A DNA stretch of 59,054 nucleotides from Archaeoglobus sp. (GTDB lineage: Archaea; Halobacteriota; Archaeoglobi; Archaeoglobales; Archaeoglobaceae): NCBI RefSeq assembly GCF_017656475.1, contig NZ_JACDNT010000011.1:1-59054 (forward strand), in the 5' to 3' direction. This document shows positions 1-59,054 of the stretch, in pieces. The position numbers were made by a program, and so were the translations under genes. Numbering within the stretch: position 1 is the stretch's first letter; every line of letters starts with the position of its first letter. A model generated the notes under the pieces. That model was not told the DNA's origin and did not search any database. It worked only from the letters and a program-made list of their open reading frames with translations.

Positions 1-59
1 TTTATGCTGTACTACAACCGATTGAGGTGGTGTTTGTGTTAAGTGGACAGGTCCGGTAA
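1..59 (+). CDS. possible 3' end of an upstream gene (partial)
   Basis: Reading from base 3, an open frame runs off the left edge and ends at a TAA at 57-59. It translates to a hydrophobic tail rich in V, L and I that ends in SGQVR. Only 18 codons are visible, so no family can be named. A second short frame starts at an ATG at 62 and ends at a TGA at 140-142 (26 residues, beginning MGITRISKDNLKRL). It could be a tiny gene or decayed coding sequence. Both are weak calls made because the codons look protein-like. Confidence 0.25.
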   Translation, partial: YAVLQPIEVVFVLSGQVR

Positions 60-142
60 TTATGGGAATTACTCGAATATCAAAAGATAATCTCAAGAGA
101 CTTAATATTGCCGCCACAAGCACAGTCCATAACTATTTTTGA

Positions 143-181
143 CGCTAAAAATGAACATTATCACCATTAACATTTTTAGCG
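143..181. repeat. perfect 11-bp inverted repeat upstream of the secreted-protein gene
   Basis: CGCTAAAAATG at 143-153 is matched exactly by its reverse complement CATTTTTAGCG at 171-181, with a 17-base spacer. It lies 20-60 bases before the start of the 203 gene and is followed by an AT-rich stretch (about 187-201) that can serve as the TATA box. It could be an operator, or the terminator hairpin of whatever lies to the left. Confidence 0.55.
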
Positions 182-202
182 AAAAATTTTAATAATTTAA
201 TT

Positions 203-2623
203 ATGCATCATAGACCTGTGAGATCAATAACGCTCATACTGCTAATCACCGTGTTGAGTTTTGCCGTCGTTAATGTGGTTGAGGCGAAGACTTATACGAT
301 AAATTTTGCTGGAATCACCCAGTCCTATCCATATTTTAACGCTTATGAATACGATCACGAAAGCGGCACACCAAAAGGTAACCCCTCATCGGAAACAACT
401 CCTCCTGGAACCTACGATGAATTCACCGATGCCGAGTATCAGCAGATCTGGTATCAGGACGGCGATATGGCTGATCCGGGTTACGAGACGCACTACTTTA
501 TTTTTAAACTACCGTCAGAGGAAAATGCAATTGATAGTATACGCATAAGGTGGTACGGGCGGGCAGATGATTCAAATGACGATGTTAGACTTTTCATCTA
601 CAACTGGAGTGTTGGGAGCTGGTTAAATACTAATGCTTACATTGATGGCACTTCTTCTCAGTGGATAGATTACACCCTTGCAAGTCCAGAGCATGATCCA
701 GACAATTATATTTCACCCAATGGCTACCTCCACTTAGCATTTGTGGGATATTCTGACGGATGGTTTGATGGCGACGGCCAACCCCAGACAGACTACATCG
801 AACTCATCGTAGAGGTTAACGATGCATACGTTCAGCAAGCGTGTGTGGATTACGATGCTTCAACTGTCCCGCGTGACTGGGATGGATTTTTTGATGACGA
901 TGCAATACGCGTGCAGGCAAGAGCAACAACCACAGAAGGCACACCAATTCCCTACTACCCGTCATTTTATCTCAAAGCAGAATGGGACGGTGGTAGTGGA
1001 ACATTTGGAGGGGGTGCTATGGATTCGACTGGCTGGGCTACTGTTAGCGGAAGGCCGATTGATGGTGGAGTGACTGATAAGTGGCGTGTGACGCTCAATG
1101 TTGGTGTTGGCGATGGTATCGCTAACGGAGTGCCATATGAGGCCAGTTCTGCATGTAATGAAGAGGATTTTGCCAACAATATAGCCATAACCCCCGGAAG
1201 TTACGACATCACATTAATTGGCCGCTATTGGGACGTTGGTGGTGGGGATTGGGTAAGGATAAGATGGATTGCCGAACCGGAAGATGTTTCTCACGTTAAC
1301 ATTGGAGGATACAATATACCGGTAGCTCAGCACTTCGACAACTGGGACTTTTTGCTGTGGAAGATGGGCGTGGTTGACCCAAACAACGATAACGATGGTG
1401 AAACTGAAGGTGTCAACGGTAACACAAACGATATGGATTCTGAATGTTATCCTGCATGTGTAGGTCCCGACGACAGTCCATACTGCCCCGGAATGGATAG
1501 CTGCAGAAACGGTAGAGGGATAATCATAGCCACTTATCCTGCAGGATGCTGCATCAGGGAGCGTGATGGCAATGTGAGTGCTCATGACTGTGGAACTTAT
1601 ATGAGCGGATACAGGTTTGGACCACTTTTGCAATTCAACCTGCCGGATCACGCCCTAGGTGAAGTCGGAAAGTCGGCTATGTTTGTATGTAAGGAATACA
1701 ACACTTTAAGCGGATTGCTTAGTACGACAGAGTATAGCGGTCATGAGGGTTGTGGAGGTGGAAATTGTAGACTTCATTGCACTCTCTTAGAGATATTAGG
1801 TGCCGATATTGGAATGTCTCCTGGTGCTACAGAGTATCTTGCAAAAAACGGTCTCACGCTTATAATACCTGTAATTAGACCCTGGCCCAACGGCGGCCTT
1901 GGTACCCTCAGCTTTATTGGCTTAGCTGCTGACAATCAGCATGTCGTTGGGCTGGTTATCGGCCATCGCTGGGGAATTCACCCATTTACAGCACTCGTTA
2001 CATCCATGCCGAGCGGGAGTTATCCGGCAGATGATGATGTAGATGGCTGGCAGAACTTCTATCCAACGTGGATATACTACTTACTTCGCAACTTGGCCTA
2101 CAACATAAAAGTCATAGGAGAGGAACTGTGGCACTGGAAGGATCGGTATCCTCAGAGTGGTGAAGATAACATTATACTTGCAAATAGGGCTTTTAACAAA
2201 TTTTTGCTGGACTTCATACCTTACCTTGATGAGACACTATGGATACTTCAGGCCAGTGGAAATAACACAATTCATCCTTTTATCGTATCAATGTTTACCC
2301 AGCTATACGATAACGCAAGGATTGTCAAATACATAGTAACAAATTCCACTCTAAGGTCAGAATTTGCAAACACTGTAGGAACAGCCTTAACATACTTGCC
2401 AAACATAACCGGACCTGTGGATGGGTCAACATCTCTGAACTACTTCCTCAAGTACAGAGTACAGATGCCTTATGACGAGAAGGAGTCCGTAAATTATCAG
2501 TTGATGAAATTGCTAGATCAGATAACTTCCTTCGTTGTAACAATCCTGCACCACATCCCGATTATGGAATATGTCCCCAATTCACCCGGCTGGAGCTTCG
2601 GAAACTGGATATCTGACTATTAA
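203..2623 (+). CDS. secreted protein of unknown function, cysteine-containing
   Basis: This encodes 806 residues with an N-terminal signal peptide: a basic start, then a hydrophobic run LILLITVLSFAVV ending near AEA/K at about residue 29. The mature protein is rich in Asp, Gly, Trp and Tyr. It has a cysteine-rich patch at about residues 405-465 (motifs ECYPAC, YCPGMDSC, GCC) and further Cys around 495-525, suggesting disulfides in an extracellular protein. No C-terminal membrane anchor is visible, so it is probably released or held by other surface proteins. A GTG at 218 (VRSITLILL) is an alternative start that better fits leaderless transcription from the AT-rich box at about 187-201. I recognise no family. 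It stands next to another exported gene, which fits an accessory surface-protein region. Confidence 0.75.
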   Translation: MHHRPVRSITLILLITVLSFAVVNVVEAKTYTINFAGITQSYPYFNAYEYDHESGTPKGNPSSETTPPGTYDEFTDAEYQQIWYQDGDMADPGYETHYFIFKLPSEENAIDSIRIRWYGRADDSNDDVRLFIYNWSVGSWLNTNAYIDGTSSQWIDYTLASPEHDPDNYISPNGYLHLAFVGYSDGWFDGDGQPQTDYIELIVEVNDAYVQQACVDYDASTVPRDWDGFFDDDAIRVQARATTTEGTPIPYYPSFYLKAEWDGGSGTFGGGAMDSTGWATVSGRPIDGGVTDKWRVTLNVGVGDGIANGVPYEASSACNEEDFANNIAITPGSYDITLIGRYWDVGGGDWVRIRWIAEPEDVSHVNIGGYNIPVAQHFDNWDFLLWKMGVVDPNNDNDGETEGVNGNTNDMDSECYPACVGPDDSPYCPGMDSCRNGRGIIIATYPAGCCIRERDGNVSAHDCGTYMSGYRFGPLLQFNLPDHALGEVGKSAMFVCKEYNTLSGLLSTTEYSGHEGCGGGNCRLHCTLLEILGADIGMSPGATEYLAKNGLTLIIPVIRPWPNGGLGTLSFIGLAADNQHVVGLVIGHRWGIHPFTALVTSMPSGSYPADDDVDGWQNFYPTWIYYLLRNLAYNIKVIGEELWHWKDRYPQSGEDNIILANRAFNKFLLDFIPYLDETLWILQASGNNTIHPFIVSMFTQLYDNARIVKYIVTNSTLRSEFANTVGTALTYLPNITGPVDGSTSLNYFLKYRVQMPYDEKESVNYQLMKLLDQITSFVVTILHHIPIMEYVPNSPGWSFGNWISDY

Positions 2624-2633
2624 CACTTGCTTG

Positions 2634-3233
2634 CTAAGACATGTAGTATATTAGGTAGCCCACCAAAATTGCAACAGTAAGCAGAAAAACAGCCACTACT
2701 GGAGACGAGTTCGGTTCTTTTTCAACTATGTATGTGTTCGAGATTTTGACATTGTCCAATCCCTCATAAGTTTTTTCCCAAATCAGCTTTCCATCAAGGC
2801 TAAGTTTCCCAAGCCAGATGCAGGTAGTTCCATTACACTCCTTGCTACTCACAACCAAATACCCATCAGTACTATTTAGAATTCTCACAGTTCCAAACAC
2901 AAATGATAGAAAAGTGAAATTTCTTTTTATTGTTTTATTCCATTCACCCATCGCACTAACCCAGATAAAGCCACTCTCATTCCCTCCAGAACCTGCAATA
3001 ACCTTATCATCTTTGTTTGCAGTCACCGACCAACCGGCCGTAATCCTACCATACTTAAAAAATTTTTTCCAGTCCAAGTTTCCGTTTTTATCGAGTTTTA
3101 AAGCGATGGCTTTAACAGGAGTGGTCGTGTTTGCAAAATTCTCTACTTTTACATTCCACACTTCCCCAACGATTATGTATCCATCCTCTACTTCCGCCAC
3201 ATCCCATGCAATGTCGTCAAAGCCCGAAATCAA
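2634..3233 (-). pseudogene. C-terminal half of a frameshifted propeller-repeat membrane protein
   Basis: This frame continues the repeat protein encoded just upstream on the same strand. It opens directly at the point where the upstream frame stops, with only a TTG available as a start, and carries on the same repeat (DDIAWDV..DGYIIVGE, then LDKNGNLDWKK). It ends with a transmembrane helix (VVAVFLLTVAILVGYLIYYM) that would anchor the protein by its C-terminus. Removing one G from the GGG at about 3227-3229 joins the two frames into the uninterrupted sequence WNRTFDFGFDDIAWDV, exactly as the repeat demands. The two pieces are therefore best read as one gene with a single-base frameshift or sequence error. 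Confidence 0.7.
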
Positions 3234-3903
3234 AGGTTCTGTTCCACTCCACTTCTCCTTTCCTGTTAAACTTCACCACCAAGATGTCGTAGTTGCCGTA
3301 GAGCCTAAGCCCTCCTCTGTAATCCCCCACGCTTCCAACACCAATATATCCCCCGTCTGCCGTCTTTTTAACTCGCTTGATACTGTCATAGTCTCTGTAA
3401 TTAATTTCATTCTTCCACAGCTCTCTACCTCTCTCATCAAACTGCACAAACCATACATCCTCATTTATACAACCATCTTTACACGGTGCTATTGTAATCG
3501 ATGCGATAACTCTCTTTCCATCTCCTACTATTGAAGTTGCGCTGTCTCCCTTACCACCGTAATCATACTTTTTCTGCCAAAGAACGTTGCCAGCATCATC
3601 TAACATTATAATCCAGGCATCATTACCATGACAACCCGTAACACCTCCAACCACATACCCTTTATCAACTCTATCAATATTCCACACCTGCGACCTGCAC
3701 TCTCCAACATATGTTCTATTCCAGATCTCATTACCTTGCGAGTCGACCTTTATGAGCCATGCATAGCTCCACTTATAGTTCAGCCCGGTAGCACCAGCTA
3801 TAATATATCCGCCATCGGGAGATTTTGCTATATCAAAAGCCATACTCCATCCTGAGGCAGGTATGGCAAGGGCCAAGACTACAAAAGGTAGCAGTAGTCT
3901 CAC
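3217..3903 (-). pseudogene. N-terminal half of a frameshifted exported propeller-repeat protein
   Basis: This is the 5' part of the gene that continues at 2634-3233. Repeats of about 50 residues have the form DGGYIIAG...D.W..K.D..GN..W...Y, seen with variations at least four times, typical of archaeal 'delta-60 / beta-propeller' surface proteins. The open frame reaches a TTG at 4056, but that would leave 2 bases between divergent genes. I prefer the GTG at 3903, which gives a clean signal peptide (VRLLLPFVVLALAIPASG). The frame ends at a TGA immediately after WNRTFDFGL, in the middle of a repeat. The joined product would be about 425 residues with a signal peptide and a C-terminal anchor. Whether the break is biological or an assembly error cannot be decided here. 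Confidence 0.7.
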
Positions 3904-4058
3904 AATTTTATGCAGTGTGTTGAACAATTTAAATTTTCTTAACTTTCTGGATAAAGATTCGCTCCAACCGGTAGGGCGTTTTTGTGAAGTAACAACAATC
4001 AAAACACCACTTCCTACCAGAACTAAAAATATAAACCCCCAAGAACCAATAAACAAAC

Positions 4059-5066
4059 ATGATGCTGTACTTCTTCGACCCGATATACATGATGCTGGCG
4101 ATGGTGGGCTATCTTGTGATGCTGCTCTTGGCCTCCACCATAGCCCCCAAGGTTGCCAGCAGAGTCTCGGGAAAGTTCTCCCTTTTCACGTCAATGGTTC
4201 TCTTAGCTGCGATGATTCTCTCAATCTCAGCCGCCATCATATACCTGATACTCGCCTATTCCGGAGTTTACATCAGCTTCTACGGCCTTATAATCTTCCT
4301 GCTCGCCATCAACCTCCTGATGTACCTTTTCTCCCCCTACATCATCAACCTGAGCTACGGGGCTGAGAGGGATGAAAGGCTCCAGATGGTCGTAAACAGC
4401 GTTGCCAGGAGGTTGAACATGAGGCCACCAAAGGCCGTCATTGTGAGAGCACCACCAAATGCCTTTGCGTACGGCAACTTCCTGACAGGCAAGTACGTTG
4501 CAGTCTCAGAATCATTGATGAGAATGCTCAGTCAGGAGGAGCTTGAAGCAGTAATAGGCCACGAACTCGGCCACCACAAGCACAAAGACAATGCGGTAAT
4601 GCTCCTGTTCGGCTTGCTGCCCTCAGTAATATTCTACCTCGGTTACGCTCTGATTCACTCCTCATTTAGAGACGACAGAAGGGGTGCTCAGCTTGCGATA
4701 ATCGGCATAGCGGCAGTTTTAATTTCCTTCATCGTGCAAATACTCGTTCTCGCCTTCAGCAGGCTCAGAGAATACTACGCGGACTTTGAAGGAGTCAGGG
4801 CGACGAACAAAGACGCCATGCAGAGGAGCTTAGCAAAGATACACCTCTTCTACCACCGCTACCCTGACTACCTCGCCCCTATACAGGACAGCAAGTTCAG
4901 AACTCTCTTCATATATGCATTCACCAACGCTGTGGCTGAGCCGATAACGAGAGCGGACATCGAGGCTCTTAAGAACATGAAGATAAGCCCGATACAGGAG
5001 TTCCTGTCAACACACCCACCACTGCCGAAGAGGTTAAGGTTTATTGAGAGCATCAGAGTTTTTTAA
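4059..5066 (+). CDS. htpX: HtpX-like M48 zinc metalloprotease
   Basis: This is a membrane-bound zinc endopeptidase of family M48, the group that degrades damaged membrane proteins. Of 335 residues, the first ~95 hold three or four membrane segments. The zinc-binding HELGHH motif starts at residue 168, two more hydrophobic segments follow at about 182-200 and 213-234, and the third zinc ligand is the Glu of EYYADFEG (E238). Length and order match HtpX. An AT-rich TATA-like box (about 4025-4036) lies ~25-30 bases before the ATG and no ribosome-binding site precedes it, suggesting a leaderless transcript. A second ATG follows immediately at 4062. It is transcribed divergently from the propeller gene and ends just before the convergent pycA. 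Confidence 0.88.
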   Translation: MMLYFFDPIYMMLAMVGYLVMLLLASTIAPKVASRVSGKFSLFTSMVLLAAMILSISAAIIYLILAYSGVYISFYGLIIFLLAINLLMYLFSPYIINLSYGAERDERLQMVVNSVARRLNMRPPKAVIVRAPPNAFAYGNFLTGKYVAVSESLMRMLSQEELEAVIGHELGHHKHKDNAVMLLFGLLPSVIFYLGYALIHSSFRDDRRGAQLAIIGIAAVLISFIVQILVLAFSRLREYYADFEGVRATNKDAMQRSLAKIHLFYHRYPDYLAPIQDSKFRTLFIYAFTNAVAEPITRADIEALKNMKISPIQEFLSTHPPLPKRLRFIESIRVF

Positions 5067-5104
5067 ATTTTTGGAGCTTGTTGGGTTCAAAATTAGGAAA
5101 AATC

Positions 5105-6625
5105 TCAGGCACCCAGGCTGAAAATCGCCTGCCAGATTCTTTGCTCAATTCCGTATTCTTCCTCCTCTTCATATAGGTCGATTGCTGTAACAATTGCGGA
5201 TATTTCCTCCCTTGAGAGGTCGCTCTCCATGAATATTTCGTCAAGCCTGGCCTTGATGGGTCTGAAGGCGGCCATGTATTCCTTGACATTCTCTGCTATG
5301 TTCCTCTCCTCCACGAATTTTGTGTGGATGTTGCCCTTCACATACTCCTCGTCGTTCATCACCGCAACGTGGAACGGTATGTTCGTCTCCACACCCTCTA
5401 TGATGTACTCGTAGAGAGCCCTCTTCATCCTCGCAATAGCCTCCCTCCTTGTCTCGCCGTAGGCTATCAGCTTGGATATCATGCTGTCGTACTCCTCTGG
5501 AATTCTGTAACCCATGTGGATGCCACTATCAACTCTCACCCCTATCCCACCGGGACTTCTGTAGTGCACAATTCTGCCACTTCTCGGATAGAAGTTGACC
5601 GGGTCTTCAGCGTTTATTCTGCACTCAATCGCATGTCCCCGTATCTTCACATCTTCTTGCTTGTGCCTTAGTTCCTCTCCGCTGGCAATCAGAATTTGGT
5701 ACTTAACGATGTCAATTCCGGTGACAATTTCCGTTATTGTGTGCTCCACCTGAAGCCTTGAGTTTATCTCAAGGAAGTAGAAGTTCCCGTACTCGTAGAG
5801 AAACTCAAAAGTCCCTGCGTTGGTGTATTCTATCTCCTTAGCACCCTTTACCGCCAGTTTCCCAATCCTTTCCCTCATCTCGTCATTCAGCGCCGGAGAT
5901 GGGGCTTCCTCTATGAGCTTCTGATGCCTCCTTTGAATGCTGCACTCCCTCTCGCCCAGATGAATAACGTTTCCGTGATGGTCTGCGAGAATCTGCACCT
6001 CTATGTGCCTCGGCTTTGCAAGATACTTTTCGAGGTAAACGGTAGAGTCCTTGAAGTACCTCTCACCCAGCTTCTTCGACTTCCTGAACGCATCCTCAAG
6101 CTCTTCCGGGCTGTTAACAACAACAATGCCTATCCCGCCCCCTCCACCGGATGCTTTAAGGGCTACAGGATAGCCAATTTTCTCAGCCCACTCCCTCGCC
6201 TCATCAACACTCTCAACTCTCGGCGAACCCGGAATCACAGGCACTCCTGCTTTCTGCATCATCTCCCTTGATTTCACCTTTGAACCTGCGATGCGTATTA
6301 CCTCAGGAGAGGGGCCTATAAATACGATCCCTTCCTCCTCGCACCTCTCCGCAAACTCCGCGTTTTCTGCCAGAAATCCGTAACCGGGATGAATTGCCTC
6401 TGCCCCGGATTTCTTCGCAACCTCGATAATCTTATCAATGTTGAGATAGCTGCTCCTCGGATCTGCTTTGCCTATGTAGTAACATTCATCCGCATAAACT
6501 CTGTGAAAGGCTCTTTTGTCTGCAGAACTGTAAACTGCAACGCTCTCTATCCCAAGCTCCCTGCACGCTCTCATCACTCTTACTGCAATTTCCCCCCTGT
6601 TTGCCACCAGAATTTTGCTGAACAT
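5105..6625 (-). CDS. pycA: pyruvate carboxylase subunit A (biotin carboxylase)
   Basis: This is the ATP-dependent biotin carboxylase subunit of the two-subunit archaeal pyruvate carboxylase (or a related acyl-CoA/2-oxoacid carboxylase). It carboxylates biotin on a separate carrier subunit. The 506 residues begin with the canonical [13 protein letters not shown]. The ATP-grasp glycine loop [10 protein letters not shown] is at 158-166, and the catalytic signature [14 protein letters not shown] lies at 286-299. The length fits archaeal PycA (~500 residues). No carrier/carboxyltransferase subunit is encoded in the window, so substrate is inferred from family only. It is divergent from leuA across a 144-base region holding a TATA-like TTTTTAAAC on its own strand about 30 bases before the start and two TACGTA elements. 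Confidence 0.88.
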
Positions 6626-6682
6626 CCAGTTTTAAGGCTAAAACCACCGGTTTAAAAACCTTTTTTCAAATAGAAGGAGAGA

Positions 6683-6723
6683 AATACGTAAAATGCAAGT
6701 AAACGCAACAGGAATACGTATTC
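6683..6723. promoter_or_regulatory. paired TACGTA elements between pycA and leuA (candidate operator)
   Basis: AATACGTA occurs at 6683-6690 and again at 6713-6720, exactly 30 bases apart (about three helical turns). The second copy is the centre of a perfect 12-bp palindrome GAATACGTATTC (6712-6723). The pair lies in the divergent region, upstream of the leuA TATA box (about 6747-6757) and of the pycA promoter. The spacing suggests a dimeric or tetrameric regulator bound on one face of the helix. The regulator is not identifiable. Confidence 0.45.
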
Positions 6724-6769
6724 AGTTTGTAGTAGATGTTCAGAATTTTATTTATCTCAATAAATTGTT

Positions 6770-8317
6770 ATGTTGGATACCGAAAACAATTTACAGCCTG
6801 GCTTAGTTTCAACAGTGATGAACACTATCAAAGTTTTCGACACAACTCTAAGAGATGGAGAGCAGATGCCAGGAGTGTCGCTCCCGCAGGAGTACAAAAT
6901 TAGAATAGCAAAGCAGCTCGACAAGCTCGGTGTTGACGTTATTGAGGCTGGATTCCCCTCAGCAACCAAAGGCGAGTTTGAGTCGGTTAAGGAGATAAGC
7001 TCCCTCGGTCTTAATGCAGAAGTTTGTGGTCTCGCGAGAATCGTTAAGGAGGATATCGATGCTGCTCTCAAGGCTAACGTTGATATGGTTCATATTTTCG
7101 TCCCAACTTCAAAAATTCAGATTGAACACACCGTAAAAATGTCAAGAGAGGAAATTATCGAGAAGTCGGTTGAGTGTGTTGAGTACATTAAGTCTCACGG
7201 CGTTAAATGCTTGTTTTCTGCCATGGATGCCACAAGAACGGAGGTTGAATACCTGAAGCAGATTTTCAAGGCCGTTGAGGAGGCAAAGGTTGACGTGGTG
7301 AACGTTCCCGACACCGTAGGTGTGGCAACCCCCTTCAAATTTTACGAGTTAATCAAGCAGCTCAGAGAGCATCTGAAGGTTCCGATAGATGTCCACTGCC
7401 ACAACGATTTTGGTTTGGCTGTTGCCAACACCTACGCAGCGGTTATGGCTGGAGCTAATGAGGTGCAGGTTACCGTGAACGGAATAGGCGAGAGAGCAGG
7501 AAATGCAGACCTCGCTCAGGTAGTTATGATTCTTCACGCCATTGAGGGAATAAAGACTAACATTAAAACTGAACACCTTTTTGAAACTTCAAAGCTTGTT
7601 GAAAGGCTCACCGGAGTGAAGATGCCACCAAACCACCCCATTGTTGGGGAGAATGCTTTCAGCCACGAAAGCGGAATACACGCACACGGAGTGCTGAAAG
7701 AGTTCTCAACATTCGAACCGGGAGTTGTTACTCCTGAAATGGTTGGACACAGGAGGAGAATAGTAATAGGGAAGCATGCCGGGAGATACCAGATAAAGAA
7801 GATCCTTGAGGAGGCCGGCTACCACCTTGACGAGGAGCAGCTTAACCAGGTGTTCGAGAAGGTAAAGGAAATGGGAGATAAGGGTAAGAGGGTAACAGAC
7901 CTGGACTTGTTCGCCATTGCGGAAGTTGTCATCGGTGAGCTGAAGAAAGAGGAAAAGGCAATTCTCGTTGATGAGGTTACGGTTCTGACAGGAAACAAGA
8001 TCACTCCGACTGCGGTTCTGAACGCAGAGGTTTTTGGAAATAGGAAGGTGACGTCTGCTATCGGAGTTGGACCGGTTGACGCATCCCTCAAAGCCGTCAC
8101 CTCGCTTGTAGGAGAGAGCATCAGAATAACGGAATTCAGGATGGATGCTATAACCGGAGGAAGCGATGCTTTGGCTGAGGTTTACGTTACGGTTGAGGAT
8201 GATGAAGGACACACCTTCACCTCAAGAGGTGCTGCACAAGACATCGTCATGGCCTCAATCAATGCAGTCATTAATGCAGTTAACTACCTGCTGAGAATGA
8301 AGAGGAGAAAGCCTTGA
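6770..8317 (+). CDS. leuA: 2-isopropylmalate synthase
   Basis: This enzyme condenses acetyl-CoA with 2-oxoisovalerate at the first committed step of leucine synthesis. It has 515 residues: a HMGL-like TIM barrel with the TLRDGEQ signature (26-32), metal-binding HCHND (209-213) and the GENAFSHESGIHAHG motif (about 293-307), followed by a C-terminal LeuA allosteric domain (about 390-510). Full length with the regulatory domain favours LeuA over a homocitrate synthase. A citramalate synthase (CimA), which shares this architecture, is the main alternative. The start at 6770 fits a leaderless transcript from TTTATTTATC about 20 bases upstream. An in-frame ATG at 6818, where homology begins, is possible. 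It is followed after 8 bases by an RCK-domain gene. Confidence 0.85.
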   Translation: MLDTENNLQPGLVSTVMNTIKVFDTTLRDGEQMPGVSLPQEYKIRIAKQLDKLGVDVIEAGFPSATKGEFESVKEISSLGLNAEVCGLARIVKEDIDAALKANVDMVHIFVPTSKIQIEHTVKMSREEIIEKSVECVEYIKSHGVKCLFSAMDATRTEVEYLKQIFKAVEEAKVDVVNVPDTVGVATPFKFYELIKQLREHLKVPIDVHCHNDFGLAVANTYAAVMAGANEVQVTVNGIGERAGNADLAQVVMILHAIEGIKTNIKTEHLFETSKLVERLTGVKMPPNHPIVGENAFSHESGIHAHGVLKEFSTFEPGVVTPEMVGHRRRIVIGKHAGRYQIKKILEEAGYHLDEEQLNQVFEKVKEMGDKGKRVTDLDLFAIAEVVIGELKKEEKAILVDEVTVLTGNKITPTAVLNAEVFGNRKVTSAIGVGPVDASLKAVTSLVGESIRITEFRMDAITGGSDALAEVYVTVEDDEGHTFTSRGAAQDIVMASINAVINAVNYLLRMKRRKP

Positions 8318-8325
8318 GGTGGTAG

Positions 8326-9498
8326 ATGGAATACATTCTCGTTTCGACTGGAGATAGAGCGGCAAGAATAGCCTCAAAGCTTCCCGACTGCATAATTATT
8401 GATAGAGATGCGAATTCAGCCAAGAGACTCGCTGAGAGGGGATTTGAGGTTTTAAACGAAGATGCCTCAAATCCAGAAGTTCTTGCAAGGTTTGATACAG
8501 ATAGCAAGATAATTCTCGCAGATGATGATGAATTCAACCTGAAGGTTGCAAAGGTTGCCAAGCTACTCGGATTCGAAGTTTTCGCCATTGCGAGAGATGA
8601 GGAGAAGTGCTGGCTTTACGAATCAGAAGGAATATCGAGAATCTGTGGTTCAGTCGAGGCTTTGCTCTCGACAATTTTTGAGAAGAACAGATATTTCGAA
8701 ATAAAGGTTGGAGAAGAGATGGACGGCAAGACGCTCAAAGAATACGATGCCGGCGAGGATTGCATGGTTATCTCCATTTTTCGAGATGGGAAAGTTCTGC
8801 AGCCCTTTCCGGAGCTTGAGATGAGGGCTGGGGACACCTTAGCGCTTGTCTGCGGTGAGCAGGTTAGGTTGACAAAGAACCCTTTCGACAACATACTCCT
8901 CCTCAAAAGTGAAATGACGGAAAAAGAAATAAAAGAAGCGGAGATGGTGGCAGAGAGGTTCGGAGCTAACCTTATTGTCTTCGAAAAGGTTGGTAATGCT
9001 TACGCCTGCGTTCTCGAAGGACGTTCAGATAGCGTGAACCTTGAAGAGGCTGTTAAGATTCTCAAGAGGAGCGATGAGTTTGACCTGATTGCAACTACGC
9101 TGAAAGAGAAAAATGAAGACGTTTTGAAGCTGCTCGTTTCGAGTTTTCCGACACTCATTTTATCGGGAAAGGAAGACTACAGGAAAATCCTTGCTCTGGT
9201 GAACAACTCAAACCCGGATGTGATGATAAACATTGCAAAGGCGTTCTCAAGGTTTTTTGGTAAGGTGAAGGTTCTGTTTCTCGATGAAGAGCAGATAAAG
9301 CATTTCTCGAAGTTCACAGAAACTGGCCTTGAGGTTGAGGTCTCAACTGGAAATCCGATGGTTGATGCGGTGAGGGAGTTCAAAAGCGGATACAACTTGG
9401 TAATTCTCTCCCTCACAAACGATGTTGGGAATATTGACAGAGGTATCCTCTGGAAAATTATTCTGGATAAGGAAACATCGGTTGTGGTGGTGGAGTGA
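8326..9498 (+). CDS. RCK (TrkA-N/TrkA-C) regulatory protein of the adjacent antiporter
   Basis: This is a cytoplasmic nucleotide-binding regulator of a cation transporter. Of 390 residues, the first ~120 resemble a TrkA-N/RCK_N fold (acidic residue ending strand 2 in IIIDRDANSAKRL, then DDDEFNLKVAKVAKLLG), although the usual GxGxxG loop is replaced by STGDRA. Residues ~124-185 match the RCK_C domain (MDGKTLKEYD...LEMRAGDTLALVCG). The remaining ~200 residues look like two further alpha/beta modules with no name I can give. It has a ribosome-binding site GAGGTGGT before the ATG, and its 3' end overlaps the next gene by 4 bases (GTGA), indicating translational coupling with the CPA2 antiporter. 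The partnership with that transporter is inferred from this coupling. Confidence 0.72.
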   Translation: MEYILVSTGDRAARIASKLPDCIIIDRDANSAKRLAERGFEVLNEDASNPEVLARFDTDSKIILADDDEFNLKVAKVAKLLGFEVFAIARDEEKCWLYESEGISRICGSVEALLSTIFEKNRYFEIKVGEEMDGKTLKEYDAGEDCMVISIFRDGKVLQPFPELEMRAGDTLALVCGEQVRLTKNPFDNILLLKSEMTEKEIKEAEMVAERFGANLIVFEKVGNAYACVLEGRSDSVNLEEAVKILKRSDEFDLIATTLKEKNEDVLKLLVSSFPTLILSGKEDYRKILALVNNSNPDVMINIAKAFSRFFGKVKVLFLDEEQIKHFSKFTETGLEVEVSTGNPMVDAVREFKSGYNLVILSLTNDVGNIDRGILWKIILDKETSVVVVE

Positions 9499-10625
9499 GT
9501 GAGATAGAGCAGTTCACAACCATTGCCCTCATCTCCGTCATTGCCTTTATATCGCCCATAATAGCCGAAAAAATCAGAGTGCCGGCTGTTGTTCTGGAAA
9601 TAATTCTCGGCATGGTTTTTGGTGTGAGCTTTCTTAACGTAATCTATTCTTCTGAGTGGCTCTCCTTCCTCTCCCTTTTTGGACTAATATTCCTCATGTT
9701 CCTTGCTGGACTTGAGATAGATGCTGAAACAGTTTTGAAAAGTGGACATCTTAAAAAGGTGGTCGCATTCTTCATCCTTTCACTCTCCCTCAGTGCCGCT
9801 TTTACCATTTTAGCAGGATTAAGCTTTTTTTACGCGATAATTCTGACCAATGTTGCCGTCGGTGTGGTTGTTTCGGTGTTAAGAGAAATTGGAACTGATA
9901 AAGAGGAGTTCGGCCAGCTGAACATCGTTGCAGCCCTCGTTTCTGATTTCTCGACAATGTTTCTCCTCTCGATTTACTTCCTCACTGGTTATTTGCAGAT
10001 CGCTTTCGCGTTCGCCATAATTCTGGTTTTCCTCGCAGCATACAGATTCGGCAAGCTGGTTATATGGTACTTCCCGGAATTCATATCAAAGTGGTTCTCC
10101 GACGAGCCGTCTGAGATTGGTGTGAGGGGGAGCTTGGCAATCATGATTCTCTTCGTCGGTCTGAGCTCTTTTCTGGGAGTTGAGGCAATTCTCGGAGCAT
10201 TCCTTGCCGGAGTTCTGCTTTCGATAACATTCAGGGGTGGGAAAAAGCTCTACGACAAGCTGTACGGCATGGGGTTCGGCTTCTTCATTCCCATATTTTT
10301 CATCAAAACGGGCAGTGAGCTTAACATCGCTCAAGCCGAAGAGGGTTTGGATCTTATTCTGCTTCTTCTTGCCGTCTCTTTTGCTGTTAAGATCATCCCA
10401 TCAATGATTTTCATTCCGAATTTCGGTCTGAGAAGGGCGATGTCCATGGGTTTTCTCCAATCAACAAAACTAAGCCTCACAATTGCCGGTGTAGCGATTG
10501 GTATAGCATCTGGAGTCATCTCCGAGCTGGAAGCTACAGCACTCGTCTCATTCACGATAATATCCTGTCTGCTGTCTCCAACGCTATTCCGCCTGCTTTA
10601 TCCCAGATACCATAACGGGTTGTAA
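9495..10625 (+). CDS. napA: CPA2-family cation/proton antiporter (NapA/KefB type)
   Basis: This is a polytopic membrane antiporter exchanging Na+ or K+ for H+. It has 376 residues with about 12 hydrophobic segments. The N-terminal signature is EKIRVPAVVLEIILGMVFG, and family-typical motifs are FLMFLAGLEIDAE (about residues 70-82), FLGVEAILGAFLAGVLLS and FIPIFFIKTGSELN. It carries no fused RCK domain; the preceding gene supplies one and is coupled by a GTGA overlap. The start is therefore the GTG at 9495. Whether Na+ or K+ is the main ion cannot be told from sequence. Confidence 0.83.
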   Translation: MSEIEQFTTIALISVIAFISPIIAEKIRVPAVVLEIILGMVFGVSFLNVIYSSEWLSFLSLFGLIFLMFLAGLEIDAETVLKSGHLKKVVAFFILSLSLSAAFTILAGLSFFYAIILTNVAVGVVVSVLREIGTDKEEFGQLNIVAALVSDFSTMFLLSIYFLTGYLQIAFAFAIILVFLAAYRFGKLVIWYFPEFISKWFSDEPSEIGVRGSLAIMILFVGLSSFLGVEAILGAFLAGVLLSITFRGGKKLYDKLYGMGFGFFIPIFFIKTGSELNIAQAEEGLDLILLLLAVSFAVKIIPSMIFIPNFGLRRAMSMGFLQSTKLSLTIAGVAIGIASGVISELEATALVSFTIISCLLSPTLFRLLYPRYHNGL

Positions 10626-10670
10626 GCTTCCATGCAGTTTGCTGTATCCAATTTGACACATGATAGTAAA

Positions 10671-10706
10671 ATACTTATATCAGAGATAACAAGTCAATGT
10701 GGTGAT
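10671..10706 (+). promoter_or_regulatory. TATA box and ribosome-binding site deciding the start of the 10710 gene
   Basis: An archaeal TATA-like ATACTTATATC lies at about 10671-10681. A GGTGAT ribosome-binding site lies at 10701-10706, directly before the ATG at 10710. These exclude the longer open frame from 10632, which would add 26 residues ahead of a perfect signal peptide. Confidence 0.5.
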
Positions 10707-10709
10707 TAC

Positions 10710-11918
10710 ATGTGGAAGAGAGTTTGTGTCTTCTTAGTTGCGCTGGTTGTGTTGAGCTGTACAGCGAGAGTGGTAGCTACCGACGTAACGAGCATACACA
10801 GCGCAGAATCGGTTTCAAAAACGGCGATTTGCATTCACTTTCACTATCCCGAAGGTTGGCATGCCGGAGATCCGCTACCTCAAAAAGACGTTCAGATGAT
10901 CCAGAAAGCCAAGGATCTGAATGCCAAGTACATTCGATTCGATATTTGGTGGAAGGATATTGAGCCTCAAAAAGATCAGTTCAATGAGAATGCGATTGCT
11001 TACTACAGAGCAATAATAAACAAAATTCATCAGGAGGGGATGGATGCCATCGTAGTTCTTGGAAGCAGTGGAGGATTTCCCAACTGGGTTAGGAATTTGC
11101 TGGTTTCAAAATCTGGAACGATTGAAGCAAAGATAAATGGAAAAACAGTTAAAATTCCAAGAGGTGAGGTTGAGGTTAATGAGACGATGAAGCTGGCAAA
11201 GGAGAGCAAAATACCAGTAAGAAACCTTTACGTTGTGAATGGAAAGGCAATAATACAAGCTCAAGTTACCCAGGGCTTCTTGCTTGAAGCAAAACAGTAT
11301 GCTGCCAAAATAGCTCAGGAGTACTGGTATCTTCTCGTGTATTATCAGCTCGGAAATGAGTTGAACCATCCAACTGATCCAATAGACTGGTACGATGACC
11401 ACGAATACATTAAAGCTTTACACGACGGGCTTGATGAATATGAAATTTACTACAAGACAATAGTCAATGGTTTCGCAGACTGGTCTGAGTGGGACTACTG
11501 GCTTGAGTACTGGCTTGATAGGGCTGGTAGTTGCATAGATATAATTGCTATCGACCATTATCCCGGAACTTGGAGTGATCAACCATACAATCACTGGAAT
11601 GAGCTTGATACATTGTTTAACATAGCGGATCAACATGGAAAACAGGCTGCAGTGATGGAGACAGGGTTTTCTACATACTCTGACTTAGTAGGTCACGGAG
11701 AAGACGAGCAGCGGAATTTCATTAACTCGGCTTTACCAGCAATAAGACAGAAGGCGCAGCGACATTATTTGGCTTTTGTTACATGGTACGAGTTAGTTGA
11801 TGAGCCTTGGCAATCACCGGTAACAGTAGAGTGGTACTTTGGAATTTGCAGGGATAACCTGTTACCAAAACTAGGATACAACGATTTGAAGTATCAATTT
11901 AGCCTTTTTGGAGGGTGA
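10710..11918 (+). CDS. secreted TIM-barrel glycoside-hydrolase-like protein
   Basis: This encodes 402 residues with a signal peptide MWKRVCVFLVALVVLSCTARVVA. The mature part reads like a clan GH-A (beta/alpha)8 hydrolase. RFDIWWKDIEP is at 76-86, the acid/base signature GNE is at 215-217 (YYQLGNELNHP), IDHYPGTW is at 281-288, and a second catalytic-type Glu is in AVMETGFSTY (E317). An insert between strands at about 128-190 (KINGKTVKIPRGEVEV and following) is unusual for the fold. GH5, GH39 or GH53 would be the nearest named families, but I cannot assign one. Substrate is unknown; an extracellular polysaccharide or glycan is inferred. It is followed after 3 bases by a small membrane protein with a strong ribosome-binding site, so the two are probably co-transcribed. 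Confidence 0.68.
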   Translation: MWKRVCVFLVALVVLSCTARVVATDVTSIHSAESVSKTAICIHFHYPEGWHAGDPLPQKDVQMIQKAKDLNAKYIRFDIWWKDIEPQKDQFNENAIAYYRAIINKIHQEGMDAIVVLGSSGGFPNWVRNLLVSKSGTIEAKINGKTVKIPRGEVEVNETMKLAKESKIPVRNLYVVNGKAIIQAQVTQGFLLEAKQYAAKIAQEYWYLLVYYQLGNELNHPTDPIDWYDDHEYIKALHDGLDEYEIYYKTIVNGFADWSEWDYWLEYWLDRAGSCIDIIAIDHYPGTWSDQPYNHWNELDTLFNIADQHGKQAAVMETGFSTYSDLVGHGEDEQRNFINSALPAIRQKAQRHYLAFVTWYELVDEPWQSPVTVEWYFGICRDNLLPKLGYNDLKYQFSLFGG

Positions 11919-11921
11919 ACG

Positions 11922-12419
11922 ATGAAAGGCAAGCTACTCTTCATTTTTAATAGGGTCTGCCTTTATGGATACTTTGTAGGCATTTTTATTTTGGTAGTAT
12001 GTCTGACTCCATACTCTCTGTTGGACTGGATTTTAATTCTCCCAATCTTTGCAGCTTTCATTTTTCCGCTCGGAAGCTTTGTAGGTGTTATCCCCTACGG
12101 ATTTTTTCGCTGGAACACTCCAATTTCATATCAACAAATATTCTCCAGTTATTCTTTGTATTACCCGCTTCTAACAATTTCTATTGCCATGCAGACGTAT
12201 ATCGCCTTTCAAATATTCAAAAACAAATTAGATAAAATCTATTTTATTGTTGTATTTCACCATTTTGGCGTGGGTTTATTTTATCTTACGAACTTTACAA
12301 TTATCCCCTTGATCACTCACGAGGCACGCATATCTGGAATTTTACTCGGAATCTATGGGTTGTTGCTAAACCTCTTGGCTGTGTTCTCCTTTAAACGGGG
12401 AAAGAATACATTTCTGTGA
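11922..12419 (+). CDS. small polytopic membrane protein, function unknown
   Basis: This has 165 residues with four clear hydrophobic segments (about 12-30, 33-58, 88-105 and 112-160, the last probably a pair). Aromatic residues and Ile dominate; no catalytic motif is visible. The ribosome-binding site GGAGGGTGA sits inside the end of the upstream glycosidase-like gene, so translation is likely coupled and the protein may help export, anchor or tolerate that product. That role is inference from position only. Base composition is more AT-rich than in the neighbouring housekeeping genes. Confidence 0.6.
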   Translation: MKGKLLFIFNRVCLYGYFVGIFILVVCLTPYSLLDWILILPIFAAFIFPLGSFVGVIPYGFFRWNTPISYQQIFSSYSLYYPLLTISIAMQTYIAFQIFKNKLDKIYFIVVFHHFGVGLFYLTNFTIIPLITHEARISGILLGIYGLLLNLLAVFSFKRGKNTFL

Positions 12420-12425
12420 TCCGCA

Positions 12426-12442
12426 ATCGTTTTTTGTTTTAG
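12426..12442 (+). terminator. T-rich terminator after the 11922 gene
   Basis: The sequence CGTTTTTTGTTTTAG follows the stop codon by about 8 bases, in the space between convergent genes. Archaeal transcription terminates in such T-tracts. Confidence 0.4.
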
Positions 12443-12473
12443 TTACCGTTTAACCTAACGAGAAGCAACCACA

Positions 12474-13217
12474 CTACCCCAGATACCTTCCAAAAACAAG
12501 ATAGCCAGTATGCCAGACCTTTGTTGAGGTTCTCGTTCCAACTCTTTTAATGTCCAGATCAACTCTCAGAAGCTCGAAAGCCTCAAGCTCCTTGAATCCC
12601 TGCTTCTCCATCTCCCTGTATACATCCCTCGCCGCCTCAATGTATGGGTTGTAGACCACAACATGACCTCCGGGTTTCAGTATTTCTTTCGCTTTCCTGA
12701 TAAAGGCCACATCATCCTTCATGTCCAGAGTTATGAGGTCAAATTTGACCTTAAGGCCATCTGCCACCTGCAAGGCATCTCCCACAATCTGGTGGATGTT
12801 CTTAAGCCCCGCAGTCTCGAAGTTCTTCCTGGCAATTTTCGCGAAGTCTGGCCTTTTCTCCACCGTAACAACTTCACCGTACTTGTTGAAGTAAGCGAGG
12901 TATGCAGCGAGAATTCCACTGCCGGTTCCGGCATCAAAAATCAGCGAGTCGGGAGAGAGGCCGGTATAGGTGATAATAGCACCTATGTCCTTTGGCATTA
13001 TCGGTGTAGCTCCTCTTTTGAAGTGTCTGAAAAAATCTGCGGGGTTGAAAGGGACTATGCGGTACTTAACGCCGAGATGCGTTCTTACCTCTTCCCCGTA
13101 ATTTTTCCCTTTAAGCTCCTCAAGGTCTATTATACCGTGATGGGTGTGGAGCTTTCCCTCAAACTTTTCAACGAGAAAGCTGTGCTTTCCCCTCGATAAG
13201 ACGACTGGGGGCTTCAT
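12474..13217 (-). CDS. trmI: tRNA (adenine-N1)-methyltransferase TrmI
   Basis: This is an AdoMet-dependent enzyme that makes m1A at positions 57/58 of archaeal tRNAs. It has 247 residues. The N-terminal small domain (about 1-70) contains HTHHGIIDLEELKGKNYGE, typical of the Gcd14/TrmI family. The methyltransferase core carries motif I DAGTGSG (95-101), the acidic end of strand 2 (VVTVEKRPDFA), and motif IV DLITLDMKDD. It overlaps the upstream nac gene by 4 bases (ATGA), so the two are translated from one mRNA. Length fits the family. Confidence in the exact modified position is lower than in the family. Confidence 0.85.
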   Translation of the reverse strand: MKPPVVLSRGKHSFLVEKFEGKLHTHHGIIDLEELKGKNYGEEVRTHLGVKYRIVPFNPADFFRHFKRGATPIMPKDIGAIITYTGLSPDSLIFDAGTGSGILAAYLAYFNKYGEVVTVEKRPDFAKIARKNFETAGLKNIHQIVGDALQVADGLKVKFDLITLDMKDDVAFIRKAKEILKPGGHVVVYNPYIEAARDVYREMEKQGFKELEAFELLRVDLDIKRVGTRTSTKVWHTGYLVFGRYLG

Positions 13218-13543
13218 TCTTGCAGCTTCATCAAAGCCTCAGCCAAGTCTCCTCCTGCCTCTTCAAGAGCTTTTCTCGCAGTCTCCTTGTCAACATTTGC
13301 CTGCTCCATGATTAGCTTTACATCCTCCTCGCTGATTTTCGGTGGTCTTTTTACTACCTCATACTCCCCAACAACCTGGAAGGTCTCAACCCCCCTCGCC
13401 GAAATCTTGGAGACCGTGGGACTGCGGAAAATGAGTTCTTCATCGCTCGTTCTGATGATAACCTCTTCAGCGTCAATCTCCTCCATCTCTATGCCCATCT
13501 GCTTCATCATCTTTTTCATCTGCTTGGGATTCATTGGAAGCAT
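13214..13543 (-). CDS. nac: nascent polypeptide-associated complex protein (archaeal NAC)
   Basis: This is a homodimeric ribosome-associated chaperone of emerging chains. It has 109 residues: a basic, Met-rich N-terminus (KQMKKMMKQMG) that contacts the ribosome, the NAC barrel (about 25-65; EEVIIRTSDEELIFRSPTV, GVETFQVVGEYEV), and a C-terminal UBA domain (about 68-109; ISEEDVKLIMEQANVDKETARKALEEAGGDLAEALM). Length and order match archaeal NAC. It is the first gene of a two-gene unit with trmI. Confidence 0.93.
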   Translation of the reverse strand: MLPMNPKQMKKMMKQMGIEMEEIDAEEVIIRTSDEELIFRSPTVSKISARGVETFQVVGEYEVVKRPPKISEEDVKLIMEQANVDKETARKALEEAGGDLAEALMKLQE

Positions 13544-13575
13544 GAGGAAAATAGTAGAGGAGGTTAAAAAAGTTT

Positions 13576-15615
13576 TTACTGCTTTCTCCTCTTCCGCACA
13601 ATTGCTGCAGCTATCAGAAAGCCAATTGCAGCAATAAAAATCGCAGCATACAGTATGTAGGGTGGGGAAGGCTTCACATCCAGCGATATCACAATTGAGT
13701 TCGATGTGTGCTCGTAGTTTGATTCATCGTAGTACCTTACTTTGATCGAAGCGGGATAGCTCCCTTCGCCTGCATCCTTGTCAACTTCAACCCTGAACTT
13801 AGCTGTAACTGTCTCTCCAGGATTCACAGTTCCAACGAAGTACTCTCCGGGTTTCGATTCTCCAAGCATTCCGCCAAAAGTACCTGTCCCTGCAATGCTA
13901 AGCGGTGGAGAAACTTCCAGCATCACCACTGCGTTGTATATCTCCGCGCTTCCAGCATTCTTAAGCTCAATCACAACTTCTCCTGTAGAGTCGGGCACCA
14001 AATCGCTCTTCACCGATACAACCTGAAATGCCGCAAGCTTCGGAGCAATGTAGATCGCAAATTCCTCAACACTGACAAGATCGCTTGCATACTCATCATC
14101 AAAAGTTTCGACGAGGTAAAGGATGTGCTTACCTGCAACAGCGTCATCGGATACCTTTACTCTGAAGGTCGCGGTGTCACCAGAACCTTCAACGTATGAT
14201 GAAGACGTTGCGGGACTGACGGTTGAGTCCGGAGAGAGCAGGTATAACTTGACGTTTCTCGCATCAGACTCGGCAAAGCTGAGCTTGACCTCTCCAACAA
14301 GTCCGATGCCGAGATTGGAAGTCTTAACCTCCGAAACACTCAAAGCAGGCTCCGGCTTCACCTCAACATTAATGTAAATTTTCGGACCGAAAGCCTCATC
14401 TCCGTACTCGTCCTTGTATTTTATCACCACATAGCCGAGATAGCTTCCCGGTGGAGCGGTGGATGTGATGTAGAACACAACATCCCTGCTCTCCCCCTTG
14501 TCCAAATCTCCAAGGTACGGTGTGCTCGTGGATTTCAACAGAGGGTTGTCGAAGGTCAGCATGGCAAACGCATCCCTGATTTTTTCGCCTGTGTTGGTTA
14601 TTCTCAACGCTATGTAACCTCTTGAAGGAATGGTAACAATGTTGCTCATTTTTTGCTCTGAGCTTTGCTGAAAGCTCTGCTGAAGCATCGGAATAGAAGG
14701 GATCTGGACGCTCTGCTCAACTCTCAGAGTTTTTGCAGGGCTAAGAAATTCTCCAATCTTCTCGACCTCGAAATAACCAACGCCCTCGATTTTCAGTCCG
14801 ACGGGTTTTGAAACCTTATATGGCATTCCTGAAGAAGTTCTGAAGACCGCTACAACCTCAGCGGGATAAGACTGCTGGAAAACGCCTTCAGGAACATAAA
14901 CCTTGAACATCGCCTCAAACGATTCTCCAACGTCAAGATTCCCGGCATAGACGCTCATAGCTTTTGGCTCAACCACCAGCGGAGGTGTTGCATTCAACAT
15001 GAATACGGCATTTTCCAGTGGCTTTTCTCCGGTGTTTTCCACCTTAACTTTAAGGACTCCTTCTCTCCCTGTAACAAGGTCCGATGAAACTGAAACGACT
15101 TCAAAATCGTAGTCTTTCTTTTTAATTTCGAATTCGACCTCCACACTGTCCTGCTCCTCAGAGTAGCTTAGAGTATAGTTCTTTCCATCAAAATTAAGTA
15201 CTGTTTTTGAATAATCCACATCGAAGTGTAGCTTGTGCTTTCCTTCGTAGGCGTTCTTATCAACCTCAACAACAATGTTTACCGGCCTCACAATTCCGCA
15301 CGGCAAATCGCCAACAAGTATTGTTTCACTCTCGACCTCAATTATCGAGCTATGAGGGTCGAGAATAACCGATTTTGCTGTTGAGAGCATTGGAATCATT
15401 TCAGATGTGTTCTCGTTTATCGGGAGGCTATCAAGTCCTCCTGTAACCTCACACGAGAGCAGAATCGTCACCGCTTTCTTATCTCCTGGATGTAACACGT
15501 TGCTTCCCGCCACGCTTGCGTGAAAATCAATGTTTGCCGAAATCTGCTGAGCGCTTGCTACTGCGGGATACATGAGCAGAGATAAGAGGGTTAAAGTAAA
15601 TATCAACGCACGCAT
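13576..15615 (-). CDS. large membrane-anchored surface protein with CARDB-like repeats
   Basis: This encodes 679 residues with a signal peptide (ALIFTLTLLSLLMYPAVASA), a long extracellular beta-rich region and one C-terminal membrane helix followed by a basic tail (FIAAIGFLIAAAIVRKRRKQ). The ectodomain contains repeated immunoglobulin-like 'CARDB/COG1361' units. Two are plainly homologous: FEVVSVSSDLVTGREGVLKV at about 170 and FQVVSVKSDLVPDSTGEVVI at about 525. Each is followed by a conserved NTG/NAG...NAV and PPL pattern. Proteins of this design are S-layer-associated or part of export/efflux complexes in archaea. The gene is divergent from a TrmB-type regulator, sharing a 54-base promoter region, so regulation by that protein is likely. 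Confidence 0.78.
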   Translation of the reverse strand: MRALIFTLTLLSLLMYPAVASAQQISANIDFHASVAGSNVLHPGDKKAVTILLSCEVTGGLDSLPINENTSEMIPMLSTAKSVILDPHSSIIEVESETILVGDLPCGIVRPVNIVVEVDKNAYEGKHKLHFDVDYSKTVLNFDGKNYTLSYSEEQDSVEVEFEIKKKDYDFEVVSVSSDLVTGREGVLKVKVENTGEKPLENAVFMLNATPPLVVEPKAMSVYAGNLDVGESFEAMFKVYVPEGVFQQSYPAEVVAVFRTSSGMPYKVSKPVGLKIEGVGYFEVEKIGEFLSPAKTLRVEQSVQIPSIPMLQQSFQQSSEQKMSNIVTIPSRGYIALRITNTGEKIRDAFAMLTFDNPLLKSTSTPYLGDLDKGESRDVVFYITSTAPPGSYLGYVVIKYKDEYGDEAFGPKIYINVEVKPEPALSVSEVKTSNLGIGLVGEVKLSFAESDARNVKLYLLSPDSTVSPATSSSYVEGSGDTATFRVKVSDDAVAGKHILYLVETFDDEYASDLVSVEEFAIYIAPKLAAFQVVSVKSDLVPDSTGEVVIELKNAGSAEIYNAVVMLEVSPPLSIAGTGTFGGMLGESKPGEYFVGTVNPGETVTAKFRVEVDKDAGEGSYPASIKVRYYDESNYEHTSNSIVISLDVKPSPPYILYAAIFIAAIGFLIAAAIVRKRRKQ

Positions 15616-15650
15616 GTTTCATTTCAAACCAAAAAAGTTTATAATTTTGT

Positions 15651-15669
15651 TGTTACCCTCGTAGTAACA
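15651..15669. promoter_or_regulatory. inverted repeat at the start of the TrmB-type gene (candidate operator)
   Basis: TGTTAC (15651-15656) and GTAACA (15664-15669) form a perfect 6+7+6 inverted repeat ending directly at the ATG (15670). A TATA-like TTTATAATTTT (15638-15648) lies 22-32 bases before the ATG, so the repeat covers the expected start of a leaderless transcript. The same AT-rich box can serve the divergent surface-protein gene. Autorepression is the simplest reading. Confidence 0.55.
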
Positions 15670-16383
15670 ATGGATGAAACTGTGGAGGTTCTCAAGAAGC
15701 TGGGATTCAGGGACTATGAGGCAAGGGTTTACGCAACTCTCGCGATGAAGGGAGAGGCTACGGCGAGTGAAATTCACAGAATGAGCGGCGTTCCCAGAAA
15801 CAAAGTTTATGAGGTGCTCAGGTCGCTTGAGGATAAGGGTATGGTAGAGACGGTAAAGAGTTCTCCAGCCGTTTTCAGGGCGATTGATCCAGAAAGTTTT
15901 CTTGAGGAGTACAAGGAGCAGTTTGTAACTGCGGTTGACACTGCAATCAGGAGCATAAAGGAATCCGAGGACTTTTCCCTCCTTCATCCGGTGTGGTGTG
16001 TGAGGGGGGTAGCAGGAATAAAGAACAGAGCAAAGGCGATGCTGCAGAAAAGCGACGAGGTATTCGTTATCACATCAAAGAGAGCTTACCTTGATATGAT
16101 TCTCAAAACTAAGAATCCTGAGGAAATCACGGTTGTTACCGATGATGTCAAGAAGTTTTCTGGGCTAAATGTAAAAATACTTGAGCTTAAAAAGGAGTTT
16201 TCGGGGATTTTTAACGATGCGGTCATAGATGGAGTGTGTTACAGATTCGAGCTCCTTCTAATATCCGGTTACGAGTCTTTTGGAGTATACAGGGCTGGTG
16301 ATGAGCTTCTGGGTGTAAGCATAAACCTCCCCATAATCATACTCTTCCAGAAAATGATATTTCTCGGACTTCTGGCAAAGTGA
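15670..16383 (+). CDS. TrmB-family transcriptional regulator
   Basis: This has 237 residues. The N-terminal winged helix-turn-helix (about 1-75) is typical of TrmB: LKKLGFRDYEARVYATLAMKGEATASEIHRMSGVPRNKVYEVLRSLEDKGMVE. The C-terminal part (about 105-235) resembles the TrmB effector-binding/phospholipase D-like domain, but no sugar-binding residues can be named. TrmB proteins usually control sugar transport or central metabolism. Here the only divergently linked gene is the large surface protein, and a palindrome sits at its own start, which suggests autoregulation and control of that protein. Confidence 0.85.
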   Translation: MDETVEVLKKLGFRDYEARVYATLAMKGEATASEIHRMSGVPRNKVYEVLRSLEDKGMVETVKSSPAVFRAIDPESFLEEYKEQFVTAVDTAIRSIKESEDFSLLHPVWCVRGVAGIKNRAKAMLQKSDEVFVITSKRAYLDMILKTKNPEEITVVTDDVKKFSGLNVKILELKKEFSGIFNDAVIDGVCYRFELLLISGYESFGVYRAGDELLGVSINLPIIILFQKMIFLGLLAK

Positions 16384-16408
16384 TTTATTCCCCTACTATA
16401 CTTAGACC

Positions 16409-17623
16409 ATGCAGGAAATCCAGAAGTTGAGGAGCAGAGTCAACATTGACGATTACATTGAAAGAGTGAAGCCTATTGTTGAGGCTGTAAGAAAAGAGGG
16501 AGATAAGGCCGTAATTCGCTTTACCAAAGAGTTTGACGGCGTTGAGCTTGAACAACTGAGAGTTGCAGAGGAGGAGTTTGACAGGGCATACGACGCCGTT
16601 GATGACAACCTCATAGACGCCCTTGAGGTCGCGAAGGAGAACATCCACAGATTCCACTACGTCACCACCGTTGAGAGGGAGATGAAGGTGGAGTTCGAAG
16701 GCTGCGTTATGGGGAAAATCTACACTCCCATCGAGAAGGTTGGTGCCTACATTCCAGGTGGGAGAGCCAGCTACCCCTCAACAGCCCTCATGATAGGCGT
16801 TCCCGCAAAAATAGCCGGAGTTGAGAAGCTCGTTGCCTGCACACCTCCAGATAAAGACGGCAGAATTAACCCTCTCACCCTTGTTGCTCTCGACATTGCC
16901 GACTTCGACGAAGTTTACAAAGCTGGAGGTGCACAGGCAATAGCTGCGATGGCATACGGAACAGAGACTGTGGAGAAAGTTTACAAGATTGTGGGACCCG
17001 GAAACATCTATGTGACAGCAGCGAAGCTTCTTGTGGCGAAGGACGTTGCCATAGACATGCCAGCCGGCCCTTCAGAGATTCTTGTCATTGCTGATGAGAC
17101 AGCCGATGCGGAGCTCATAGCCTACGACTGCCTAGCCCAGCTTGAGCACGACCCCATGGCAGTTGCGGTGGTTATAACCAATTCCCAAGAAGTTGCCAAG
17201 AAGGTTAAGGAGAAAATCAGCTCTGTGGGTGAATTTGAAAACTTTGCAGTTCTTTTGGTTGAAGACCTTGCTGAAGCATTTGATATCGCCAATGAGTTTG
17301 CCCCGGAGCATCTGACCGTTGCAGTAGAAAAACCGGAGGAATGGCTGGGGAAAATTAAAAATGCAGGGAGCGTTTTTCTTGGAAACTTCTCTCCTGTTGC
17401 TGCAGGAGATTACGCCTCAGGAACCAACCACGTGTTGCCAACTGCCGGCTATGCAAAGATGTATGGTGGGCTGAGCGTTGAGAGTTTTATGAAGCACTTC
17501 ACCTTTCAGATGCTTAGCGAGGAGACAATGAAAAGAATTGGCGACGCCATACTAAAAATTGCAGAGGCTGAAGGGTTGAGATGTCACGCTGAGAGCGTCA
17601 AAAAAAGGCTGGAAAAAATTTAG
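16409..17623 (+). CDS. hisD: histidinol dehydrogenase
   Basis: This catalyses the last two steps of histidine synthesis (histidinol to histidine, two NAD+). It has 404 residues with the HisD signatures IPGGRASYPSTALM, KIVGPGNIYVTAAKLLV, DMPAGPSEILVIAD, the metal-ligand segment LAQLEHDP and EFAPEHLTV. It is slightly shorter than bacterial HisD (~430). It stands alone as a single gene, with its 3' end overlapping the convergent CBS-domain gene by 4 bases. The other his genes are not in the window. Confidence 0.93.
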   Translation: MQEIQKLRSRVNIDDYIERVKPIVEAVRKEGDKAVIRFTKEFDGVELEQLRVAEEEFDRAYDAVDDNLIDALEVAKENIHRFHYVTTVEREMKVEFEGCVMGKIYTPIEKVGAYIPGGRASYPSTALMIGVPAKIAGVEKLVACTPPDKDGRINPLTLVALDIADFDEVYKAGGAQAIAAMAYGTETVEKVYKIVGPGNIYVTAAKLLVAKDVAIDMPAGPSEILVIADETADAELIAYDCLAQLEHDPMAVAVVITNSQEVAKKVKEKISSVGEFENFAVLLVEDLAEAFDIANEFAPEHLTVAVEKPEEWLGKIKNAGSVFLGNFSPVAAGDYASGTNHVLPTAGYAKMYGGLSVESFMKHFTFQMLSEETMKRIGDAILKIAEAEGLRCHAESVKKRLEKI

Positions 17624-18792
17624 TACTCCAAAACCTCCTCGTAGAATCTTTTCACCATTCTTTTGTCTTCCAGCAATTCTTTCTCCTTGAGTATTTCTCT
17701 TTCGAGCTTCTTGAGTGCTACATGTACAGCATACTCCACTCCCCAGCTCTCTCCGCTCACCATGAAATTGCCTTTCTCACTTGCAAGCTTTAACCTGACG
17801 TGAATCAGAGGCAGGTTGCGGAAGTGCTCCTTGTGCCTCTTTATGTAAACGAACAGGTAGGACTCTCCAAGGAAGTCTGCAAACTTTCTCATCAGCTTTT
17901 CAAAGTCCTCCATTATCGCCTCTCTGTCAAACTCATCCAGAGATATGTCAGAAGTTGTAATCTGAACATTGAACTCCTTCTTCGACTCCTTCCTCAGGTA
18001 GTATTCAAGAATGTCCTTCTTTATGACTATACCGTCAGGTAAGCCGTCTCTCGTAACAACGACGCTTGAAATTCTGTTTTCCACCATAAGCTCGATAACT
18101 TCTGCAACGGAGTCGTTTCTCGTAACTGAAACTACGGGAGCACTCATTATGCTTTCCACCATGATTGAAAGCGTCTTTTCCTTCTCTCCGCTTGAGTCTC
18201 CCATTCTTGCTCTTTTTCTCGGTGAAATAACTCTGTCAACAACATCCTTTCCAGTCAAAATGCCTATTACCTTGTTGTTTTCATCCACAACAACGACTCT
18301 GTCTATTCCGTGGTTTCTCATCACTGAGAGAGCCTTTGCAGCACTGTCGAACCTCCTTACTGTTATCACCTCAGGATTCATCACTTCTCTAACCTTTACA
18401 TCCTTAAATTCGTCCTTTATGGCGTTGAGGAAGTCGTTAATGTAAATCACCCCAACCTTTTTCTCGTCAAGCTGAACAATCACAAAAGGAGTGGAATCCT
18501 CCACAAACCTTCTCGCAACCTTGAAGGGGTCAATCTCATTCAAATCAATTTTTCCGGTTCTTACGAGAAGGGACTTAACCTTCGTTTCGTGAGGGTTTTT
18601 CAAAACACTCCCCCTAATCAAATCCTTCTCCCTTACAACACCAACTATCTTTCCATCCTCCTCTACAAGTATTGCGTTTGCCTTATCCCTGTCCAGCTTC
18701 TCAAGCAATGGGAACAGTTTTGAAACCGTTTCACTTGCGTTAATAACCTCGAAATCATCCCTGATTAGCTCTTTTAATGTCTCTGCGTCCAT
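17620..18792 (-). CDS. four-CBS-domain protein with an HPF-like C-terminal domain
   Basis: The start is the ATG at 18792, preceded by GGAGGTGAT; the longer frame from 18801 would begin inside that ribosome-binding site. There are 390 residues. Four CBS domains (about 1-60, 68-122, 129-187, 207-265) imply binding of adenine nucleotides. The C-terminal ~100 residues (NVQITTSDISLD...RHKEHFRNLPLIHVRLKLAS...AVHVALKKLEREILKEKELLEDK) resemble the ribosome hibernation factor (HPF/RaiA, S30AE) fold, and end in a charged helix. The combination suggests an energy-sensing ribosome-associated protein; that is inference. It is the last gene of the unit ubiD-DUF2070-CBS. Confidence 0.7.
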   Translation of the reverse strand: MDAETLKELIRDDFEVINASETVSKLFPLLEKLDRDKANAILVEEDGKIVGVVREKDLIRGSVLKNPHETKVKSLLVRTGKIDLNEIDPFKVARRFVEDSTPFVIVQLDEKKVGVIYINDFLNAIKDEFKDVKVREVMNPEVITVRRFDSAAKALSVMRNHGIDRVVVVDENNKVIGILTGKDVVDRVISPRKRARMGDSSGEKEKTLSIMVESIMSAPVVSVTRNDSVAEVIELMVENRISSVVVTRDGLPDGIVIKKDILEYYLRKESKKEFNVQITTSDISLDEFDREAIMEDFEKLMRKFADFLGESYLFVYIKRHKEHFRNLPLIHVRLKLASEKGNFMVSGESWGVEYAVHVALKKLEREILKEKELLEDKRMVKRFYEEVLEY

Positions 18793-18807
18793 AACAATCA
18801 CCTCCTT

Positions 18808-20307
18808 TTAAGCAATGAATCTCAACATTGTGCTTAACAAATAGTTTGTGGCTGCGAATGCTAAAAAGGTTGCGATGAGTCTTCTTGCCTTTTTCTCAAC
18901 AGCCACCTCGCTATCCCTCAAAAGTTTCTCCCCCATCACCTTTATTCTCACTCTCTCTTCACTGTAGCTAAAAACTGTCTCTTTAAGCTCAGCATTCCTG
19001 CAGCTTTCAACAAGTCTTTCTGCAATCTCCCAGTCCTTAGAGTCCCCACCTGCGGGTTTGTAAGCCAGCTTAGCCCTAACACCCGTTTTTGCATGGTTGT
19101 CTGTTGAAACAACAATGGCTCTGTATCCGATTTCACCGAAAAGATTCTCGACATGCCTTCTGAACTTCAAATCGACGTTGTTGGCGTCGAAAACAACAAT
19201 GGCATATTTTTCTCCGGAGTAATCAAGCAGGATGGCTGCCACATAACCACACAAGCTTTCGGTCTCAGCATCAATCCGAACTAAGGCTGATTTTACCTCC
19301 GCTGGCTGAGAAGCTCTTTCTTCGGCTTCCCTGACGAGGGACTGTATCTCTTCCACATCCTTGTTGTCCGGGTCATAGCCCTCCTCGAAAGCGTTGTGGC
19401 AGTCAACGACGAAACTTTTTGAGGTGACAATAAAATCATCGATGTGCTTTTTCCCGCTAACGAGAATTATTCTCTGCTCGCCGAATGGAAAACAGTAAAC
19501 CTCGAAATTATCGCCCTCAATCCTGAAAGGTTTTTTGGGGGTGAGGCTTTTTCCTGAGCATTTAACGCTGGAAACTATTTTCTCCACCTCTCCAGAACTC
19601 ACGGGATTCCTCGCGTGGGATGTTGGGGAATGGAGATAGACGGCATTGCCAGCAGATAGCATCTCCACAAGCCTCGCACCACCGACGTTTCTGAAGGGTC
19701 CGGGATGAAAGTCTGTCTGGACAACTCTTGCATTGTTTACAGTAAGACACCTCACTCTGCCCTCAAACTCCTCAGCAGAACCTTCGAGGAACTTCTCCAT
19801 ATATTTAGGATTGGATGTGAGCCAGAAAAGAACGAAATTCTCGACGAAGTCCCTAATCCTGACAACACCAACTTTCACATCCAGCATTTTGAGATAAATC
19901 ACCACGAATATGGCTGAAATCAGCAGTAGAAGCAGAGTCGAGATGTTTGGAGAGAGAACAAGGTATGGGACTGACGCAAGCGGGATTGAGAGCGATTTCT
20001 TTTCAGAGCAGAAGTAATATACAAGGAATAAGAGGAAGGCTGTTGCCGTCACACTTCCATTCACGAGAACTGCTGGTAGAGTGATGACGGTAATCAGGAA
20101 TGAGAGGAACGAGATTCTCTTCAGGACGAATTTCAGGTTAATGGCTTTCACAGCAACAATCGAAACAGCAAATAACAGAGCCCAAAAGTATAACAAGATT
20201 TCGTCGAGTAGAGAGAGCATGAGAGCTGACAAAAAGGAGACTGCTACCATTATTTCAGCTCTCGGAATCGAGAAAAGCTTCTGGTAAAGGCTCTCGACAC
20301 CCTTCAT
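18808..20307 (-). CDS. DUF2070 membrane protein
   Basis: This has 499 residues. Five to seven hydrophobic segments fill the first ~155 residues, a soluble domain spans about 160-465, and a final membrane helix lies at the C-terminus (LIATFLAFAATNYLLSTMLRFIA). The soluble region has conserved-looking motifs HPGPFRNVGGARL, HSPTSHARNP, DCHNAFEEGYDP and STDNHAKTG, rich in His and Asp and suggestive of a metal-dependent hydrolase site. This architecture is the archaeal DUF2070 family, whose function is unknown to me. It overlaps the upstream ubiD gene by 4 bases (ATGA), so they are translationally coupled. Confidence 0.75.
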   Translation of the reverse strand: MKGVESLYQKLFSIPRAEIMVAVSFLSALMLSLLDEILLYFWALLFAVSIVAVKAINLKFVLKRISFLSFLITVITLPAVLVNGSVTATAFLLFLVYYFCSEKKSLSIPLASVPYLVLSPNISTLLLLLISAIFVVIYLKMLDVKVGVVRIRDFVENFVLFWLTSNPKYMEKFLEGSAEEFEGRVRCLTVNNARVVQTDFHPGPFRNVGGARLVEMLSAGNAVYLHSPTSHARNPVSSGEVEKIVSSVKCSGKSLTPKKPFRIEGDNFEVYCFPFGEQRIILVSGKKHIDDFIVTSKSFVVDCHNAFEEGYDPDNKDVEEIQSLVREAEERASQPAEVKSALVRIDAETESLCGYVAAILLDYSGEKYAIVVFDANNVDLKFRRHVENLFGEIGYRAIVVSTDNHAKTGVRAKLAYKPAGGDSKDWEIAERLVESCRNAELKETVFSYSEERVRIKVMGEKLLRDSEVAVEKKARRLIATFLAFAATNYLLSTMLRFIA

Positions 20308-21749
20308 AAAACCATATTCTTTATTTCGCTCCAGAACTCATCAACCCTCTTCTTAACCTCTGCATCCATCTCAACAGCATCGGGCCATTCTCGATCGTAA
20401 CCCTCCTCCTTCCACTTTTTGGTCGCATCTATCCCCAACTTTCCTGCAAGGTTGGGGATGTAGGCAGCGTGGTCGAGAGAGTCGGTTGGAGAGGGTGGAA
20501 GGAGAATGACATCTCTTGCCGGATCAAAGCGTGATGTAACGGCCCAGATTACCTCTCGGATGTCATGCACATTGACGTCATCATCCACAACCAAAACGAT
20601 TTTCGTGAGGGATAGCATTCCCGTTCCCCAGATTGCGTACATTACCTTCTTCGCCTGCCCCGGATACCTCTTTCTGATTGAAACGATTGCGAGGTTGTGG
20701 AAAGCTCCCTCAACGGGGAGGTTCATATCAACTATTTCTGGATGCATCATGCGGATTATCGGCAGAAAAATTCTTTCAGTGGCTTTGCCAAGCCATGCAT
20801 CCTCCATCGGCGGTTTTCCAACCACAGTTGCGTGGTAGATTGGGTTTTCTCTGTGGGTGATGTGGGTTATGTGAAAAACGGGATAGGGCTCAGGAGGCGT
20901 GTAGTAGCCAGTGTGGTCTCCAAAAGGCCCCTCTATCCGGAATTCATCAGCTTTAACGTATCCCTCAAGGACGATTTCAGCATTGGCAGGAACGAGGAGG
21001 TCGACAGTCTCGCATTCCGTCACCTTCAGCCTCTCCCTTCTTATGAAACCTGCAAACATCAGCTCGCTTATGCCAGCAGGAAGAGGGGCTGTTGCAGCGT
21101 AGAGGGTTGCGGGGTCAACTCCAATAGCTACAGCAACCTCTATTTTCCCCTCAGCTTTCTCCGCCATCTTCCTGAAGTGCTCCGCACCGTGCTTGTGAAT
21201 CTGCCAGTGCATTCCCGTTGTTTTACCATCAAAAACCTGCATCCTGTACATTCCTGCATTCATCTCGCCAGTTTCAGGGTCTTTTGTTATCACAACTGGC
21301 AAAGTTATGAACCTGCCCGCATCCTTCGGCCAGCACTTCAGGATTGGGAACTTATCCAAGCTTTCAGCTTCTACCTCCTTGCACGGAGCCCTATTAGTCT
21401 TCTTGGGGATGAAGGACATGAAGTCCTTGAGCATTCCAACACCTTTCAGCGCATCCATAAAAGAGGATGGTTTGAACTCCAGTGCGGACAGCAGTCTCTC
21501 CCCTATCTCCTCAAATCTCTCCACTTCAAGGGCGAGCTTCATCCTCCTCTCAGTCCCAAAGGCGTTGAGCAAAACTGGAATGTTATAGCCCTTAGGTTTT
21601 TCAAAAAGCAGAGCTTTACCACCAGCCTTTACAGTTCTATCAGCAATCTCAGTCATTTCAAGAGTTGGGCTGACTTCATGCTTTATCCTTGCCAGTTCCC
21701 CCTCTGCATCAAGCCTGTCGATAAACTCCCTGAGGTCCTCGTAGGCCAT
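20304..21749 (-). CDS. ubiD: UbiD-family prenylated-FMN decarboxylase
   Basis: This has 481 residues with the UbiD hallmarks: EVSPTLEMTEI near the N-terminus, NAGMYRMQVFDGKTTGMHWQ (about 163-182) and EGPFGDHTGYYTP (about 272-284) with its catalytic acidic residues. UbiD enzymes use prenylated FMN to decarboxylate unsaturated acids. In archaea that use the modified mevalonate pathway, a UbiD homologue acts as anhydromevalonate-phosphate decarboxylase. That role is plausible here, but I cannot distinguish it from other UbiD functions by eye. It heads the unit with DUF2070 and the CBS protein, and is divergent from the histidine kinase. Confidence 0.85.
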   Translation of the reverse strand: MAYEDLREFIDRLDAEGELARIKHEVSPTLEMTEIADRTVKAGGKALLFEKPKGYNIPVLLNAFGTERRMKLALEVERFEEIGERLLSALEFKPSSFMDALKGVGMLKDFMSFIPKKTNRAPCKEVEAESLDKFPILKCWPKDAGRFITLPVVITKDPETGEMNAGMYRMQVFDGKTTGMHWQIHKHGAEHFRKMAEKAEGKIEVAVAIGVDPATLYAATAPLPAGISELMFAGFIRRERLKVTECETVDLLVPANAEIVLEGYVKADEFRIEGPFGDHTGYYTPPEPYPVFHITHITHRENPIYHATVVGKPPMEDAWLGKATERIFLPIIRMMHPEIVDMNLPVEGAFHNLAIVSIRKRYPGQAKKVMYAIWGTGMLSLTKIVLVVDDDVNVHDIREVIWAVTSRFDPARDVILLPPSPTDSLDHAAYIPNLAGKLGIDATKKWKEEGYDREWPDAVEMDAEVKKRVDEFWSEIKNMVL

Positions 21750-21784
21750 CGCTCTTCATAGCCTTCAGGTAAAAAAGTTTTATT

Positions 21785-21863
21785 GGTTTATATAAAGACC
21801 TAAATCTTTCCAAAAAGATGTGGCAGTTAAGCTTATTAATAATTAATTACACTTATAACCATA
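21785..21863 (+). promoter_or_regulatory. promoter region of the histidine kinase gene
   Basis: TATA-like TTTATATAAAG at about 21785-21795 and a second AT-rich box (ACACTTATAACC, about 21848-21859) precede the ATG at 21864. A small inverted repeat ATCTTTCCAAAAAGAT lies between them (about 21806-21821). No ribosome-binding site is visible. Confidence 0.35.
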
Positions 21864-23306
21864 ATGAGTATCTACTTAATGACTGCGCTTTCACTGTTTG
21901 AGCTGATGCTATTCGCCGTAAATTACTACTACGGTTTGCCATCGCATATATTCCTTACCATAATATATATATTCATTATTTTCCTTACAATACTAGCCTT
22001 CATCACCTCGGCATTCTTGGCAAGGGCATCTAAGGGTGAGAGACGGACATTGTTTTTTACTGTTGCATTTTTCTCTGGATTTCTGCTACTTTCAATATTT
22101 ACAGTCGGTCAGATGGTGTGGCTAACGAACGACTTTGAGCTGAAAGTTGGACATTTTGATTACTTTGTTCCAGTTTACCTTGTGGCATTAACTCCAATTC
22201 TCGGATACTTCATCTGGAAAACTTTGAGAGAAGTAAGCTATTTCAATGTAAAACACTTCCTGCCTGCAATAATTGCCCTCCCCATTCTGATCTTTTCCAT
22301 CTATGAACTGGTAGGCATCGAATTCAAAGACTTATCTACCTTTATACTTCTAGAAACTCTGATTTGCGACATGGCAATCATACTTTCTCTTTTAACGCTT
22401 ACTTCGGCATATATGAAAACAGAGTCGGCTGTCTACTACGAATCTTTTCTTTTCTATTTTATTTTGAAATACATCAGTGACATTGCTTTTTTGGCGTCTT
22501 TCAAGGGCATGTTGGACTTTGAATACTTAATTGCAGTCTTTACTCTTTCAAATATCGTACTTTTTACGATCCTTTACAGGTTCTACACCACAGAAATAAC
22601 CTTGCTCAGCTACCACGAACTCGATGCGGAGAGAAAAAGATATGCAGAGCTTTATGCTCAGGTTAACGAATTGCAGGAGATTCTCAAGCTAATAAACAGA
22701 ATGCTGAGACACGACATACTGAACAAGCTGCAGATCATCTCAGGATACGTCGAGACGTATCGTATGACGGAAAAAGAGGAGCTCCTTGACAAAATCATGA
22801 AGGCCGTGGACGAGAGCGTTGCCTACATAGACAAAATTAGAGAGCTTGAAAAAATTGTATCAACGAGGAGTGAAAAGCTGAAACCTGTAAATCTGCGGAA
22901 AGTTGCAGATGAAGTGGCAAAATCGTTCAACATTGCAATAAACATAAAGGGCGGATGCGTTGCATTTGCAGACGAGGCAGTTTACTCGGTTATTGAGAAT
23001 CTCCTGTCCAACGCAATCAAACATGGAAAGGTCGATAAGGTGGACATACTGCTGAGTGAGCTTGAGGACGAGTGCGAGATAAGAGTTGTTGACTACGGCG
23101 TCGGTATACCTTCAGAAATCAGAGGGCAGATTTTCAACGAGAGCTTCCGATATGGAGAGGCAGGAGGAACGGGTCTGGGCCTTTACATAGTAAAGAAGCT
23201 TGTGGAAAGGTACGGTGGAAAGATCTGGGTTGAGGACACTAAACCTCACGGAGCAACTTTTGTGATAAGATTAAAAGCTGCAAGGGTAAAGCTTGATGAG
23301 CGATGA
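21864..23306 (+). CDS. membrane-bound sensor histidine kinase
   Basis: This has 480 residues. Seven or so membrane helices (about 5-240) form a 7TM-type input module. A short coiled linker follows, then a dimerisation helix with the phospho-accepting His in RMLRHDILNKLQII (H283) and a HATPase_c domain: N-box NLLSNAIKHG (N383), DYGVGIP (410-416) and GTGLGLYIVKKLVERYGG (435 onward). No receiver domain or response regulator gene is adjacent, as is common for archaeal kinases. The stop codon overlaps the C box of a C/D sRNA (23303-23309). The ligand sensed is unknown; a membrane-borne or membrane-diffusible signal is likely from the topology. Confidence 0.87.
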   Translation: MSIYLMTALSLFELMLFAVNYYYGLPSHIFLTIIYIFIIFLTILAFITSAFLARASKGERRTLFFTVAFFSGFLLLSIFTVGQMVWLTNDFELKVGHFDYFVPVYLVALTPILGYFIWKTLREVSYFNVKHFLPAIIALPILIFSIYELVGIEFKDLSTFILLETLICDMAIILSLLTLTSAYMKTESAVYYESFLFYFILKYISDIAFLASFKGMLDFEYLIAVFTLSNIVLFTILYRFYTTEITLLSYHELDAERKRYAELYAQVNELQEILKLINRMLRHDILNKLQIISGYVETYRMTEKEELLDKIMKAVDESVAYIDKIRELEKIVSTRSEKLKPVNLRKVADEVAKSFNIAINIKGGCVAFADEAVYSVIENLLSNAIKHGKVDKVDILLSELEDECEIRVVDYGVGIPSEIRGQIFNESFRYGEAGGTGLGLYIVKKLVERYGGKIWVEDTKPHGATFVIRLKAARVKLDER

Positions 23307-23353
23307 TGAAAGGGCCCCTCTGACAGGTGATGAGGGTTTTGAGTTCTGAGCTC
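23298..23353 (+). ncRNA. box C/D guide sRNA
   Basis: All four boxes are present in order: C ATGATGA (23303-23309), D' CTGA (23320-23323), C' GTGATGA (23327-23333), D CTGA (23346-23349). The D'-C' spacer is 3 bases. A perfect 4-bp terminal stem GAGC/GCTC (23298-23301 with 23350-23353) brackets C and D. Guides are 10 nt (23310-23319) and 12 nt (23334-23345), the usual archaeal sizes. By the fifth-nucleotide rule they predict 2'-O-methylation of G in AGGGGCCCUU and C in AACUCAAAACCC of target RNA. It fills the gap between two convergent genes, overlapping the kinase stop codon and reaching the rpo11 stop. The opposite strand has no such box order. Confidence 0.85.
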
Positions 23354-23612
23354 AAATCTGCTCTAAAAGGGTGTTGCAGGCAGCTATAATCTTTTCATTA
23401 GCTTTTTTAACTGCCTCAAGCGGATTAACGCCGCTGGTTTTTATGTAAATCTCTGGCTCGCCGATGAGAGGGTGGGGGATGTTGTACCTCGCAACAATAA
23501 CGTCGTCATCTTCAACCAGGTAGTGCTGAAGGAGATTGAGGTATGTGTGTCCTTCTCCTTTAATCACGAGCCTTACATAATCATCTCCAATGTCAACAAT
23601 CTTTACCTCCAT
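23352..23612 (-). CDS. rpo11: RNA polymerase subunit Rpo11 (RpoL)
   Basis: This is a small subunit that pairs with Rpo3 in the assembly platform of archaeal RNA polymerase. The conserved core is GEGHTYLNLLQHYLVEDDDV, followed by ARYNIPHPLIGEPEIYIKTSG and a C-terminal helix (VNPLEAVKKANEKIIAACNTLLEQI). I place the start at the ATG at 23612, which aligns with family N-termini, is preceded by GGTGAG, and lies just after the csl4 stop codon. The open frame extends to 23669 but that would overlap csl4 by 56 bases. The resulting 86 residues match Rpo11 length. It is the last gene of the DUF116-methyltransferase-csl4-rpo11 unit. Confidence 0.88.
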   Translation of the reverse strand: MEVKIVDIGDDYVRLVIKGEGHTYLNLLQHYLVEDDDVIVARYNIPHPLIGEPEIYIKTSGVNPLEAVKKANEKIIAACNTLLEQI

Positions 23613-23613
23613 A

Positions 23614-24162
23614 CTACCACTCACCTTTGCCATAATCTCTCGAAAGTTTTCTCTTCTCCACCTTACCACACTCCGGACATTTAAGGGTGTCGCCCTCTCT
23701 CACCATTTCCGTTTTGCAGTTACTACACAAAGCCCTTAGAACGCCCATTTCCTCCTCTTTCGTTGAAAGTCTCAGGTTGTCGCCTATGACTCTCGCCTTC
23801 AGGATGTCGAGGTAGCCGACAGCTTCCGAAATGTCCTTAACGTATCCCTCATCAACATTTGAAACGTGCAAAATACCAATCCCTCTGTTGCTTGGCCCTC
23901 TCTCCTCTCCCTTTTTGTTTGAAACTTCTATAAGAGCAATTGAATTTCTGAGGTCGATGACTCTACCAAGAACGACATCCCCTTTGACTATTTCAGGAAT
24001 TGGAGAGACGCTCTCCACCTTCACGACTCTGTCTTTAACGATGAGCTTTCCCGCCACTGCGGCAAATAGCTCTCCTTCTTCCTCATACACTCCTTCTCCC
24101 TTGATGTATTCTTCCGCAGAACCTATCCTATCTCCCGGCATCACGAATTTCATGTTTCTCAA
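23614..24162 (-). CDS. csl4: exosome RNA-binding subunit Csl4
   Basis: This is the cap subunit of the archaeal exosome that feeds RNA to the Rrp41/Rrp42 ring. Of 182 residues, the N-terminal domain (about 5-55) contains VMPGDRIGSAEEYIKGEGVY, an S1/OB domain lies at about 60-130 (GDVVLGRVIDLRNSIALIEV, GILHVSNV), and a C-terminal zinc ribbon has C146, C149, C162 and C165. The order is exactly Csl4. The frame overlaps the upstream methyltransferase by 35 bases from M1; M4 (24153) or M8 could be the true start. Co-location with a putative rRNA methyltransferase and an RNA polymerase subunit fits an RNA-metabolism operon. Confidence 0.9.
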   Translation of the reverse strand: MRNMKFVMPGDRIGSAEEYIKGEGVYEEEGELFAAVAGKLIVKDRVVKVESVSPIPEIVKGDVVLGRVIDLRNSIALIEVSNKKGEERGPSNRGIGILHVSNVDEGYVKDISEAVGYLDILKARVIGDNLRLSTKEEEMGVLRALCSNCKTEMVREGDTLKCPECGKVEKRKLSRDYGKGEW

Positions 24163-24742
24163 TCCTGAACACTTCTACGGGTATATACTTAAATGCTTTT
24201 TCGTGGAATGAGTATGTTTTCTTGAGAGGTATTGAGAAGTTCCACTGGTGGGTGACAGTGAAGCCATGTTCTTCAGAAAGCCTTCTGACGAATTTTGAGC
24301 TTCCTGCGGAATGGATTGTGTAAATGACCTTTGAAATTTCAAATGCTTTGAGAAGAAAAGGTCTGTCTGCGTGTTTCCTCTGTATGCCAAAAGGCGGGTT
24401 CATTACCGTCGTAACTTCTTTCTTGCACTGGAATTTGGATACATCAGTTTTTACGAAGTCTGCTTCAACACCTAGCTTGATTGCGTTCTCCCTTGCTATT
24501 TTCAAAGCCTCGATATCCAAATCCACTCCAACGGAGTAGTGGCCGAGCAAAGAGCACGCTATCGTCAGAATCCCAGTCCCGCATCCCAAATCCACAACCA
24601 GCTCCAAATCACCGTTAAGCTCTGCGGTTGTTGCTATGAATGCAGCAAGGGATGGGGGGGTGGTGTACTGCTCAAGCTCTATTTTTGGATTCTCAAAACC
24701 TCTAAGTTTTTCCAGAACGATCTCCAGTTTCCTCTTTTTCAT
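24128..24742 (-). CDS. METTL5-like N6-adenine methyltransferase (probable rRNA)
   Basis: This is an AdoMet methyltransferase of 204 residues. An N-terminal EQYTTP motif is followed by motif I DLGCGTG (51-57), DLDIEAL, and the catalytic NPPFG (115-119), the signature of amino-methyltransferases. NPPF with this length and N-terminus is the METTL5 group that makes m6A in small-subunit rRNA. Eukaryotic METTL5 needs the Trm112 partner; a Trm112-like gene occurs at 49429 in this window. Target and partnership are inferred. It overlaps the genes on both sides within a tight operon. Confidence 0.78.
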   Translation of the reverse strand: MKKRKLEIVLEKLRGFENPKIELEQYTTPPSLAAFIATTAELNGDLELVVDLGCGTGILTIACSLLGHYSVGVDLDIEALKIARENAIKLGVEADFVKTDVSKFQCKKEVTTVMNPPFGIQRKHADRPFLLKAFEISKVIYTIHSAGSSKFVRRLSEEHGFTVTHQWNFSIPLKKTYSFHEKAFKYIPVEVFRIEKHEIRDAGR

Positions 24743-25292
24743 GCTCCAGACCGGCAGTCAAAAAAGCTTTGACCTCCTCCACATCAACCTCTGTATCTAC
24801 ACAACCTGTTTTTCGCAGAGGGACGCACTGATGCGGGATATCCTTCAGCGATAACCTCTCACTCGCCTCACACAGCTCTGGAAGACATGCAACGCCGAGA
24901 CAGGCAAAGGAATCCATATCGAGGTTTTTCAGGATTCTGTAAATCATGCTCCCTCCCGGAACTATGTAGATGTGCTTGTAACCAAGACTTTCAGCCTTCT
25001 CCACTATCTCAGCAATGTCGCAGCTCCCACATTTCTTGCAAACGTATCCCTTCTCCGTCAACTCTGCCTGACAGTTCTTGGAGTTCCTGAGGCACTGGGG
25101 AAGGAAAACCAATCTCCTGTCAACCGGAAGCTCGGCCCAATCTCTCCTGTAAGCCCTATTCTTTACAAGAATGTAAATGTAATCTGCAAGACCCTCATCC
25201 TCCCCCAGAATCTTGAGCGCCCCTTTTATTGCATTCTTTGAGCTTAAATCTGCCCCCGTCGAGATTAGCCTTGATATGATTTTGTCTATCAT
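24702..25292 (-). CDS. DUF116 family cysteine-rich protein
   Basis: This has 196 residues with a CxxC pair (VCKKCGSCDI) and further Cys (FLPQCLRNSKNCQAEL, FACLGVACLPELCEAS, HQCVPLRKTGCVDTEVD) that could bind zinc or an iron-sulfur cluster. The segment YIVPGGSMIYRIL and the cysteine pattern match the archaeal/bacterial DUF116 family, whose role is not known to me. It is the first gene of the unit that runs on to the methyltransferase, Csl4 and Rpo11, with a 41-base overlap with the next gene. Its promoter probably lies in the TTTAAATCC box near 25315. Confidence 0.72.
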   Translation of the reverse strand: MIDKIISRLISTGADLSSKNAIKGALKILGEDEGLADYIYILVKNRAYRRDWAELPVDRRLVFLPQCLRNSKNCQAELTEKGYVCKKCGSCDIAEIVEKAESLGYKHIYIVPGGSMIYRILKNLDMDSFACLGVACLPELCEASERLSLKDIPHQCVPLRKTGCVDTEVDVEEVKAFLTAGLEHEKEETGDRSGKT

Positions 25293-25347
25293 TTGATAGG
25301 GATTATTTGTTGAGGATTTAAAGTTTGCTTTTCAGGAGGTTGTAGAG

Positions 25348-25385
25348 CAGGCAGACTGAAGGAATCCGCCTATCCTGTATGCCTG
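25348..25385. repeat. nested inverted repeat between DUF35 and DUF116 genes
   Basis: CAGGCA (25348-25353) pairs with TGCCTG (25380-25385), and inside it AGGA (25360-25363) pairs with TCCT (25373-25376). It lies downstream of the seven-gene acyl-CoA operon and upstream of the DUF116 gene, both on the minus strand. It could be a 3'-end stabilising hairpin or a leader structure. A T-rich tract on the minus strand (about 25384-25398) precedes it and probably ends the acyl-CoA transcript. Confidence 0.4.
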
Positions 25386-25407
25386 TAAAAAATAAAATTC
25401 TGAAAAC

Positions 25408-25863
25408 TTATTTTAAAGGCTCAAAGTAAAGAATGTCAGTAATCTTCCCCTCTCTTTCCTCCTTCCACACCGCTTTAACTCTCGTTCCCGGCTTAAAGGT
25501 TTCGTGGACTTTCCGCCATTCTGAAAGGTCTACCCCTCCGAGGAAGCAGAGCATTCCTGTATCAGCCCCATCCAGCTTCACAACTCCGATAGCGTAGGGA
25601 GGGTCAGGAAGGCCGGTAAACTTCATGTAGGTCACTGTTAAGGTTTCAACCACTCCCTCATCACTCACCTCAACCCAGTCGTTAGTTTCAACATGGCATC
25701 TCTCGCAGAAAGCTCTTGGAGGGACGAGGACTCTTCCGCACCTCTCACATCTCACCCCAAGAATCTTTCCATCCTTCAACCCCTCAAAGAACTTCGTTGC
25801 ATGCAAACCAGCGGAATGTTTGAAGGGAATTTTCCACCAAATCTCAAACTCCTTAACTTCCAT
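25408..25863 (-). CDS. DUF35 (zinc ribbon plus OB-fold) acyl-CoA-associated protein
   Basis: The start is the ATG at 25863, following GGTGAT by 4 bases; the open frame to 25932 runs into the upstream gene. It has 151 residues. A rubredoxin-like zinc ribbon has C39, C42, C53 and C56, followed by an OB-fold (GVVETLTVTYMKF..PPYAIGVVKLDG, MLCFLGGVD). This is the DUF35 family. Such proteins scaffold thiolase and HMG-CoA synthase complexes in archaea, or act as ChsH2-type partners of retro-aldolases in bacteria. It is the last gene of the seven-gene operon, directly after two thiolase-like genes, so a complex with them is very likely. Confidence 0.85.
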   Translation of the reverse strand: MEVKEFEIWWKIPFKHSAGLHATKFFEGLKDGKILGVRCERCGRVLVPPRAFCERCHVETNDWVEVSDEGVVETLTVTYMKFTGLPDPPYAIGVVKLDGADTGMLCFLGGVDLSEWRKVHETFKPGTRVKAVWKEEREGKITDILYFEPLK

Positions 25864-25868
25864 TAACA

Positions 25869-27026
25869 TCACCCCAGCTTTTTCTTCGATGATAGCACAG
25901 CGAGGGTATGGAACTGTAGCGTCCCACCCCATGCATGGGCTAAAGCAACTTCAGCACCATCAACCTGATTCACAGCCTCACCCATCACCTGAAGAGCTGC
26001 TTCTCCAAACCTCACCAATCCTGTAGCCCCAATCGGATTTGTGCACAGCACTCCCCCTGAGGGGTTGGTTGGCATATCCCCATCGATAAAAGTTACACCC
26101 TCTCTTGCGAGCTCCTTTCCTCTGCCTTTCTCCGCAAATCCAAGCGCTTCAAGCTCCAAAATCTCCTGAATTGTGAAGGGAGAGTAAAGCTCTGCTACGT
26201 CAATGTCCTTAACAGGATTCTCTATACCTGCATCCCTGAAAAGTCTCCTTCCGGCAATAGCAAGAGAATCCCACTCCGCAAAGCTCAGTCTGTCCCCGAG
26301 GTAGTAGCTGTCACTGATTGTGGTTTCTGCAACAATCCATGCCGGGTTATCTCTTATCTTCTTTGCCAAATCCTCGGAGGCAAAAATCACAGCAGCGGCC
26401 CCATCACTCCTCGGACAGCACTCCAGAAGCTTCAGCGGAGAGCAGACAACCCTGCTTTTGAGAACATCATCAACACCCAAATCCATTTTGATGTGCGCAT
26501 AAGGGTTTTTCAGTGCATTTTTGTGATCCTTAACACTCACCCACGCCAGATCCTCCTCAGTTGCCCCATACTTTTCCATGTAGGCTGTTGCCTGGAAAGA
26601 AGCAATGTGAATGGCCCCTAATCCTGAATGCCTTTCGTAGATGGGATCAACAGCCGTATTTAGCACTGGCTGCGCATCAACGCACTCACCAACCCTTTGA
26701 ACGCACACTGCCATGACCAGATCGAACAGCCCACTGGCCACATGCTCGTAGGCTGCCAAGGCAGTGGTCATCCCTGTCGTTCCACCCGTGGAGATTTTCA
26801 TCATCGGCTTTTCAAGACTGCATGCAGTAGCATCCCATCTTTCAGGGCAGTAGATACCATCAAAGGGGTCCATAGACCCATAAGCTACAGCCTCTATATC
26901 CTTCAACTCCAATCCAGCATGCTCCAGTGCAGCATTAACAGCCTCAAAGGCGATTTCCGGGTGGGTTTTATCCTTCCTCTTCGTTCTGAAATGTGTCTGA
27001 CCGAAACCGACAACTGCAACACTCAT
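25869..27026 (-). CDS. thiolase-superfamily protein lacking catalytic Cys/His (SCPx/Ltp2-like)
   Basis: The start is the ATG at 27026, preceded by GGAGGGG. It has 385 residues of thiolase fold. Where thiolases have the nucleophile (usually ACASG) this reads STGGTTGMTTALAAYEHVASG (79-99) with no Cys. Where thiolases have GGxxxxGHPxGATG, the sequence is SGGVLCTNPIGATG, with the His-Pro changed to Asn-Pro. Canonical thiolysis is therefore unlikely. Thiolase-like aldolases (Ltp2) that cleave beta-hydroxyacyl-CoA side chains share loss of the Cys and a DUF35 partner, which is the next gene here. Alternatively it is a non-catalytic subunit. The family call is firm; the reaction is inference. Confidence 0.75.
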   Translation of the reverse strand: MSVAVVGFGQTHFRTKRKDKTHPEIAFEAVNAALEHAGLELKDIEAVAYGSMDPFDGIYCPERWDATACSLEKPMMKISTGGTTGMTTALAAYEHVASGLFDLVMAVCVQRVGECVDAQPVLNTAVDPIYERHSGLGAIHIASFQATAYMEKYGATEEDLAWVSVKDHKNALKNPYAHIKMDLGVDDVLKSRVVCSPLKLLECCPRSDGAAAVIFASEDLAKKIRDNPAWIVAETTISDSYYLGDRLSFAEWDSLAIAGRRLFRDAGIENPVKDIDVAELYSPFTIQEILELEALGFAEKGRGKELAREGVTFIDGDMPTNPSGGVLCTNPIGATGLVRFGEAALQVMGEAVNQVDGAEVALAHAWGGTLQFHTLAVLSSKKKLG

Positions 27027-27027
27027 A

Positions 27028-28095
27028 CTACCCCTCCAGAATTGCAACGCATGACCTCTGAGCGTAGCCGCTCATTGACTGAACAAGGCCGCAGTCTATC
27101 TCACCCTTCCTGATCCTTTCCACGATGCTGGCGAGCAGAAAGGCTCCCGTGGAGCCGTAGGCGTTAGTGCAGAGGGCACCCCCAGAATGGTTCACGTCTC
27201 CATTGTAGTCCCACCCCCTTCCCTCTTCCGCAAATCCAAGAGCCTCCAGAATCATGCAGTGGTAATCGGCAGTAAGATCGCAAATTTCAAGAGCTTCCAC
27301 ATCTCCCCTATCCTTTCCTGCCATTTTGAATGCCATCTCGGCACTTTTGGCTACAAAAGGAAGTTTCTGAAATTCTCTGTCGAAGTAGTAGTTTTCCAAA
27401 CTCCAACCTAACCCGCTAACCCATACAGGGCTGTCGGTAAGCCTTCTTGCAACAGTTTCCTCAGCGAGAATAAAGGCAACGCATCCATCACACCACTCTG
27501 CAATCTCAAGCCGTCTTAGTGGTGAGGAAACGATTTCAGAGCTTAAAACGTCCTCTACTCTTACCTTATCCCTTACAAAGGCTCTGGGATTCTCTGACCC
27601 ATTTTCCCTCTCCTTCACCACCACCTCAGCTATCTTTTCCTCATCAACACCATACCTCCTCCTGTAAGCGTAACTCTGCATGGCGAAAAATGCTGGAAGA
27701 GATAGGTTGAGGGGGCGGTGGAAGAAGGGGTCGAGGCTCTGCAGCTCAACAAGCTCAATCGGTGTTTCAGAACTGTGACCGAAAGCGAGGAGCATCGTTA
27801 CATCCGACCTGTGCCTCAGCCTCATGCAGGCTAAAGGCAGGGCAAACAGGGCATCATCGCTCACCCTGATTTCGTGCCTCAGATACGCCCCTGCCGCTGG
27901 AGCGGTGTACATGTTTGAGATCGTTCTCCCCACTCCAAGATTGTCGTAACCGCCAAGGATGAAGCTGTCCACCTCCCCTCTTTCAATTCCCGCATCCTCC
28001 AGAGCCCTTTTCGCCGCTGTGAATGCAATATTGTAAAAGGGCTCCTTATGGATGCCAAACTCCGTAAAACCTACACCAACAATACCGATTCTCAA
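27028..28095 (-). CDS. second thiolase-like protein, degenerate active site
   Basis: The start is a TTG at 28095, chosen because a perfect GGAGGTGATT ribosome-binding site lies just before it and it removes an overlap with the upstream gene. It has about 355 residues. The N-terminus RIGIVGVGFTEFG and the C-terminal SGGALCTNAYGSTGAFLLASIVER show a thiolase fold. The nucleophile region reads IRVSDDALFALPLACMRL, with the Cys out of register, and the GHP histidine is replaced by TNA. It is paralogous to the next gene, and the spacing of 1 base between them suggests they form a heteromer with the DUF35 protein. Confidence 0.72.
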   Translation of the reverse strand: MRIGIVGVGFTEFGIHKEPFYNIAFTAAKRALEDAGIERGEVDSFILGGYDNLGVGRTISNMYTAPAAGAYLRHEIRVSDDALFALPLACMRLRHRSDVTMLLAFGHSSETPIELVELQSLDPFFHRPLNLSLPAFFAMQSYAYRRRYGVDEEKIAEVVVKERENGSENPRAFVRDKVRVEDVLSSEIVSSPLRRLEIAEWCDGCVAFILAEETVARRLTDSPVWVSGLGWSLENYYFDREFQKLPFVAKSAEMAFKMAGKDRGDVEALEICDLTADYHCMILEALGFAEEGRGWDYNGDVNHSGGALCTNAYGSTGAFLLASIVERIRKGEIDCGLVQSMSGYAQRSCVAILEG

Positions 28096-28099
28096 AAAA

Positions 28100-29920
28100 T
28101 CACCTCCTGTACATCTCCTCAATAAATTTCTCGTACCGCTTCAAAATCACGTGTCTTCGCTTTTTCATCGTTGGAGTGACCTCTCCTTTCTCTATTGTGA
28201 AAGCCTCAGGCAACAGTTTAAACTTCTTAATCCTCTCATGAGCTGCGAATTTGCTGTTAACTTCTTCAACAATTCTACCGTAAATCTTCAAAATCTCTGG
28301 GTTCTCCACAAGCTTCTCGTCAACTGCAACAACTTCTTCTTCCCCGGAAATACCCCTCACAGTGCTCGTCTTGGTTCTGTCGTAGTCTATCTTACCTTCC
28401 TCGGCAATATTAATAAGCATTTCAAAGTTCGGAACTATTAAAGCAGTAATGTATGGCTTCCTGTCTCCAATAATGACGGCATCTGAGATGAGCGGATTTT
28501 TGAGCAGCTCCTCCTCTATGGGAATTGGGGAAACGTTTTTTCCTGTGTCAAGCACTATTATGTGCTTCTTCCTTCCGAGAAAAATGAGATAACCATCTTC
28601 ATCAAACTCACCCAAATCACCAGTCTTCAACCACCCATCGGGAGTGAAAGCTTTTTTTGTTTCATCATCTTTCTTCCAGTAACCTTTCATCACGTTTTCT
28701 CCCTTAACGAGAATTTCTCCATCCTCCGCAATCGCCTCCTCCACACCTGGAATCGGGGGCCCTACTGTTCCGGGTTTGAACCTGCCCACCGGGTTGAGAT
28801 TGGATGGCGCAGCGGTTTCTGTCATACCGTAACCCTCTATGACGGGGATACCCATTCCGTTGAACATGTAAGCCAGTTCCTTCTGGAGCTCTGCCGCAGA
28901 GGAACAGATGAACCTGACTCTCTGGAATCCCAGATTTTCTCTTATCTTGCTGTAGACGAGCTTGTCAGCCAAAAAACTCTTTAAGCTGAGCCATAATCCA
29001 TATCCTTCTCCCCTGCTCATCATCCTCCCGTACTCTATCGCAACGTTTCTCGACCAGTAGAACAGTTTTTTAGCAAGCTTGGATGACTTCTCAACCCTTT
29101 CAATTATGCCCGCGTTAACCCTCTCAAGTATCCTCGGCACAACCACTAAGCCGACTGGTTTTACAGCCCTTGAGGTTTCAAGAAACTGCTGAGGAGTGCA
29201 GAAAACTGCTGTTGCAGCTCTTGAAATGCCCGCAAAGAAGACGAGCCGCTGGTAAACATGGCTGAGGGGGAGATAGCAGATGTGCGGTTCGCCGGGATAA
29301 AAAGGAGTGATGGACATCACGGATAAGGCATTAAATCTCCAGTTCCAGTGTGTGAGCATCGCACCTTTCGGCTCTCCGGTTGTTCCCGAAGTGTAAACTA
29401 TGCTCGCCACGTCATCCGGCTTTATACTCCTCCACCTTTCCTCGTATTCCTCATCCGCTGCCTCTTCTCTGCTCAACTTGCTGATTTCATCAAGAAAAAA
29501 CACCTCAACATCCTCTGGAAGGTTGTCAGCATACTTTTTCTCTGTGAAAACCAATTTGCTCTCTGAGTCTCTCAAAATATATTCAACCTGCTGTCGGTTA
29601 AGCACGCTGTGGACTGTTACGACAATCCCACCGGCAGTCAGAATTGCGAGGTCTGCTATCTCCCACTCGTATCTTGTGTCAGCGTAAATAGCCACTCTGT
29701 CTCCCTTTCTAAGCCCGTAGGAAATCAGAAACTTCGCCAGCTTTCCGACTCTACCACCGAACTCCCTGTAGCTGATGTACTTCAACTCTCCGTCACTCCA
29801 GTATCCAATTGCTGGCACATCTGAGTGGTCAGCAATTACGCTCCAGAACATCTTATTGAGTGTCTCCTTTCGCTCTACTTTGAGTTCCTCGCCTTTAGCT
29901 GTCTTTCTAACTCTTGTCAT
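28100..29920 (-). CDS. fadD: long-chain acyl-CoA synthetase (AMP-forming)
   Basis: This activates a carboxylic acid with ATP and CoA. Its 606 residues carry the AMP-binding signature YTSGTTGEPKG (176-186), GYGMTETAAPSNLNP, GWLKTGDLGEFDEDGYL and a C-terminal lysine region KGEVTPTMKKRRHVI. The arrangement resembles FACL/AMP-dependent synthetases for long-chain or bulky acids. Substrate cannot be read from sequence. It sits in the operon between the acyl-CoA dehydrogenase (4-base gap) and the thiolase-like genes (4-base gap). The cluster holds two further acyl-CoA synthetases of different subfamilies. Confidence 0.85.
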   Translation of the reverse strand: MTRVRKTAKGEELKVERKETLNKMFWSVIADHSDVPAIGYWSDGELKYISYREFGGRVGKLAKFLISYGLRKGDRVAIYADTRYEWEIADLAILTAGGIVVTVHSVLNRQQVEYILRDSESKLVFTEKKYADNLPEDVEVFFLDEISKLSREEAADEEYEERWRSIKPDDVASIVYTSGTTGEPKGAMLTHWNWRFNALSVMSITPFYPGEPHICYLPLSHVYQRLVFFAGISRAATAVFCTPQQFLETSRAVKPVGLVVVPRILERVNAGIIERVEKSSKLAKKLFYWSRNVAIEYGRMMSRGEGYGLWLSLKSFLADKLVYSKIRENLGFQRVRFICSSAAELQKELAYMFNGMGIPVIEGYGMTETAAPSNLNPVGRFKPGTVGPPIPGVEEAIAEDGEILVKGENVMKGYWKKDDETKKAFTPDGWLKTGDLGEFDEDGYLIFLGRKKHIIVLDTGKNVSPIPIEEELLKNPLISDAVIIGDRKPYITALIVPNFEMLINIAEEGKIDYDRTKTSTVRGISGEEEVVAVDEKLVENPEILKIYGRIVEEVNSKFAAHERIKKFKLLPEAFTIEKGEVTPTMKKRRHVILKRYEKFIEEMYRR

Positions 29921-29924
29921 ATCT

Positions 29925-31157
29925 CTAAATTCTGTAACTCCTCGGCATTCCGAGTATGTGCTCTGCTATGTAATTAAGAGCCATCTGCTGTGTTATTGGA
30001 GCCAATCGGAGCAGATTAACCTCTCTCCACCACCTCTCAACATCATACTCCTTGGCATATCCGTATCCACCGAAGGTCTGCATCGCCCAGTAAACTGCCT
30101 TGAGAGAATTCTCAACCGCCACAGCTTTAGCCATGTTTGCGGCATCCCCTATTTCTCTGAAAACTTCAGCCATCTCCACCCTTTTCTTCGGATCCTTCAC
30201 ATCCTCGCTCTTAAACTTTGTATCGTACAACCAAGCAGCCTTGTACATCATAAGCCGAGCGCACTCCAATGCTGCGTAAGCTTCAGCCAATGGAAACTGC
30301 AAGCCCTGATAGCTCCCAATTGGATCGGCAAAAACTTTCCTCTGCTTTGAATACTCAACCGCCTTGTTTATCGCCAGCTTTGCCCCGCCAACCGCACCTG
30401 CAGAAGCACTCATCCTCTCCGGATTCAGAACATCAAGCAGGAGATACCATCCCAAGTCCTTCTCGCCGAGAATGGCATCCTCCCCAACTCTCAGATTGTT
30501 TATGCTCACCTCACAGGTTTTTGAGAAGTTTATGGCGTGTTTTGGAATTGGGTTCCATTTAACCGCATCGTTTGGCAAATCTACCAGAAACAGTGTTATG
30601 CCGAGAGTTCTACGCGGAGCTTTTTCTGGAGGAGTTGTTCTCGCAACAAGAAGCATTCCCTTCGCCCTGTCAACTCCGCTGATGAAAATCTTGTTCCCGT
30701 TGATGATATACTCTTCTCCATCCTTTTCGGCAAAGGTCTTTATCCTGAGCGTGTTTGTCCCTGCATCAGGCTCAGTTAAGGCCATGCAGAACTCCATCTC
30801 ACCTTTTGCAATTTTCGGCAAATACTTCTCCTTCTGCTCCTCCGTTCCGTATCTCACTATGGGCAATGCTCCGAAAACTTCAGTCAAAACGAAGTACCAC
30901 ACCCCACCAGCTCCACAGCCATTCGCTGCAAGCTCCTCCATCGCTATCAGCAGCTCGGTTATTCCGTAGCCTCCACCACCGTACTCCTCCGGAATCACTA
31001 TGCCCATGAAGCCCGCATCGCTTATTGCCTTGAAGAACTCCTCAGCAAACTCCCCATTCTCCTCCTTCTCCCTCCAGTACTCAGGCGGGAAGTCCTTGGC
31101 TATGTCCCTTGCAGCGTTGGCAATCATCCTCTGCTCTTCGTTAAATTCAAAGTTCAT
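29925..31157 (-). CDS. acd: acyl-CoA dehydrogenase with IVD/LCAD-type catalytic base
   Basis: This FAD enzyme oxidises acyl-CoA to enoyl-CoA. It has 410 residues with MALTEPDAGTNT (125-136), NGNKIFISG, and the C-terminal FGGYGYAKEYDVERWWRE. The position that holds the catalytic Glu in medium-chain enzymes (in RIYEGT) reads RLAPIT here, with Pro at 387, so that base is absent. A Glu is found instead at 247 in NPERMSASAGAVGG, the place used by isovaleryl-CoA and long-chain acyl-CoA dehydrogenases. This supports an active enzyme that tolerates branched or bulky chains. The alignment is by eye. It lies 11 bases after the MaoC gene in the operon. Confidence 0.87.
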   Translation of the reverse strand: MNFEFNEEQRMIANAARDIAKDFPPEYWREKEENGEFAEEFFKAISDAGFMGIVIPEEYGGGGYGITELLIAMEELAANGCGAGGVWYFVLTEVFGALPIVRYGTEEQKEKYLPKIAKGEMEFCMALTEPDAGTNTLRIKTFAEKDGEEYIINGNKIFISGVDRAKGMLLVARTTPPEKAPRRTLGITLFLVDLPNDAVKWNPIPKHAINFSKTCEVSINNLRVGEDAILGEKDLGWYLLLDVLNPERMSASAGAVGGAKLAINKAVEYSKQRKVFADPIGSYQGLQFPLAEAYAALECARLMMYKAAWLYDTKFKSEDVKDPKKRVEMAEVFREIGDAANMAKAVAVENSLKAVYWAMQTFGGYGYAKEYDVERWWREVNLLRLAPITQQMALNYIAEHILGMPRSYRI

Positions 31158-31168
31158 GCTATCACCTT

Positions 31169-31609
31169 CTACTCCTTTTTCTTCACAGCCACCCTCAGAA
31201 TGCAGTTCAGAACCACGTCTCCGGTCTGCTTAGCCAAGTTTGTCTCAATCTTCACGACTCCAAACTGCCCTCTGTCCTGTTTCTCCACAACCTTTACCCT
31301 CGCCTTTATCGTATCTCCAATAAAAACAGGATTGGTGAAGCGAAGTCTGTCAATGCCGTAAAAAGCAACCACAGTCTCCTCTAAAAAGCCGAGCCTCATC
31401 AGTAATCCGCTCATAATGGAGAGAGTCAGCAGTCCGTGGGCAATTCTCTGCCCGAAGATCGTGTTTTTTGCATACTCGGCATCAACATGTATGGGATTCC
31501 AGTCTCCAGTTAAGGCAGCGAACATCACAATATCAGCTTCTGTTACAGTTCTGCCGGCAGTCTCAAGCTCCATTCCCTCCTGAAAATCTTCAAAATACAG
31601 ACTCTGCAT
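31169..31609 (-). CDS. MaoC-like (R)-specific enoyl-CoA hydratase
   Basis: This is a hot-dog fold hydratase that adds water to trans-2-enoyl-CoA. It has 146 residues: LYFEDFQEGMELETAGRTVTEAD at the N-terminus and the hydratase motif GDWNPIHVDAEYA with catalytic D36 and H41, then IAHGLLTLSIMSGLL. A single-domain MaoC of this length acts as a dimer. Its ATG directly abuts the stop codon of the preceding acetoacetyl-CoA-synthetase-type gene. With the dehydrogenase next to it, it supplies the hydration step. No 3-hydroxyacyl-CoA dehydrogenase accompanies it. Confidence 0.87.
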   Translation of the reverse strand: MQSLYFEDFQEGMELETAGRTVTEADIVMFAALTGDWNPIHVDAEYAKNTIFGQRIAHGLLTLSIMSGLLMRLGFLEETVVAFYGIDRLRFTNPVFIGDTIKARVKVVEKQDRGQFGVVKIETNLAKQTGDVVLNCILRVAVKKKE

Positions 31610-33598
31610 TTAACTCTCCTCCAGCTGCTCCACGTAGGGCTTTGCAGCTTCAACAACCTTGAAAACGGCATCAGGATTCATGATGCTGTCCAGATTGACC
31701 GCCTTATCCACCTCCCATCCAAGGAGAATCTTTTTGGTCGGCACCTCCAGCTTCTTGTAGTTGAGTGTCATCGGAATGTCAGGAACCTGAATTATGTAGT
31801 CGGCAACAAAGTACGCTCCCAGGTTCTCCCTCAAAGCCTTGTTGATTTTTTCCTTAAGCTCCTCAGTAAGCTCCAATCCGTGTGCTAGGACTACGAACAG
31901 GAATATCTTGCCTTTCACCTCAACCACAAGGCTGTTTATCACTTCATCAAGCCCCTCGACAACCTTGTAGAAGTCGAGAGTGCCCATTCTGACTCCCTTT
32001 CTCTTAATCGTTGAGTCTGAGCGACCGAAGATTATTGCTGTCCCTCTGTCCGTGATCATCAGCCAGTCTCCATGCCACCAAACGCCTGGAAACATGCTGA
32101 AGTAGCTTTCTTTATACCAGCTGTAGCCCTCATCATTCCAGAAGTAGAGAGGCATTGACGGCATTGGCAGCTCTACAACAAGCTCCCCCACCTCGTTTAT
32201 TACCGGCTTACCTTCGATGTTGTAGGCCTCAACTTTCGTTCCGAGCCACCTGCACTGCAGTTCTCCACTCCAGACTGGAAGAATTGGGCAGCCTCCAACA
32301 AAGCCCGTCATCACATCCGTTCCTCCACTTGAAGAACTCAGCCAGACGTCCTCTTTGACCTTCTTATAGACCCATTCAAATCCTTCAGGCGAGAGTGGGG
32401 CTGCAGTTGAGCCGATCATTTTAACACTGCTCAAATCGTATTGTGAGCTAGGCTGAAGTCCAAATTTCATGCATCCATGCAAGAAAGGAGCACTCGTTCC
32501 GAAGATGTTCAGTTTCTCCTTCTCACAGAGTTGCCACAATGGCTGAAGGAAGTTGTAAAGTGGACTTCCGTCGTAGAATACAATTGTAGCCCCAGCTAAC
32601 AGACCACTCACAACGGTGTTCCACATCATCCAGGATGGTGGAGAGTACCAGAGGAACCTGTCTCCCTCCTTGAAGTCCATGTGGAAGGAACCCTTGAAGA
32701 TCTCAACTGTAATCCCTCCATGCCCGTGCACAATTGACTTTGGAATTCCCGTAGTTCCTGAAGTGTAGAGAACCCAAAGCGGATGGTCAAAAGGCAAAGG
32801 CTCAAACGTCAGTTTCTCTTTTCTATCAACTGTCTCCTGCCAGTAGTGGACGGGAATGTTCAGCTTCAAATCGTGGGATTCATAGAGGTTAGGGACTAAA
32901 ACAACCCTTTCAAGGCTCGGAATACCATTGGCAACCGTCTCTATGTCCTCAAGCTTGTTGAATTCCTTTCCGTTGTAAAAGTGTCCGTCAGATGCGATAA
33001 GAACCTTTGGATCAAGCTGCTTGAACCTGTCAATGACTGCTCTTGGCGCAACTTCACCACCAACAGCTGCCCATATTGCACCGATGCTTGCGGTTGCCAG
33101 CAATGCAACTACTGCTTCTGGCACCTGACTGCAGTAAGCAACAACTCTATCTCCCTTCTTAACTCCCATCTCCTTCAGCCAGGCTGCAAAGGCTGCAGTC
33201 TGCTTCTCCAGCTCACTCCAGCTAAAAGCCCTTCTCAACCCATCCTCCCTGACATATACAACCGCTTCACCCTCTCCAGCTTTTAAAAATGCGTGTTCAG
33301 CGTAGTTCAGCGTCGCTCCCTCAAACCACTTCGCTCCCGGCATCTTCCGCTCATCCAGCACAGTCTTGTAGTCGCTGTAACTCTTGACCTCAAAGAACTC
33401 CCAGATGCCCTCCCAGAAGTCTTCAAGCTTCTCCACCGACCAGTTCCAGAGATTCTTGTAGTTCTCAACATTCTCCCTCGCATTTTCCGAAACTACAAGG
33501 TCCAGTCCCTTGTTTGCGGAAAGCCATTCAGCGAACTCAGCCAGATTCGAGTTCTTTATGAAATCTGAATCTGGCTCCCACAAAATTTTCGGTTCCAT
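31610..33598 (-). CDS. acetoacetyl-CoA synthetase-type AMP-forming ligase
   Basis: This has 662 residues. Features typical of acetoacetyl-CoA synthetase include the N-terminal block with WFEGATLNYAEH (91-102), the AMP-binding motif LYTSGTTGIPKSIVHGHGG (277-295), SSSSGGTDVMTGFVGG, and the C-terminal NYKKLEVPTKKIL lysine segment. It activates a short 3-oxo or related acid; the family is clearer than the substrate. It is the first gene of the seven-gene operon. The ATG is preceded by GGTGAG, and the promoter (TATA at 33631-33638) is embedded in the shared 59-bp element. Confidence 0.85.
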   Translation of the reverse strand: MEPKILWEPDSDFIKNSNLAEFAEWLSANKGLDLVVSENARENVENYKNLWNWSVEKLEDFWEGIWEFFEVKSYSDYKTVLDERKMPGAKWFEGATLNYAEHAFLKAGEGEAVVYVREDGLRRAFSWSELEKQTAAFAAWLKEMGVKKGDRVVAYCSQVPEAVVALLATASIGAIWAAVGGEVAPRAVIDRFKQLDPKVLIASDGHFYNGKEFNKLEDIETVANGIPSLERVVLVPNLYESHDLKLNIPVHYWQETVDRKEKLTFEPLPFDHPLWVLYTSGTTGIPKSIVHGHGGITVEIFKGSFHMDFKEGDRFLWYSPPSWMMWNTVVSGLLAGATIVFYDGSPLYNFLQPLWQLCEKEKLNIFGTSAPFLHGCMKFGLQPSSQYDLSSVKMIGSTAAPLSPEGFEWVYKKVKEDVWLSSSSGGTDVMTGFVGGCPILPVWSGELQCRWLGTKVEAYNIEGKPVINEVGELVVELPMPSMPLYFWNDEGYSWYKESYFSMFPGVWWHGDWLMITDRGTAIIFGRSDSTIKRKGVRMGTLDFYKVVEGLDEVINSLVVEVKGKIFLFVVLAHGLELTEELKEKINKALRENLGAYFVADYIIQVPDIPMTLNYKKLEVPTKKILLGWEVDKAVNLDSIMNPDAVFKVVEAAKPYVEQLEES

Positions 33599-33623
33599 AA
33601 TCTCACCTATTTATAACATTTAA

Positions 33624-33682
33624 TGAGCATATTTAAATCCATTATCATCTTAAAAAATGAATTTATGCTCAAGGTATGAGCA
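33624..33682. promoter_or_regulatory. promoter/operator A of the acyl-CoA operon (59-bp shared element)
   Basis: From left to right the element holds TGAGCAT (33624-33630), TTTAAAT (33632-33638, the TATA box on the minus strand), TTATCATC (33642-33649, at the BRE position), ATGCTCA (33665-33671) and TGAGCA (33677-33682). TGCTCA-N5-TGAGCA is a perfect 17-bp inverted repeat, and TGAGCAT/ATGCTCA is a perfect 7-bp pair flanking the TATA box. The element aligns without gaps with 35342-35400 (37/59 identical, with every half-site at the same offset). This is the expected layout of a repressor that blocks TBP/TFB. Confidence 0.7.
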
Positions 33683-35305
33683 TTATGGAAGCACTAAATC
33701 CTTGTACTTCTCCCTTATCGCTTTCTTGTTTATCTTGCCAACAGTTGTTCTTGGCATCTCCTCAACAACAAAAACCCTGTCGGGAAGCCACCACTTTGGA
33801 ATCTTTCCCGTCTCAACGTAGTTCTGCGTCAGGAAGTCAATTATCTCCTTCTCGGTCACGTTCATTCCCGGTTTGGGAACAACCACTGCAATTGGCCTCT
33901 CACTCCACTTCTCACTCCTCGCAGCAACCACAGCAGCCTCTCCAACAGCAGGATGCTCCATAATCAGACCTTCAAGCCTAACCGAGCTTATCCACTCGCC
34001 ACCGCTCTTTATCACATCCTTTGCCCTGTCAAGAATTAGAATGTAACCTTCTTCATCCCACACTCCCAGATCTCCTGTGTGGAACCAACCCTCACTGTCC
34101 CAGGATTCAGCGGTTTTCTCAGGATTCTTCCAGTAGCCCTCTGTTAAGCCCGGGCTGCGGATGAGAATCTCACCCATCGTTTTGAAGTCCCTCGGCACCT
34201 CCTTGCCCTCATCGTCAACGATTCTGACTTCAACAAAGGGGGCAGGCAGTCCAGCCTTGTTTAAGTACTCCACCTGCTTATCCCAGTCCCAGTCGAGCAT
34301 GTGGTCCTTAAGCACCGCAAATGTGAAGCCCACCCCCTCAGACATCCCGAACGCCTCGATCATCTTGATTCCAAGCTGCCTCGCCCTCTCAAACAGTACT
34401 CTCTGCGGATGCTCACCATCACACACATACTTGAACTTTGACAGCGCATCCTTGTAGTTCTCCACCTCAGGATAGTCGAGGAGCATTTTCAGAAATACAG
34501 GAACTCCACCTGCATAAGTGACACCTTCGTTCTTAATGAGGTCGAGCATAACCTTCGGTTCGTATCTTCCTGGCAGAACTTGCTTCATTCCTAGCATTGT
34601 CGCCAGATACGGAAATGTCCAGCCCATTCCGTGGAAGAATGGAGGAATGTGCATGATCACATCTGTAGAACTCATTTTCGCTGGAGACTCGTTTACAGAA
34701 AGAGGAAGGCCGTTGATTATGCACTGCATTACAATCTGCCTGTGAGAGAAATATACAGCCTTGGGCAAGCCTGTTGTGCCTGAAGTAAAGTAGACGATTG
34801 CCGTCTCATTCTCATCAAGCTCTGGGAAGTCATAATCGGAGCCTTCTTTAATCAGATCTTCCCATATGTAAACTGGTTTCAAGCTGGTGTCAACCTTGTC
34901 CACATCGTCTCCTGTCACAATCCATCCTTTAACTGATGGGATGTGGGGTGCGAGTTTCTCTGCCAGCGGGAGAAATTCATCCCTTATCACAACAAAATCG
35001 TCTTCTACGTATCGCATTGTGTAAACTATTTCCTCTGGAGCCAGTCTCAAATTGATGCAGTGCAGAATGGAGCCCATCATAGGAATGGCGAACATCCCTT
35101 CCAGATACTGGTGGGTGTTCCAGTCAATGAAGGCAACCTTTGCTCCCTTAGCCCCTATGTTTTCGAGAGAGTTGGCTATTCTCTGCAATCTCTCATAAAA
35201 TCTTTTGTAGGTGTACCTGTACACGTCTCTGTAGACTATCTCCTTGTTCGGATATGCATGCAGGGGGAAAAAGAGGGTTTTCTTAATTGAGAGGTTGTAC
35301 CTCAT
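33683..35305 (-). CDS. medium-chain (AlkK-type) acyl-CoA synthetase
   Basis: This has 540 residues with AMP-binding motif YFTSGTTGLPKAV (172-184), AFGMSEGVGFTF, GWFHTGDLGVWDEEGYILILDRAKDVIKSGGEWIS and the C-terminal PRTTVGKINKKAIRE with its catalytic Lys. The domain set and the phrase DWNTHQYLE..AIPMMGSILHCINLRL are characteristic of the AlkK group of fatty-acid-CoA ligases. It has its own promoter: a ribosome-binding site GAGGTGGT, and a TATA box at about 35350-35357 within the second copy of the shared operator. It is thus a separate transcription unit likely under the same regulator as the downstream seven-gene operon. Confidence 0.87.
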   Translation of the reverse strand: MRYNLSIKKTLFFPLHAYPNKEIVYRDVYRYTYKRFYERLQRIANSLENIGAKGAKVAFIDWNTHQYLEGMFAIPMMGSILHCINLRLAPEEIVYTMRYVEDDFVVIRDEFLPLAEKLAPHIPSVKGWIVTGDDVDKVDTSLKPVYIWEDLIKEGSDYDFPELDENETAIVYFTSGTTGLPKAVYFSHRQIVMQCIINGLPLSVNESPAKMSSTDVIMHIPPFFHGMGWTFPYLATMLGMKQVLPGRYEPKVMLDLIKNEGVTYAGGVPVFLKMLLDYPEVENYKDALSKFKYVCDGEHPQRVLFERARQLGIKMIEAFGMSEGVGFTFAVLKDHMLDWDWDKQVEYLNKAGLPAPFVEVRIVDDEGKEVPRDFKTMGEILIRSPGLTEGYWKNPEKTAESWDSEGWFHTGDLGVWDEEGYILILDRAKDVIKSGGEWISSVRLEGLIMEHPAVGEAAVVAARSEKWSERPIAVVVPKPGMNVTEKEIIDFLTQNYVETGKIPKWWLPDRVFVVEEMPRTTVGKINKKAIREKYKDLVLP

Positions 35306-35341
35306 ACCACCACCTCATTTTTCTTGAATAATTATTTCATA

Positions 35342-35400
35342 TGAGTATTCTTAAATACTTTATCATCACAGATAAGTTTTGAATGCTCAGAACTTGTTCA
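35342..35400. promoter_or_regulatory. promoter/operator B of the AlkK-type gene (59-bp shared element)
   Basis: TGAGTAT (35342-35348), TTAAAT (35351-35356, TATA box on the minus strand), TTATCATC (35360-35367), ATGCTCA (35383-35389) and TGTTCA (35395-35400) lie at exactly the offsets seen in element A. The outer inverted repeat is imperfect here (TGCTCA-N5-TGTTCA). A local AGTATT-CTTA-AATACT repeat (35345-35360) also spans the TATA box. Confidence 0.68.
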
Positions 35401-35622
35401 TCAAATTGCACCGGTCAGAGTACATAGAAGCAAGGGTTCTTGGAGCATGTGGCTGAAGTCGTTCATTTTCGTGTGGGTAGATGTGCTCCTCGTGTGGCTG
35501 AAGGCAGAGTGTTGTGAAAAAGGAAAGGAATAATAACGACTTATATCATAGTCTTTTTTGTTACAAAACATAATTAAATTTTCGAATGGAAAATTTTTAA
35601 AGTTGCTAAATGAGGGAACATC
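35401..35622. other. gene-poor gap with one possible 28-residue ORF
   Basis: Between promoter B and the glutaredoxin gene, the only protein-like frame is an ATG at 35447 ending at a TAA at 35531-35533, with GGAG two bases before it. It would encode a 28-residue amphipathic, Trp-rich peptide (MWLKSFIFVWVDVLLVWLK, then AECCEKGKE). It could be a small membrane peptide or chance. The last 40 bases hold the glutaredoxin promoter (TTTTTAAAG near 35594). Confidence 0.3.
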
Positions 35623-35871
35623 ATGCCAGAAATTCTGATGTACGGGCTGTCAACCTGCCCCCACTGCAAGAGAACCTTAGAATTTCTTAAGAAATCAGGA
35701 GCAGATTTTGAGGTTATATGGATTGATAAGCTGGAAGGGGAGGAGAGAAAGAAGGTTATAGAGAAAGTTCACAAGATATCCGGGAGTTATTCCGTGCCAG
35801 TCATCGTCAAAGGAAATAAACACGTTTTGGGCTACAACGAAGAGAAGCTCAGAGAGCTTCTCAGCAGTTAA
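35623..35871 (+). CDS. glutaredoxin-like thiol-disulfide protein
   Basis: This 82-residue protein has a redox motif CPHC (C12, C15) at the end of strand 1 and a cis-Pro region YSVPVIVKGNKHVLGYNEEKL typical of glutaredoxin/NrdH folds. It reduces disulfides in partner proteins and would itself be reduced by a dedicated reductase. The next gene, 10 bases downstream, encodes a ferredoxin-thioredoxin-reductase-type catalytic subunit. The pair therefore probably forms a ferredoxin-driven thiol system. A ribosome-binding site GAGGGA lies before the ATG. Confidence 0.87.
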   Translation: MPEILMYGLSTCPHCKRTLEFLKKSGADFEVIWIDKLEGEERKKVIEKVHKISGSYSVPVIVKGNKHVLGYNEEKLRELLSS

Positions 35872-35881
35872 TGGTGGCATT

Positions 35882-36202
35882 ATGGACGTGGAAGAATACC
35901 TCCGGATTTTCGAAAGGGTGGCTGAAAAGAGGGGCTGGAGAGTAAATCCAGACACAGAGCTTGTTAAGGATTTTGCAAGGGGTCTGATTGAGAACAAGAA
36001 AAATTACGGGATCGCAACCTGCCCATGCAGACTTGTAACAGGAAAGAAGGAAATAGACAGGCTAATAATCTGCCCGTGCGTTTATGCTGAAGAAGACATC
36101 AAGAAATACGGAAGGTGCTACTGCGGGCTTTATCTGAGCAGAGAGAAGGAGCCGGCTGACAGCCTTCCGGACAGGCACGCGAGATACTATCTGGAGATTT
36201 GA
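35882..36202 (+). CDS. ferredoxin-thioredoxin reductase catalytic (beta) subunit-like protein
   Basis: This has 106 residues with the family's three Cys pairs: CPC (47,49), CPC (64,66) and CYC (79,81), providing four ligands for a 4Fe-4S cluster and the redox-active disulfide. Family members usually end with CHC; here the middle residue is Tyr and the spacing of the last pair is longer (X12). It takes electrons one at a time from ferredoxin and reduces the disulfide of the adjacent glutaredoxin-like protein. No variable (alpha) subunit is present, as in other archaeal homologues. Confidence 0.87.
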   Translation: MDVEEYLRIFERVAEKRGWRVNPDTELVKDFARGLIENKKNYGIATCPCRLVTGKKEIDRLIICPCVYAEEDIKKYGRCYCGLYLSREKEPADSLPDRHARYYLEI

Positions 36203-36460
36203 AAAAATACTACACGAAACTCGTTGGGGAGATTCTGGCTTTATAGTTGCATAAAGAGCTTTTAGGGCGATAAAGGGACAGAAGTTTCAGCATTTTTCGA
36301 CTAATACATCCCAATACCGGAAAACCTGCTTCTTGCTTTGATTACTGGTTTGGTGGCAGCGATAGCCATACCGCTACTTGCAGCTTTCTATGCTCTCGTT
36401 AAGAGTTCTTGGAGTTTTCCTGCCTTTCTTTTTAAATACAACCATACACAAAAATATAAA
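36203..36460. other. non-coding or decayed stretch
   Basis: No gene is supported. One plus-strand frame directly after a TAA (about 36308 onward) reads IPENLLLALITGLVAAIAIP and then a Tyr/Lys-rich tail; it looks like the membrane-anchor end of an exported protein but has no start codon upstream. It may be a remnant. Confidence 0.3.
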
Positions 36461-36708
36461 TCAAATCGATCTGAAAAAGAACTCATAGTCATTTACCTTT
36501 ACCTTCAGATTGGCACCCCTGCTCACAGCGTAAACCTCCCACGGTTTTTCACCACAGCAGTAAACAGCAGGAGCCCTGTATCCAGTTTTCAAATCGCACA
36601 TTGAGAGAAGGACGTATTCTCCTCTTTTTGAAACAATGTTTTTGGCGTATTTTTCAGCCTCCTCAAGGCTGACATCTTTTTTAAGATTTATTTTATTATC
36701 TCTTCCAT
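36461..36708 (-). pseudogene. small gene broken by a one-base deletion in an A-run
   Basis: Reading the minus strand from the ATG at 36708 gives MEEIIK followed at once by TAA. Adding one A to the AAAA run (36691-36694) restores an 82-residue frame ending at the TGA at 36461-36463. It continues INLKKDVSLEEAEKYAKNIV, and further on contains EYVLLSMCDLKTGYRAPAVY, CCGEKPWEVYAVSRG and KVNDYEFFFRSI. Codon use and the amphipathic helix look like a real small protein, with three Cys. I recognise no family. It is either a recent frameshift or a sequence error. Confidence 0.5.
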
Positions 36709-36910
36709 ATTCACGATTTTAACTTATGAAATATTAAAGCCTTTCCCATTATTTACTGCAAATCAAAAATTAAAACACATAAAAAATCAGCAGCGTGCAT
36801 TTATGGTTGCTGCATTCTCAACACCTCATCGCATGTACAGATTCAATGCAGTCATCGCAACATTCAAGATAGAGCAGAAAGAAATTTTTCATGAGAGTTT
36901 CTTTTGATTC
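36709..36910. other. AT-rich non-coding stretch before the symporter genes
   Basis: No convincing gene is visible. On the minus strand a 24-codon frame (ATG near 36891, MKNFFLLYLECCDDCIESVH) would give a Cys-rich peptide, but it has no ribosome-binding site. The stretch probably carries the upstream part of the promoter for the small subunit/symporter unit. Confidence 0.3.
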
Positions 36911-37102
36911 ATGCCAACACCCGAAAATGATAAAAACAATACGCCGAACATATGTTCGATGAAGCTGCTGGAAGGAGTAATAATTATTGCTGCGATGCTG
37001 GTTCCGTTTGTGGCGATAAAAAGCCATGATATGACAACTTATCTGTACTGGACGGCTGTAGCGGCTGCATATCTGATATATATCACGATTAAGAGGTGGT
37101 GA
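36911..37102 (+). CDS. small membrane subunit of a sodium/solute symporter
   Basis: This has 63 residues with two hydrophobic helices (GVIIIAAMLVPFVAI and YLYWTAVAAAYLIYITIKRW) around a short polar loop. This is the shape of the small partner subunits (DUF3311/DUF4212-like) encoded before some SSS-family symporters, and the symporter follows at once with its ribosome-binding site inside this gene's last codons. The start may be the ATG at 36959 (MKLLEGVIII) rather than 36911: an AT-rich box GATAAAAACAAT lies about 25 bases before 36959, and a 14-bp palindrome directly precedes it. Confidence 0.68.
   Translation: MPTPENDKNNTPNICSMKLLEGVIIIAAMLVPFVAIKSHDMTTYLYWTAVAAAYLIYITIKRW
36945..36958. 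promoter_or_regulatory. 14-bp perfect palindrome CGAACATATGTTCG
   Basis: CGAACATATGTTCG is perfectly self-complementary and ends exactly at the ATG at 36959, the alternative start of the small subunit gene. If transcription is leaderless from there, it covers the transcription start, a usual place for an archaeal repressor. If the gene starts at 36911 it is merely coding sequence. Confidence 0.4.
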
Positions 37103-37104
37103 TA

Positions 37105-38475
37105 ATGAACGTCTTTCTCTACGCATTCGCTGGATACGTAGTGCTCGGAACTGTGATTGCCCTGATGGCGATGAAGGGCTTGAAGACGCAGGAAGAGTAC
37201 TACATTGCAGGGAGAAAAGTCAGCGGAGTTGTTTCAGCCCTCACCTATGCCGCAACTACTTACTCAGCCTTCATGATGGTCGGCCTCGTTGGGCTTAGCT
37301 ATGCGAGCGGTGTAGGCGCTCTTGGATTCGAGCTTTTCTACCTTGTGGGCACACTTTTCCTCCTCTCATACTATGCCCCAAAAGTGTGGGAGATGGCGAA
37401 GGAGAGGGGCTACATCACTCCAGGAGACATGATTGCCGAAAGATACGGCAGAGAGGTTGCGGTTGTGATGTCTGTGGTGGCAACTATTGCCCTAATCCCT
37501 TACCTCTCCGTTCAGCTGATAGGAGTGGGGCTGATTCTGGACAAAACCTCCGCAATGAGCTTTTCTTACGGCATTGCGGCTTCTGCCATACTTATCGCTC
37601 TCTGGGCGTTTCTGGGTGGGTTGAGGGGTGTGGCATGGACGGATGCAATTCAGGGAGTTTTCATGCTGGTGATGGCACTCGCGGCAATTTACTGGGTTAA
37701 TAGCAACGGTTTCGGCGACAAAAACTTCTTTGCAGAAGTCACAAGACTTGGAGAGCTGCTTGTCGTGCCAAACAGTGTCTGGACACCTGTAAGGTTCGTC
37801 TCTCTCACGCTCCCGTGGTTCTTCTTCGCTCTGACGAATCCGCAGGTTTTTCAGCGCCTGTACATCCCCAAGGACAGAGCATCGCTGAGAAGGATGGTTA
37901 TACTCTTCGGCTTCTTCGGGTTGGTTTATACGGTAATAGTCACGCTCATCGGCCTTGAACTGAGAACAATGACCGAGATGGGGGCTTTCCCGAGGGTTGA
38001 GGACAGGGATGCGGTAACGCCAACCTTACTCGGCTTAATGCCTCCTTTGCTTGGAGCGGCAATTTCTCTCAGCATCTTTGCAGCAGCAATAACAACAGCC
38101 AACTCCATTGTTTTGACGCTCTCCTCGATGCTTTCAAGAGACCTGTTCGGGAGCGAGAGAGTTGGGACAGGGAGAGTTATAATTGTCTTCCTTACACTCG
38201 CCCTGACCTTGTTCGCGTACTCAAGGCCGAATTACATAGTGGAGCTTAGCGTTCTTAGCTCAACGATTCTCCTCGCCCAGCTTCCGCTGATTCTCGGAGT
38301 TTTCCACTTCAAAGGAGGGGCAAAAGTTGCGGGAATTTCAACGCTCCTCGCAGGTTTTACAACCGCAGTAGTGCTGAGCTTTGCAAAACTCTCACCGCTT
38401 GGAATCCCTGCATCAGTCTGGACATTCATCGTTTCGTTCGTAGTGTTCTTTGCAGCTTCAAGACTTGACAGATGA
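37105..38475 (+). CDS. sodium/solute symporter (SSS family)
   Basis: This has 456 residues from the ATG at 37105, which follows GAGGTGGTGA; the open frame begins 9 bases earlier at a GTG. About 12-13 membrane helices are present. SSS signatures are YYIAGRKVSG near residue 35, TYAATTYSAFMMVGLVG (about 49-65), GGLRGVAWTDAIQGVFMLVM (about 170-190) and AAAITTANSIVLTLSSMLSRD (about 328-348). It would use the sodium gradient to take up an organic acid, amino acid or similar; substrate is not readable. It is co-translated with the small subunit gene and overlaps the convergent cbf5 gene by 18 bases. Confidence 0.88.
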   Translation: MNVFLYAFAGYVVLGTVIALMAMKGLKTQEEYYIAGRKVSGVVSALTYAATTYSAFMMVGLVGLSYASGVGALGFELFYLVGTLFLLSYYAPKVWEMAKERGYITPGDMIAERYGREVAVVMSVVATIALIPYLSVQLIGVGLILDKTSAMSFSYGIAASAILIALWAFLGGLRGVAWTDAIQGVFMLVMALAAIYWVNSNGFGDKNFFAEVTRLGELLVVPNSVWTPVRFVSLTLPWFFFALTNPQVFQRLYIPKDRASLRRMVILFGFFGLVYTVIVTLIGLELRTMTEMGAFPRVEDRDAVTPTLLGLMPPLLGAAISLSIFAAAITTANSIVLTLSSMLSRDLFGSERVGTGRVIIVFLTLALTLFAYSRPNYIVELSVLSSTILLAQLPLILGVFHFKGGAKVAGISTLLAGFTTAVVLSFAKLSPLGIPASVWTFIVSFVVFFAASRLDR

Positions 38476-39459
38476 CTTCCAGACTCTCGGATAAACGCCC
38501 CTCTCCATCAAGACTCTCTGAATGTCAGCAGCCACACCCTTCTTTAGCCTGTAAATGTCCTCAGCATCCATCAGAGCCCTGCCAATCGCCACCAGCTCGT
38601 TTTTCAGCGTGAAGATTGCGACGGTGCTGTCCTTTCTAACGTTTTTCTCAACGTATGCCACTCCCCTCACAGACAGATTCGCTCCGTGGCATATCGCATC
38701 GACTGCTGAATCCTTGATTACGATTTTTGGTAAATCAGCAGCAGCGACCTCCATGGGCTTTATTATCTCTCTGAGGTACTTCTCTTCCCCCTCTTCCTTC
38801 CAGAAAATGTAAGCGTCAAGCAAATCCTGCAGAGTGTAGCACATATCTTCTCCAAACCTGCCAGTCCTCGTCCTCCTCAGCTCCTGCATGTGTGCTCCAG
38901 TTCCGAGAATCTCTCCGATGTCCCTGCAGAGCTTTCTGATGTATGTTCCTGACTCGGTAACGACTCTGAAAAGGATATCTCTTCCCTCCATTTCCAGAAG
39001 CTCGATTTCGTAAATCTCTCTTATCCTCAGCACCTTTTTTACGGCCGATTTTAGAGGGGGACGCTGGTAAATTCTCCCGACAAATTTTTTCATCACTCTC
39101 TCGACGTCTTCTCTTTTTGCATCTCCATGTAGTCTCATGAGACAAACGTATTCCTTGCTCGACTCCTGAAGGAACTTGACCATTTTGGTGGCGTTTTCGA
39201 TGAAAATTGGGAGAACACCTGTAACCCTCGGGTCGAGAGTGCCGGCATGCCCGGTTTTGCTGACGTTTAGAATTTTCCTGACCCAGACGACAACTTCATG
39301 ACTGCTCGGCCCCATTGGCTTGTCAATGCATACTAGCCCCTTCCTGATGTACTCCTCTATCGGCCTCTTTGTGGGGTAGCAGCCGTAATTCTCATCGGTG
39401 CTCGCGTCATCCTTGATGTAGTAGTTTTCCAGCTTCACATTTCCCTTAGTTTCCCGCAA
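38458..39459 (-). CDS. cbf5: Cbf5/TruB-family RNA pseudouridine synthase
   Basis: This is the catalytic subunit of H/ACA guide RNPs, also able to make pseudouridine-55 in tRNA. It has 333 residues: an archaeal N-terminal extension, KPMGPSSHEVVVWVRKIL, the catalytic HAGTLDPRVTG with Asp76, ESGTYIRKLCRDIG, HMQELRRTRTGRF, and a C-terminal PUA domain (about 245-325) that grips the lower stem and ACA of the guide RNA. An H/ACA-type sRNA is found at 46260-46315 in this same window. It overlaps the convergent symporter gene by 18 bases. Confidence 0.93.
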   Translation of the reverse strand: MRETKGNVKLENYYIKDDASTDENYGCYPTKRPIEEYIRKGLVCIDKPMGPSSHEVVVWVRKILNVSKTGHAGTLDPRVTGVLPIFIENATKMVKFLQESSKEYVCLMRLHGDAKREDVERVMKKFVGRIYQRPPLKSAVKKVLRIREIYEIELLEMEGRDILFRVVTESGTYIRKLCRDIGEILGTGAHMQELRRTRTGRFGEDMCYTLQDLLDAYIFWKEEGEEKYLREIIKPMEVAAADLPKIVIKDSAVDAICHGANLSVRGVAYVEKNVRKDSTVAIFTLKNELVAIGRALMDAEDIYRLKKGVAADIQRVLMERGVYPRVWKSSVKS

Positions 39460-39604
39460 CTTTTTAACCTTTTAGTCGACCGGATTTTTGGGGAATAAAA
39501 CGGTTTTAGTGTTCTTACTTATCCTTTCAAAGCTCACCACATATAACCGCACCAGCGAAACCAGTAATCGAAAACATTTTAAATGCTATTTTTGTAAAGC
39601 CAAC

Positions 39605-40189
39605 GTGAAGTTCAAGTGCGTCCTCTACACTTGGGATGAAATTCGAGAGCTATGCAAAGAGCTTGCCTTGAAGGTTAGGGAAAGCGGTTACAAACCCGAT
39701 GCTGTCGTGGCCATTGCAAGAGGTGGCTGGGTTCCTGCTAGGATTGTTTGTGATTATTTAGATATCAGGGAGCTTTACAGTGTTAAAACAGAGCACTGGG
39801 ATGTAGCACAGAGAAGAGAGGAGGCCAAAATTACTCAGCCGCTGAATGTTGATGTAAGCGGCAAGAAAGTTCTCATCGTTGACGACGTTGCCGATACGGG
39901 AGAGACGATCAAGGTAGTTGTAGACCACGTGAGCCAGTACAATCCTGCTGAGATTAGAGTGGCGGTTGTGGACTACAAAAGCACGTCGAAGTTCGTTCCC
40001 GACTACTACGCTGCCAAGATGGAGGCTTGGAGGTGGATAGTCTATCCTTGGAGCGTTAAGGAGGAGTTAAGAGAGCTGATTGACAAGGTAAATGCCAAAA
40101 CCGTTGATGAAGCTGTCAAAGCTCTCAAGGAGGAGTTTGATCTGGAAGTTGATGAGGAACTCGTGAGGGATGTCCTCACCGACTGCTGA
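39605..40189 (+). CDS. purine/xanthine-type phosphoribosyltransferase
   Basis: This transfers PRPP ribose-phosphate to a purine base. I start it at the GTG at 39605 (VKFKCVLYTWDEIREL): a TATA box TTTTAAAT at 39577-39584 lies about 25 bases upstream, suggesting a leaderless message, and the open frame from 39488 adds sequence with no homology. It has 194 residues. The PRPP-binding motif VLIVDDVADTGETIK and DAVVAIARGGWVPARI are typical of the Gpt/HPRT group. It overlaps the adenine deaminase start by 20 bases, so the two form a purine-salvage pair. Confidence 0.85.
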   Translation: MKFKCVLYTWDEIRELCKELALKVRESGYKPDAVVAIARGGWVPARIVCDYLDIRELYSVKTEHWDVAQRREEAKITQPLNVDVSGKKVLIVDDVADTGETIKVVVDHVSQYNPAEIRVAVVDYKSTSKFVPDYYAAKMEAWRWIVYPWSVKEELRELIDKVNAKTVDEAVKALKEEFDLEVDEELVRDVLTDC

Positions 40190-41840
40190 TATCAACAAGC
40201 TGAGAAAGATTATCGAGGTCGCGAGAGGCGACAGAAGGGCTGAGTTTGTTATTAAAAACGCTCAAATTGTTGATTTAATCAATGAAGAGATTTTTAGCGG
40301 AGATATTGCCATAGCCGAGGGATTTGTAGCCGGGGTTGGGAGTTACTCCGGTATTGAGGAGCTTGAGGCCTCAGGCTTAATTGCCGTGCCGGGTTTGATT
40401 GATGCCCACACTCACGTTGAGATGTCGATGCTCACAATTACAGAGTTTGCGAGGCTTGTTGTGCCCCGCGGAACGACAGCAGTTGTCGCCGACCCCCATG
40501 AGATTGCCAATGTTCTTGGGAAAGAGGGAGTAAGGCTGATGATTCATGAAGCGAGGCAAAGCCCGCTAAGGTTCTACTGCATGGTGCCATCATGCGTCCC
40601 CTCTTCTCCCCTCGAAACTTCAGGGGCGAAAATAGGTGTCGAGGAAATCAGGGAGCTCCTGCAGGAGGATGAGGTTCTTGGACTTGCTGAGATGATGAAT
40701 TTTCCGGGTGTAATTGATGCTGAAGAAGAAGTACTTCAGAAAATCGTTCTGGCAAAGCTTGTGGATGGACATGCCCCGGGTGTGAGGGGGAAGAGGTTAA
40801 ACGCTTACATTGCTGCTGGCATCTCTTCAGACCACGAAACAACTGCAATAGACGAGGCAAAGGAGAAGCTCAGACTTGGCATGTGGGTGATGATAAGGGA
40901 AGGCTCTGCAGCGAGAAATCTCTCAGCCCTGAAGAATGTGGCAGGAAACAGACACACAATGCTTGTAACTGACGGCGACAGGAGTGTGAAGGACATTGTG
41001 GAGGAAGGTTATCTCGACCATGTTTTCAGAAGAGCGATTGAGGAGGGTGTGGACGAGATTAAAGCCCTGCAAATGCTCACAATGAATCCGGCAGAGTACT
41101 TCGGAATCAACGCAGGTCTGATCTCTCCCTCCCGACTGGCTGATATTGTGCTACTCAAAGACCTGAGGAAATTTGAGGTCAAGAAGGTCTTTGTGGGAGG
41201 AAAAAGACCGGAATTCAGGAGCTATTCTCATCCTGAGTGGGCGAAGAGGATGGTCAATGCCAGAAAAATAACTCCTGAGAGCCTTAAAATTGAAGGGGGG
41301 AAAGTGAGAGTTATCGAGGTCTATGACGGGGAGATAGTGACTGGCGAGAGTGTGGAGAACGTTCAGGGTGTTGATGTAGAGCGCGACATTCTGAAGGCAG
41401 TTGTGGTTGAGAGGCACAGGGGAAGTGGGAGGATTGGAAAGGCCTACGTCAGGGGCTTTGGATTGAAGAGGGGTGCAATAGCCCAGAGCATAGCCCATGA
41501 CGCCCACAACATCGTGAGCGTGGGTGCTGACGACATCAGCATATGCGAGGCTGTGAACAGAGTTATAGAACTGCAGGGAGGGATAGTTGTTGCAGATTCT
41601 GAAATAAAAGCGGAGTTGGCCCTGCCAGTTGCCGGGATAATGACCGACGAGAAGGCCGAAGCTGTAATTGAGAAGCTAACGAAAGTTGAGGATGAAATCA
41701 GAAAGCTGGGATGCAGGCTAAAATCTCCGATAATAACACTCTCATTCATCGCACTCCCGGTAATTCCAAAATTGAAGCTAACAGACCTCGGACTGGTGGA
41801 CGTTGAAGCCTTCAAAGTTGTTGACCTGCATACCGATTAA
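40170..41840 (+). CDS. ade: adenine deaminase
   Basis: This metal-dependent amidohydrolase converts adenine to hypoxanthine. Of 556 residues, the N-terminal beta-sandwich is followed by metal-binding LIDAHTHVEMSML (about 75-87), VADPHEIANVLG, GHAPG and SDHETT, and a C-terminal domain with AQSIAHDAHNIVSVG and GIVVADSEIKAELALPVAGIMTD typical of Ade rather than of other amidohydrolases. Its hypoxanthine product would feed the phosphoribosyltransferase encoded just upstream, whose 3' end it overlaps by 20 bases. Confidence 0.93.
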   Translation: MSSPTADINKLRKIIEVARGDRRAEFVIKNAQIVDLINEEIFSGDIAIAEGFVAGVGSYSGIEELEASGLIAVPGLIDAHTHVEMSMLTITEFARLVVPRGTTAVVADPHEIANVLGKEGVRLMIHEARQSPLRFYCMVPSCVPSSPLETSGAKIGVEEIRELLQEDEVLGLAEMMNFPGVIDAEEEVLQKIVLAKLVDGHAPGVRGKRLNAYIAAGISSDHETTAIDEAKEKLRLGMWVMIREGSAARNLSALKNVAGNRHTMLVTDGDRSVKDIVEEGYLDHVFRRAIEEGVDEIKALQMLTMNPAEYFGINAGLISPSRLADIVLLKDLRKFEVKKVFVGGKRPEFRSYSHPEWAKRMVNARKITPESLKIEGGKVRVIEVYDGEIVTGESVENVQGVDVERDILKAVVVERHRGSGRIGKAYVRGFGLKRGAIAQSIAHDAHNIVSVGADDISICEAVNRVIELQGGIVVADSEIKAELALPVAGIMTDEKAEAVIEKLTKVEDEIRKLGCRLKSPIITLSFIALPVIPKLKLTDLGLVDVEAFKVVDLHTD

Positions 41841-42231
41841 CGCAGTCAATCTCAGGAGAGTACATCTTTATGTCGATTACAGGTGAGTTATCGAGAGCAT
41901 CCAGCCATCTGACCTTCAGCCTGTTTCTCTCAACTTCAAGAACCTCTACAACGCAGAATCCTATCGGGTTTGGCCTGCTCGGAGAGCGGGTGGTGAAAAC
42001 TCCCCTTTCCTCACTCTCGCCCGGCGGTATTACTCTCAGCTTTTCTCTGCTTGCTCTGTCCATCCAGTAGAGGACGATTAGATACCGGAAATTCTCGATT
42101 TTGTACAGTCCATCCGCATACTCATCGAAGATTACTATTTCGGACACGGCATCCGAGAACCTTCCCTGCCTCGGAGCATCACTCTGGGTTTTGAAGGGCG
42201 ACTTAACAACTCCAATAGGTTTGAGGTCCAT
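41812..42231 (-). CDS. trmO: tRNA methyltransferase TrmO (TsaA/UPF0066 family)
   Basis: This AdoMet-dependent enzyme methylates N6 of t6A37 in certain threonine tRNAs. It is a 139-residue beta-barrel protein with the family signatures PIGVVKSPFKTQSDAPRQG, YLIVLYWMDRA, GVFTTRSPSRPNPIGF and LDALDNSPVIDIKMYSP. The length matches the single-domain archaeal form. It is transcribed convergently with the adenine deaminase gene, overlapping it by 29 bases, and divergent from the nucleotidyltransferase. Confidence 0.9.
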   Translation of the reverse strand: MDLKPIGVVKSPFKTQSDAPRQGRFSDAVSEIVIFDEYADGLYKIENFRYLIVLYWMDRASREKLRVIPPGESEERGVFTTRSPSRPNPIGFCVVEVLEVERNRLKVRWLDALDNSPVIDIKMYSPEIDCVNRYAGQQL

Positions 42232-42282
42232 ATTTCGGCTCTCTCAAAAGTTTTTTATTCTTTTTTGAGCAAACACAGAGAG

Positions 42283-43281
42283 ATGAAAATCATAATAATG
42301 GCAGGTGGTTACGCAACGAGGCTCTGGCCGATAACCAAGACCAAGGCTAAGCCCCTACTTCCAGTTGGAACCAAGAGAATAGTCGACCACGTTTACGAGA
42401 AGGTGCTGAAGTTCAATTCGCCCATTCTGCTGTCCACAAACAAGAGGTTTGAGGAAGATTTCAGGAAGTGGGCTGAGGGAAAGGACGTTGAAGTGGTTGT
42501 TGAGGACACCATGAGGGAGGAGGAAAAGCTGGGGGCTGTTAAGGCACTCGCTCAGGTTGTTGAGAATATTGATGACGATTTCCTGGTCGTTGCTGGAGAC
42601 AACATTTTCTCCTTCGACCTCAATCCGCTTGTAGAGCTTTTCAGGGAGAAAAAAGCACCCGTCACGGCCCTCTACGATGTCGGAGATTACGAGCTGGCTA
42701 AAAGGTATGGTGTGGCGGAGCTTGAGGAAGAAATCGTAAGGAAGTTCTACGAGAAACCTGAAAAACCACCTTCCACGCTCGTTGGGATAGCCATATACGC
42801 CTTTCCGAAAGAGATTGCCGAGATACTTGTTGAATATGTCGGTGGAAATGAAAAGAGCGATAATCTCGGAGACTTTCTCAGCTTCCTCTGCCAGAAAATG
42901 GATGTATACGGATGTATTTTCAACAACGGAAACTGGTACGATGTTGGAAATCCCGATTCCTATATCGAGGCTTTCAAGTTCTACACAGACAGTTCTGTCC
43001 ACGAGTCGGTTGAAATCGCGAAGGCGGCCAAGATAATAGAGCCAGTTGTGATAGAGAAGGATGTTGTGATAAAGGGCAGGTCAATAGTGGGGCCTTACGC
43101 GTACATCGGTGAGGGTTGCGAGATCGATTCCTCGGATGTTAGCGAGAGTGTGGTTTTCTCAAAGACCGTTTTGAAGAGGGTTAGGCTCTGGAGGAGCATA
43201 ATCGACGACGATTGTGAAATAAGAAACATTGAGCTGAGCGGGTCTATAATAGGCGGTCACGCAAAAATCCAGAGGGGATGA
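42283..43281 (+). CDS. sugar-1-phosphate nucleotidyltransferase
   Basis: This makes an NDP-sugar from NTP and a sugar-1-phosphate. I start it at the ATG at 42283: the frame from the TTG at 42265 lies within the promoter (T-rich TATA box about 42250-42262). It has 332 residues. The signature IIMAGGYATRLWPITKTKAKPLLPV leads the Rossmann-type catalytic domain, VVAGDNIFSFD provides the metal-binding Asp, and a C-terminal left-handed beta-helix (about 250-330, repeats such as VVIEKDVVIKGRSIVGPYAYIG) follows. This architecture suits GlmU-like, RmlA-like or mannose-1-phosphate guanylyltransferases; the sugar is not readable. It overlaps the next gene by 4 bases. Confidence 0.83.
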   Translation: MKIIIMAGGYATRLWPITKTKAKPLLPVGTKRIVDHVYEKVLKFNSPILLSTNKRFEEDFRKWAEGKDVEVVVEDTMREEEKLGAVKALAQVVENIDDDFLVVAGDNIFSFDLNPLVELFREKKAPVTALYDVGDYELAKRYGVAELEEEIVRKFYEKPEKPPSTLVGIAIYAFPKEIAEILVEYVGGNEKSDNLGDFLSFLCQKMDVYGCIFNNGNWYDVGNPDSYIEAFKFYTDSSVHESVEIAKAAKIIEPVVIEKDVVIKGRSIVGPYAYIGEGCEIDSSDVSESVVFSKTVLKRVRLWRSIIDDDCEIRNIELSGSIIGGHAKIQRG

Positions 43282-44864
43282 AAGCTGCGATAATCGACGG
43301 ATACGTTGACGAACCCTCCTGCCTCGGAGTTCCCCCTTACGTCGCTCCTTATCCGAGATACATATACGGAATGCTGAAATCTGCCGGTTTTGAGCCAAAG
43401 TACTTCACCATCGACTACCTGAGAGAACATCCAGAGGTGATTGAGAAGCTCAAAAGCTTTGATTTGGCCGTAATCATTGCGGGTATAGCCGTTCCCGGCA
43501 AATATCTTGGGGGGAAGCCTTTAAGCAAGAAGGAGCTTTTTTCGATGAATGTTGCGAGGAGAAACATACTCGTCGGACCCATAACCCTGGAACTTTCAGA
43601 TAAAGACCGAAGAATGCTCGAAGACGTTGAAGTTGAAGTCTTAGATTTCCCATTCGAAAAAAGGCTATTTGAAAAGCTTGAAGGGAAGAAATTCGACCTG
43701 AATGCTTTTGCTGTTCGTGGAGCAGAGGTGGTAAGGCAGCATCCCGATTTTCCGCACATCATCTGCGAGATCGAGACCTACAGGGGATGCTACTGGGGCA
43801 GATGCAGCTTCTGCATCGAAAGAGTCCACAAGCTGTGGTTCCGCAGTCCAGAAGACGTTCTGAAGGAGATAAAGGCTCTTTACGATTGTGGAGTGAGGTA
43901 CTTCCGTCTCGGCAGACAGACGGACTTTTTCAGCTTTTTGGGCGAGTTTGAGGAAGGCGTACCAAAACCGAATCCCGAAGAAATGAAGAAGTTTCACAGG
44001 GCCATATGGGATCTATGCCCGAAAATAAAAACCCTCCATCTTGACAACGTGAATCCGAAAACGATAGCCGAGCATCCGGAAGAATCTGCTGAAATCATCA
44101 AGACGATTGTGATGTATCAGACTCCAGGAAATGTTGCAGCGATGGGGCTTGAGAGTGCTGATGAGAGAGTTGTGAGGAAAAACAGCCTCGCAGCTACTCC
44201 AGAGGAGGTCATGTTCGCCATTGAGCTTATCAACAAGTACGGCAGACACCCCTCCTACAACGGCCTTCCGTACTTCCTGCCGGGAATAAACTTCGTGATA
44301 GGGCTGAAAGGCGAGACAAAAGAAACTTTCGAGATAAACTATGAGTTCCTTGAGGAGGTCATGAAAAGAAACCTTCTGCTGAGGAGGATCAACATAAGGC
44401 AGGTTAAGATTTTCCCGGGAACTCCTATGGAGAAAGAGGGTGACAGAAGGCTGAAGAAGCACAGAAAGGAGTTTCTTAGCTTCAAAAACAGAGTCAGAGA
44501 GAATGTAGACACTCCAATGCTCGAAAAAATGCTACCGAAGGGAAGGAAAATAACTGATCTGAGGGTGGAGGTTGAAGGGAAAATAAGCTACGCAAGGCAG
44601 CTTGCCACCTACCCAATTCTTGTAGGACTGGTTGGAATGTATCCCAGAAACCTCTATGTTGACGCCAGAGTTGTTGACTACGGCCATAGGAGCATCACAG
44701 CTGTTGAAGCAGACCTTGACGTGAACAAAGCCACCTTGGAGCAGCTTGAGCTTCTGCTGGGAAAAGTTGGTCGTGAAGTTTATATTCGGAGACCCATAGG
44801 AAGTGATGCTGAACTTGAAACAATAGCTGGAAGGGAAGCCCTGCTTTACCTCAAAGTTGGTTGA
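43278..44864 (+). CDS. radical SAM protein with C-terminal helix-hairpin-helix (COG1031-like)
   Basis: This has 528 residues. A B12-binding-like alpha/beta domain lies at about 1-140. A radical SAM core follows whose cluster cysteines read RGCYWGRCSFC (C171, C176, C179), a CX4CX2C spacing instead of the usual CX3CX2C. Further core elements include GVRYFRLGRQTDFFSF, MGLESADERVVRKNSLAATP and NFVIGLKGETKETFEINYEFL. The end carries a HhH-type nucleic-acid-binding motif (LDVNKATLEQLELLLGKVGREV). This layout fits the archaeal COG1031 group, whose substrate is unknown; an RNA or DNA target is suggested by the HhH. It is translationally coupled to the nucleotidyltransferase. Confidence 0.82.
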   Translation: MKAAIIDGYVDEPSCLGVPPYVAPYPRYIYGMLKSAGFEPKYFTIDYLREHPEVIEKLKSFDLAVIIAGIAVPGKYLGGKPLSKKELFSMNVARRNILVGPITLELSDKDRRMLEDVEVEVLDFPFEKRLFEKLEGKKFDLNAFAVRGAEVVRQHPDFPHIICEIETYRGCYWGRCSFCIERVHKLWFRSPEDVLKEIKALYDCGVRYFRLGRQTDFFSFLGEFEEGVPKPNPEEMKKFHRAIWDLCPKIKTLHLDNVNPKTIAEHPEESAEIIKTIVMYQTPGNVAAMGLESADERVVRKNSLAATPEEVMFAIELINKYGRHPSYNGLPYFLPGINFVIGLKGETKETFEINYEFLEEVMKRNLLLRRINIRQVKIFPGTPMEKEGDRRLKKHRKEFLSFKNRVRENVDTPMLEKMLPKGRKITDLRVEVEGKISYARQLATYPILVGLVGMYPRNLYVDARVVDYGHRSITAVEADLDVNKATLEQLELLLGKVGREVYIRRPIGSDAELETIAGREALLYLKVG

Positions 44865-44985
44865 GGATAATTAACGACTGATTTCATTAAACTCTCAGCA
44901 GTGAATATGATTCAATTGTAAATAAAAAAAATTGAGAATGGTAAAAGCTTTATACGGAGAGGAATAAGGCAAATCTGGTGGTTGA
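44865..44985 (+). promoter_or_regulatory. AT-rich promoter region of orc1/cdc6
   Basis: It contains a TATA-like CTTTATACG near 44949 and a GGTGGTTGA ribosome-binding site before the ATG, plus an inverted repeat TCAATT/AATTGA around 44912-44936. I looked for origin recognition boxes next to the initiator gene and saw none, so I do not call an origin here. Confidence 0.4.
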
Positions 44986-46215
44986 ATGAATATCTTTGAA
45001 AATATTTTGAGTTCAGCGACAATATTTAAAAATAGAGACGTTTTAAGGCATAGTTACACTCCAGAAAAGCTTCCACACAGGGAGGAGCAGATCAATCAGC
45101 TTGCGTTACTGCTCTCCCCGATGCTTAGAGGTGGTACACCTTCAAACATTTTCATTTATGGAAAAACCGGAACGGGAAAAACGGCTACTGTGCTTTTCGT
45201 GGGCAGACAGCTTGAGGAAGCGAGCAAGAAGGCCAGGCTCAACGTTGCTGTGCACTACATAAACTGCGAGATTGTAGATACAGCCTACAGAGTTCTAGCC
45301 AGCCTTGCAAGGAAGTTTGGAAGCAACGTCCCAATGACAGGCTGGCCTACGGATCAGGTCTATGATGAGGTGAAGAAGGTTCTTGAAAGGAGAGGTGCGA
45401 GAGTACTCGTTATTCTCGACGAGATCGACAAGCTCGTGAAGAAAGCGGAGGAGGCTCTGTATGGTCTGACAAGGATAAACTCGGAGCTTGAGAAGTCGAG
45501 CATATGTCTCATAGGGATATCAAACAATCTGAAGTTTAAGGAATACTTAGACGCGAGGGTTTTGAGCTCGCTCAGTGAGGAAGAAATTGTTTTCCCTCCA
45601 TACAATGCCGAGCAGCTTGAGGATATCCTTCAGCAGAGAGCAAAGCTGGCCTTTGAAGATGGAGTGCTTGAAGAAGGTGTGATTCAGCTCTGTGCTGCAA
45701 TAGCTGCTCAAGAGCATGGAGACGCGAGAAAAGCGCTTGATTTGCTGAGGGTGAGTGCTGAGATTGCTGAGAGGGAGAGGGACAGCATGGTGAGAGTTGA
45801 GCATGTTAAAAAGGCAGTGAGGAAGATTGAGACAGACTACATGATTGAGACTGTCAGAACCCTTCCCGTGCACAGCAAGATTCTGCTGTACAGCATGTCT
45901 CTAATCTCGGAGAACACACCGAAGTTCACAACAGGAGAAGTATATTGCGTTTACAAAAAGCTCTGCAATAAGGTAGGGATTAACCCCCTCACTCAGAGGA
46001 GGATAAGCGACCTGATTTCTGAACTGGACATGCTGGGTGTGCTTAACTCTGTTGTGATATCAAAGGGTAGATATGGAAGAACGAGAGAGATGAAGCTTGA
46101 AGCCGATAGAAAAACTCTGAGAAAAGCTCTGGAAGAGGACTATAGACTTCAAAATCTGCGTAAGTTTGAAGGGGAGTTGAAGAAGTTTGCAAACCTCAAC
46201 CTTTTCCAGTTTTAG
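44986..46215 (+). CDS. cdc6: Orc1/Cdc6 replication initiator
   Basis: This archaeal origin-binding AAA+ ATPase recruits MCM. It has 409 residues: Walker A GKTGTGKT (59-66), Walker B LVILDEID (141-148), sensor 1 LIGISNN, sensor 2 region HGDARKALDLLRVSAEIAE, and a C-terminal winged-helix domain (about 300-400; TTGEVYCVYKKLCNKVGINPLTQRRISDLISELDMLG). All parts expected for an active initiator are present. It is a single gene with its own promoter, and its 3' flank holds an H/ACA-type RNA. Confidence 0.95.
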   Translation: MNIFENILSSATIFKNRDVLRHSYTPEKLPHREEQINQLALLLSPMLRGGTPSNIFIYGKTGTGKTATVLFVGRQLEEASKKARLNVAVHYINCEIVDTAYRVLASLARKFGSNVPMTGWPTDQVYDEVKKVLERRGARVLVILDEIDKLVKKAEEALYGLTRINSELEKSSICLIGISNNLKFKEYLDARVLSSLSEEEIVFPPYNAEQLEDILQQRAKLAFEDGVLEEGVIQLCAAIAAQEHGDARKALDLLRVSAEIAERERDSMVRVEHVKKAVRKIETDYMIETVRTLPVHSKILLYSMSLISENTPKFTTGEVYCVYKKLCNKVGINPLTQRRISDLISELDMLGVLNSVVISKGRYGRTREMKLEADRKTLRKALEEDYRLQNLRKFEGELKKFANLNLFQF

Positions 46216-46216
46216 A

Positions 46217-46234
46217 AAGCTTTTTATTTTCTTT
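46217..46234 (+). terminator. T-rich terminator after orc1/cdc6
   Basis: A hairpin-like AAAGCTTT leads into TTTATTTTCTTT just after the stop codon. It separates the initiator transcript from the guide RNA that begins about 25 bases later. Confidence 0.4.
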
Positions 46235-46259
46235 AACCAACCACTTTTTACCCCGGCGT

Positions 46260-46315
46260 GCCCGCCAGCCATGCGTTCCCTGAACAGTGAGGGGAATTCC
46301 ACTTGGCGGGCTACA
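46260..46315 (+). ncRNA. H/ACA guide sRNA with a K-loop
   Basis: One hairpin of the archaeal H/ACA form: an 8-bp perfect lower stem GCCCGCCA (46260-46267) with TGGCGGGC (46304-46311), then T and the ACA box (46313-46315). The upper stem is TTCCCT (46276-46281) with GGGGAA (46291-46296), closed by tandem G.A pairs (G82-A90, A83-G89, last two digits) and a five-base loop. This is a K-loop that L7Ae would bind. The unpaired pocket strands are 46268-46275 and 46297-46303. The pocket top is 15-16 nt from ACA, as the family requires. The predicted target is AGUGGAA-UN-CGCAUGGC. It lies between convergent genes. Confidence 0.75.
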
Positions 46316-46325
46316 GTTTTCAATT

Positions 46326-47393
46326 TTAGTTCTTTGCATAACATCCGAGAGGTTTGCCCTCGAAGATTGCTGTAAGGCAGAGGTTGCAGGATTTGCAGTC
46401 TGAAGCATCTACCTCTCCTTCCATCATCTTCCTCGGAAGGTAGGGGTCTCTGATCAGCGGTCTGGACATCGAAACGAATTCAACCTTTTTAAGGAGTATT
46501 TCAGCAGTCTTTCTGCTCTTTATCCCGCCGACACACATAACGGGGATGCTTACGGCATCCTTTATTTTGAAGGCATAGTCCTTGAAGTAAGCCTCTCCGC
46601 TCTTCGCCACCTTCTGACTTACAACATTATAGCGATTGTGGTAGATTGACTCGTACATCCCGCCGCTAACCTCAATTGCCTCAAATCCTGCGTCATCGAG
46701 CAGCTTTGCTATCCTCACAGCCTCATCAACCTCAAGCCCTCCCGGAACGAAGTCGCAGGCGTTCATCTTGATCATCACAGGAATTCTGCTTTTCTCTCTA
46801 ATTCTTTCAAAAATGTCGAGCAGAATTTTTGCCCTCTCCTTACCATACTCATCCTTTCTTCTGTTGGTGTGTGGAGATATGAACTCGCTCAACAGGTAAC
46901 CGTGGGCTGCATGAAGCTGAATGGCATCAAAGCCAGCTTTCTCAGCCCTCAAAGCAGCATTGACAAATGCCTCGATTACTCTCTCGATATCCTCCTTAGT
47001 CATCTCTCTTGGCTCAACGCCCGTGTAGGGGTCCCTTACAGCTGAAGGGGCGATTGCGTTGCCGAGTATTGTTTGTCTTCCTGCGTGAGCAAGCTGTGCA
47101 ACAAAAACGACGTCATTCGCAACATTCTTCACCTCTTCAACGAGCCTTCTCAGTCCATCAATATGCCTATCCTCACTGATGCCCGTCATCTTGTATGAAG
47201 CCCTTCCATCTTCGCTTACGAACATGTAGCCGGTAATAATCGTGCCAGCTCCACCTTCCGCTAGCTTCTTGTAAAGCTCTATCAGCTCATCAGTCACAAA
47301 TCCTTCCTTGGTGGCCATGGACTCAGCTGTTGCCGACCTCACGAGTCGGTTCTTCATTTTCAGATTTTCGGTTTCTGCTGGTGTGAAAAGCAT
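46326..47393 (-). CDS. OYE-family NADH:flavin oxidoreductase with iron-sulfur C-terminus
   Basis: This has 355 residues: a FMN-binding TIM barrel of the old yellow enzyme type (KNRLVRSATAES at the N-terminus, QLAHAGRQ, DAIQLHAAHGYLLSEFISPHTNRRKDEYG). It is followed by four C-terminal cysteines in CX2CX2CX11C (DCKSCNLC...GCYAKN), the place of the 4Fe-4S cluster in 2,4-dienoyl-CoA reductase and trimethylamine dehydrogenase. It lacks the FAD/NAD(P)H domains that follow in those enzymes, so it needs a partner for electron supply. Reduction of an enoyl-CoA or other activated alkene is likely. Its 3' end comes close to the H/ACA RNA on the other strand. Confidence 0.83.
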   Translation of the reverse strand: MLFTPAETENLKMKNRLVRSATAESMATKEGFVTDELIELYKKLAEGGAGTIITGYMFVSEDGRASYKMTGISEDRHIDGLRRLVEEVKNVANDVVFVAQLAHAGRQTILGNAIAPSAVRDPYTGVEPREMTKEDIERVIEAFVNAALRAEKAGFDAIQLHAAHGYLLSEFISPHTNRRKDEYGKERAKILLDIFERIREKSRIPVMIKMNACDFVPGGLEVDEAVRIAKLLDDAGFEAIEVSGGMYESIYHNRYNVVSQKVAKSGEAYFKDYAFKIKDAVSIPVMCVGGIKSRKTAEILLKKVEFVSMSRPLIRDPYLPRKMMEGEVDASDCKSCNLCLTAIFEGKPLGCYAKN

Positions 47394-47575
47394 GATACAT
47401 TTGTTGAATATTAATTGAAAAAATTTCCGTTTTATTGTCTGTGTTAATTCCGAGATGGCAGGAACTAACTGGCTGACAGACAGCTAACTTTTTAAAAACA
47501 ATTTTTTAAAATGAAAAAACAAGCTATTCTACCTCTATAACGAAAAAGGTTTATTACTTTAACTCTGCTGGTAGA

Positions 47576-47857
47576 GTGGTGAGAGCCGAAGAGATTTCAA
47601 AGAAAGTGAATATTGAAAGACTGGCAACCAGCTCAGGTGAGATATCAGCAGTTGGTATGGACATGGAATTTGCAGCTAAGTTGAAAGAACTTGTTGACTT
47701 TCTCGTTCCAGCCGAGAAATTTCAGGGTTACCTTTCGATTGATGGTGAGTACGTGGTTTTCAGGAGGGACGGAAGAGGGTGTATTCTGGCGATTGTTGAG
47801 GAAGAAAGAGTTAGGTGGTGCCTTAAAAAGCTTGAGGAGGTCCTGAATGGAAGCTGA
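47576..47857 (+). CDS. small conserved-looking protein, function unknown
   Basis: This has 93 residues from a GTG (47576; a second GTG at 47579 is equally possible). It is an acidic alpha/beta protein with [40 protein letters not shown] at the end. This resembles, weakly, the C-terminal half of roadblock/LC7-type folds, but I would not name it. Its ribosome-binding region for the next gene, GAGGAGGT, lies in its last codons and the frames overlap by 11 bases, so the two small genes are co-translated and may interact. A TATA-like TTTATTACTTTAA (about 47550) precedes it. Confidence 0.6.
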
Positions 47858-48182
47858 ATACGCCTATGTTGAAGGAGAGAAGATAAAAGGAAATTCCAAT
47901 GTTGCTGTTTCTTATTTGGAGGCGATTAGAGAGCTTGTTGAGGAACTTGAGGTAAAAGAGCTCGTTTTCCAGACTGATGACTATTCTGGTGCGCTTTTAA
48001 GCGAGCCAGTAATGATTTTTGTGAAAGTTAGGGGAGATATCTCTCTCGCCAAGGCACAGGCAAGAAGAATACTTAGAGAACTCGGATACGTCAAAAAAGA
48101 CGATCTTGAGGAAGCTTTTGAGCTGGCAGAAAAAATTGAGTCTATGCCAATTGAAGAAGTCGTGAGAATTCTTAAAAAATAA
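47847..48182 (+). CDS. small protein of unknown function, partner of the preceding gene
   Basis: This has 111 residues from an ATG with a strong ribosome-binding site. It is predicted alpha/beta and acidic ([23 protein letters not shown], then [31 protein letters not shown]). No family is recognised; roadblock-like partner folds are a guess. Both this gene and the one before it are stand-alone, between the OYE-type gene and the exchanger. It overlaps the end of the convergent exchanger gene by 11 bases. Confidence 0.58.
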
Positions 48183-49356
48183 GACTCTTTACAGCCCTGA
48201 AACTCTTAGCAACTTCGTGCCTGTTCTTAACAAAGATTGGGAGTGCAAGAATGATGTATACTCCCGATATAGCATACCTAACCTCAACACCGGGAAACAT
48301 TAGCTGAACCACGAAAAGTGTAAGCAGGGCGAAAGCTTCCTTCCAGCTTATTTTGAGGTCGAGTAGAATTGCAACTGCAAAAATGGATTGAGCAGCGGTT
48401 AGCAAAACCTCTTCACTCTGCCTTGCATCCAATGGTAGGCTCTGCAGCTTGAAGGCGGAGATGCTGTAGATTACTGCGATTGTCCCGATAAGCAGAGTCC
48501 ACTGGTTGACTTTTGATGATATTAAGGCGTTCATCGATGCGGTAACTCTCATTCTTTTTACAAAGTAGACTGCAACAATTAACTCAGGAGACTCGCTGGC
48601 GAGAGGGGCGATCCACTGCACTGCCAAGAACTCATCAACTCCAAAAATTCTGGCAGTTTCAAGCAGACCCTCTGAGAAGGCTTCAACGCTCAACAGGATG
48701 ACTGATCCGGCGAAGAGGAAAAGTAATACAACAGATAATCTCCTTTGTCCGGTTTTCAGGCTGCAGAGATATGCTGGTACACCTCCCATTTCCACTTCTT
48801 CTCTCTCGGCCTTTGTTGCAAGGAAAACGTAGGCTGCGTAGAGAGAAACAAAAACGATTGCATCAAAAGGTGAAATGCTTCCCTTAAGAGGTATAGTGAA
48901 CGCGTAGAGCGTTGCAAGCAAAAGGAATAAGATTTCAAGCCTGATTCCCTCATCAAGCTTTACTTCCTTGGTCTTCATGGCCTTGAATGCAAGAAAAGCT
49001 ATGAGGGACCATCCGATGCCGATCAACAACCTGTTTGCACCCGTCATGTTGGCGGTTGCGTAGTGCACATAATCCCCACCAACGCTTCCCGCCTTCCACG
49101 CAAAGTATCCATCCACAGCATATTCTGGCAGCACCGCAAGAAGTGCAACAATTGCCAGGCTGAAAGACCTCGGAACGTCCATTTCAGCCGTCTCAGCAGC
49201 CCATGAAATGAGAAAGCTTGCAGAGATAACAGCCATACCTGAAAGGAAGGTCTGGATAATGGGTAGATGGGGATAATCAAGAGTGAGAGAAATTAGCCAA
49301 GGCAAAGATAATGATGCGATAAGAAGTAGCTGAGACTTCTCTTTCCTGAAATCCAT
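48172..49356 (-). CDS. sodium/calcium exchanger (NCX/CaCA) family protein
   Basis: This has 394 residues and about 10-11 membrane helices. Two homologous halves carry the alpha repeats that form the ion sites: [36 protein letters not shown] (about 72-113) and [41 protein letters not shown] (about 250-290). The acidic residues in PEYAVD and SPEL are in the right places. Spacing to the canonical GNxxGSN pattern is loose (ANMTGAN, SSKVNQ), so this is a divergent branch and the ion exchanged is uncertain. It is a single gene, convergent with the two small genes. Confidence 0.75.
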
Positions 49357-49428
49357 GGTGGTAGGCTTTTGGAGGGTATTTAAAGTTAAGGCGGAAACGG
49401 TTATTTACTCATACCTCCAACAGCATTC

Positions 49429-49611
49429 ATGAAAAGGAGACTCCTTGAAATTCTCGCCTGTCCCCTTTGCAAGTCTGATCTGGAGTTAGAGGTTACTGAA
49501 GAAAACGATGAGGAGATTATATCCGGAAAGCTCGTTTGCAGCAGTTGTAAGGAAGAGTTTCCCATTGAAGATGGCATTCCTGACTTGCGTCCACCGGAGT
49601 TGAGAAAATGA
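49429..49611 (+). CDS. trm112: Trm112-like zinc-binding methyltransferase partner
   Basis: This 60-residue protein matches the Trm112 family: [20 protein letters not shown], then [21 protein letters not shown], with two CxxC pairs making a zinc ribbon. In eukaryotes and haloarchaea it stabilises several methyltransferases, including METTL5-type enzymes such as the one encoded at 24128-24742 here. It directly overlaps the start of pyrG by 4 bases (ATGA). Confidence 0.85.
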
Positions 49612-51206
49612 AGTACATCGTTGTTACCGGAGGAGTGATGAGCGGACTTGGCAAAGGAATTACAGCAGCATCAATTGGTAGGCTCTTTGTGGACATGGGT
49701 TACAAGGTTGTGCCCATAAAGATCGATCCTTACATCAACATCGACGCCGGAACGATGAATCCATTCCAGCATGGAGAGGTTTACGTTCTTAAAGACGGAA
49801 CCGAGGTTGACCTCGATCTCGGCCACTACGAGAGGTTTATTGGAGAGGAGGTCACGGGAGACCACAATATCACAACCGGCAAGATATACAGGAAGGTAAT
49901 TGAAAAGGAGAGGAGAGGAGATTATCTCGGCCAGACCGTGCAAATTATCCCCCATGTCACGGACGAGATTAAAAACTGGGTAAGAAGGGTTGCAAGGGAG
50001 AGCAATGCGGAGATATGCCTCATCGAAATTGGAGGAACGGTTGGAGACATAGAGGGGATGCCGTTTCTTGAGGCTATAAGGCAGATGCACAATGAAGAAA
50101 GGGATGAGGACTTTGCCCTCGTTCACGTGACTCTAGTTCCGTTAGATGCTGGAGGTGAGCAGAAAACAAAGCCCACACAGCACAGCGTAAAGGAACTGAG
50201 GGAGCTGGGTCTGCATCCAGACGTGATAGTCGGCAGGTGCTCGGAAAAGCTAAAACCTTCAACGAAGAAGAAAATAGCTCTCTTCTGTGATGTGCTTGAG
50301 GAGGCGGTTATAAGCAATGAAGACGCTGAAGACATTTACGAGGTGCCTTTGATTTTCAAGAGGGAGAAGCTCGACGAGTACTTGATGAAAAAGCTGAAGT
50401 TGGAGCCAAGAGATAGCAGGAAAGAGTGGGAAGACATGGTAAAGAGGATGAAAACGCTATACGAGGAGGTTTCAATAGCCATTGTAGGGAAGTATGTTGA
50501 CGTCAGGGATGCGTATCTAAGCATCAAGGAGGCTTTAAAGCACGGGGGAATAGAAGCGGGATGCAAGGTTAACATTGTCTGGGTTGACAGCGAGGATCTG
50601 GAAGAGGTCGGTGACTTCACACTTGATGTGGATGGGATATTAGTTCCGGGAGGTTTCGGTTCAAGAGGGGCTGAGGGGAAGATTAGAGCAATCAAATACG
50701 CCAGAGAGAACGACATACCTTTCCTCGGAATCTGCTTCGGATTCCAGCTTGCGGTGATAGAGTTTGCAAGGAATGTTGTTGGTCTCAGCGGTGCCAACAG
50801 CACCGAGCTTGATGAGAACACACCCCATCCGGTCATTGACCTACTGCCAGAACAGAGAGGTATTGATGAGAAAGGCGGGACAATGAGGCTCGGAGACATC
50901 GAGGTAACAATAAAGCCCGGAACAATCGCATACAGCCTTTATGGAAGTGAGAAGGTCATCGAGAGGCACAGACACAGGTTCGAAGTCAACCCAGAATACA
51001 TTGAGAAAATAGAGAGCAAAGGACTTGTTTTCAGTGCCTACTCAGATGGGGGCAGAAGAATGGAAATTGCAGAGCTTCCAGACCACACCTTTTTCTTCGC
51101 AACTCAATTCCACCCGGAGTTTAAATCAAGACCCTACAAACCTTCCCCGCCGTTCGTCGGGTTTGTGAAAGCCGCGCTGAAATACAGAAGGGAGGAGGAG
51201 ATTTGA
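49608..51206 (+). CDS. pyrG: CTP synthase
   Basis: This aminates UTP to CTP using glutamine. It has 532 residues: an N-terminal amidoligase domain ([44 protein letters not shown]) and a C-terminal class I glutamine amidotransferase ([18 protein letters not shown] with the nucleophile C376, and QFHPEF). Length and order are normal. It is translationally coupled to the Trm112 gene before it and to guaAB after it (TGATG). Confidence 0.95.
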
Positions 51207-52117
51207 TGGACGTGCAGAAGTTTGTCGAAAACGCAATTAAGGAGATCAGGGAGAAAGTAAAAGACGGAAAAGCCATTATAGCACTCTCAGGTGGTGTAGA
51301 TAGCTCCGTCTGTACAGTTTTGGCCTACAAAGCCATAGGAGACCGACTCATTCCTGTTTTTGTGGACACAGGCTTAATGAGGGAAGGTGAGCCGGAGAGA
51401 ATCAAGGAAATTTTCGGGAACATGGGGCTTGTTTTCATAGACGCGAAGGATGAATTTTTCAAGGCTCTCAAGGGTGTCACAGACCCCGAAGAAAAGAGAA
51501 AGGTGATAGGAGAGCTTTTTGTCAGGATATTCGAGAGGGTTGCGGAAGAGCACAACGCAGAGTATCTGATCCAGGGAACAATCTATCCAGATATCATCGA
51601 GAGCCAGGGAGGGATTAAGAGTCACCACAACGTCGGTGGATTTCCTACCAAATACAAGTTCAAGGACGTCATTGAACCGCTCAGAGAGCTTTACAAGGAC
51701 GAGGTGAGGGAGGTAGCGAGATATCTCGGCTTACCGGAGGAGATTTCAGAAAGGATGCCTTTCCCCGGCCCAGGTTTGGCTGTGAGAATCGTCGGAGAGG
51801 TAACTCCAGAGAAGGTTGAGATAGTCAGGAAGGCGAACAAAATTGTAGAGGAGGAACTTGCCGACTACGAGAAGTGGCAGTGCTTTGCCGCACTTATTGG
51901 CAAGGCGACCGGTGTAAAGGGAGATGTGAGAGTATGGGGGTACATAATCTCGATTAGGGCTGTGGAGTCAAGAGACGGGATGACTGCGGATCCAATAAAA
52001 ATAGAGTATGAAAAGCTGAGAAGGATAGCACTGAGGATTACGGGTGAAATAGATAGAGTCTCAAGAGTTGTCTACGACGTTACTCCGAAGCCTCCAGCAA
52101 CTATCGAGTACGAGTAG
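51206..52117 (+). CDS. guaAB: GMP synthase subunit B (ATP pyrophosphatase)
   Basis: This converts XMP to GMP with ammonia supplied by a separate glutaminase subunit, as archaea split the enzyme. It has 303 residues. The PP-loop [11 protein letters not shown] leads the ATP-pyrophosphatase domain, and the dimerisation domain has [16 protein letters not shown] and a C-terminal [25 protein letters not shown]. The start is the ATG at 51206 following GGAGGAGGAG and overlapping the pyrG stop; a TTG 3 bases earlier is in frame. The glutaminase subunit gene is not in this window. Confidence 0.93.
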
Positions 52118-53437
52118 CTAGGGCATTCCGAGCTTCCTGAATATGTTCCTCGCAGCGACGACGAGAGGATCCCATACTCTCGATACGGGCGGATAGTAGG
52201 GGAAATCCGTGAAGAACAGGTCTCTCACATTTCCATTTTTATGCAGAAGGGCAGATGCTGCATAAACTCTCATCGCCACATCCTTGCCAACAGCCTGCAA
52301 GCCAAGAAGCTTCCCGTTTCTGTCAGCGACGACTTTCAGATGGATCAACCCACCCGGAAGATAGCGAGCAGACGTTCTTGAAGTTATGAATGCTGAAACG
52401 ATCTCGTATCCCTGCCTTATCGCCTCATTCTCACTCAAACCTGCTTTTCCTATTTCTATGTTCCTAAAACCAGTCAGCTGACTTTTCAGCGAGCCGGGAT
52501 AATGCATTTCAAATCCAGCCATGTTGACTCCCGCAACGTACCCCATTTTGTTTGCCGGAGCGGCAAGAGGAATCCAGTCCTCCTTTCCCGTAACGACGTT
52601 GACCGACTCAGCACAATCTCCTGCCGCGTAAACGTTTTCTCTGCTCGTCTCCATCCTGCTGTTCGTCTTAATGGCTCCTTTAACCCCAAGTTCAACTAGG
52701 CCTTTAGCAAGATCGGTGTTAGGGACAACTCCTACTGCGATAATTGCAAGCTCGCAGGGGTATTCACCCTTGTTCGTGATGACCTTCTCAACTCTGTCTT
52801 TCCCCTCAAAAGCCGTCACTCTTTCACTCAATCTGAGATTTACGTACTTTTCCATCTCCGATTTGATTATTGCAGCAATTTCTGCATCATATTCCGGCAG
52901 GGGACGCTCCATAACCTCAATAACAGTTACGTTTTTTCCAAGTCTGGTGATGGCGTCTGCCATTTCAACCCCAATGTAGCCTGAGCCAACAACAACAACG
53001 TTATCAACTTTCGCCGCTTCCATTTTCACTCTCTCGGCATTTTCGATGTCATCAACGTAAATTACACCGTCGAGATCTTCCCCCTCAACACCAAGCCTTA
53101 CCGCCTTGGAGCCAGTGGCAAATAGCAGCTTATCCCACTCGTAAGTCGTTTCCTTTCCACCTTCATTCACCCTCAGAATTCCATCATCAACCTCTATCAC
53201 TCTCGCGCCGGTATGAACGCCAATCCCTCTCTCACGCCTGAAGTAGTCGATATCGTAAGCGCAAAGATCATCAAATTTCTCCACAGCCCCTCCAACGAAG
53301 AAGGGGATCCCACAGGGAGCGTGACTAACCCACCTTGACTTCTCAAATACCTTAACATCCCAATCAGGCTGCAAAGCTTTAACTCTCGAAGCTGCACTCA
53401 TTCCTGCCGCTCCACCGCCGATAATTGCGACTTTCAC
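52118..53437 (-). CDS. noxA: CoA-disulfide reductase / NADH oxidase-type flavoprotein
   Basis: This FAD- and NAD(P)H-dependent enzyme of the single-cysteine disulfide reductase family has 439 residues. The FAD motif GGGAAG is at 7-12, the redox Cys lies in SHAPCGIPFF (C42), the second dinucleotide motif is VVVGSGYIGVEMADAI, YAAGDCAESVN follows, and the C-terminal dimer domain has DFPYYPPVSRVWDPL with the Tyr residues used by CoA-disulfide reductases. It may reduce CoA disulfide, polysulfide or oxygen. The gene is convergent with guaAB, with no bases between. Confidence 0.85.
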   Translation of the reverse strand: MKVAIIGGGAAGMSAASRVKALQPDWDVKVFEKSRWVSHAPCGIPFFVGGAVEKFDDLCAYDIDYFRRERGIGVHTGARVIEVDDGILRVNEGGKETTYEWDKLLFATGSKAVRLGVEGEDLDGVIYVDDIENAERVKMEAAKVDNVVVVGSGYIGVEMADAITRLGKNVTVIEVMERPLPEYDAEIAAIIKSEMEKYVNLRLSERVTAFEGKDRVEKVITNKGEYPCELAIIAVGVVPNTDLAKGLVELGVKGAIKTNSRMETSRENVYAAGDCAESVNVVTGKEDWIPLAAPANKMGYVAGVNMAGFEMHYPGSLKSQLTGFRNIEIGKAGLSENEAIRQGYEIVSAFITSRTSARYLPGGLIHLKVVADRNGKLLGLQAVGKDVAMRVYAASALLHKNGNVRDLFFTDFPYYPPVSRVWDPLVVAARNIFRKLGMP

Positions 53438-53530
53438 AAGCTCAATAGATTTGGAATTTTTTAAAGGTTTTCCAACTCATGATGTTTATACGGGCAGAAT
53501 TACAAAAACCGCAGCGCAAATGTTCAGCAG

Positions 53531-53614
53531 CGCCGGGGGTGGGATTCGAACCCACGCGGGCAACGCCCAGGAGATCTCGAGTCTCCCGCAGTGGCCTGGC
53601 TCTGCAACCCCGGC
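53531..53614 (-). tRNA. tRNA-Ser (anticodon CGA)
   Basis: On the minus strand: acceptor stem GCCGGGG/CCCCGGC with discriminator G, D arm GCAG...CTGC, and anticodon arm GGAGA-CTCGAGA-TCTCC with anticodon CGA (reads UCG). A long class II variable arm has stem GGGC/GCCC, and the T arm is GTGGG-TTCGAAT-CCCAC. The 84 bases end without CCA, which is added after transcription. A TATA-like TTTAAAATC lies upstream at about 53640-53648. Confidence 0.95.
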
Positions 53615-53689
53615 TTAGCTCTTGTTGGTAAGTCTGATTTTAAACTTTCCTTCGAAAAATATTTCTGAAGTTTGGTTTCATGCAAAAGG

Positions 53690-54820
53690 ATGATCAGTCT
53701 GAGCAAGCTGATTGCAGGAGAGGCGACGGTTTCAAGGCATATAACCTACGGAGGAGATTCCAGCTTTATCCCAAAAAAACTGAAGGAATTTGCCTCCTCT
53801 CTTCGCCCAATCGTCGTTTGGAATGTTACGAACAGGTGCAATCTGCGGTGCATTCACTGCTACGCTTCTGCCAATTTCGACATTAACGAGCTAACAACAG
53901 AGCAGTGTTTCCAGATTGTGGATTCTCTCGCCGAGTTTAAGGTCCCGTTGATCCTTTTCAGCGGCGGAGAACCCCTCTTAAGAAAGGATATTTTTGAAAT
54001 TGCCGAGTATGCCAAGAAAAAGGGGATAAAGTCGGTTCTCTCAACTAACGGAACTCTAATCGACAAAGACGTGGCGGAAAACCTCAAAGTTTTTGAGTAT
54101 GTTGGAGTCAGCCTTGATGGTTTAGCTTCGACAAACGACAGGTTTAGAGGTGTTGAGGGAGCTTATGAGAGGGCATTTAACGGACTGCTCAGAGCATCCG
54201 AAGTCGTACTGTCAGGAATCAGATTCACGGTGAGCAAATACAACTACGACGATGTTCTACCACTCATAGAGCTGGCGAGGGAGCATGAGATACCGAGGTT
54301 CTGCCTTTACCATCTCGTCCCGTCTGGAAGGGCGGATTTTAAGGACGACATCACAAATGAGGAAAGGCGGGCACTCATAGATAACCTTCTCAGGGAAGCT
54401 GAAAAAGAAGGGTTGGAGATTATGACAGTTGACAATCCCGCTGACGGAATCTACACGTATCTCAGGCTAAAAGAAATTGATCCAGAAAAGGCTGAGATGG
54501 CAATCGAGTTTCTGAAGTTCAGAGGAGGTGACAGCAGCGGGATAAGGTTAGCTTGTATTGACCATCAGGGCAACGTTCATCCAAACCAGTTCTGGTGGGA
54601 TTACACCATTGGAAACGTCTTGAATAAGCCCTTTGAGCAAATATGGATGGGAGAAGACGAACTATTGAAAAAGCTGAGGGAGAAAACAAAATATTTGCGA
54701 GGAAAATGCGGGAGGTGCAGGTATAAGGAAATATGCGGTGGATTTAGAGTGAGGGCATACAGGTATGGTGATCTCTGGGGAACAGATCCAAGCTGCTATC
54801 TAACTGAGGAAGAGATATAG
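53690..54820 (+). CDS. ahbC: AhbC/NirJ-type radical SAM heme biosynthesis protein
   Basis: This is a radical SAM enzyme of the siroheme-dependent heme pathway, removing acetate side chains from didecarboxysiroheme (AhbC). Related AhbD and NirJ act on neighbouring steps or on heme d1. I start it at the ATG at 53690. It has 376 residues: CX3CX2C in CNLRCIHCY (C50, C54, C57), FSGGEPLLRKD, STNGTLID, and a C-terminal SPASM-like set of cysteines (RLACIDHQGNVHP, GKCGRCRYKEICGG, DPSCYL) for an auxiliary cluster. The choice of AhbC over AhbD is tentative. Confidence 0.8.
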   Translation: MISLSKLIAGEATVSRHITYGGDSSFIPKKLKEFASSLRPIVVWNVTNRCNLRCIHCYASANFDINELTTEQCFQIVDSLAEFKVPLILFSGGEPLLRKDIFEIAEYAKKKGIKSVLSTNGTLIDKDVAENLKVFEYVGVSLDGLASTNDRFRGVEGAYERAFNGLLRASEVVLSGIRFTVSKYNYDDVLPLIELAREHEIPRFCLYHLVPSGRADFKDDITNEERRALIDNLLREAEKEGLEIMTVDNPADGIYTYLRLKEIDPEKAEMAIEFLKFRGGDSSGIRLACIDHQGNVHPNQFWWDYTIGNVLNKPFEQIWMGEDELLKKLREKTKYLRGKCGRCRYKEICGGFRVRAYRYGDLWGTDPSCYLTEEEI

Positions 54821-55242
54821 TAGTCTACAGCCTCCTCAGGAGTTTCGACAACTTTCATTCCTTTAACCACGACTGGAGGTTCAATGGAGGCTACCTTTTT
54901 CCCTTCTTTCAGCGCTATAGCAATCTCAGAAATCGTGCCGTATCCACCACCAACGGAAATCAGGGCGTCGCTGGAGTGAACAATAATAATGTTTCTCGCA
55001 TGCCCCATATCCGTTGCAATCCTTATGTCGGCAAATTCGTTGCACAAATCCTTTTTTCTTGGCAGAATCGCTACAACCAGACCACCTTTGCTTTTTGCTC
55101 CTCTCGCACTGGCTTCCATTACCCCACCCAGACCACCGTTTACAAGAACATGCCCCTTCTCCGCTACAAGCTCTCCTACTCTGTACGCAATTCTATAAAT
55201 TTCCTCGTCGCACTCACCAGCACCTATAACACCTATCTGCAT
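54796..55242 (-). CDS. TIGR00725-type Rossmann-fold (LOG / molybdenum cofactor carrier-like) protein
   Basis: This 148-residue protein has QIGVIGAGECDEE at the N-terminus, a glycine-rich GHVLVNGGLGGVMEASARGAKSKGG, and DALISVGGGYGTISEIAIALKEGK. The last is the GGGYGTxxE pattern shared by the lysine-decarboxylase-like/LOG superfamily and the moco carrier proteins. It probably binds a nucleotide or cofactor. It overlaps the convergent ahbC gene by 25 bases. Function beyond the fold is unknown. Confidence 0.78.
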   Translation of the reverse strand: MQIGVIGAGECDEEIYRIAYRVGELVAEKGHVLVNGGLGGVMEASARGAKSKGGLVVAILPRKKDLCNEFADIRIATDMGHARNIIIVHSSDALISVGGGYGTISEIAIALKEGKKVASIEPPVVVKGMKVVETPEEAVDYYISSSVR

Positions 55243-55314
55243 TTTTCCACCCCCTCATGCATCGAAACCGTTTTTAGTCCTACGAAGGGAGAACATTAAA
55301 AATTAACATGCGGC

Positions 55315-55368
55315 AAAGATTTAAATTCCGTGGTGTAACGGTCAGAACTACGCTGAGGTGTAGTTGAC
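55315..55368 (+). promoter_or_regulatory. promoter and leader hairpin of the L18e operon
   Basis: A TATA box GATTTAAAT lies at about 55316-55324. About 25 bases on, at the expected transcription start, begins a perfect inverted repeat AACTAC (55346-55351) / GTAGTT (55360-55365). The ribosome-binding site GAGGTG (55355-55360) is in its loop, and the ATG follows at 55369. A hairpin holding the ribosome-binding site suggests translational control of the operon. Confidence 0.5.
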
Positions 55369-55746
55369 ATGAGCAAGATAAGGAAGTTGCAGAAGAGGAA
55401 GTCTAATCCAAACCTCGTTACTCTCATCGATGTACTGCTAAGCGAGTCTGCGAGGAATGAAGCACCGATATGGAAAGAGGTAGCAGAGAGGCTGGCAAAA
55501 CCTAGGAGACTGCATGCAGAGGTAAACGTATCGAAGATTGAAAAGTACGCGAAGCCGAACGAGTATGTCGTTGTGCCAGGAAAGGTACTGGGCACGGGGA
55601 GCATCACGAAGCCTGTAAAGGTTGCAGCGCTCAACTTTTCGGAAAAGGCAGCGAGCAAAATCAAAGAAGCAGGAGGGGCTTGTATGAAAATAGAGGAGCT
55701 TTTGAGGGAAAATCCAAAGGGCAGCGGCGTAAGGCTGATGGTCTGA
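55369..55746 (+). CDS. rpl18e: 50S ribosomal protein L18e
   Basis: This 125-residue large-subunit protein is found in archaea and eukaryotes. It is recognised by RKLQKRKSNPNLVTLIDVLL, the basic central region KEVAERLAKPRRLHAEVNVSKIEKYAK, and VVVPGKVLGTGSITKPVKVAAL. It is the first gene of the operon L18e-L13-S9-Rpo10-tRNA-Pro-Rpo6-enolase-S2, a standard archaeal order. The promoter and a leader hairpin lie directly upstream. Confidence 0.95.
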   Translation: MSKIRKLQKRKSNPNLVTLIDVLLSESARNEAPIWKEVAERLAKPRRLHAEVNVSKIEKYAKPNEYVVVPGKVLGTGSITKPVKVAALNFSEKAASKIKEAGGACMKIEELLRENPKGSGVRLMV

Positions 55747-55756
55747 GGTGGTTGGA

Positions 55757-56227
55757 ATGGCCGTTAACGTTAGCAGGGTTATAAAAACTCTTGGTGATGA
55801 CTTCACAGTTATTGATGCTTCTGGCCATATTCTTGGAAGGCTTTCCAGCAAGATTGCAAAGAGGTTGCTTAAGGGGGAGAGAATTGTTGTTGTGAACGCT
55901 GAGAAGGCTGTAATTACAGGAGACAAGTACATGGTCTTTGAAAGGTACAAGGAAAAGTACGATAGGGGAAGCAAGGAGAAGGGGCCGTACTTCCCGAGGC
56001 ATCCGGAGAGAATATTCAAGAGAACTGTCAGAGGGATGCTCCCGTGGAAGAGTTCGAGGGGGAGAGACGCCTACAGGCGGCTAAGAGTTTTCATGGGTGT
56101 TCCCGAGGAGCTTCAGGGCAGGGAGTTCGAGAGAATTGATGACGCCCTGCTGGAGAAAGTTTCAAAAACAGACAAATACGTCACTCTTGCAGAGGTAAGC
56201 AGATATCTCGGATTCAGGGGTGTCTAA
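55757..56227 (+). CDS. rpl13: 50S ribosomal protein L13
   Basis: This has 156 residues from the ATG at 55757, preceded by GAGGTGGTT; the open frame also includes a GTG 9 bases earlier. Family signatures are [38 protein letters not shown] and [28 protein letters not shown]. It lies 10 bases after L18e. Confidence 0.95.
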
Positions 56228-56228
56228 A

Positions 56229-56627
56229 ATGAAGATTGTTGTAACGAGCGGTAAGAGAAAAACGGCCACTGCAAGGGCTGTTATAAAGCCGGGCAAGGGG
56301 AGAGTGAGGATAAACAGCGTCCCGGTGGAGATTCACCAGCCTGAACTGGCGAGAATGAAGATAATGGAACCTCTAATCATAGCAAAGGAGCTTGCAGAGA
56401 AGGTTGATATTGAAGTCAAGACCTGGGGAGGAGGGTTCATGGCACAGGCTGAGGCAGCGAGAACTGCAATAGCGAGAGCTCTTCTTGAGTTCAGCGGTGA
56501 TGAGGAGCTTAGAAAAGCATTCTTGGAGTACGATAGAACTCTTCTGGTTAACGATGTAAGGAGAAAGCTTCCGAAGATTCAGGGTGGAAGAGGAGCAAGA
56601 GCGAGGAGACAGACGTCCTACAGGTGA
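56229..56627 (+). CDS. rps9: 30S ribosomal protein S9
   Basis: This has 132 residues from the ATG at 56229, directly after the L13 stop; a GTG at 56220 overlapping L13 is in frame and possible. Signatures are [52 protein letters not shown] and the C-terminal [22 protein letters not shown], whose basic tail reaches the decoding centre. Confidence 0.95.
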
Positions 56628-56633
56628 AAACAG

Positions 56634-56864
56634 ATGGACATTCCAAAAAATGAGAATTCCAGCGATTTCCCAATTCGCTGTTTTTCATGCGGGGCAGTGA
56701 TAGGCCACCTCTACGACGAGTACAAGAAGAAGCTTCACGAAGGCAAAAGTCCGAAGGAAGCTCTGGACGAGCTTGGAATCGAGAGATACTGCTGCAGGAG
56801 AATGTTCATAACTCATAAGTCTGTAATTAAGGAGCTATCCCGCTTTCATGGGGCCGTGGGGTAG
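56634..56864 (+). CDS. rpo10: RNA polymerase subunit Rpo10 (RpoN)
   Basis: This 76-residue zinc-binding subunit of archaeal RNA polymerase is recognised by PIRCFSCGAVIGHLYDEY, GKSPKEALDELGIERYCCRRMFITH (CX2C and CC zinc ligands). It is slightly longer than usual at both ends. The last four sense codons and the TAG stop (56850-56864) are also the first 15 bases of the tRNA-Pro gene on the same strand, so maturation of the tRNA would remove the stop codon from this message. Confidence 0.93.
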   Translation: MDIPKNENSSDFPIRCFSCGAVIGHLYDEYKKKLHEGKSPKEALDELGIERYCCRRMFITHKSVIKELSRFHGAVG

Positions 56865-56923
56865 CCTGGTGATCCTGCGGCGTTCGGGACGCCGTGACCC
56901 GAGTTCAAATCTCGGCGGCCCCA
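56850..56923 (+). tRNA. tRNA-Pro (anticodon CGG)
   Basis: Acceptor stem GGGGCCG/CGGCCCC with discriminator A, D arm with GGG/TCC, anticodon arm CGGCG-TTCGGGA-CGCCG with anticodon CGG (reads CCG), and T arm CCGAG-TTCAAAT-CTCGG. The 74 bases have no encoded CCA. It is embedded in the ribosomal-protein/RNA-polymerase operon, overlapping the end of rpo10 by 15 bases and preceding rpo6 by 16 bases. Confidence 0.95.
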
Positions 56924-56939
56924 TCCGCTTTGAGGGGTG

Positions 56940-57167
56940 ATGGGCATTAAAGTAAAGTTCCCGTTTGAATATACGAGATTTGAGAAGGCGAGGATTATAG
57001 GAGCCAGGGCATTGCAGATAGCAATGGGTGCTCCAGTTTTGATAGAAACTGAAAAAATTGAGCCTCTCGAAATAGCCCTTGAGGAGTTTAACAGGGGCGT
57101 TATTCCAATTACCGTGAGGAGGAAAAGAAATGAATTCATATGGCTTGATAGATACGACCTTTTCTGA
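56940..57167 (+). CDS. rpo6: RNA polymerase subunit Rpo6 (RpoK)
   Basis: This has 75 residues from the ATG at 56940 within GAGGGGTGATG (a GTG 3 bases earlier is in frame). It is recognised by [26 protein letters not shown] and the C-terminal [15 protein letters not shown], the conserved fold of Rpo6/omega that clamps the largest subunit. It lies downstream of tRNA-Pro and 9 bases before enolase. Confidence 0.93.
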
Positions 57168-57176
57168 GGTGATAAC

Positions 57177-58376
57177 TTGATAATCGAGGATGTTCACTAC
57201 AGAATCGTTTTTGACAGCAGGGGAAATGAGACTGTTGAGTGCGAAATTGTTGTGGGAGATGTTGTAGCTAAAGCAATGGCTCCGAGCGGAGCATCGACAG
57301 GAAGTGCTGAAGCCGTTGTAGTGAATCCATATAAGTTTGAGGAGATTGAAGAAGAGGTTTCAAAGGCAATAATTGGAATGAGCGTTTTTGACCAGGAGAG
57401 CGTTGATGAGGCCCTAAGGGAGGTTGATGGGACCGAGAATTTTTCAAGAATTGGTGGCAATTTCGCCATAACCGCAAGCCTTGCTGTTGCCAAGGCTGCT
57501 GCCGAGATTCTTGGCCTCCCGCTTTACGCGTACATTGGAGGGGCGTTTGCAAAGGAATTACCCTATCCTTTGGGAAACGTCATTGGTGGCGGGAGGCATG
57601 CTGAAGGCTCCACGAGCATTCAGGAGTTCCTCGTAATTCCTGTCGGAGCGAAAACATTCTTCGAGGCTCAGAGAGCCAATGCTGCTGTTCACAAGCAGCT
57701 AAAGAAGGAGTTCAAGAGCAGGGGTATTTTCGCCGCAAAGGGTGATGAAGGCGCTTGGGCCGCGCAGATAACCGATGAGCAGGCCTTTGAAATACTGAGC
57801 GAAGCTATACAGAAGGTCGAGGATGAGCTTGGAGTGATAGTGAGGATGGGAATAGACGTTGCCGCCTCCGAACTGTGGGATGGAGAGAGGTATGTTTATT
57901 CCGATAAGAAGCTGACAACAGAGGAGCAGATTGCTTACATGGCGGAGCTGGCAGACAGGTATGAATTGCTCTACATCGAAGATCCACTCCACGAGAAGGA
58001 CTTTGAGGGCTTTGCAGAGTTAACAAAGCAGGTTAGGTGCATGGTGTGCGGAGACGACCTTTTCGTTACAAATCCAGAATTGGTAAGGAAAGGAGTCGAA
58101 ATGGGGGCTGCAAATACAGTCCTTATCAAGCCAAACCAGAACGGGACGCTCAGCGGGACAGCTAAGGCGGTGAAGGTGGCGAAGGATAGCGGTTACAGTA
58201 TTGTGGTGAGCCACAGAAGCGGTGAAACGGAGGATGAGAGCCTAGCTCATCTCGCTGTTGCGTTCAACGCAAAGTTAATAAAGACAGGTGTTGTTGGAGG
58301 GGAGAGAATATCCAAGCTCAACGAGCTCATAAGGATTGAAGAATTAATGGACAAACCGAGAATGGTGATGATATGA
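57177..58376 (+). CDS. eno: enolase
   Basis: This interconverts 2-phosphoglycerate and phosphoenolpyruvate. The start is a TTG at 57177 after GGTGAT. It has 399 residues: [31 protein letters not shown], the metal and catalytic residues in [20 protein letters not shown] and [10 protein letters not shown], then the loop [12 protein letters not shown]. It is slightly shorter than bacterial enolases (~430). Its association with ribosomal and polymerase genes is usual in archaea. It overlaps rps2 by 4 bases. Confidence 0.95.
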
Positions 58377-58966
58377 TGGAGAAAGAATACGAATATCTGG
58401 TTCCACCGGATGACTATCTCGCTGCTGGAGTGCACATAGGTACTCAGATCAAGACAGGGGACATGAAGAAGTTCATCTTCAAGGTAAGGCAGGACGGGCT
58501 TTACGTTCTCGACATCAGAAAGCTCGATGAGAGAATCAGAGTTGCGGCGAAGTTCCTTTCAAGATTTGAACCATCAAAGATTCTGCTGGTGGCCGCAAGA
58601 CAGTACGCCCACAAGCCGGTTCAGATGTTCTCAAAAGTCGTGGGTAGTGAGTACATCATAGGCAGGTTTATCCCTGGCACTCTGACGAATCCTATGCTCT
58701 CAGAATACAGGGAACCTGAGGTCGTTTTTGTCAATGATCCGGCAATAGACAAGCAGGCTGTTAGTGAGGCAACTGCTGTCGGAATTCCTGTAGTCGCGCT
58801 CTGCGATTCCAACAACTCTTCGGCAGATGTTGATCTAGTAATCCCAACAAACAACAAGGGAAGGAGGGCCTTGGCAATAGTTTACTGGCTTCTTGCCAGG
58901 GAAATAGCGAAGATCAGAGGGCAGGACTTCACATACAGCATAGAGGACTTTGAGGCCGAGCTTTAG
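58373..58966 (+). CDS. rps2: 30S ribosomal protein S2
   Basis: This has 197 residues, the normal archaeal size. Signatures are [48 protein letters not shown] and [33 protein letters not shown]. It starts with ATG in the ATGA overlap with the enolase stop (a second ATG follows at once). It is the last gene of the operon, with a T-rich stretch downstream. Confidence 0.95.
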
Positions 58967-58985
58967 TTTTTGTTTTATTTATTTC
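58967..58985 (+). terminator. T-rich terminator at the end of the L18e-S2 operon
   Basis: TTTTTGTTTTATTTATTT follows the S2 stop codon immediately, the composition at which archaeal RNA polymerase terminates. It runs into the 3' end of a convergent gene. Confidence 0.5.
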
Positions 58986-59053
58986 TCTAAGCCGCATCCT
59001 ATGTCTTTTCCCGAAATTATTTCCCACTCTAACAAACCTCGATGTGAAACTTG
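58979..59053 (-). CDS. C-terminal end of a convergent gene (partial)
   Basis: On the minus strand an open frame enters from the right edge and ends at the TAA at 58979-58981. The 24 visible residues (LLEWEIISGKDIGCGLEK at the end) read like real coding sequence. Too little is present to name a family. Confidence 0.4.
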   Translation of the reverse strand, partial: QVSHRGLLEWEIISGKDIGCGLEK

Positions 59054-59054
59054 A

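Follow-up and report, generated by a model that had tools for sequence, protein, structure and literature searches.

The operon examined here raises the question of what reaction is carried out by a pair of thiolase-like proteins that lack the residues of a thiolase. It lies in a stretch of 59,054 nucleotides from Archaeoglobus sp. (contig NZ_JACDNT010000011.1), hereafter the window. Retro-aldol cleavage of acyl-CoAs by thiolase relatives without the nucleophile cysteine (Cys) is already known in steroid-degrading bacteria, and a prior interpretation made from the letters of the window (hereafter the sequence-only reading) had proposed a retro-aldol operon at this locus. From the observed gene content, active-site residues, conservation, kinship, and neighborhood contrast, we infer that the two thiolase-like proteins (THL1 and THL2) and a DUF35 protein probably form a heteromeric retro-aldolase that cuts β-hydroxyacyl-CoAs within a catabolic chain-shortening module, a reading to which we assign a probability of roughly 0.6.

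Composition of the operon

Seven nearly abutting open reading frames on the minus strand, running from 33,598 to 25,408, encode an acetoacetate-CoA ligase-type (AACS-type) ligase, a MaoC hydratase, an acyl-CoA dehydrogenase (ACAD), a FadD-type ligase, THL1, THL2, and the DUF35 protein, in that order (Table 1). The position, strand, and tight spacing are as the sequence-only reading had described them, and the profile scores agree with the families that it had assigned to the two ligases, the hydratase, the dehydrogenase, and the DUF35 protein. A further acyl-CoA ligase gene (LIG2) is separated by 84 bp from the AACS-type gene, on the upstream side of the latter, a position that is kept in three congeners (L037, L039, and L068), and is probably the eighth and first gene of the operon. 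Among the versions of the module compared, only that of the same genus was seen to have the AACS-type gene. Asp36 and His41 of the MaoC protein are presumed to be its catalytic pair by analogy with R-specific hydratases, and Glu E370 of the ACAD (in AKEYDVER) falls at the position of the C-terminal catalytic base of MCAD, which we take to be its role here as well. The DUF35 protein is ChsH2-like; its closest PDB entry was 3irb, followed by Shy-DUF35 (9myr_B) and 6esq_E.

Table 1. Coordinates of the genes and motifs of the operon in the window, with the basis of each assignment
Feature	Position	Strand	Basis
LIG2, acyl-CoA ligase	33683..35305	-	PF00501; PRK06187 535 vs 476 bits (passes)
Acetoacetate--CoA ligase family (AACS type)	31610..33598	-	PRK03584 874 bits (cut-off 639), TIGR01217 721 (cut-off 521)
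MaoC-type enoyl-CoA hydratase	31169..31609	-	PF01575 3e-39; D..H motif GDWNPIH intact
MaoC Asp36/His41 (DWNPIH), presumed catalytic	31487..31504	-	position from sequence
Acyl-CoA dehydrogenase (ACAD)	29925..31157	-	PF02771/02770/00441
FadD-type acyl-CoA ligase	28100..29920	-	PF00501 3.9e-70
THL1, degenerate thiolase-like partner (A subunit, Ltp4-like)	27028..28098	-	PF22691; start codon unsettled, 28095-28122
THL1 nucleophile loop, SDD then 4-residue deletion	27853..27861	-	deletion common to Ltp4 and other A subunits
THL1 CDLT in place of SCP2-thiolase HDCF / Ltp2 YDHF	27271..27282	-	alignment
THL1 CTN, Asn at GHP-His position	27163..27171	-	alignment
THL2, Cys-less thiolase-like, probable catalytic aldolase subunit (B, Ltp3-like)	25869..27026	-	PF22691 3.3e-35
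THL2 STGGTTG (79-85), Gly at nucleophile position	26772..26792	-	alignment
THL2 Y281-SPF	26175..26186	-	Tyr aligned with Y294 of TcLtp2 and Y302 of CtSal
THL2 C328-T-N330, Asn at GHP-His position	26037..26045	-	alignment
DUF35 protein (zinc ribbon + OB fold)	25408..25869	-	PF12172 1e-11, PF01796 1.4e-14
DUF35 zinc ligands C-x2-C-x10-C-x2-C (C41, C44, C55, C58)	25696..25749	-	sequence

Active-site residues of the thiolase-like pair

The register of the motifs was set against NNNC, ELHDCF, and KGHPLG of SCP2-thiolase. In this register THL2 reads STGG, ELYSPF, and CTNPIG, and THL1 reads SDD----, EICDLT, and CTNAYG; as the sequence-only reading had noted, the nucleophile Cys and the GHP histidine (His) are gone from both proteins, Asn standing in place of the latter. 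Both residues were missing in nine of nine orthologs of each protein, and their loss is therefore not a sequencing accident. THL1 and THL2 accordingly fall outside the canonical and SCP2 thiolases, which carry the Cys, HDCF or CxG, and the GHP His in register, and of which type the same genome encodes three canonical Cys-His members (own34, own35, and own36).

Mutagenesis has identified the YDHF-motif Tyr as the catalytic base of TcLtp2 (Y294) and CtSal (Y302) (PMC12329534). A Tyr at this position is kept in all nine THL2 orthologs and in every one of the 33 B-type proteins of Archaeoglobaceae that were examined, and is lacking in THL1. THL2 is conserved at 74–94% across genera, motifs included. 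Judged by these residues, only THL2 of the pair looks catalytic, and THL1 resembles a partner subunit. Other residues count against the aldolase reading: two B-clade relatives (Htur_B and Rrho_B) have Phe in place of the Tyr, and in THL2 the His or Cys of YDHF/YDCY is replaced by Pro, while Asn330 takes the position of Tyr344, the second catalytic residue of Ltp2 (PMC12329534), in a register placed by eye on the next Gly and on the numbering of that paper (the 6ok1 fragment of Ltp2 stops just short of Tyr344). Cys328 of THL2 is, speculatively, a candidate for the catalytic acid.

Kinship and gene neighborhood

The best NCBIfam match of THL2 was PRK08313 (Ltp3), at 342 bits under a cut-off of 514, and THL1 scored 176 bits with PRK06066 and 123 bits with PRK07937 (Ltp4; cut-off 419), both under their cut-offs. 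The score with NF053570, the archaeal mevalonate acetoacetyl-CoA thiolase, was 235 bits against a cut-off of 600, and that of THL2 with the BbsAB equivalog was 152 bits against 750. An AF2 model of THL2 (pLDDT 71.5, pTM 0.79) has a thiolase fold, with a TM of 0.76 to Ltp2 (6ok1); entries across the thiolase superfamily resemble the model alike (TM 0.74–0.87), and the fold is therefore uninformative as a discriminator between aldolase and thiolase.

In the tree, THL2 was placed in the B clade with Ltp3 (support of 99/94, and 93/91 once the motif columns were removed), and THL1 grouped weakly with Ltp4 (88/91, and 71/86 once these columns were removed). The Ltp4-Ltp3 reference pair was that of Nocardia (L070), which passes PRK07937 and PRK08313 and is located near a steroid 3-ketoacyl-CoA thiolase. 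A clade of THL2 and Ltp2 was rejected (AU p 0.012), and the paired Ltp3/Ltp4 are closer than Ltp2, the model used by the sequence-only reading; the AU test did not reject that all B proteins and Ltp2 arose once (p 0.17). That reading is partly supported: its chemistry is backed by inference, and it is amended in its nearest kin, now Ltp3/Ltp4, and in that only THL2 looks catalytic. A nearer homolog of Ltp3 is encoded in the same genome (own33_B in L033; 562 bits).

THL1 and THL2 were also rejected as the thiolase of the mevalonate pathway, as HMG-CoA synthase adjoins a different paralog (L031); neither this identity nor a Cys-His pair, both of which the sequence-only reading had named as evidence against itself, was found. 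As a side observation, Asp replaces the catalytic Cys of the Archaeoglobaceae thiolase encoded in the mevalonate operon in 34 of the 34 genes examined.

The operon contains no 3-hydroxyacyl-CoA dehydrogenase (HCDH), as had been claimed: a genome-wide search with PF00725 gave 11 matches, none of them on the window contig. HCDH genes are present elsewhere in the genome, so the pathway could include the enzyme even though the operon does not encode it. An HCDH gene was found within 5 kb of 26 of 40 Cys-bearing thiolase genes versus 1 of 33 Cys-less THL2-type genes, in related genomes that are not independent, and the same comparison by orthologous group gave four of five versus one of four. Counting against the aldolase reading are an HCDH gene within 5 kb at 1 of 17 L032-type loci (L094), together with a single cluster of distant archaeal genes (G172, L208) in which HCDH adjoins the A-B-DUF35 set, a cluster that also holds a β-keto-acid cleavage enzyme.

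The contiguous core THL1-THL2-DUF35-MaoC-ACAD recurs in several other genera of Archaeoglobaceae. A second Cys-less pair in the same genome (L032) is accompanied by two DUF35 genes, an ACAD to which the operon ACAD is 78% identical, and, instead of MaoC, a crotonase, which is a non-homologous hydratase; it too has no HCDH. A Rhodococcus plasmid carries the arrangement ACAD-ACAD-MaoC-MaoC-A-B-DUF35, its B protein being 48% identical. Genomes that bear the module hold more of the other thiolase-like paralogs (Mann-Whitney p 1e-4), a surplus that fits with catabolism. A literature search by A. fulgidus gene number returned nothing on this operon, and no description of archaeal Ltp-type aldolases was found in the literature search.

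Proposed reaction, rival explanations, and known systems

A CoA ligase of the operon would activate a carboxylic acid, the ACAD would produce an enoyl-CoA, and MaoC would hydrate it to the β-hydroxyacyl-CoA, as expected of families with intact catalytic motifs. The THL1-THL2-DUF35 heteromer would then break the C(alpha)-C(beta) bond upon deprotonation of the β-hydroxyl by Tyr281 of THL2, giving a ketone or aldehyde and a short acyl-CoA, a route in which HCDH and thiolysis would both be dispensable. THL1 would serve as the degenerate partner, and the DUF35 protein, like its counterparts in Ltp2-ChsH2 and Sal-Shy, may dock the aldolase and shape its pocket. The retention of the Tyr, the loss of the nucleophile, the HCDH contrast, the same logic at L032, and the THL2-Ltp3 clade all argue for this chemistry. 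Perhaps the most economical substrates are β-branched acyl-CoAs, since a tertiary alcohol cannot be oxidized to a ketone; the isoprenoid or aromatic-linked chains of the sequence-only reading are candidates only. That Archaeoglobaceae degrade β-branched isoprenoid-type chains anaerobically at high temperature, the heteromer releasing a ketone and the AACS-type ligase re-activating a β-keto acid derived from it, is a doubtful extension, which would give branched chains a non-thiolytic alternative to β-oxidation; no hydantoinase-B-type ketone carboxylase, a possible feeder of the AACS-type ligase, was found in the assembly, whose completeness is 96.5%. As the genome has only one carboxyltransferase, on another contig, a carboxylase-dependent, HMG-CoA-lyase-like leucine route is no more than possible.

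The HCDH-type genes elsewhere in the genome, the distant cluster that combines A-B-DUF35 with HCDH and a β-keto-acid cleavage enzyme, and an AACS-type ligase suggestive of β-keto acid handling would also suit a trio that performs an aldol- or Claisen-type condensation, or that makes a hydrolytic retro-Claisen cut in β-ketoacyl-CoAs from dehydrogenases encoded elsewhere, and thiolase-fold relatives that make bonds do exist, among them PhlABC and HMG-CoA synthase. We consider this unlikely, given that ligases, a dehydrogenase, and a hydratase are the make-up of a catabolic cluster, that the acyl-transfer nucleophile is missing while the Tyr base is kept, and that THL2 shares a clade with the catabolic Ltp3 and 32 of the 33 Cys-less loci have no HCDH nearby. 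There is very little chance that the pair is a divergent thiolase of ordinary β-oxidation with another nucleophile, such as Cys328 of THL2, which precedes the position of the lost His by two residues: Cys328 is invariant in the aligned THL1 and THL2 orthologs and the THL2 model has the thiolase fold, but other B proteins, Ltp3 included, carry Ser or Thr there, none of the loop Cys, the GHP His, and the residues of HDCF is retained, and the genome already has its canonical thiolases. Little weight is likewise given to THL1 and THL2 as dead scaffolds or CoA-binding chaperones of the dehydrogenase-hydratase pair, a role consistent with the loss of every known catalytic residue from THL1 and with the description of DUF35 as a molecular staple (PMC10398937); the active-site Tyr of all THL2 orthologs and their strong conservation across genera argue for a working enzyme, and the hydrated product would otherwise have no exit.

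If the retro-aldolase reading is correct, a paired version of this chemistry in hyperthermophilic archaea, equipped with a dehydrogenase and a hydratase of its own, would make it wider than steroid catabolism and explain passage past the β-branched carbons that block β-oxidation. It would also offer CoA-dependent aldolases that withstand heat, and a model on which the mechanism of Ltp3/Ltp4 could be tested, namely which subunit is catalytic and which residue is the acid. Thiolase names on genes without thiolase residues call for correction.

Among known systems, BbsAB (benzoylsuccinyl-CoA thiolase, 7pxp) resembles the pair in that an anaerobic catabolic operon encodes a thiolase-like subunit and, separately, a DUF35 protein, but is a true thiolase that works after a dehydrogenase; THL2 lacks the nucleophile Cys. 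The archaeal mevalonate thiolase system shares an archaeal thiolase-like protein, its fold, and a DUF35 protein, but is represented in the same genome by its own paralog. Sal-Shy (bile-acid aldolase, 9myr), which releases acetyl-CoA, is likewise a Cys-less aldolase with a Tyr base and a DUF35 partner, whereas the essential Cys304 of its YDCY motif is Pro (YSPF) in THL2 and the zinc site of the Shy DUF35 is Cys3His rather than Cys4. Ltp2-ChsH2 with ChsE1/ChsE2 and ChsH1 follows the igr-type logic also found in the operon (ACAD, MaoC hydratase, Cys-less aldolase, and DUF35, with no HCDH), and Ltp2 has the Tyr of THL2 at the YDHF position; the C4 zinc-finger spacing of ChsH2 is common to the operon protein, being identical in TcChsH2-DUF35 (PMC12329534). 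It differs in having one aldolase gene and a DUF35 fused to the hydratase, and its Tyr344 and YDHF His are Asn and Pro in THL2. Ltp3/Ltp4, actinobacterial aldol lyases that C24-branched side chains of sterols require according to PMC6273163 and PMC6593523, both of which cite Wilbrink 2012, differ from the operon in the A-type motif (HAPF in Ltp4, CDLT in THL1), in the curated PRK08313 and PRK07937 cut-offs that THL2 and THL1 do not reach, and in that the operon itself holds ACAD and MaoC and belongs to an archaeal, hyperthermophilic lineage. Both systems comprise an adjacent Cys-less thiolase-like pair with a DUF35 gene, in which Ltp3 and THL2 are B subunits with Y-x-P-F and S/T-N-P motifs and Ltp4 and THL1 are A subunits whose nucleophile loop has lost four residues.

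Composition and spread of the module

The seven open reading frames of the sequence-only reading lie on the minus strand at the positions it assigned, nearly abutting, and the gene families it named match Pfam and NCBIfam results. An additional ligase gene, LIG2, sits 84 bp upstream on the same strand and keeps this position in congeners, so the operon probably comprises eight genes. The order within the genus is LIG2-AACS-MaoC-ACAD-FadD-THL1-THL2-DUF35 (AACS, acetoacetate-CoA-ligase-type enzyme; ACAD, acyl-CoA dehydrogenase; THL1 and THL2, A- and B-type thiolase-like proteins), and beyond it THL1-THL2-DUF35-MaoC-ACAD with another ligase adjoining; the set common to both orders, THL1, THL2, DUF35, MaoC, and ACAD, is therefore the module core. 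AACS is not part of that core; a role for it in the pathway is an idea, and a hydantoinase-type ketone carboxylase was looked for and not found in the genome (2.04 Mb, 96.5% complete), of which the window is contig C11.

THL1 orthologs of at least 55% identity were found only within Archaeoglobaceae, and when THL2 was searched against 393 genomes in the phylum, 13 family members had hits of at least 74% identity and two distant genomes had hits of about 46%; the relatives named in the public scan were Archaeoglobus and Geoglobus. The Rhodococcus plasmid cluster, with a B protein sharing 48% identity with THL2 and an A subunit annotated as hypothetical, is the same module in an actinobacterium. 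The CoA-transferases near the module in the Geoglobus-type genome are reminiscent of BbsE/BbsF pairs. A conserved protein of 185–200 aa (MPKRRLQTTLSDEAFKI...), with no match in Pfam, is encoded upstream of the module in genera other than that of the window and, in the present genome, upstream of the third Cys-less pair, itself Ltp3/Ltp4-like; it is possibly a shared regulator.

Coordinates of the features discussed (L, extracted loci; G000, the genome of the window)
Feature	Location	Content
LIG2	33683-35305, minus strand	ligase
Mevalonate-operon thiolase	L031:7000-8154 (G000:C15:29008-30147)	operon HMGCS-ACAT-DUF35; orthologs among L104-L150
Second Cys-less pair, G000	L032:353-9674	two DUF35 genes, ACAD, crotonase in place of MaoC
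Third Cys-less pair, G000	L033:698-4068	DUF35 gene on each side
Rhodococcus qingshengii plasmid pLP1	L069:4685-10685	ACAD-ACAD-MaoC-MaoC-A-B-DUF35
Distant archaeal genome	L207:2966-9421	A-B-DUF35, beta-keto-acid cleavage enzymes, CoA-transferases, ACAD
Distant archaeal genome (G172)	L208:2141-9510	as L207, plus MaoC and 3-hydroxyacyl-CoA dehydrogenase
Geoglobus-type genome	L211:1158-3802	two adjoining class III CoA-transferases
Conserved 185-200 aa protein	L042:6580-7143; L043:10820-11377; L044:9003-9605; L209-L211; L033:93-659	

Active sites of the thiolase-like proteins

The alignment of THL1 and THL2 included their orthologs and paralogs, the SCP2-thiolase of zebrafish (6hsj), and as much of TcLtp2 (6ok1) as the PDB alignments show. 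At the positions of the SCP2-thiolase triad (NNNC, HDCF, GHP), THL2 has STGG, YSPF, and TNP, and THL1 has SDD with a four-residue gap, CDLT, and TNA; the nucleophile Cys and the GHP His are thus missing from both proteins, as first read. Experiments on CtSal and TcLtp2 identified the first Tyr of YDHF/YDCY as the catalytic base (PMC12329534). This Tyr aligns with Y281 of THL2 and is absent from THL1; in THL2 a Pro replaces the motif's His or Cys, and Ltp2 Tyr344 appears to align with Asn330. THL2, with Y281 kept and the other catalytic residues replaced, therefore carries half of the known aldolase machinery, and our guess for its catalytic acid would be Cys328. The Asp-His motif is present in the MaoC protein, Glu occupies the C-terminal base position of ACAD, and the DUF35 protein carries the zinc ligands C-x2-C-x10-C-x2-C. 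AlphaFold models of THL1 (pLDDT 76.9, pTM 0.83) and THL2 (71.5, 0.79) have the thiolase fold and resemble Ltp2, Sal, BbsB, and thiolases all alike (TM 0.74–0.87), which does not tell aldolase from thiolase.

The HMG-CoA-synthase-adjacent thiolase of the same genome scores 548 bits vs 353 against TIGR00748. In 34/34 Archaeoglobaceae loci examined, Asp replaces its nucleophile Cys (EAAD), the second Cys is Ser (HDSF for HDCF) or once Val, and GHP is GHA; the nucleophile Cys is kept in 11 HMG-CoA-synthase-linked proteins (11 genomes) outside the family. This substitution raises the question of the acetoacetyl-CoA source for isoprenoid synthesis in Archaeoglobaceae.

Predicted reaction and substrate

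Roughly 100 thiolase-type loci, nearly all from Archaeoglobaceae, were sorted by nucleophile residue. A 3-hydroxyacyl-CoA dehydrogenase gene lay within 5 kb of 26 of the 40 Cys-containing genes vs one of the 33 Cys-less THL2-type genes (Fisher p 1.6e-8, among related loci and some short contigs); counted per orthologous group, the contrast was 4/5 vs 1/4. Ordinary beta-oxidation is available to the organism, since such dehydrogenase genes are present elsewhere in its genome. The second Cys-less pair, which is followed by a branched-chain-amino-acid-type ABC transporter, repeats the logic of the module with a hydratase that is not homologous to MaoC; this argues that hydration then cleavage is the point. 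Its ACAD is 78% identical to that of the window overall, with no differences over residues 1–70, a pattern that suggests either a recent duplication or gene conversion. Counter-evidence comes from G172, where the dehydrogenase and a beta-keto-acid cleavage enzyme adjoin the A-B pair. Retro-aldol cleavage of beta-hydroxyacyl-CoAs, proposed from the sequence, remains the best-supported, though inferred, reading of how the module ends, at a confidence of about 0.6; the residue losses behind it hold.

According to PMC6273163 and PMC6593523, the aldol lyases Ltp3 and Ltp4 are indispensable for sterol side chains that are branched at C24 but not for straight ones. For the parallel case of Ltp2, PMC8399759 gives the chemical reason: a tertiary hydroxyl bars oxidation to a keto group and thiolysis. 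This is the best clue to the substrates, which may be beta-branched acyl-CoAs, and not proof, because Sal cleaves a secondary alcohol. Isoprenoid degradation is one idea for the module.

Kinship with paired Ltp3/Ltp4, and the placement of Ltp2

In a 50-row tree THL2 fell in a B clade with Nocardia Ltp3, Streptomyces and Nonomuraea homologs, and the Rhodococcus plasmid protein (support 99/94; 93/91 after removal of motif columns), and THL1, less firmly, with Ltp4 and other A subunits (88/91; 71/86). Ltp2 was placed elsewhere, amid Cys-containing thiolases. A clade of THL2 with Ltp2 was rejected (AU p 0.012); a single origin of all B proteins plus Ltp2 was not (AU p 0.17).

We take PRK07937 and PRK08313 to be the Ltp4 and Ltp3 families, in line with Nocardia gene context. 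The Nocardia pair passes both curated cut-offs and has a steroid 3-ketoacyl-CoA thiolase nearby, and is therefore assigned as Ltp4/Ltp3. The THL1-THL2 pair scores under both and so is a non-member by this score test. The B subunit of the third pair, at 562 bits, exceeds the PRK08313 cut-off of 514 bits; the genome thus also contains a closer Ltp3 relative. The best classification for the system of the window is as a variant of the paired Ltp3/Ltp4 type.
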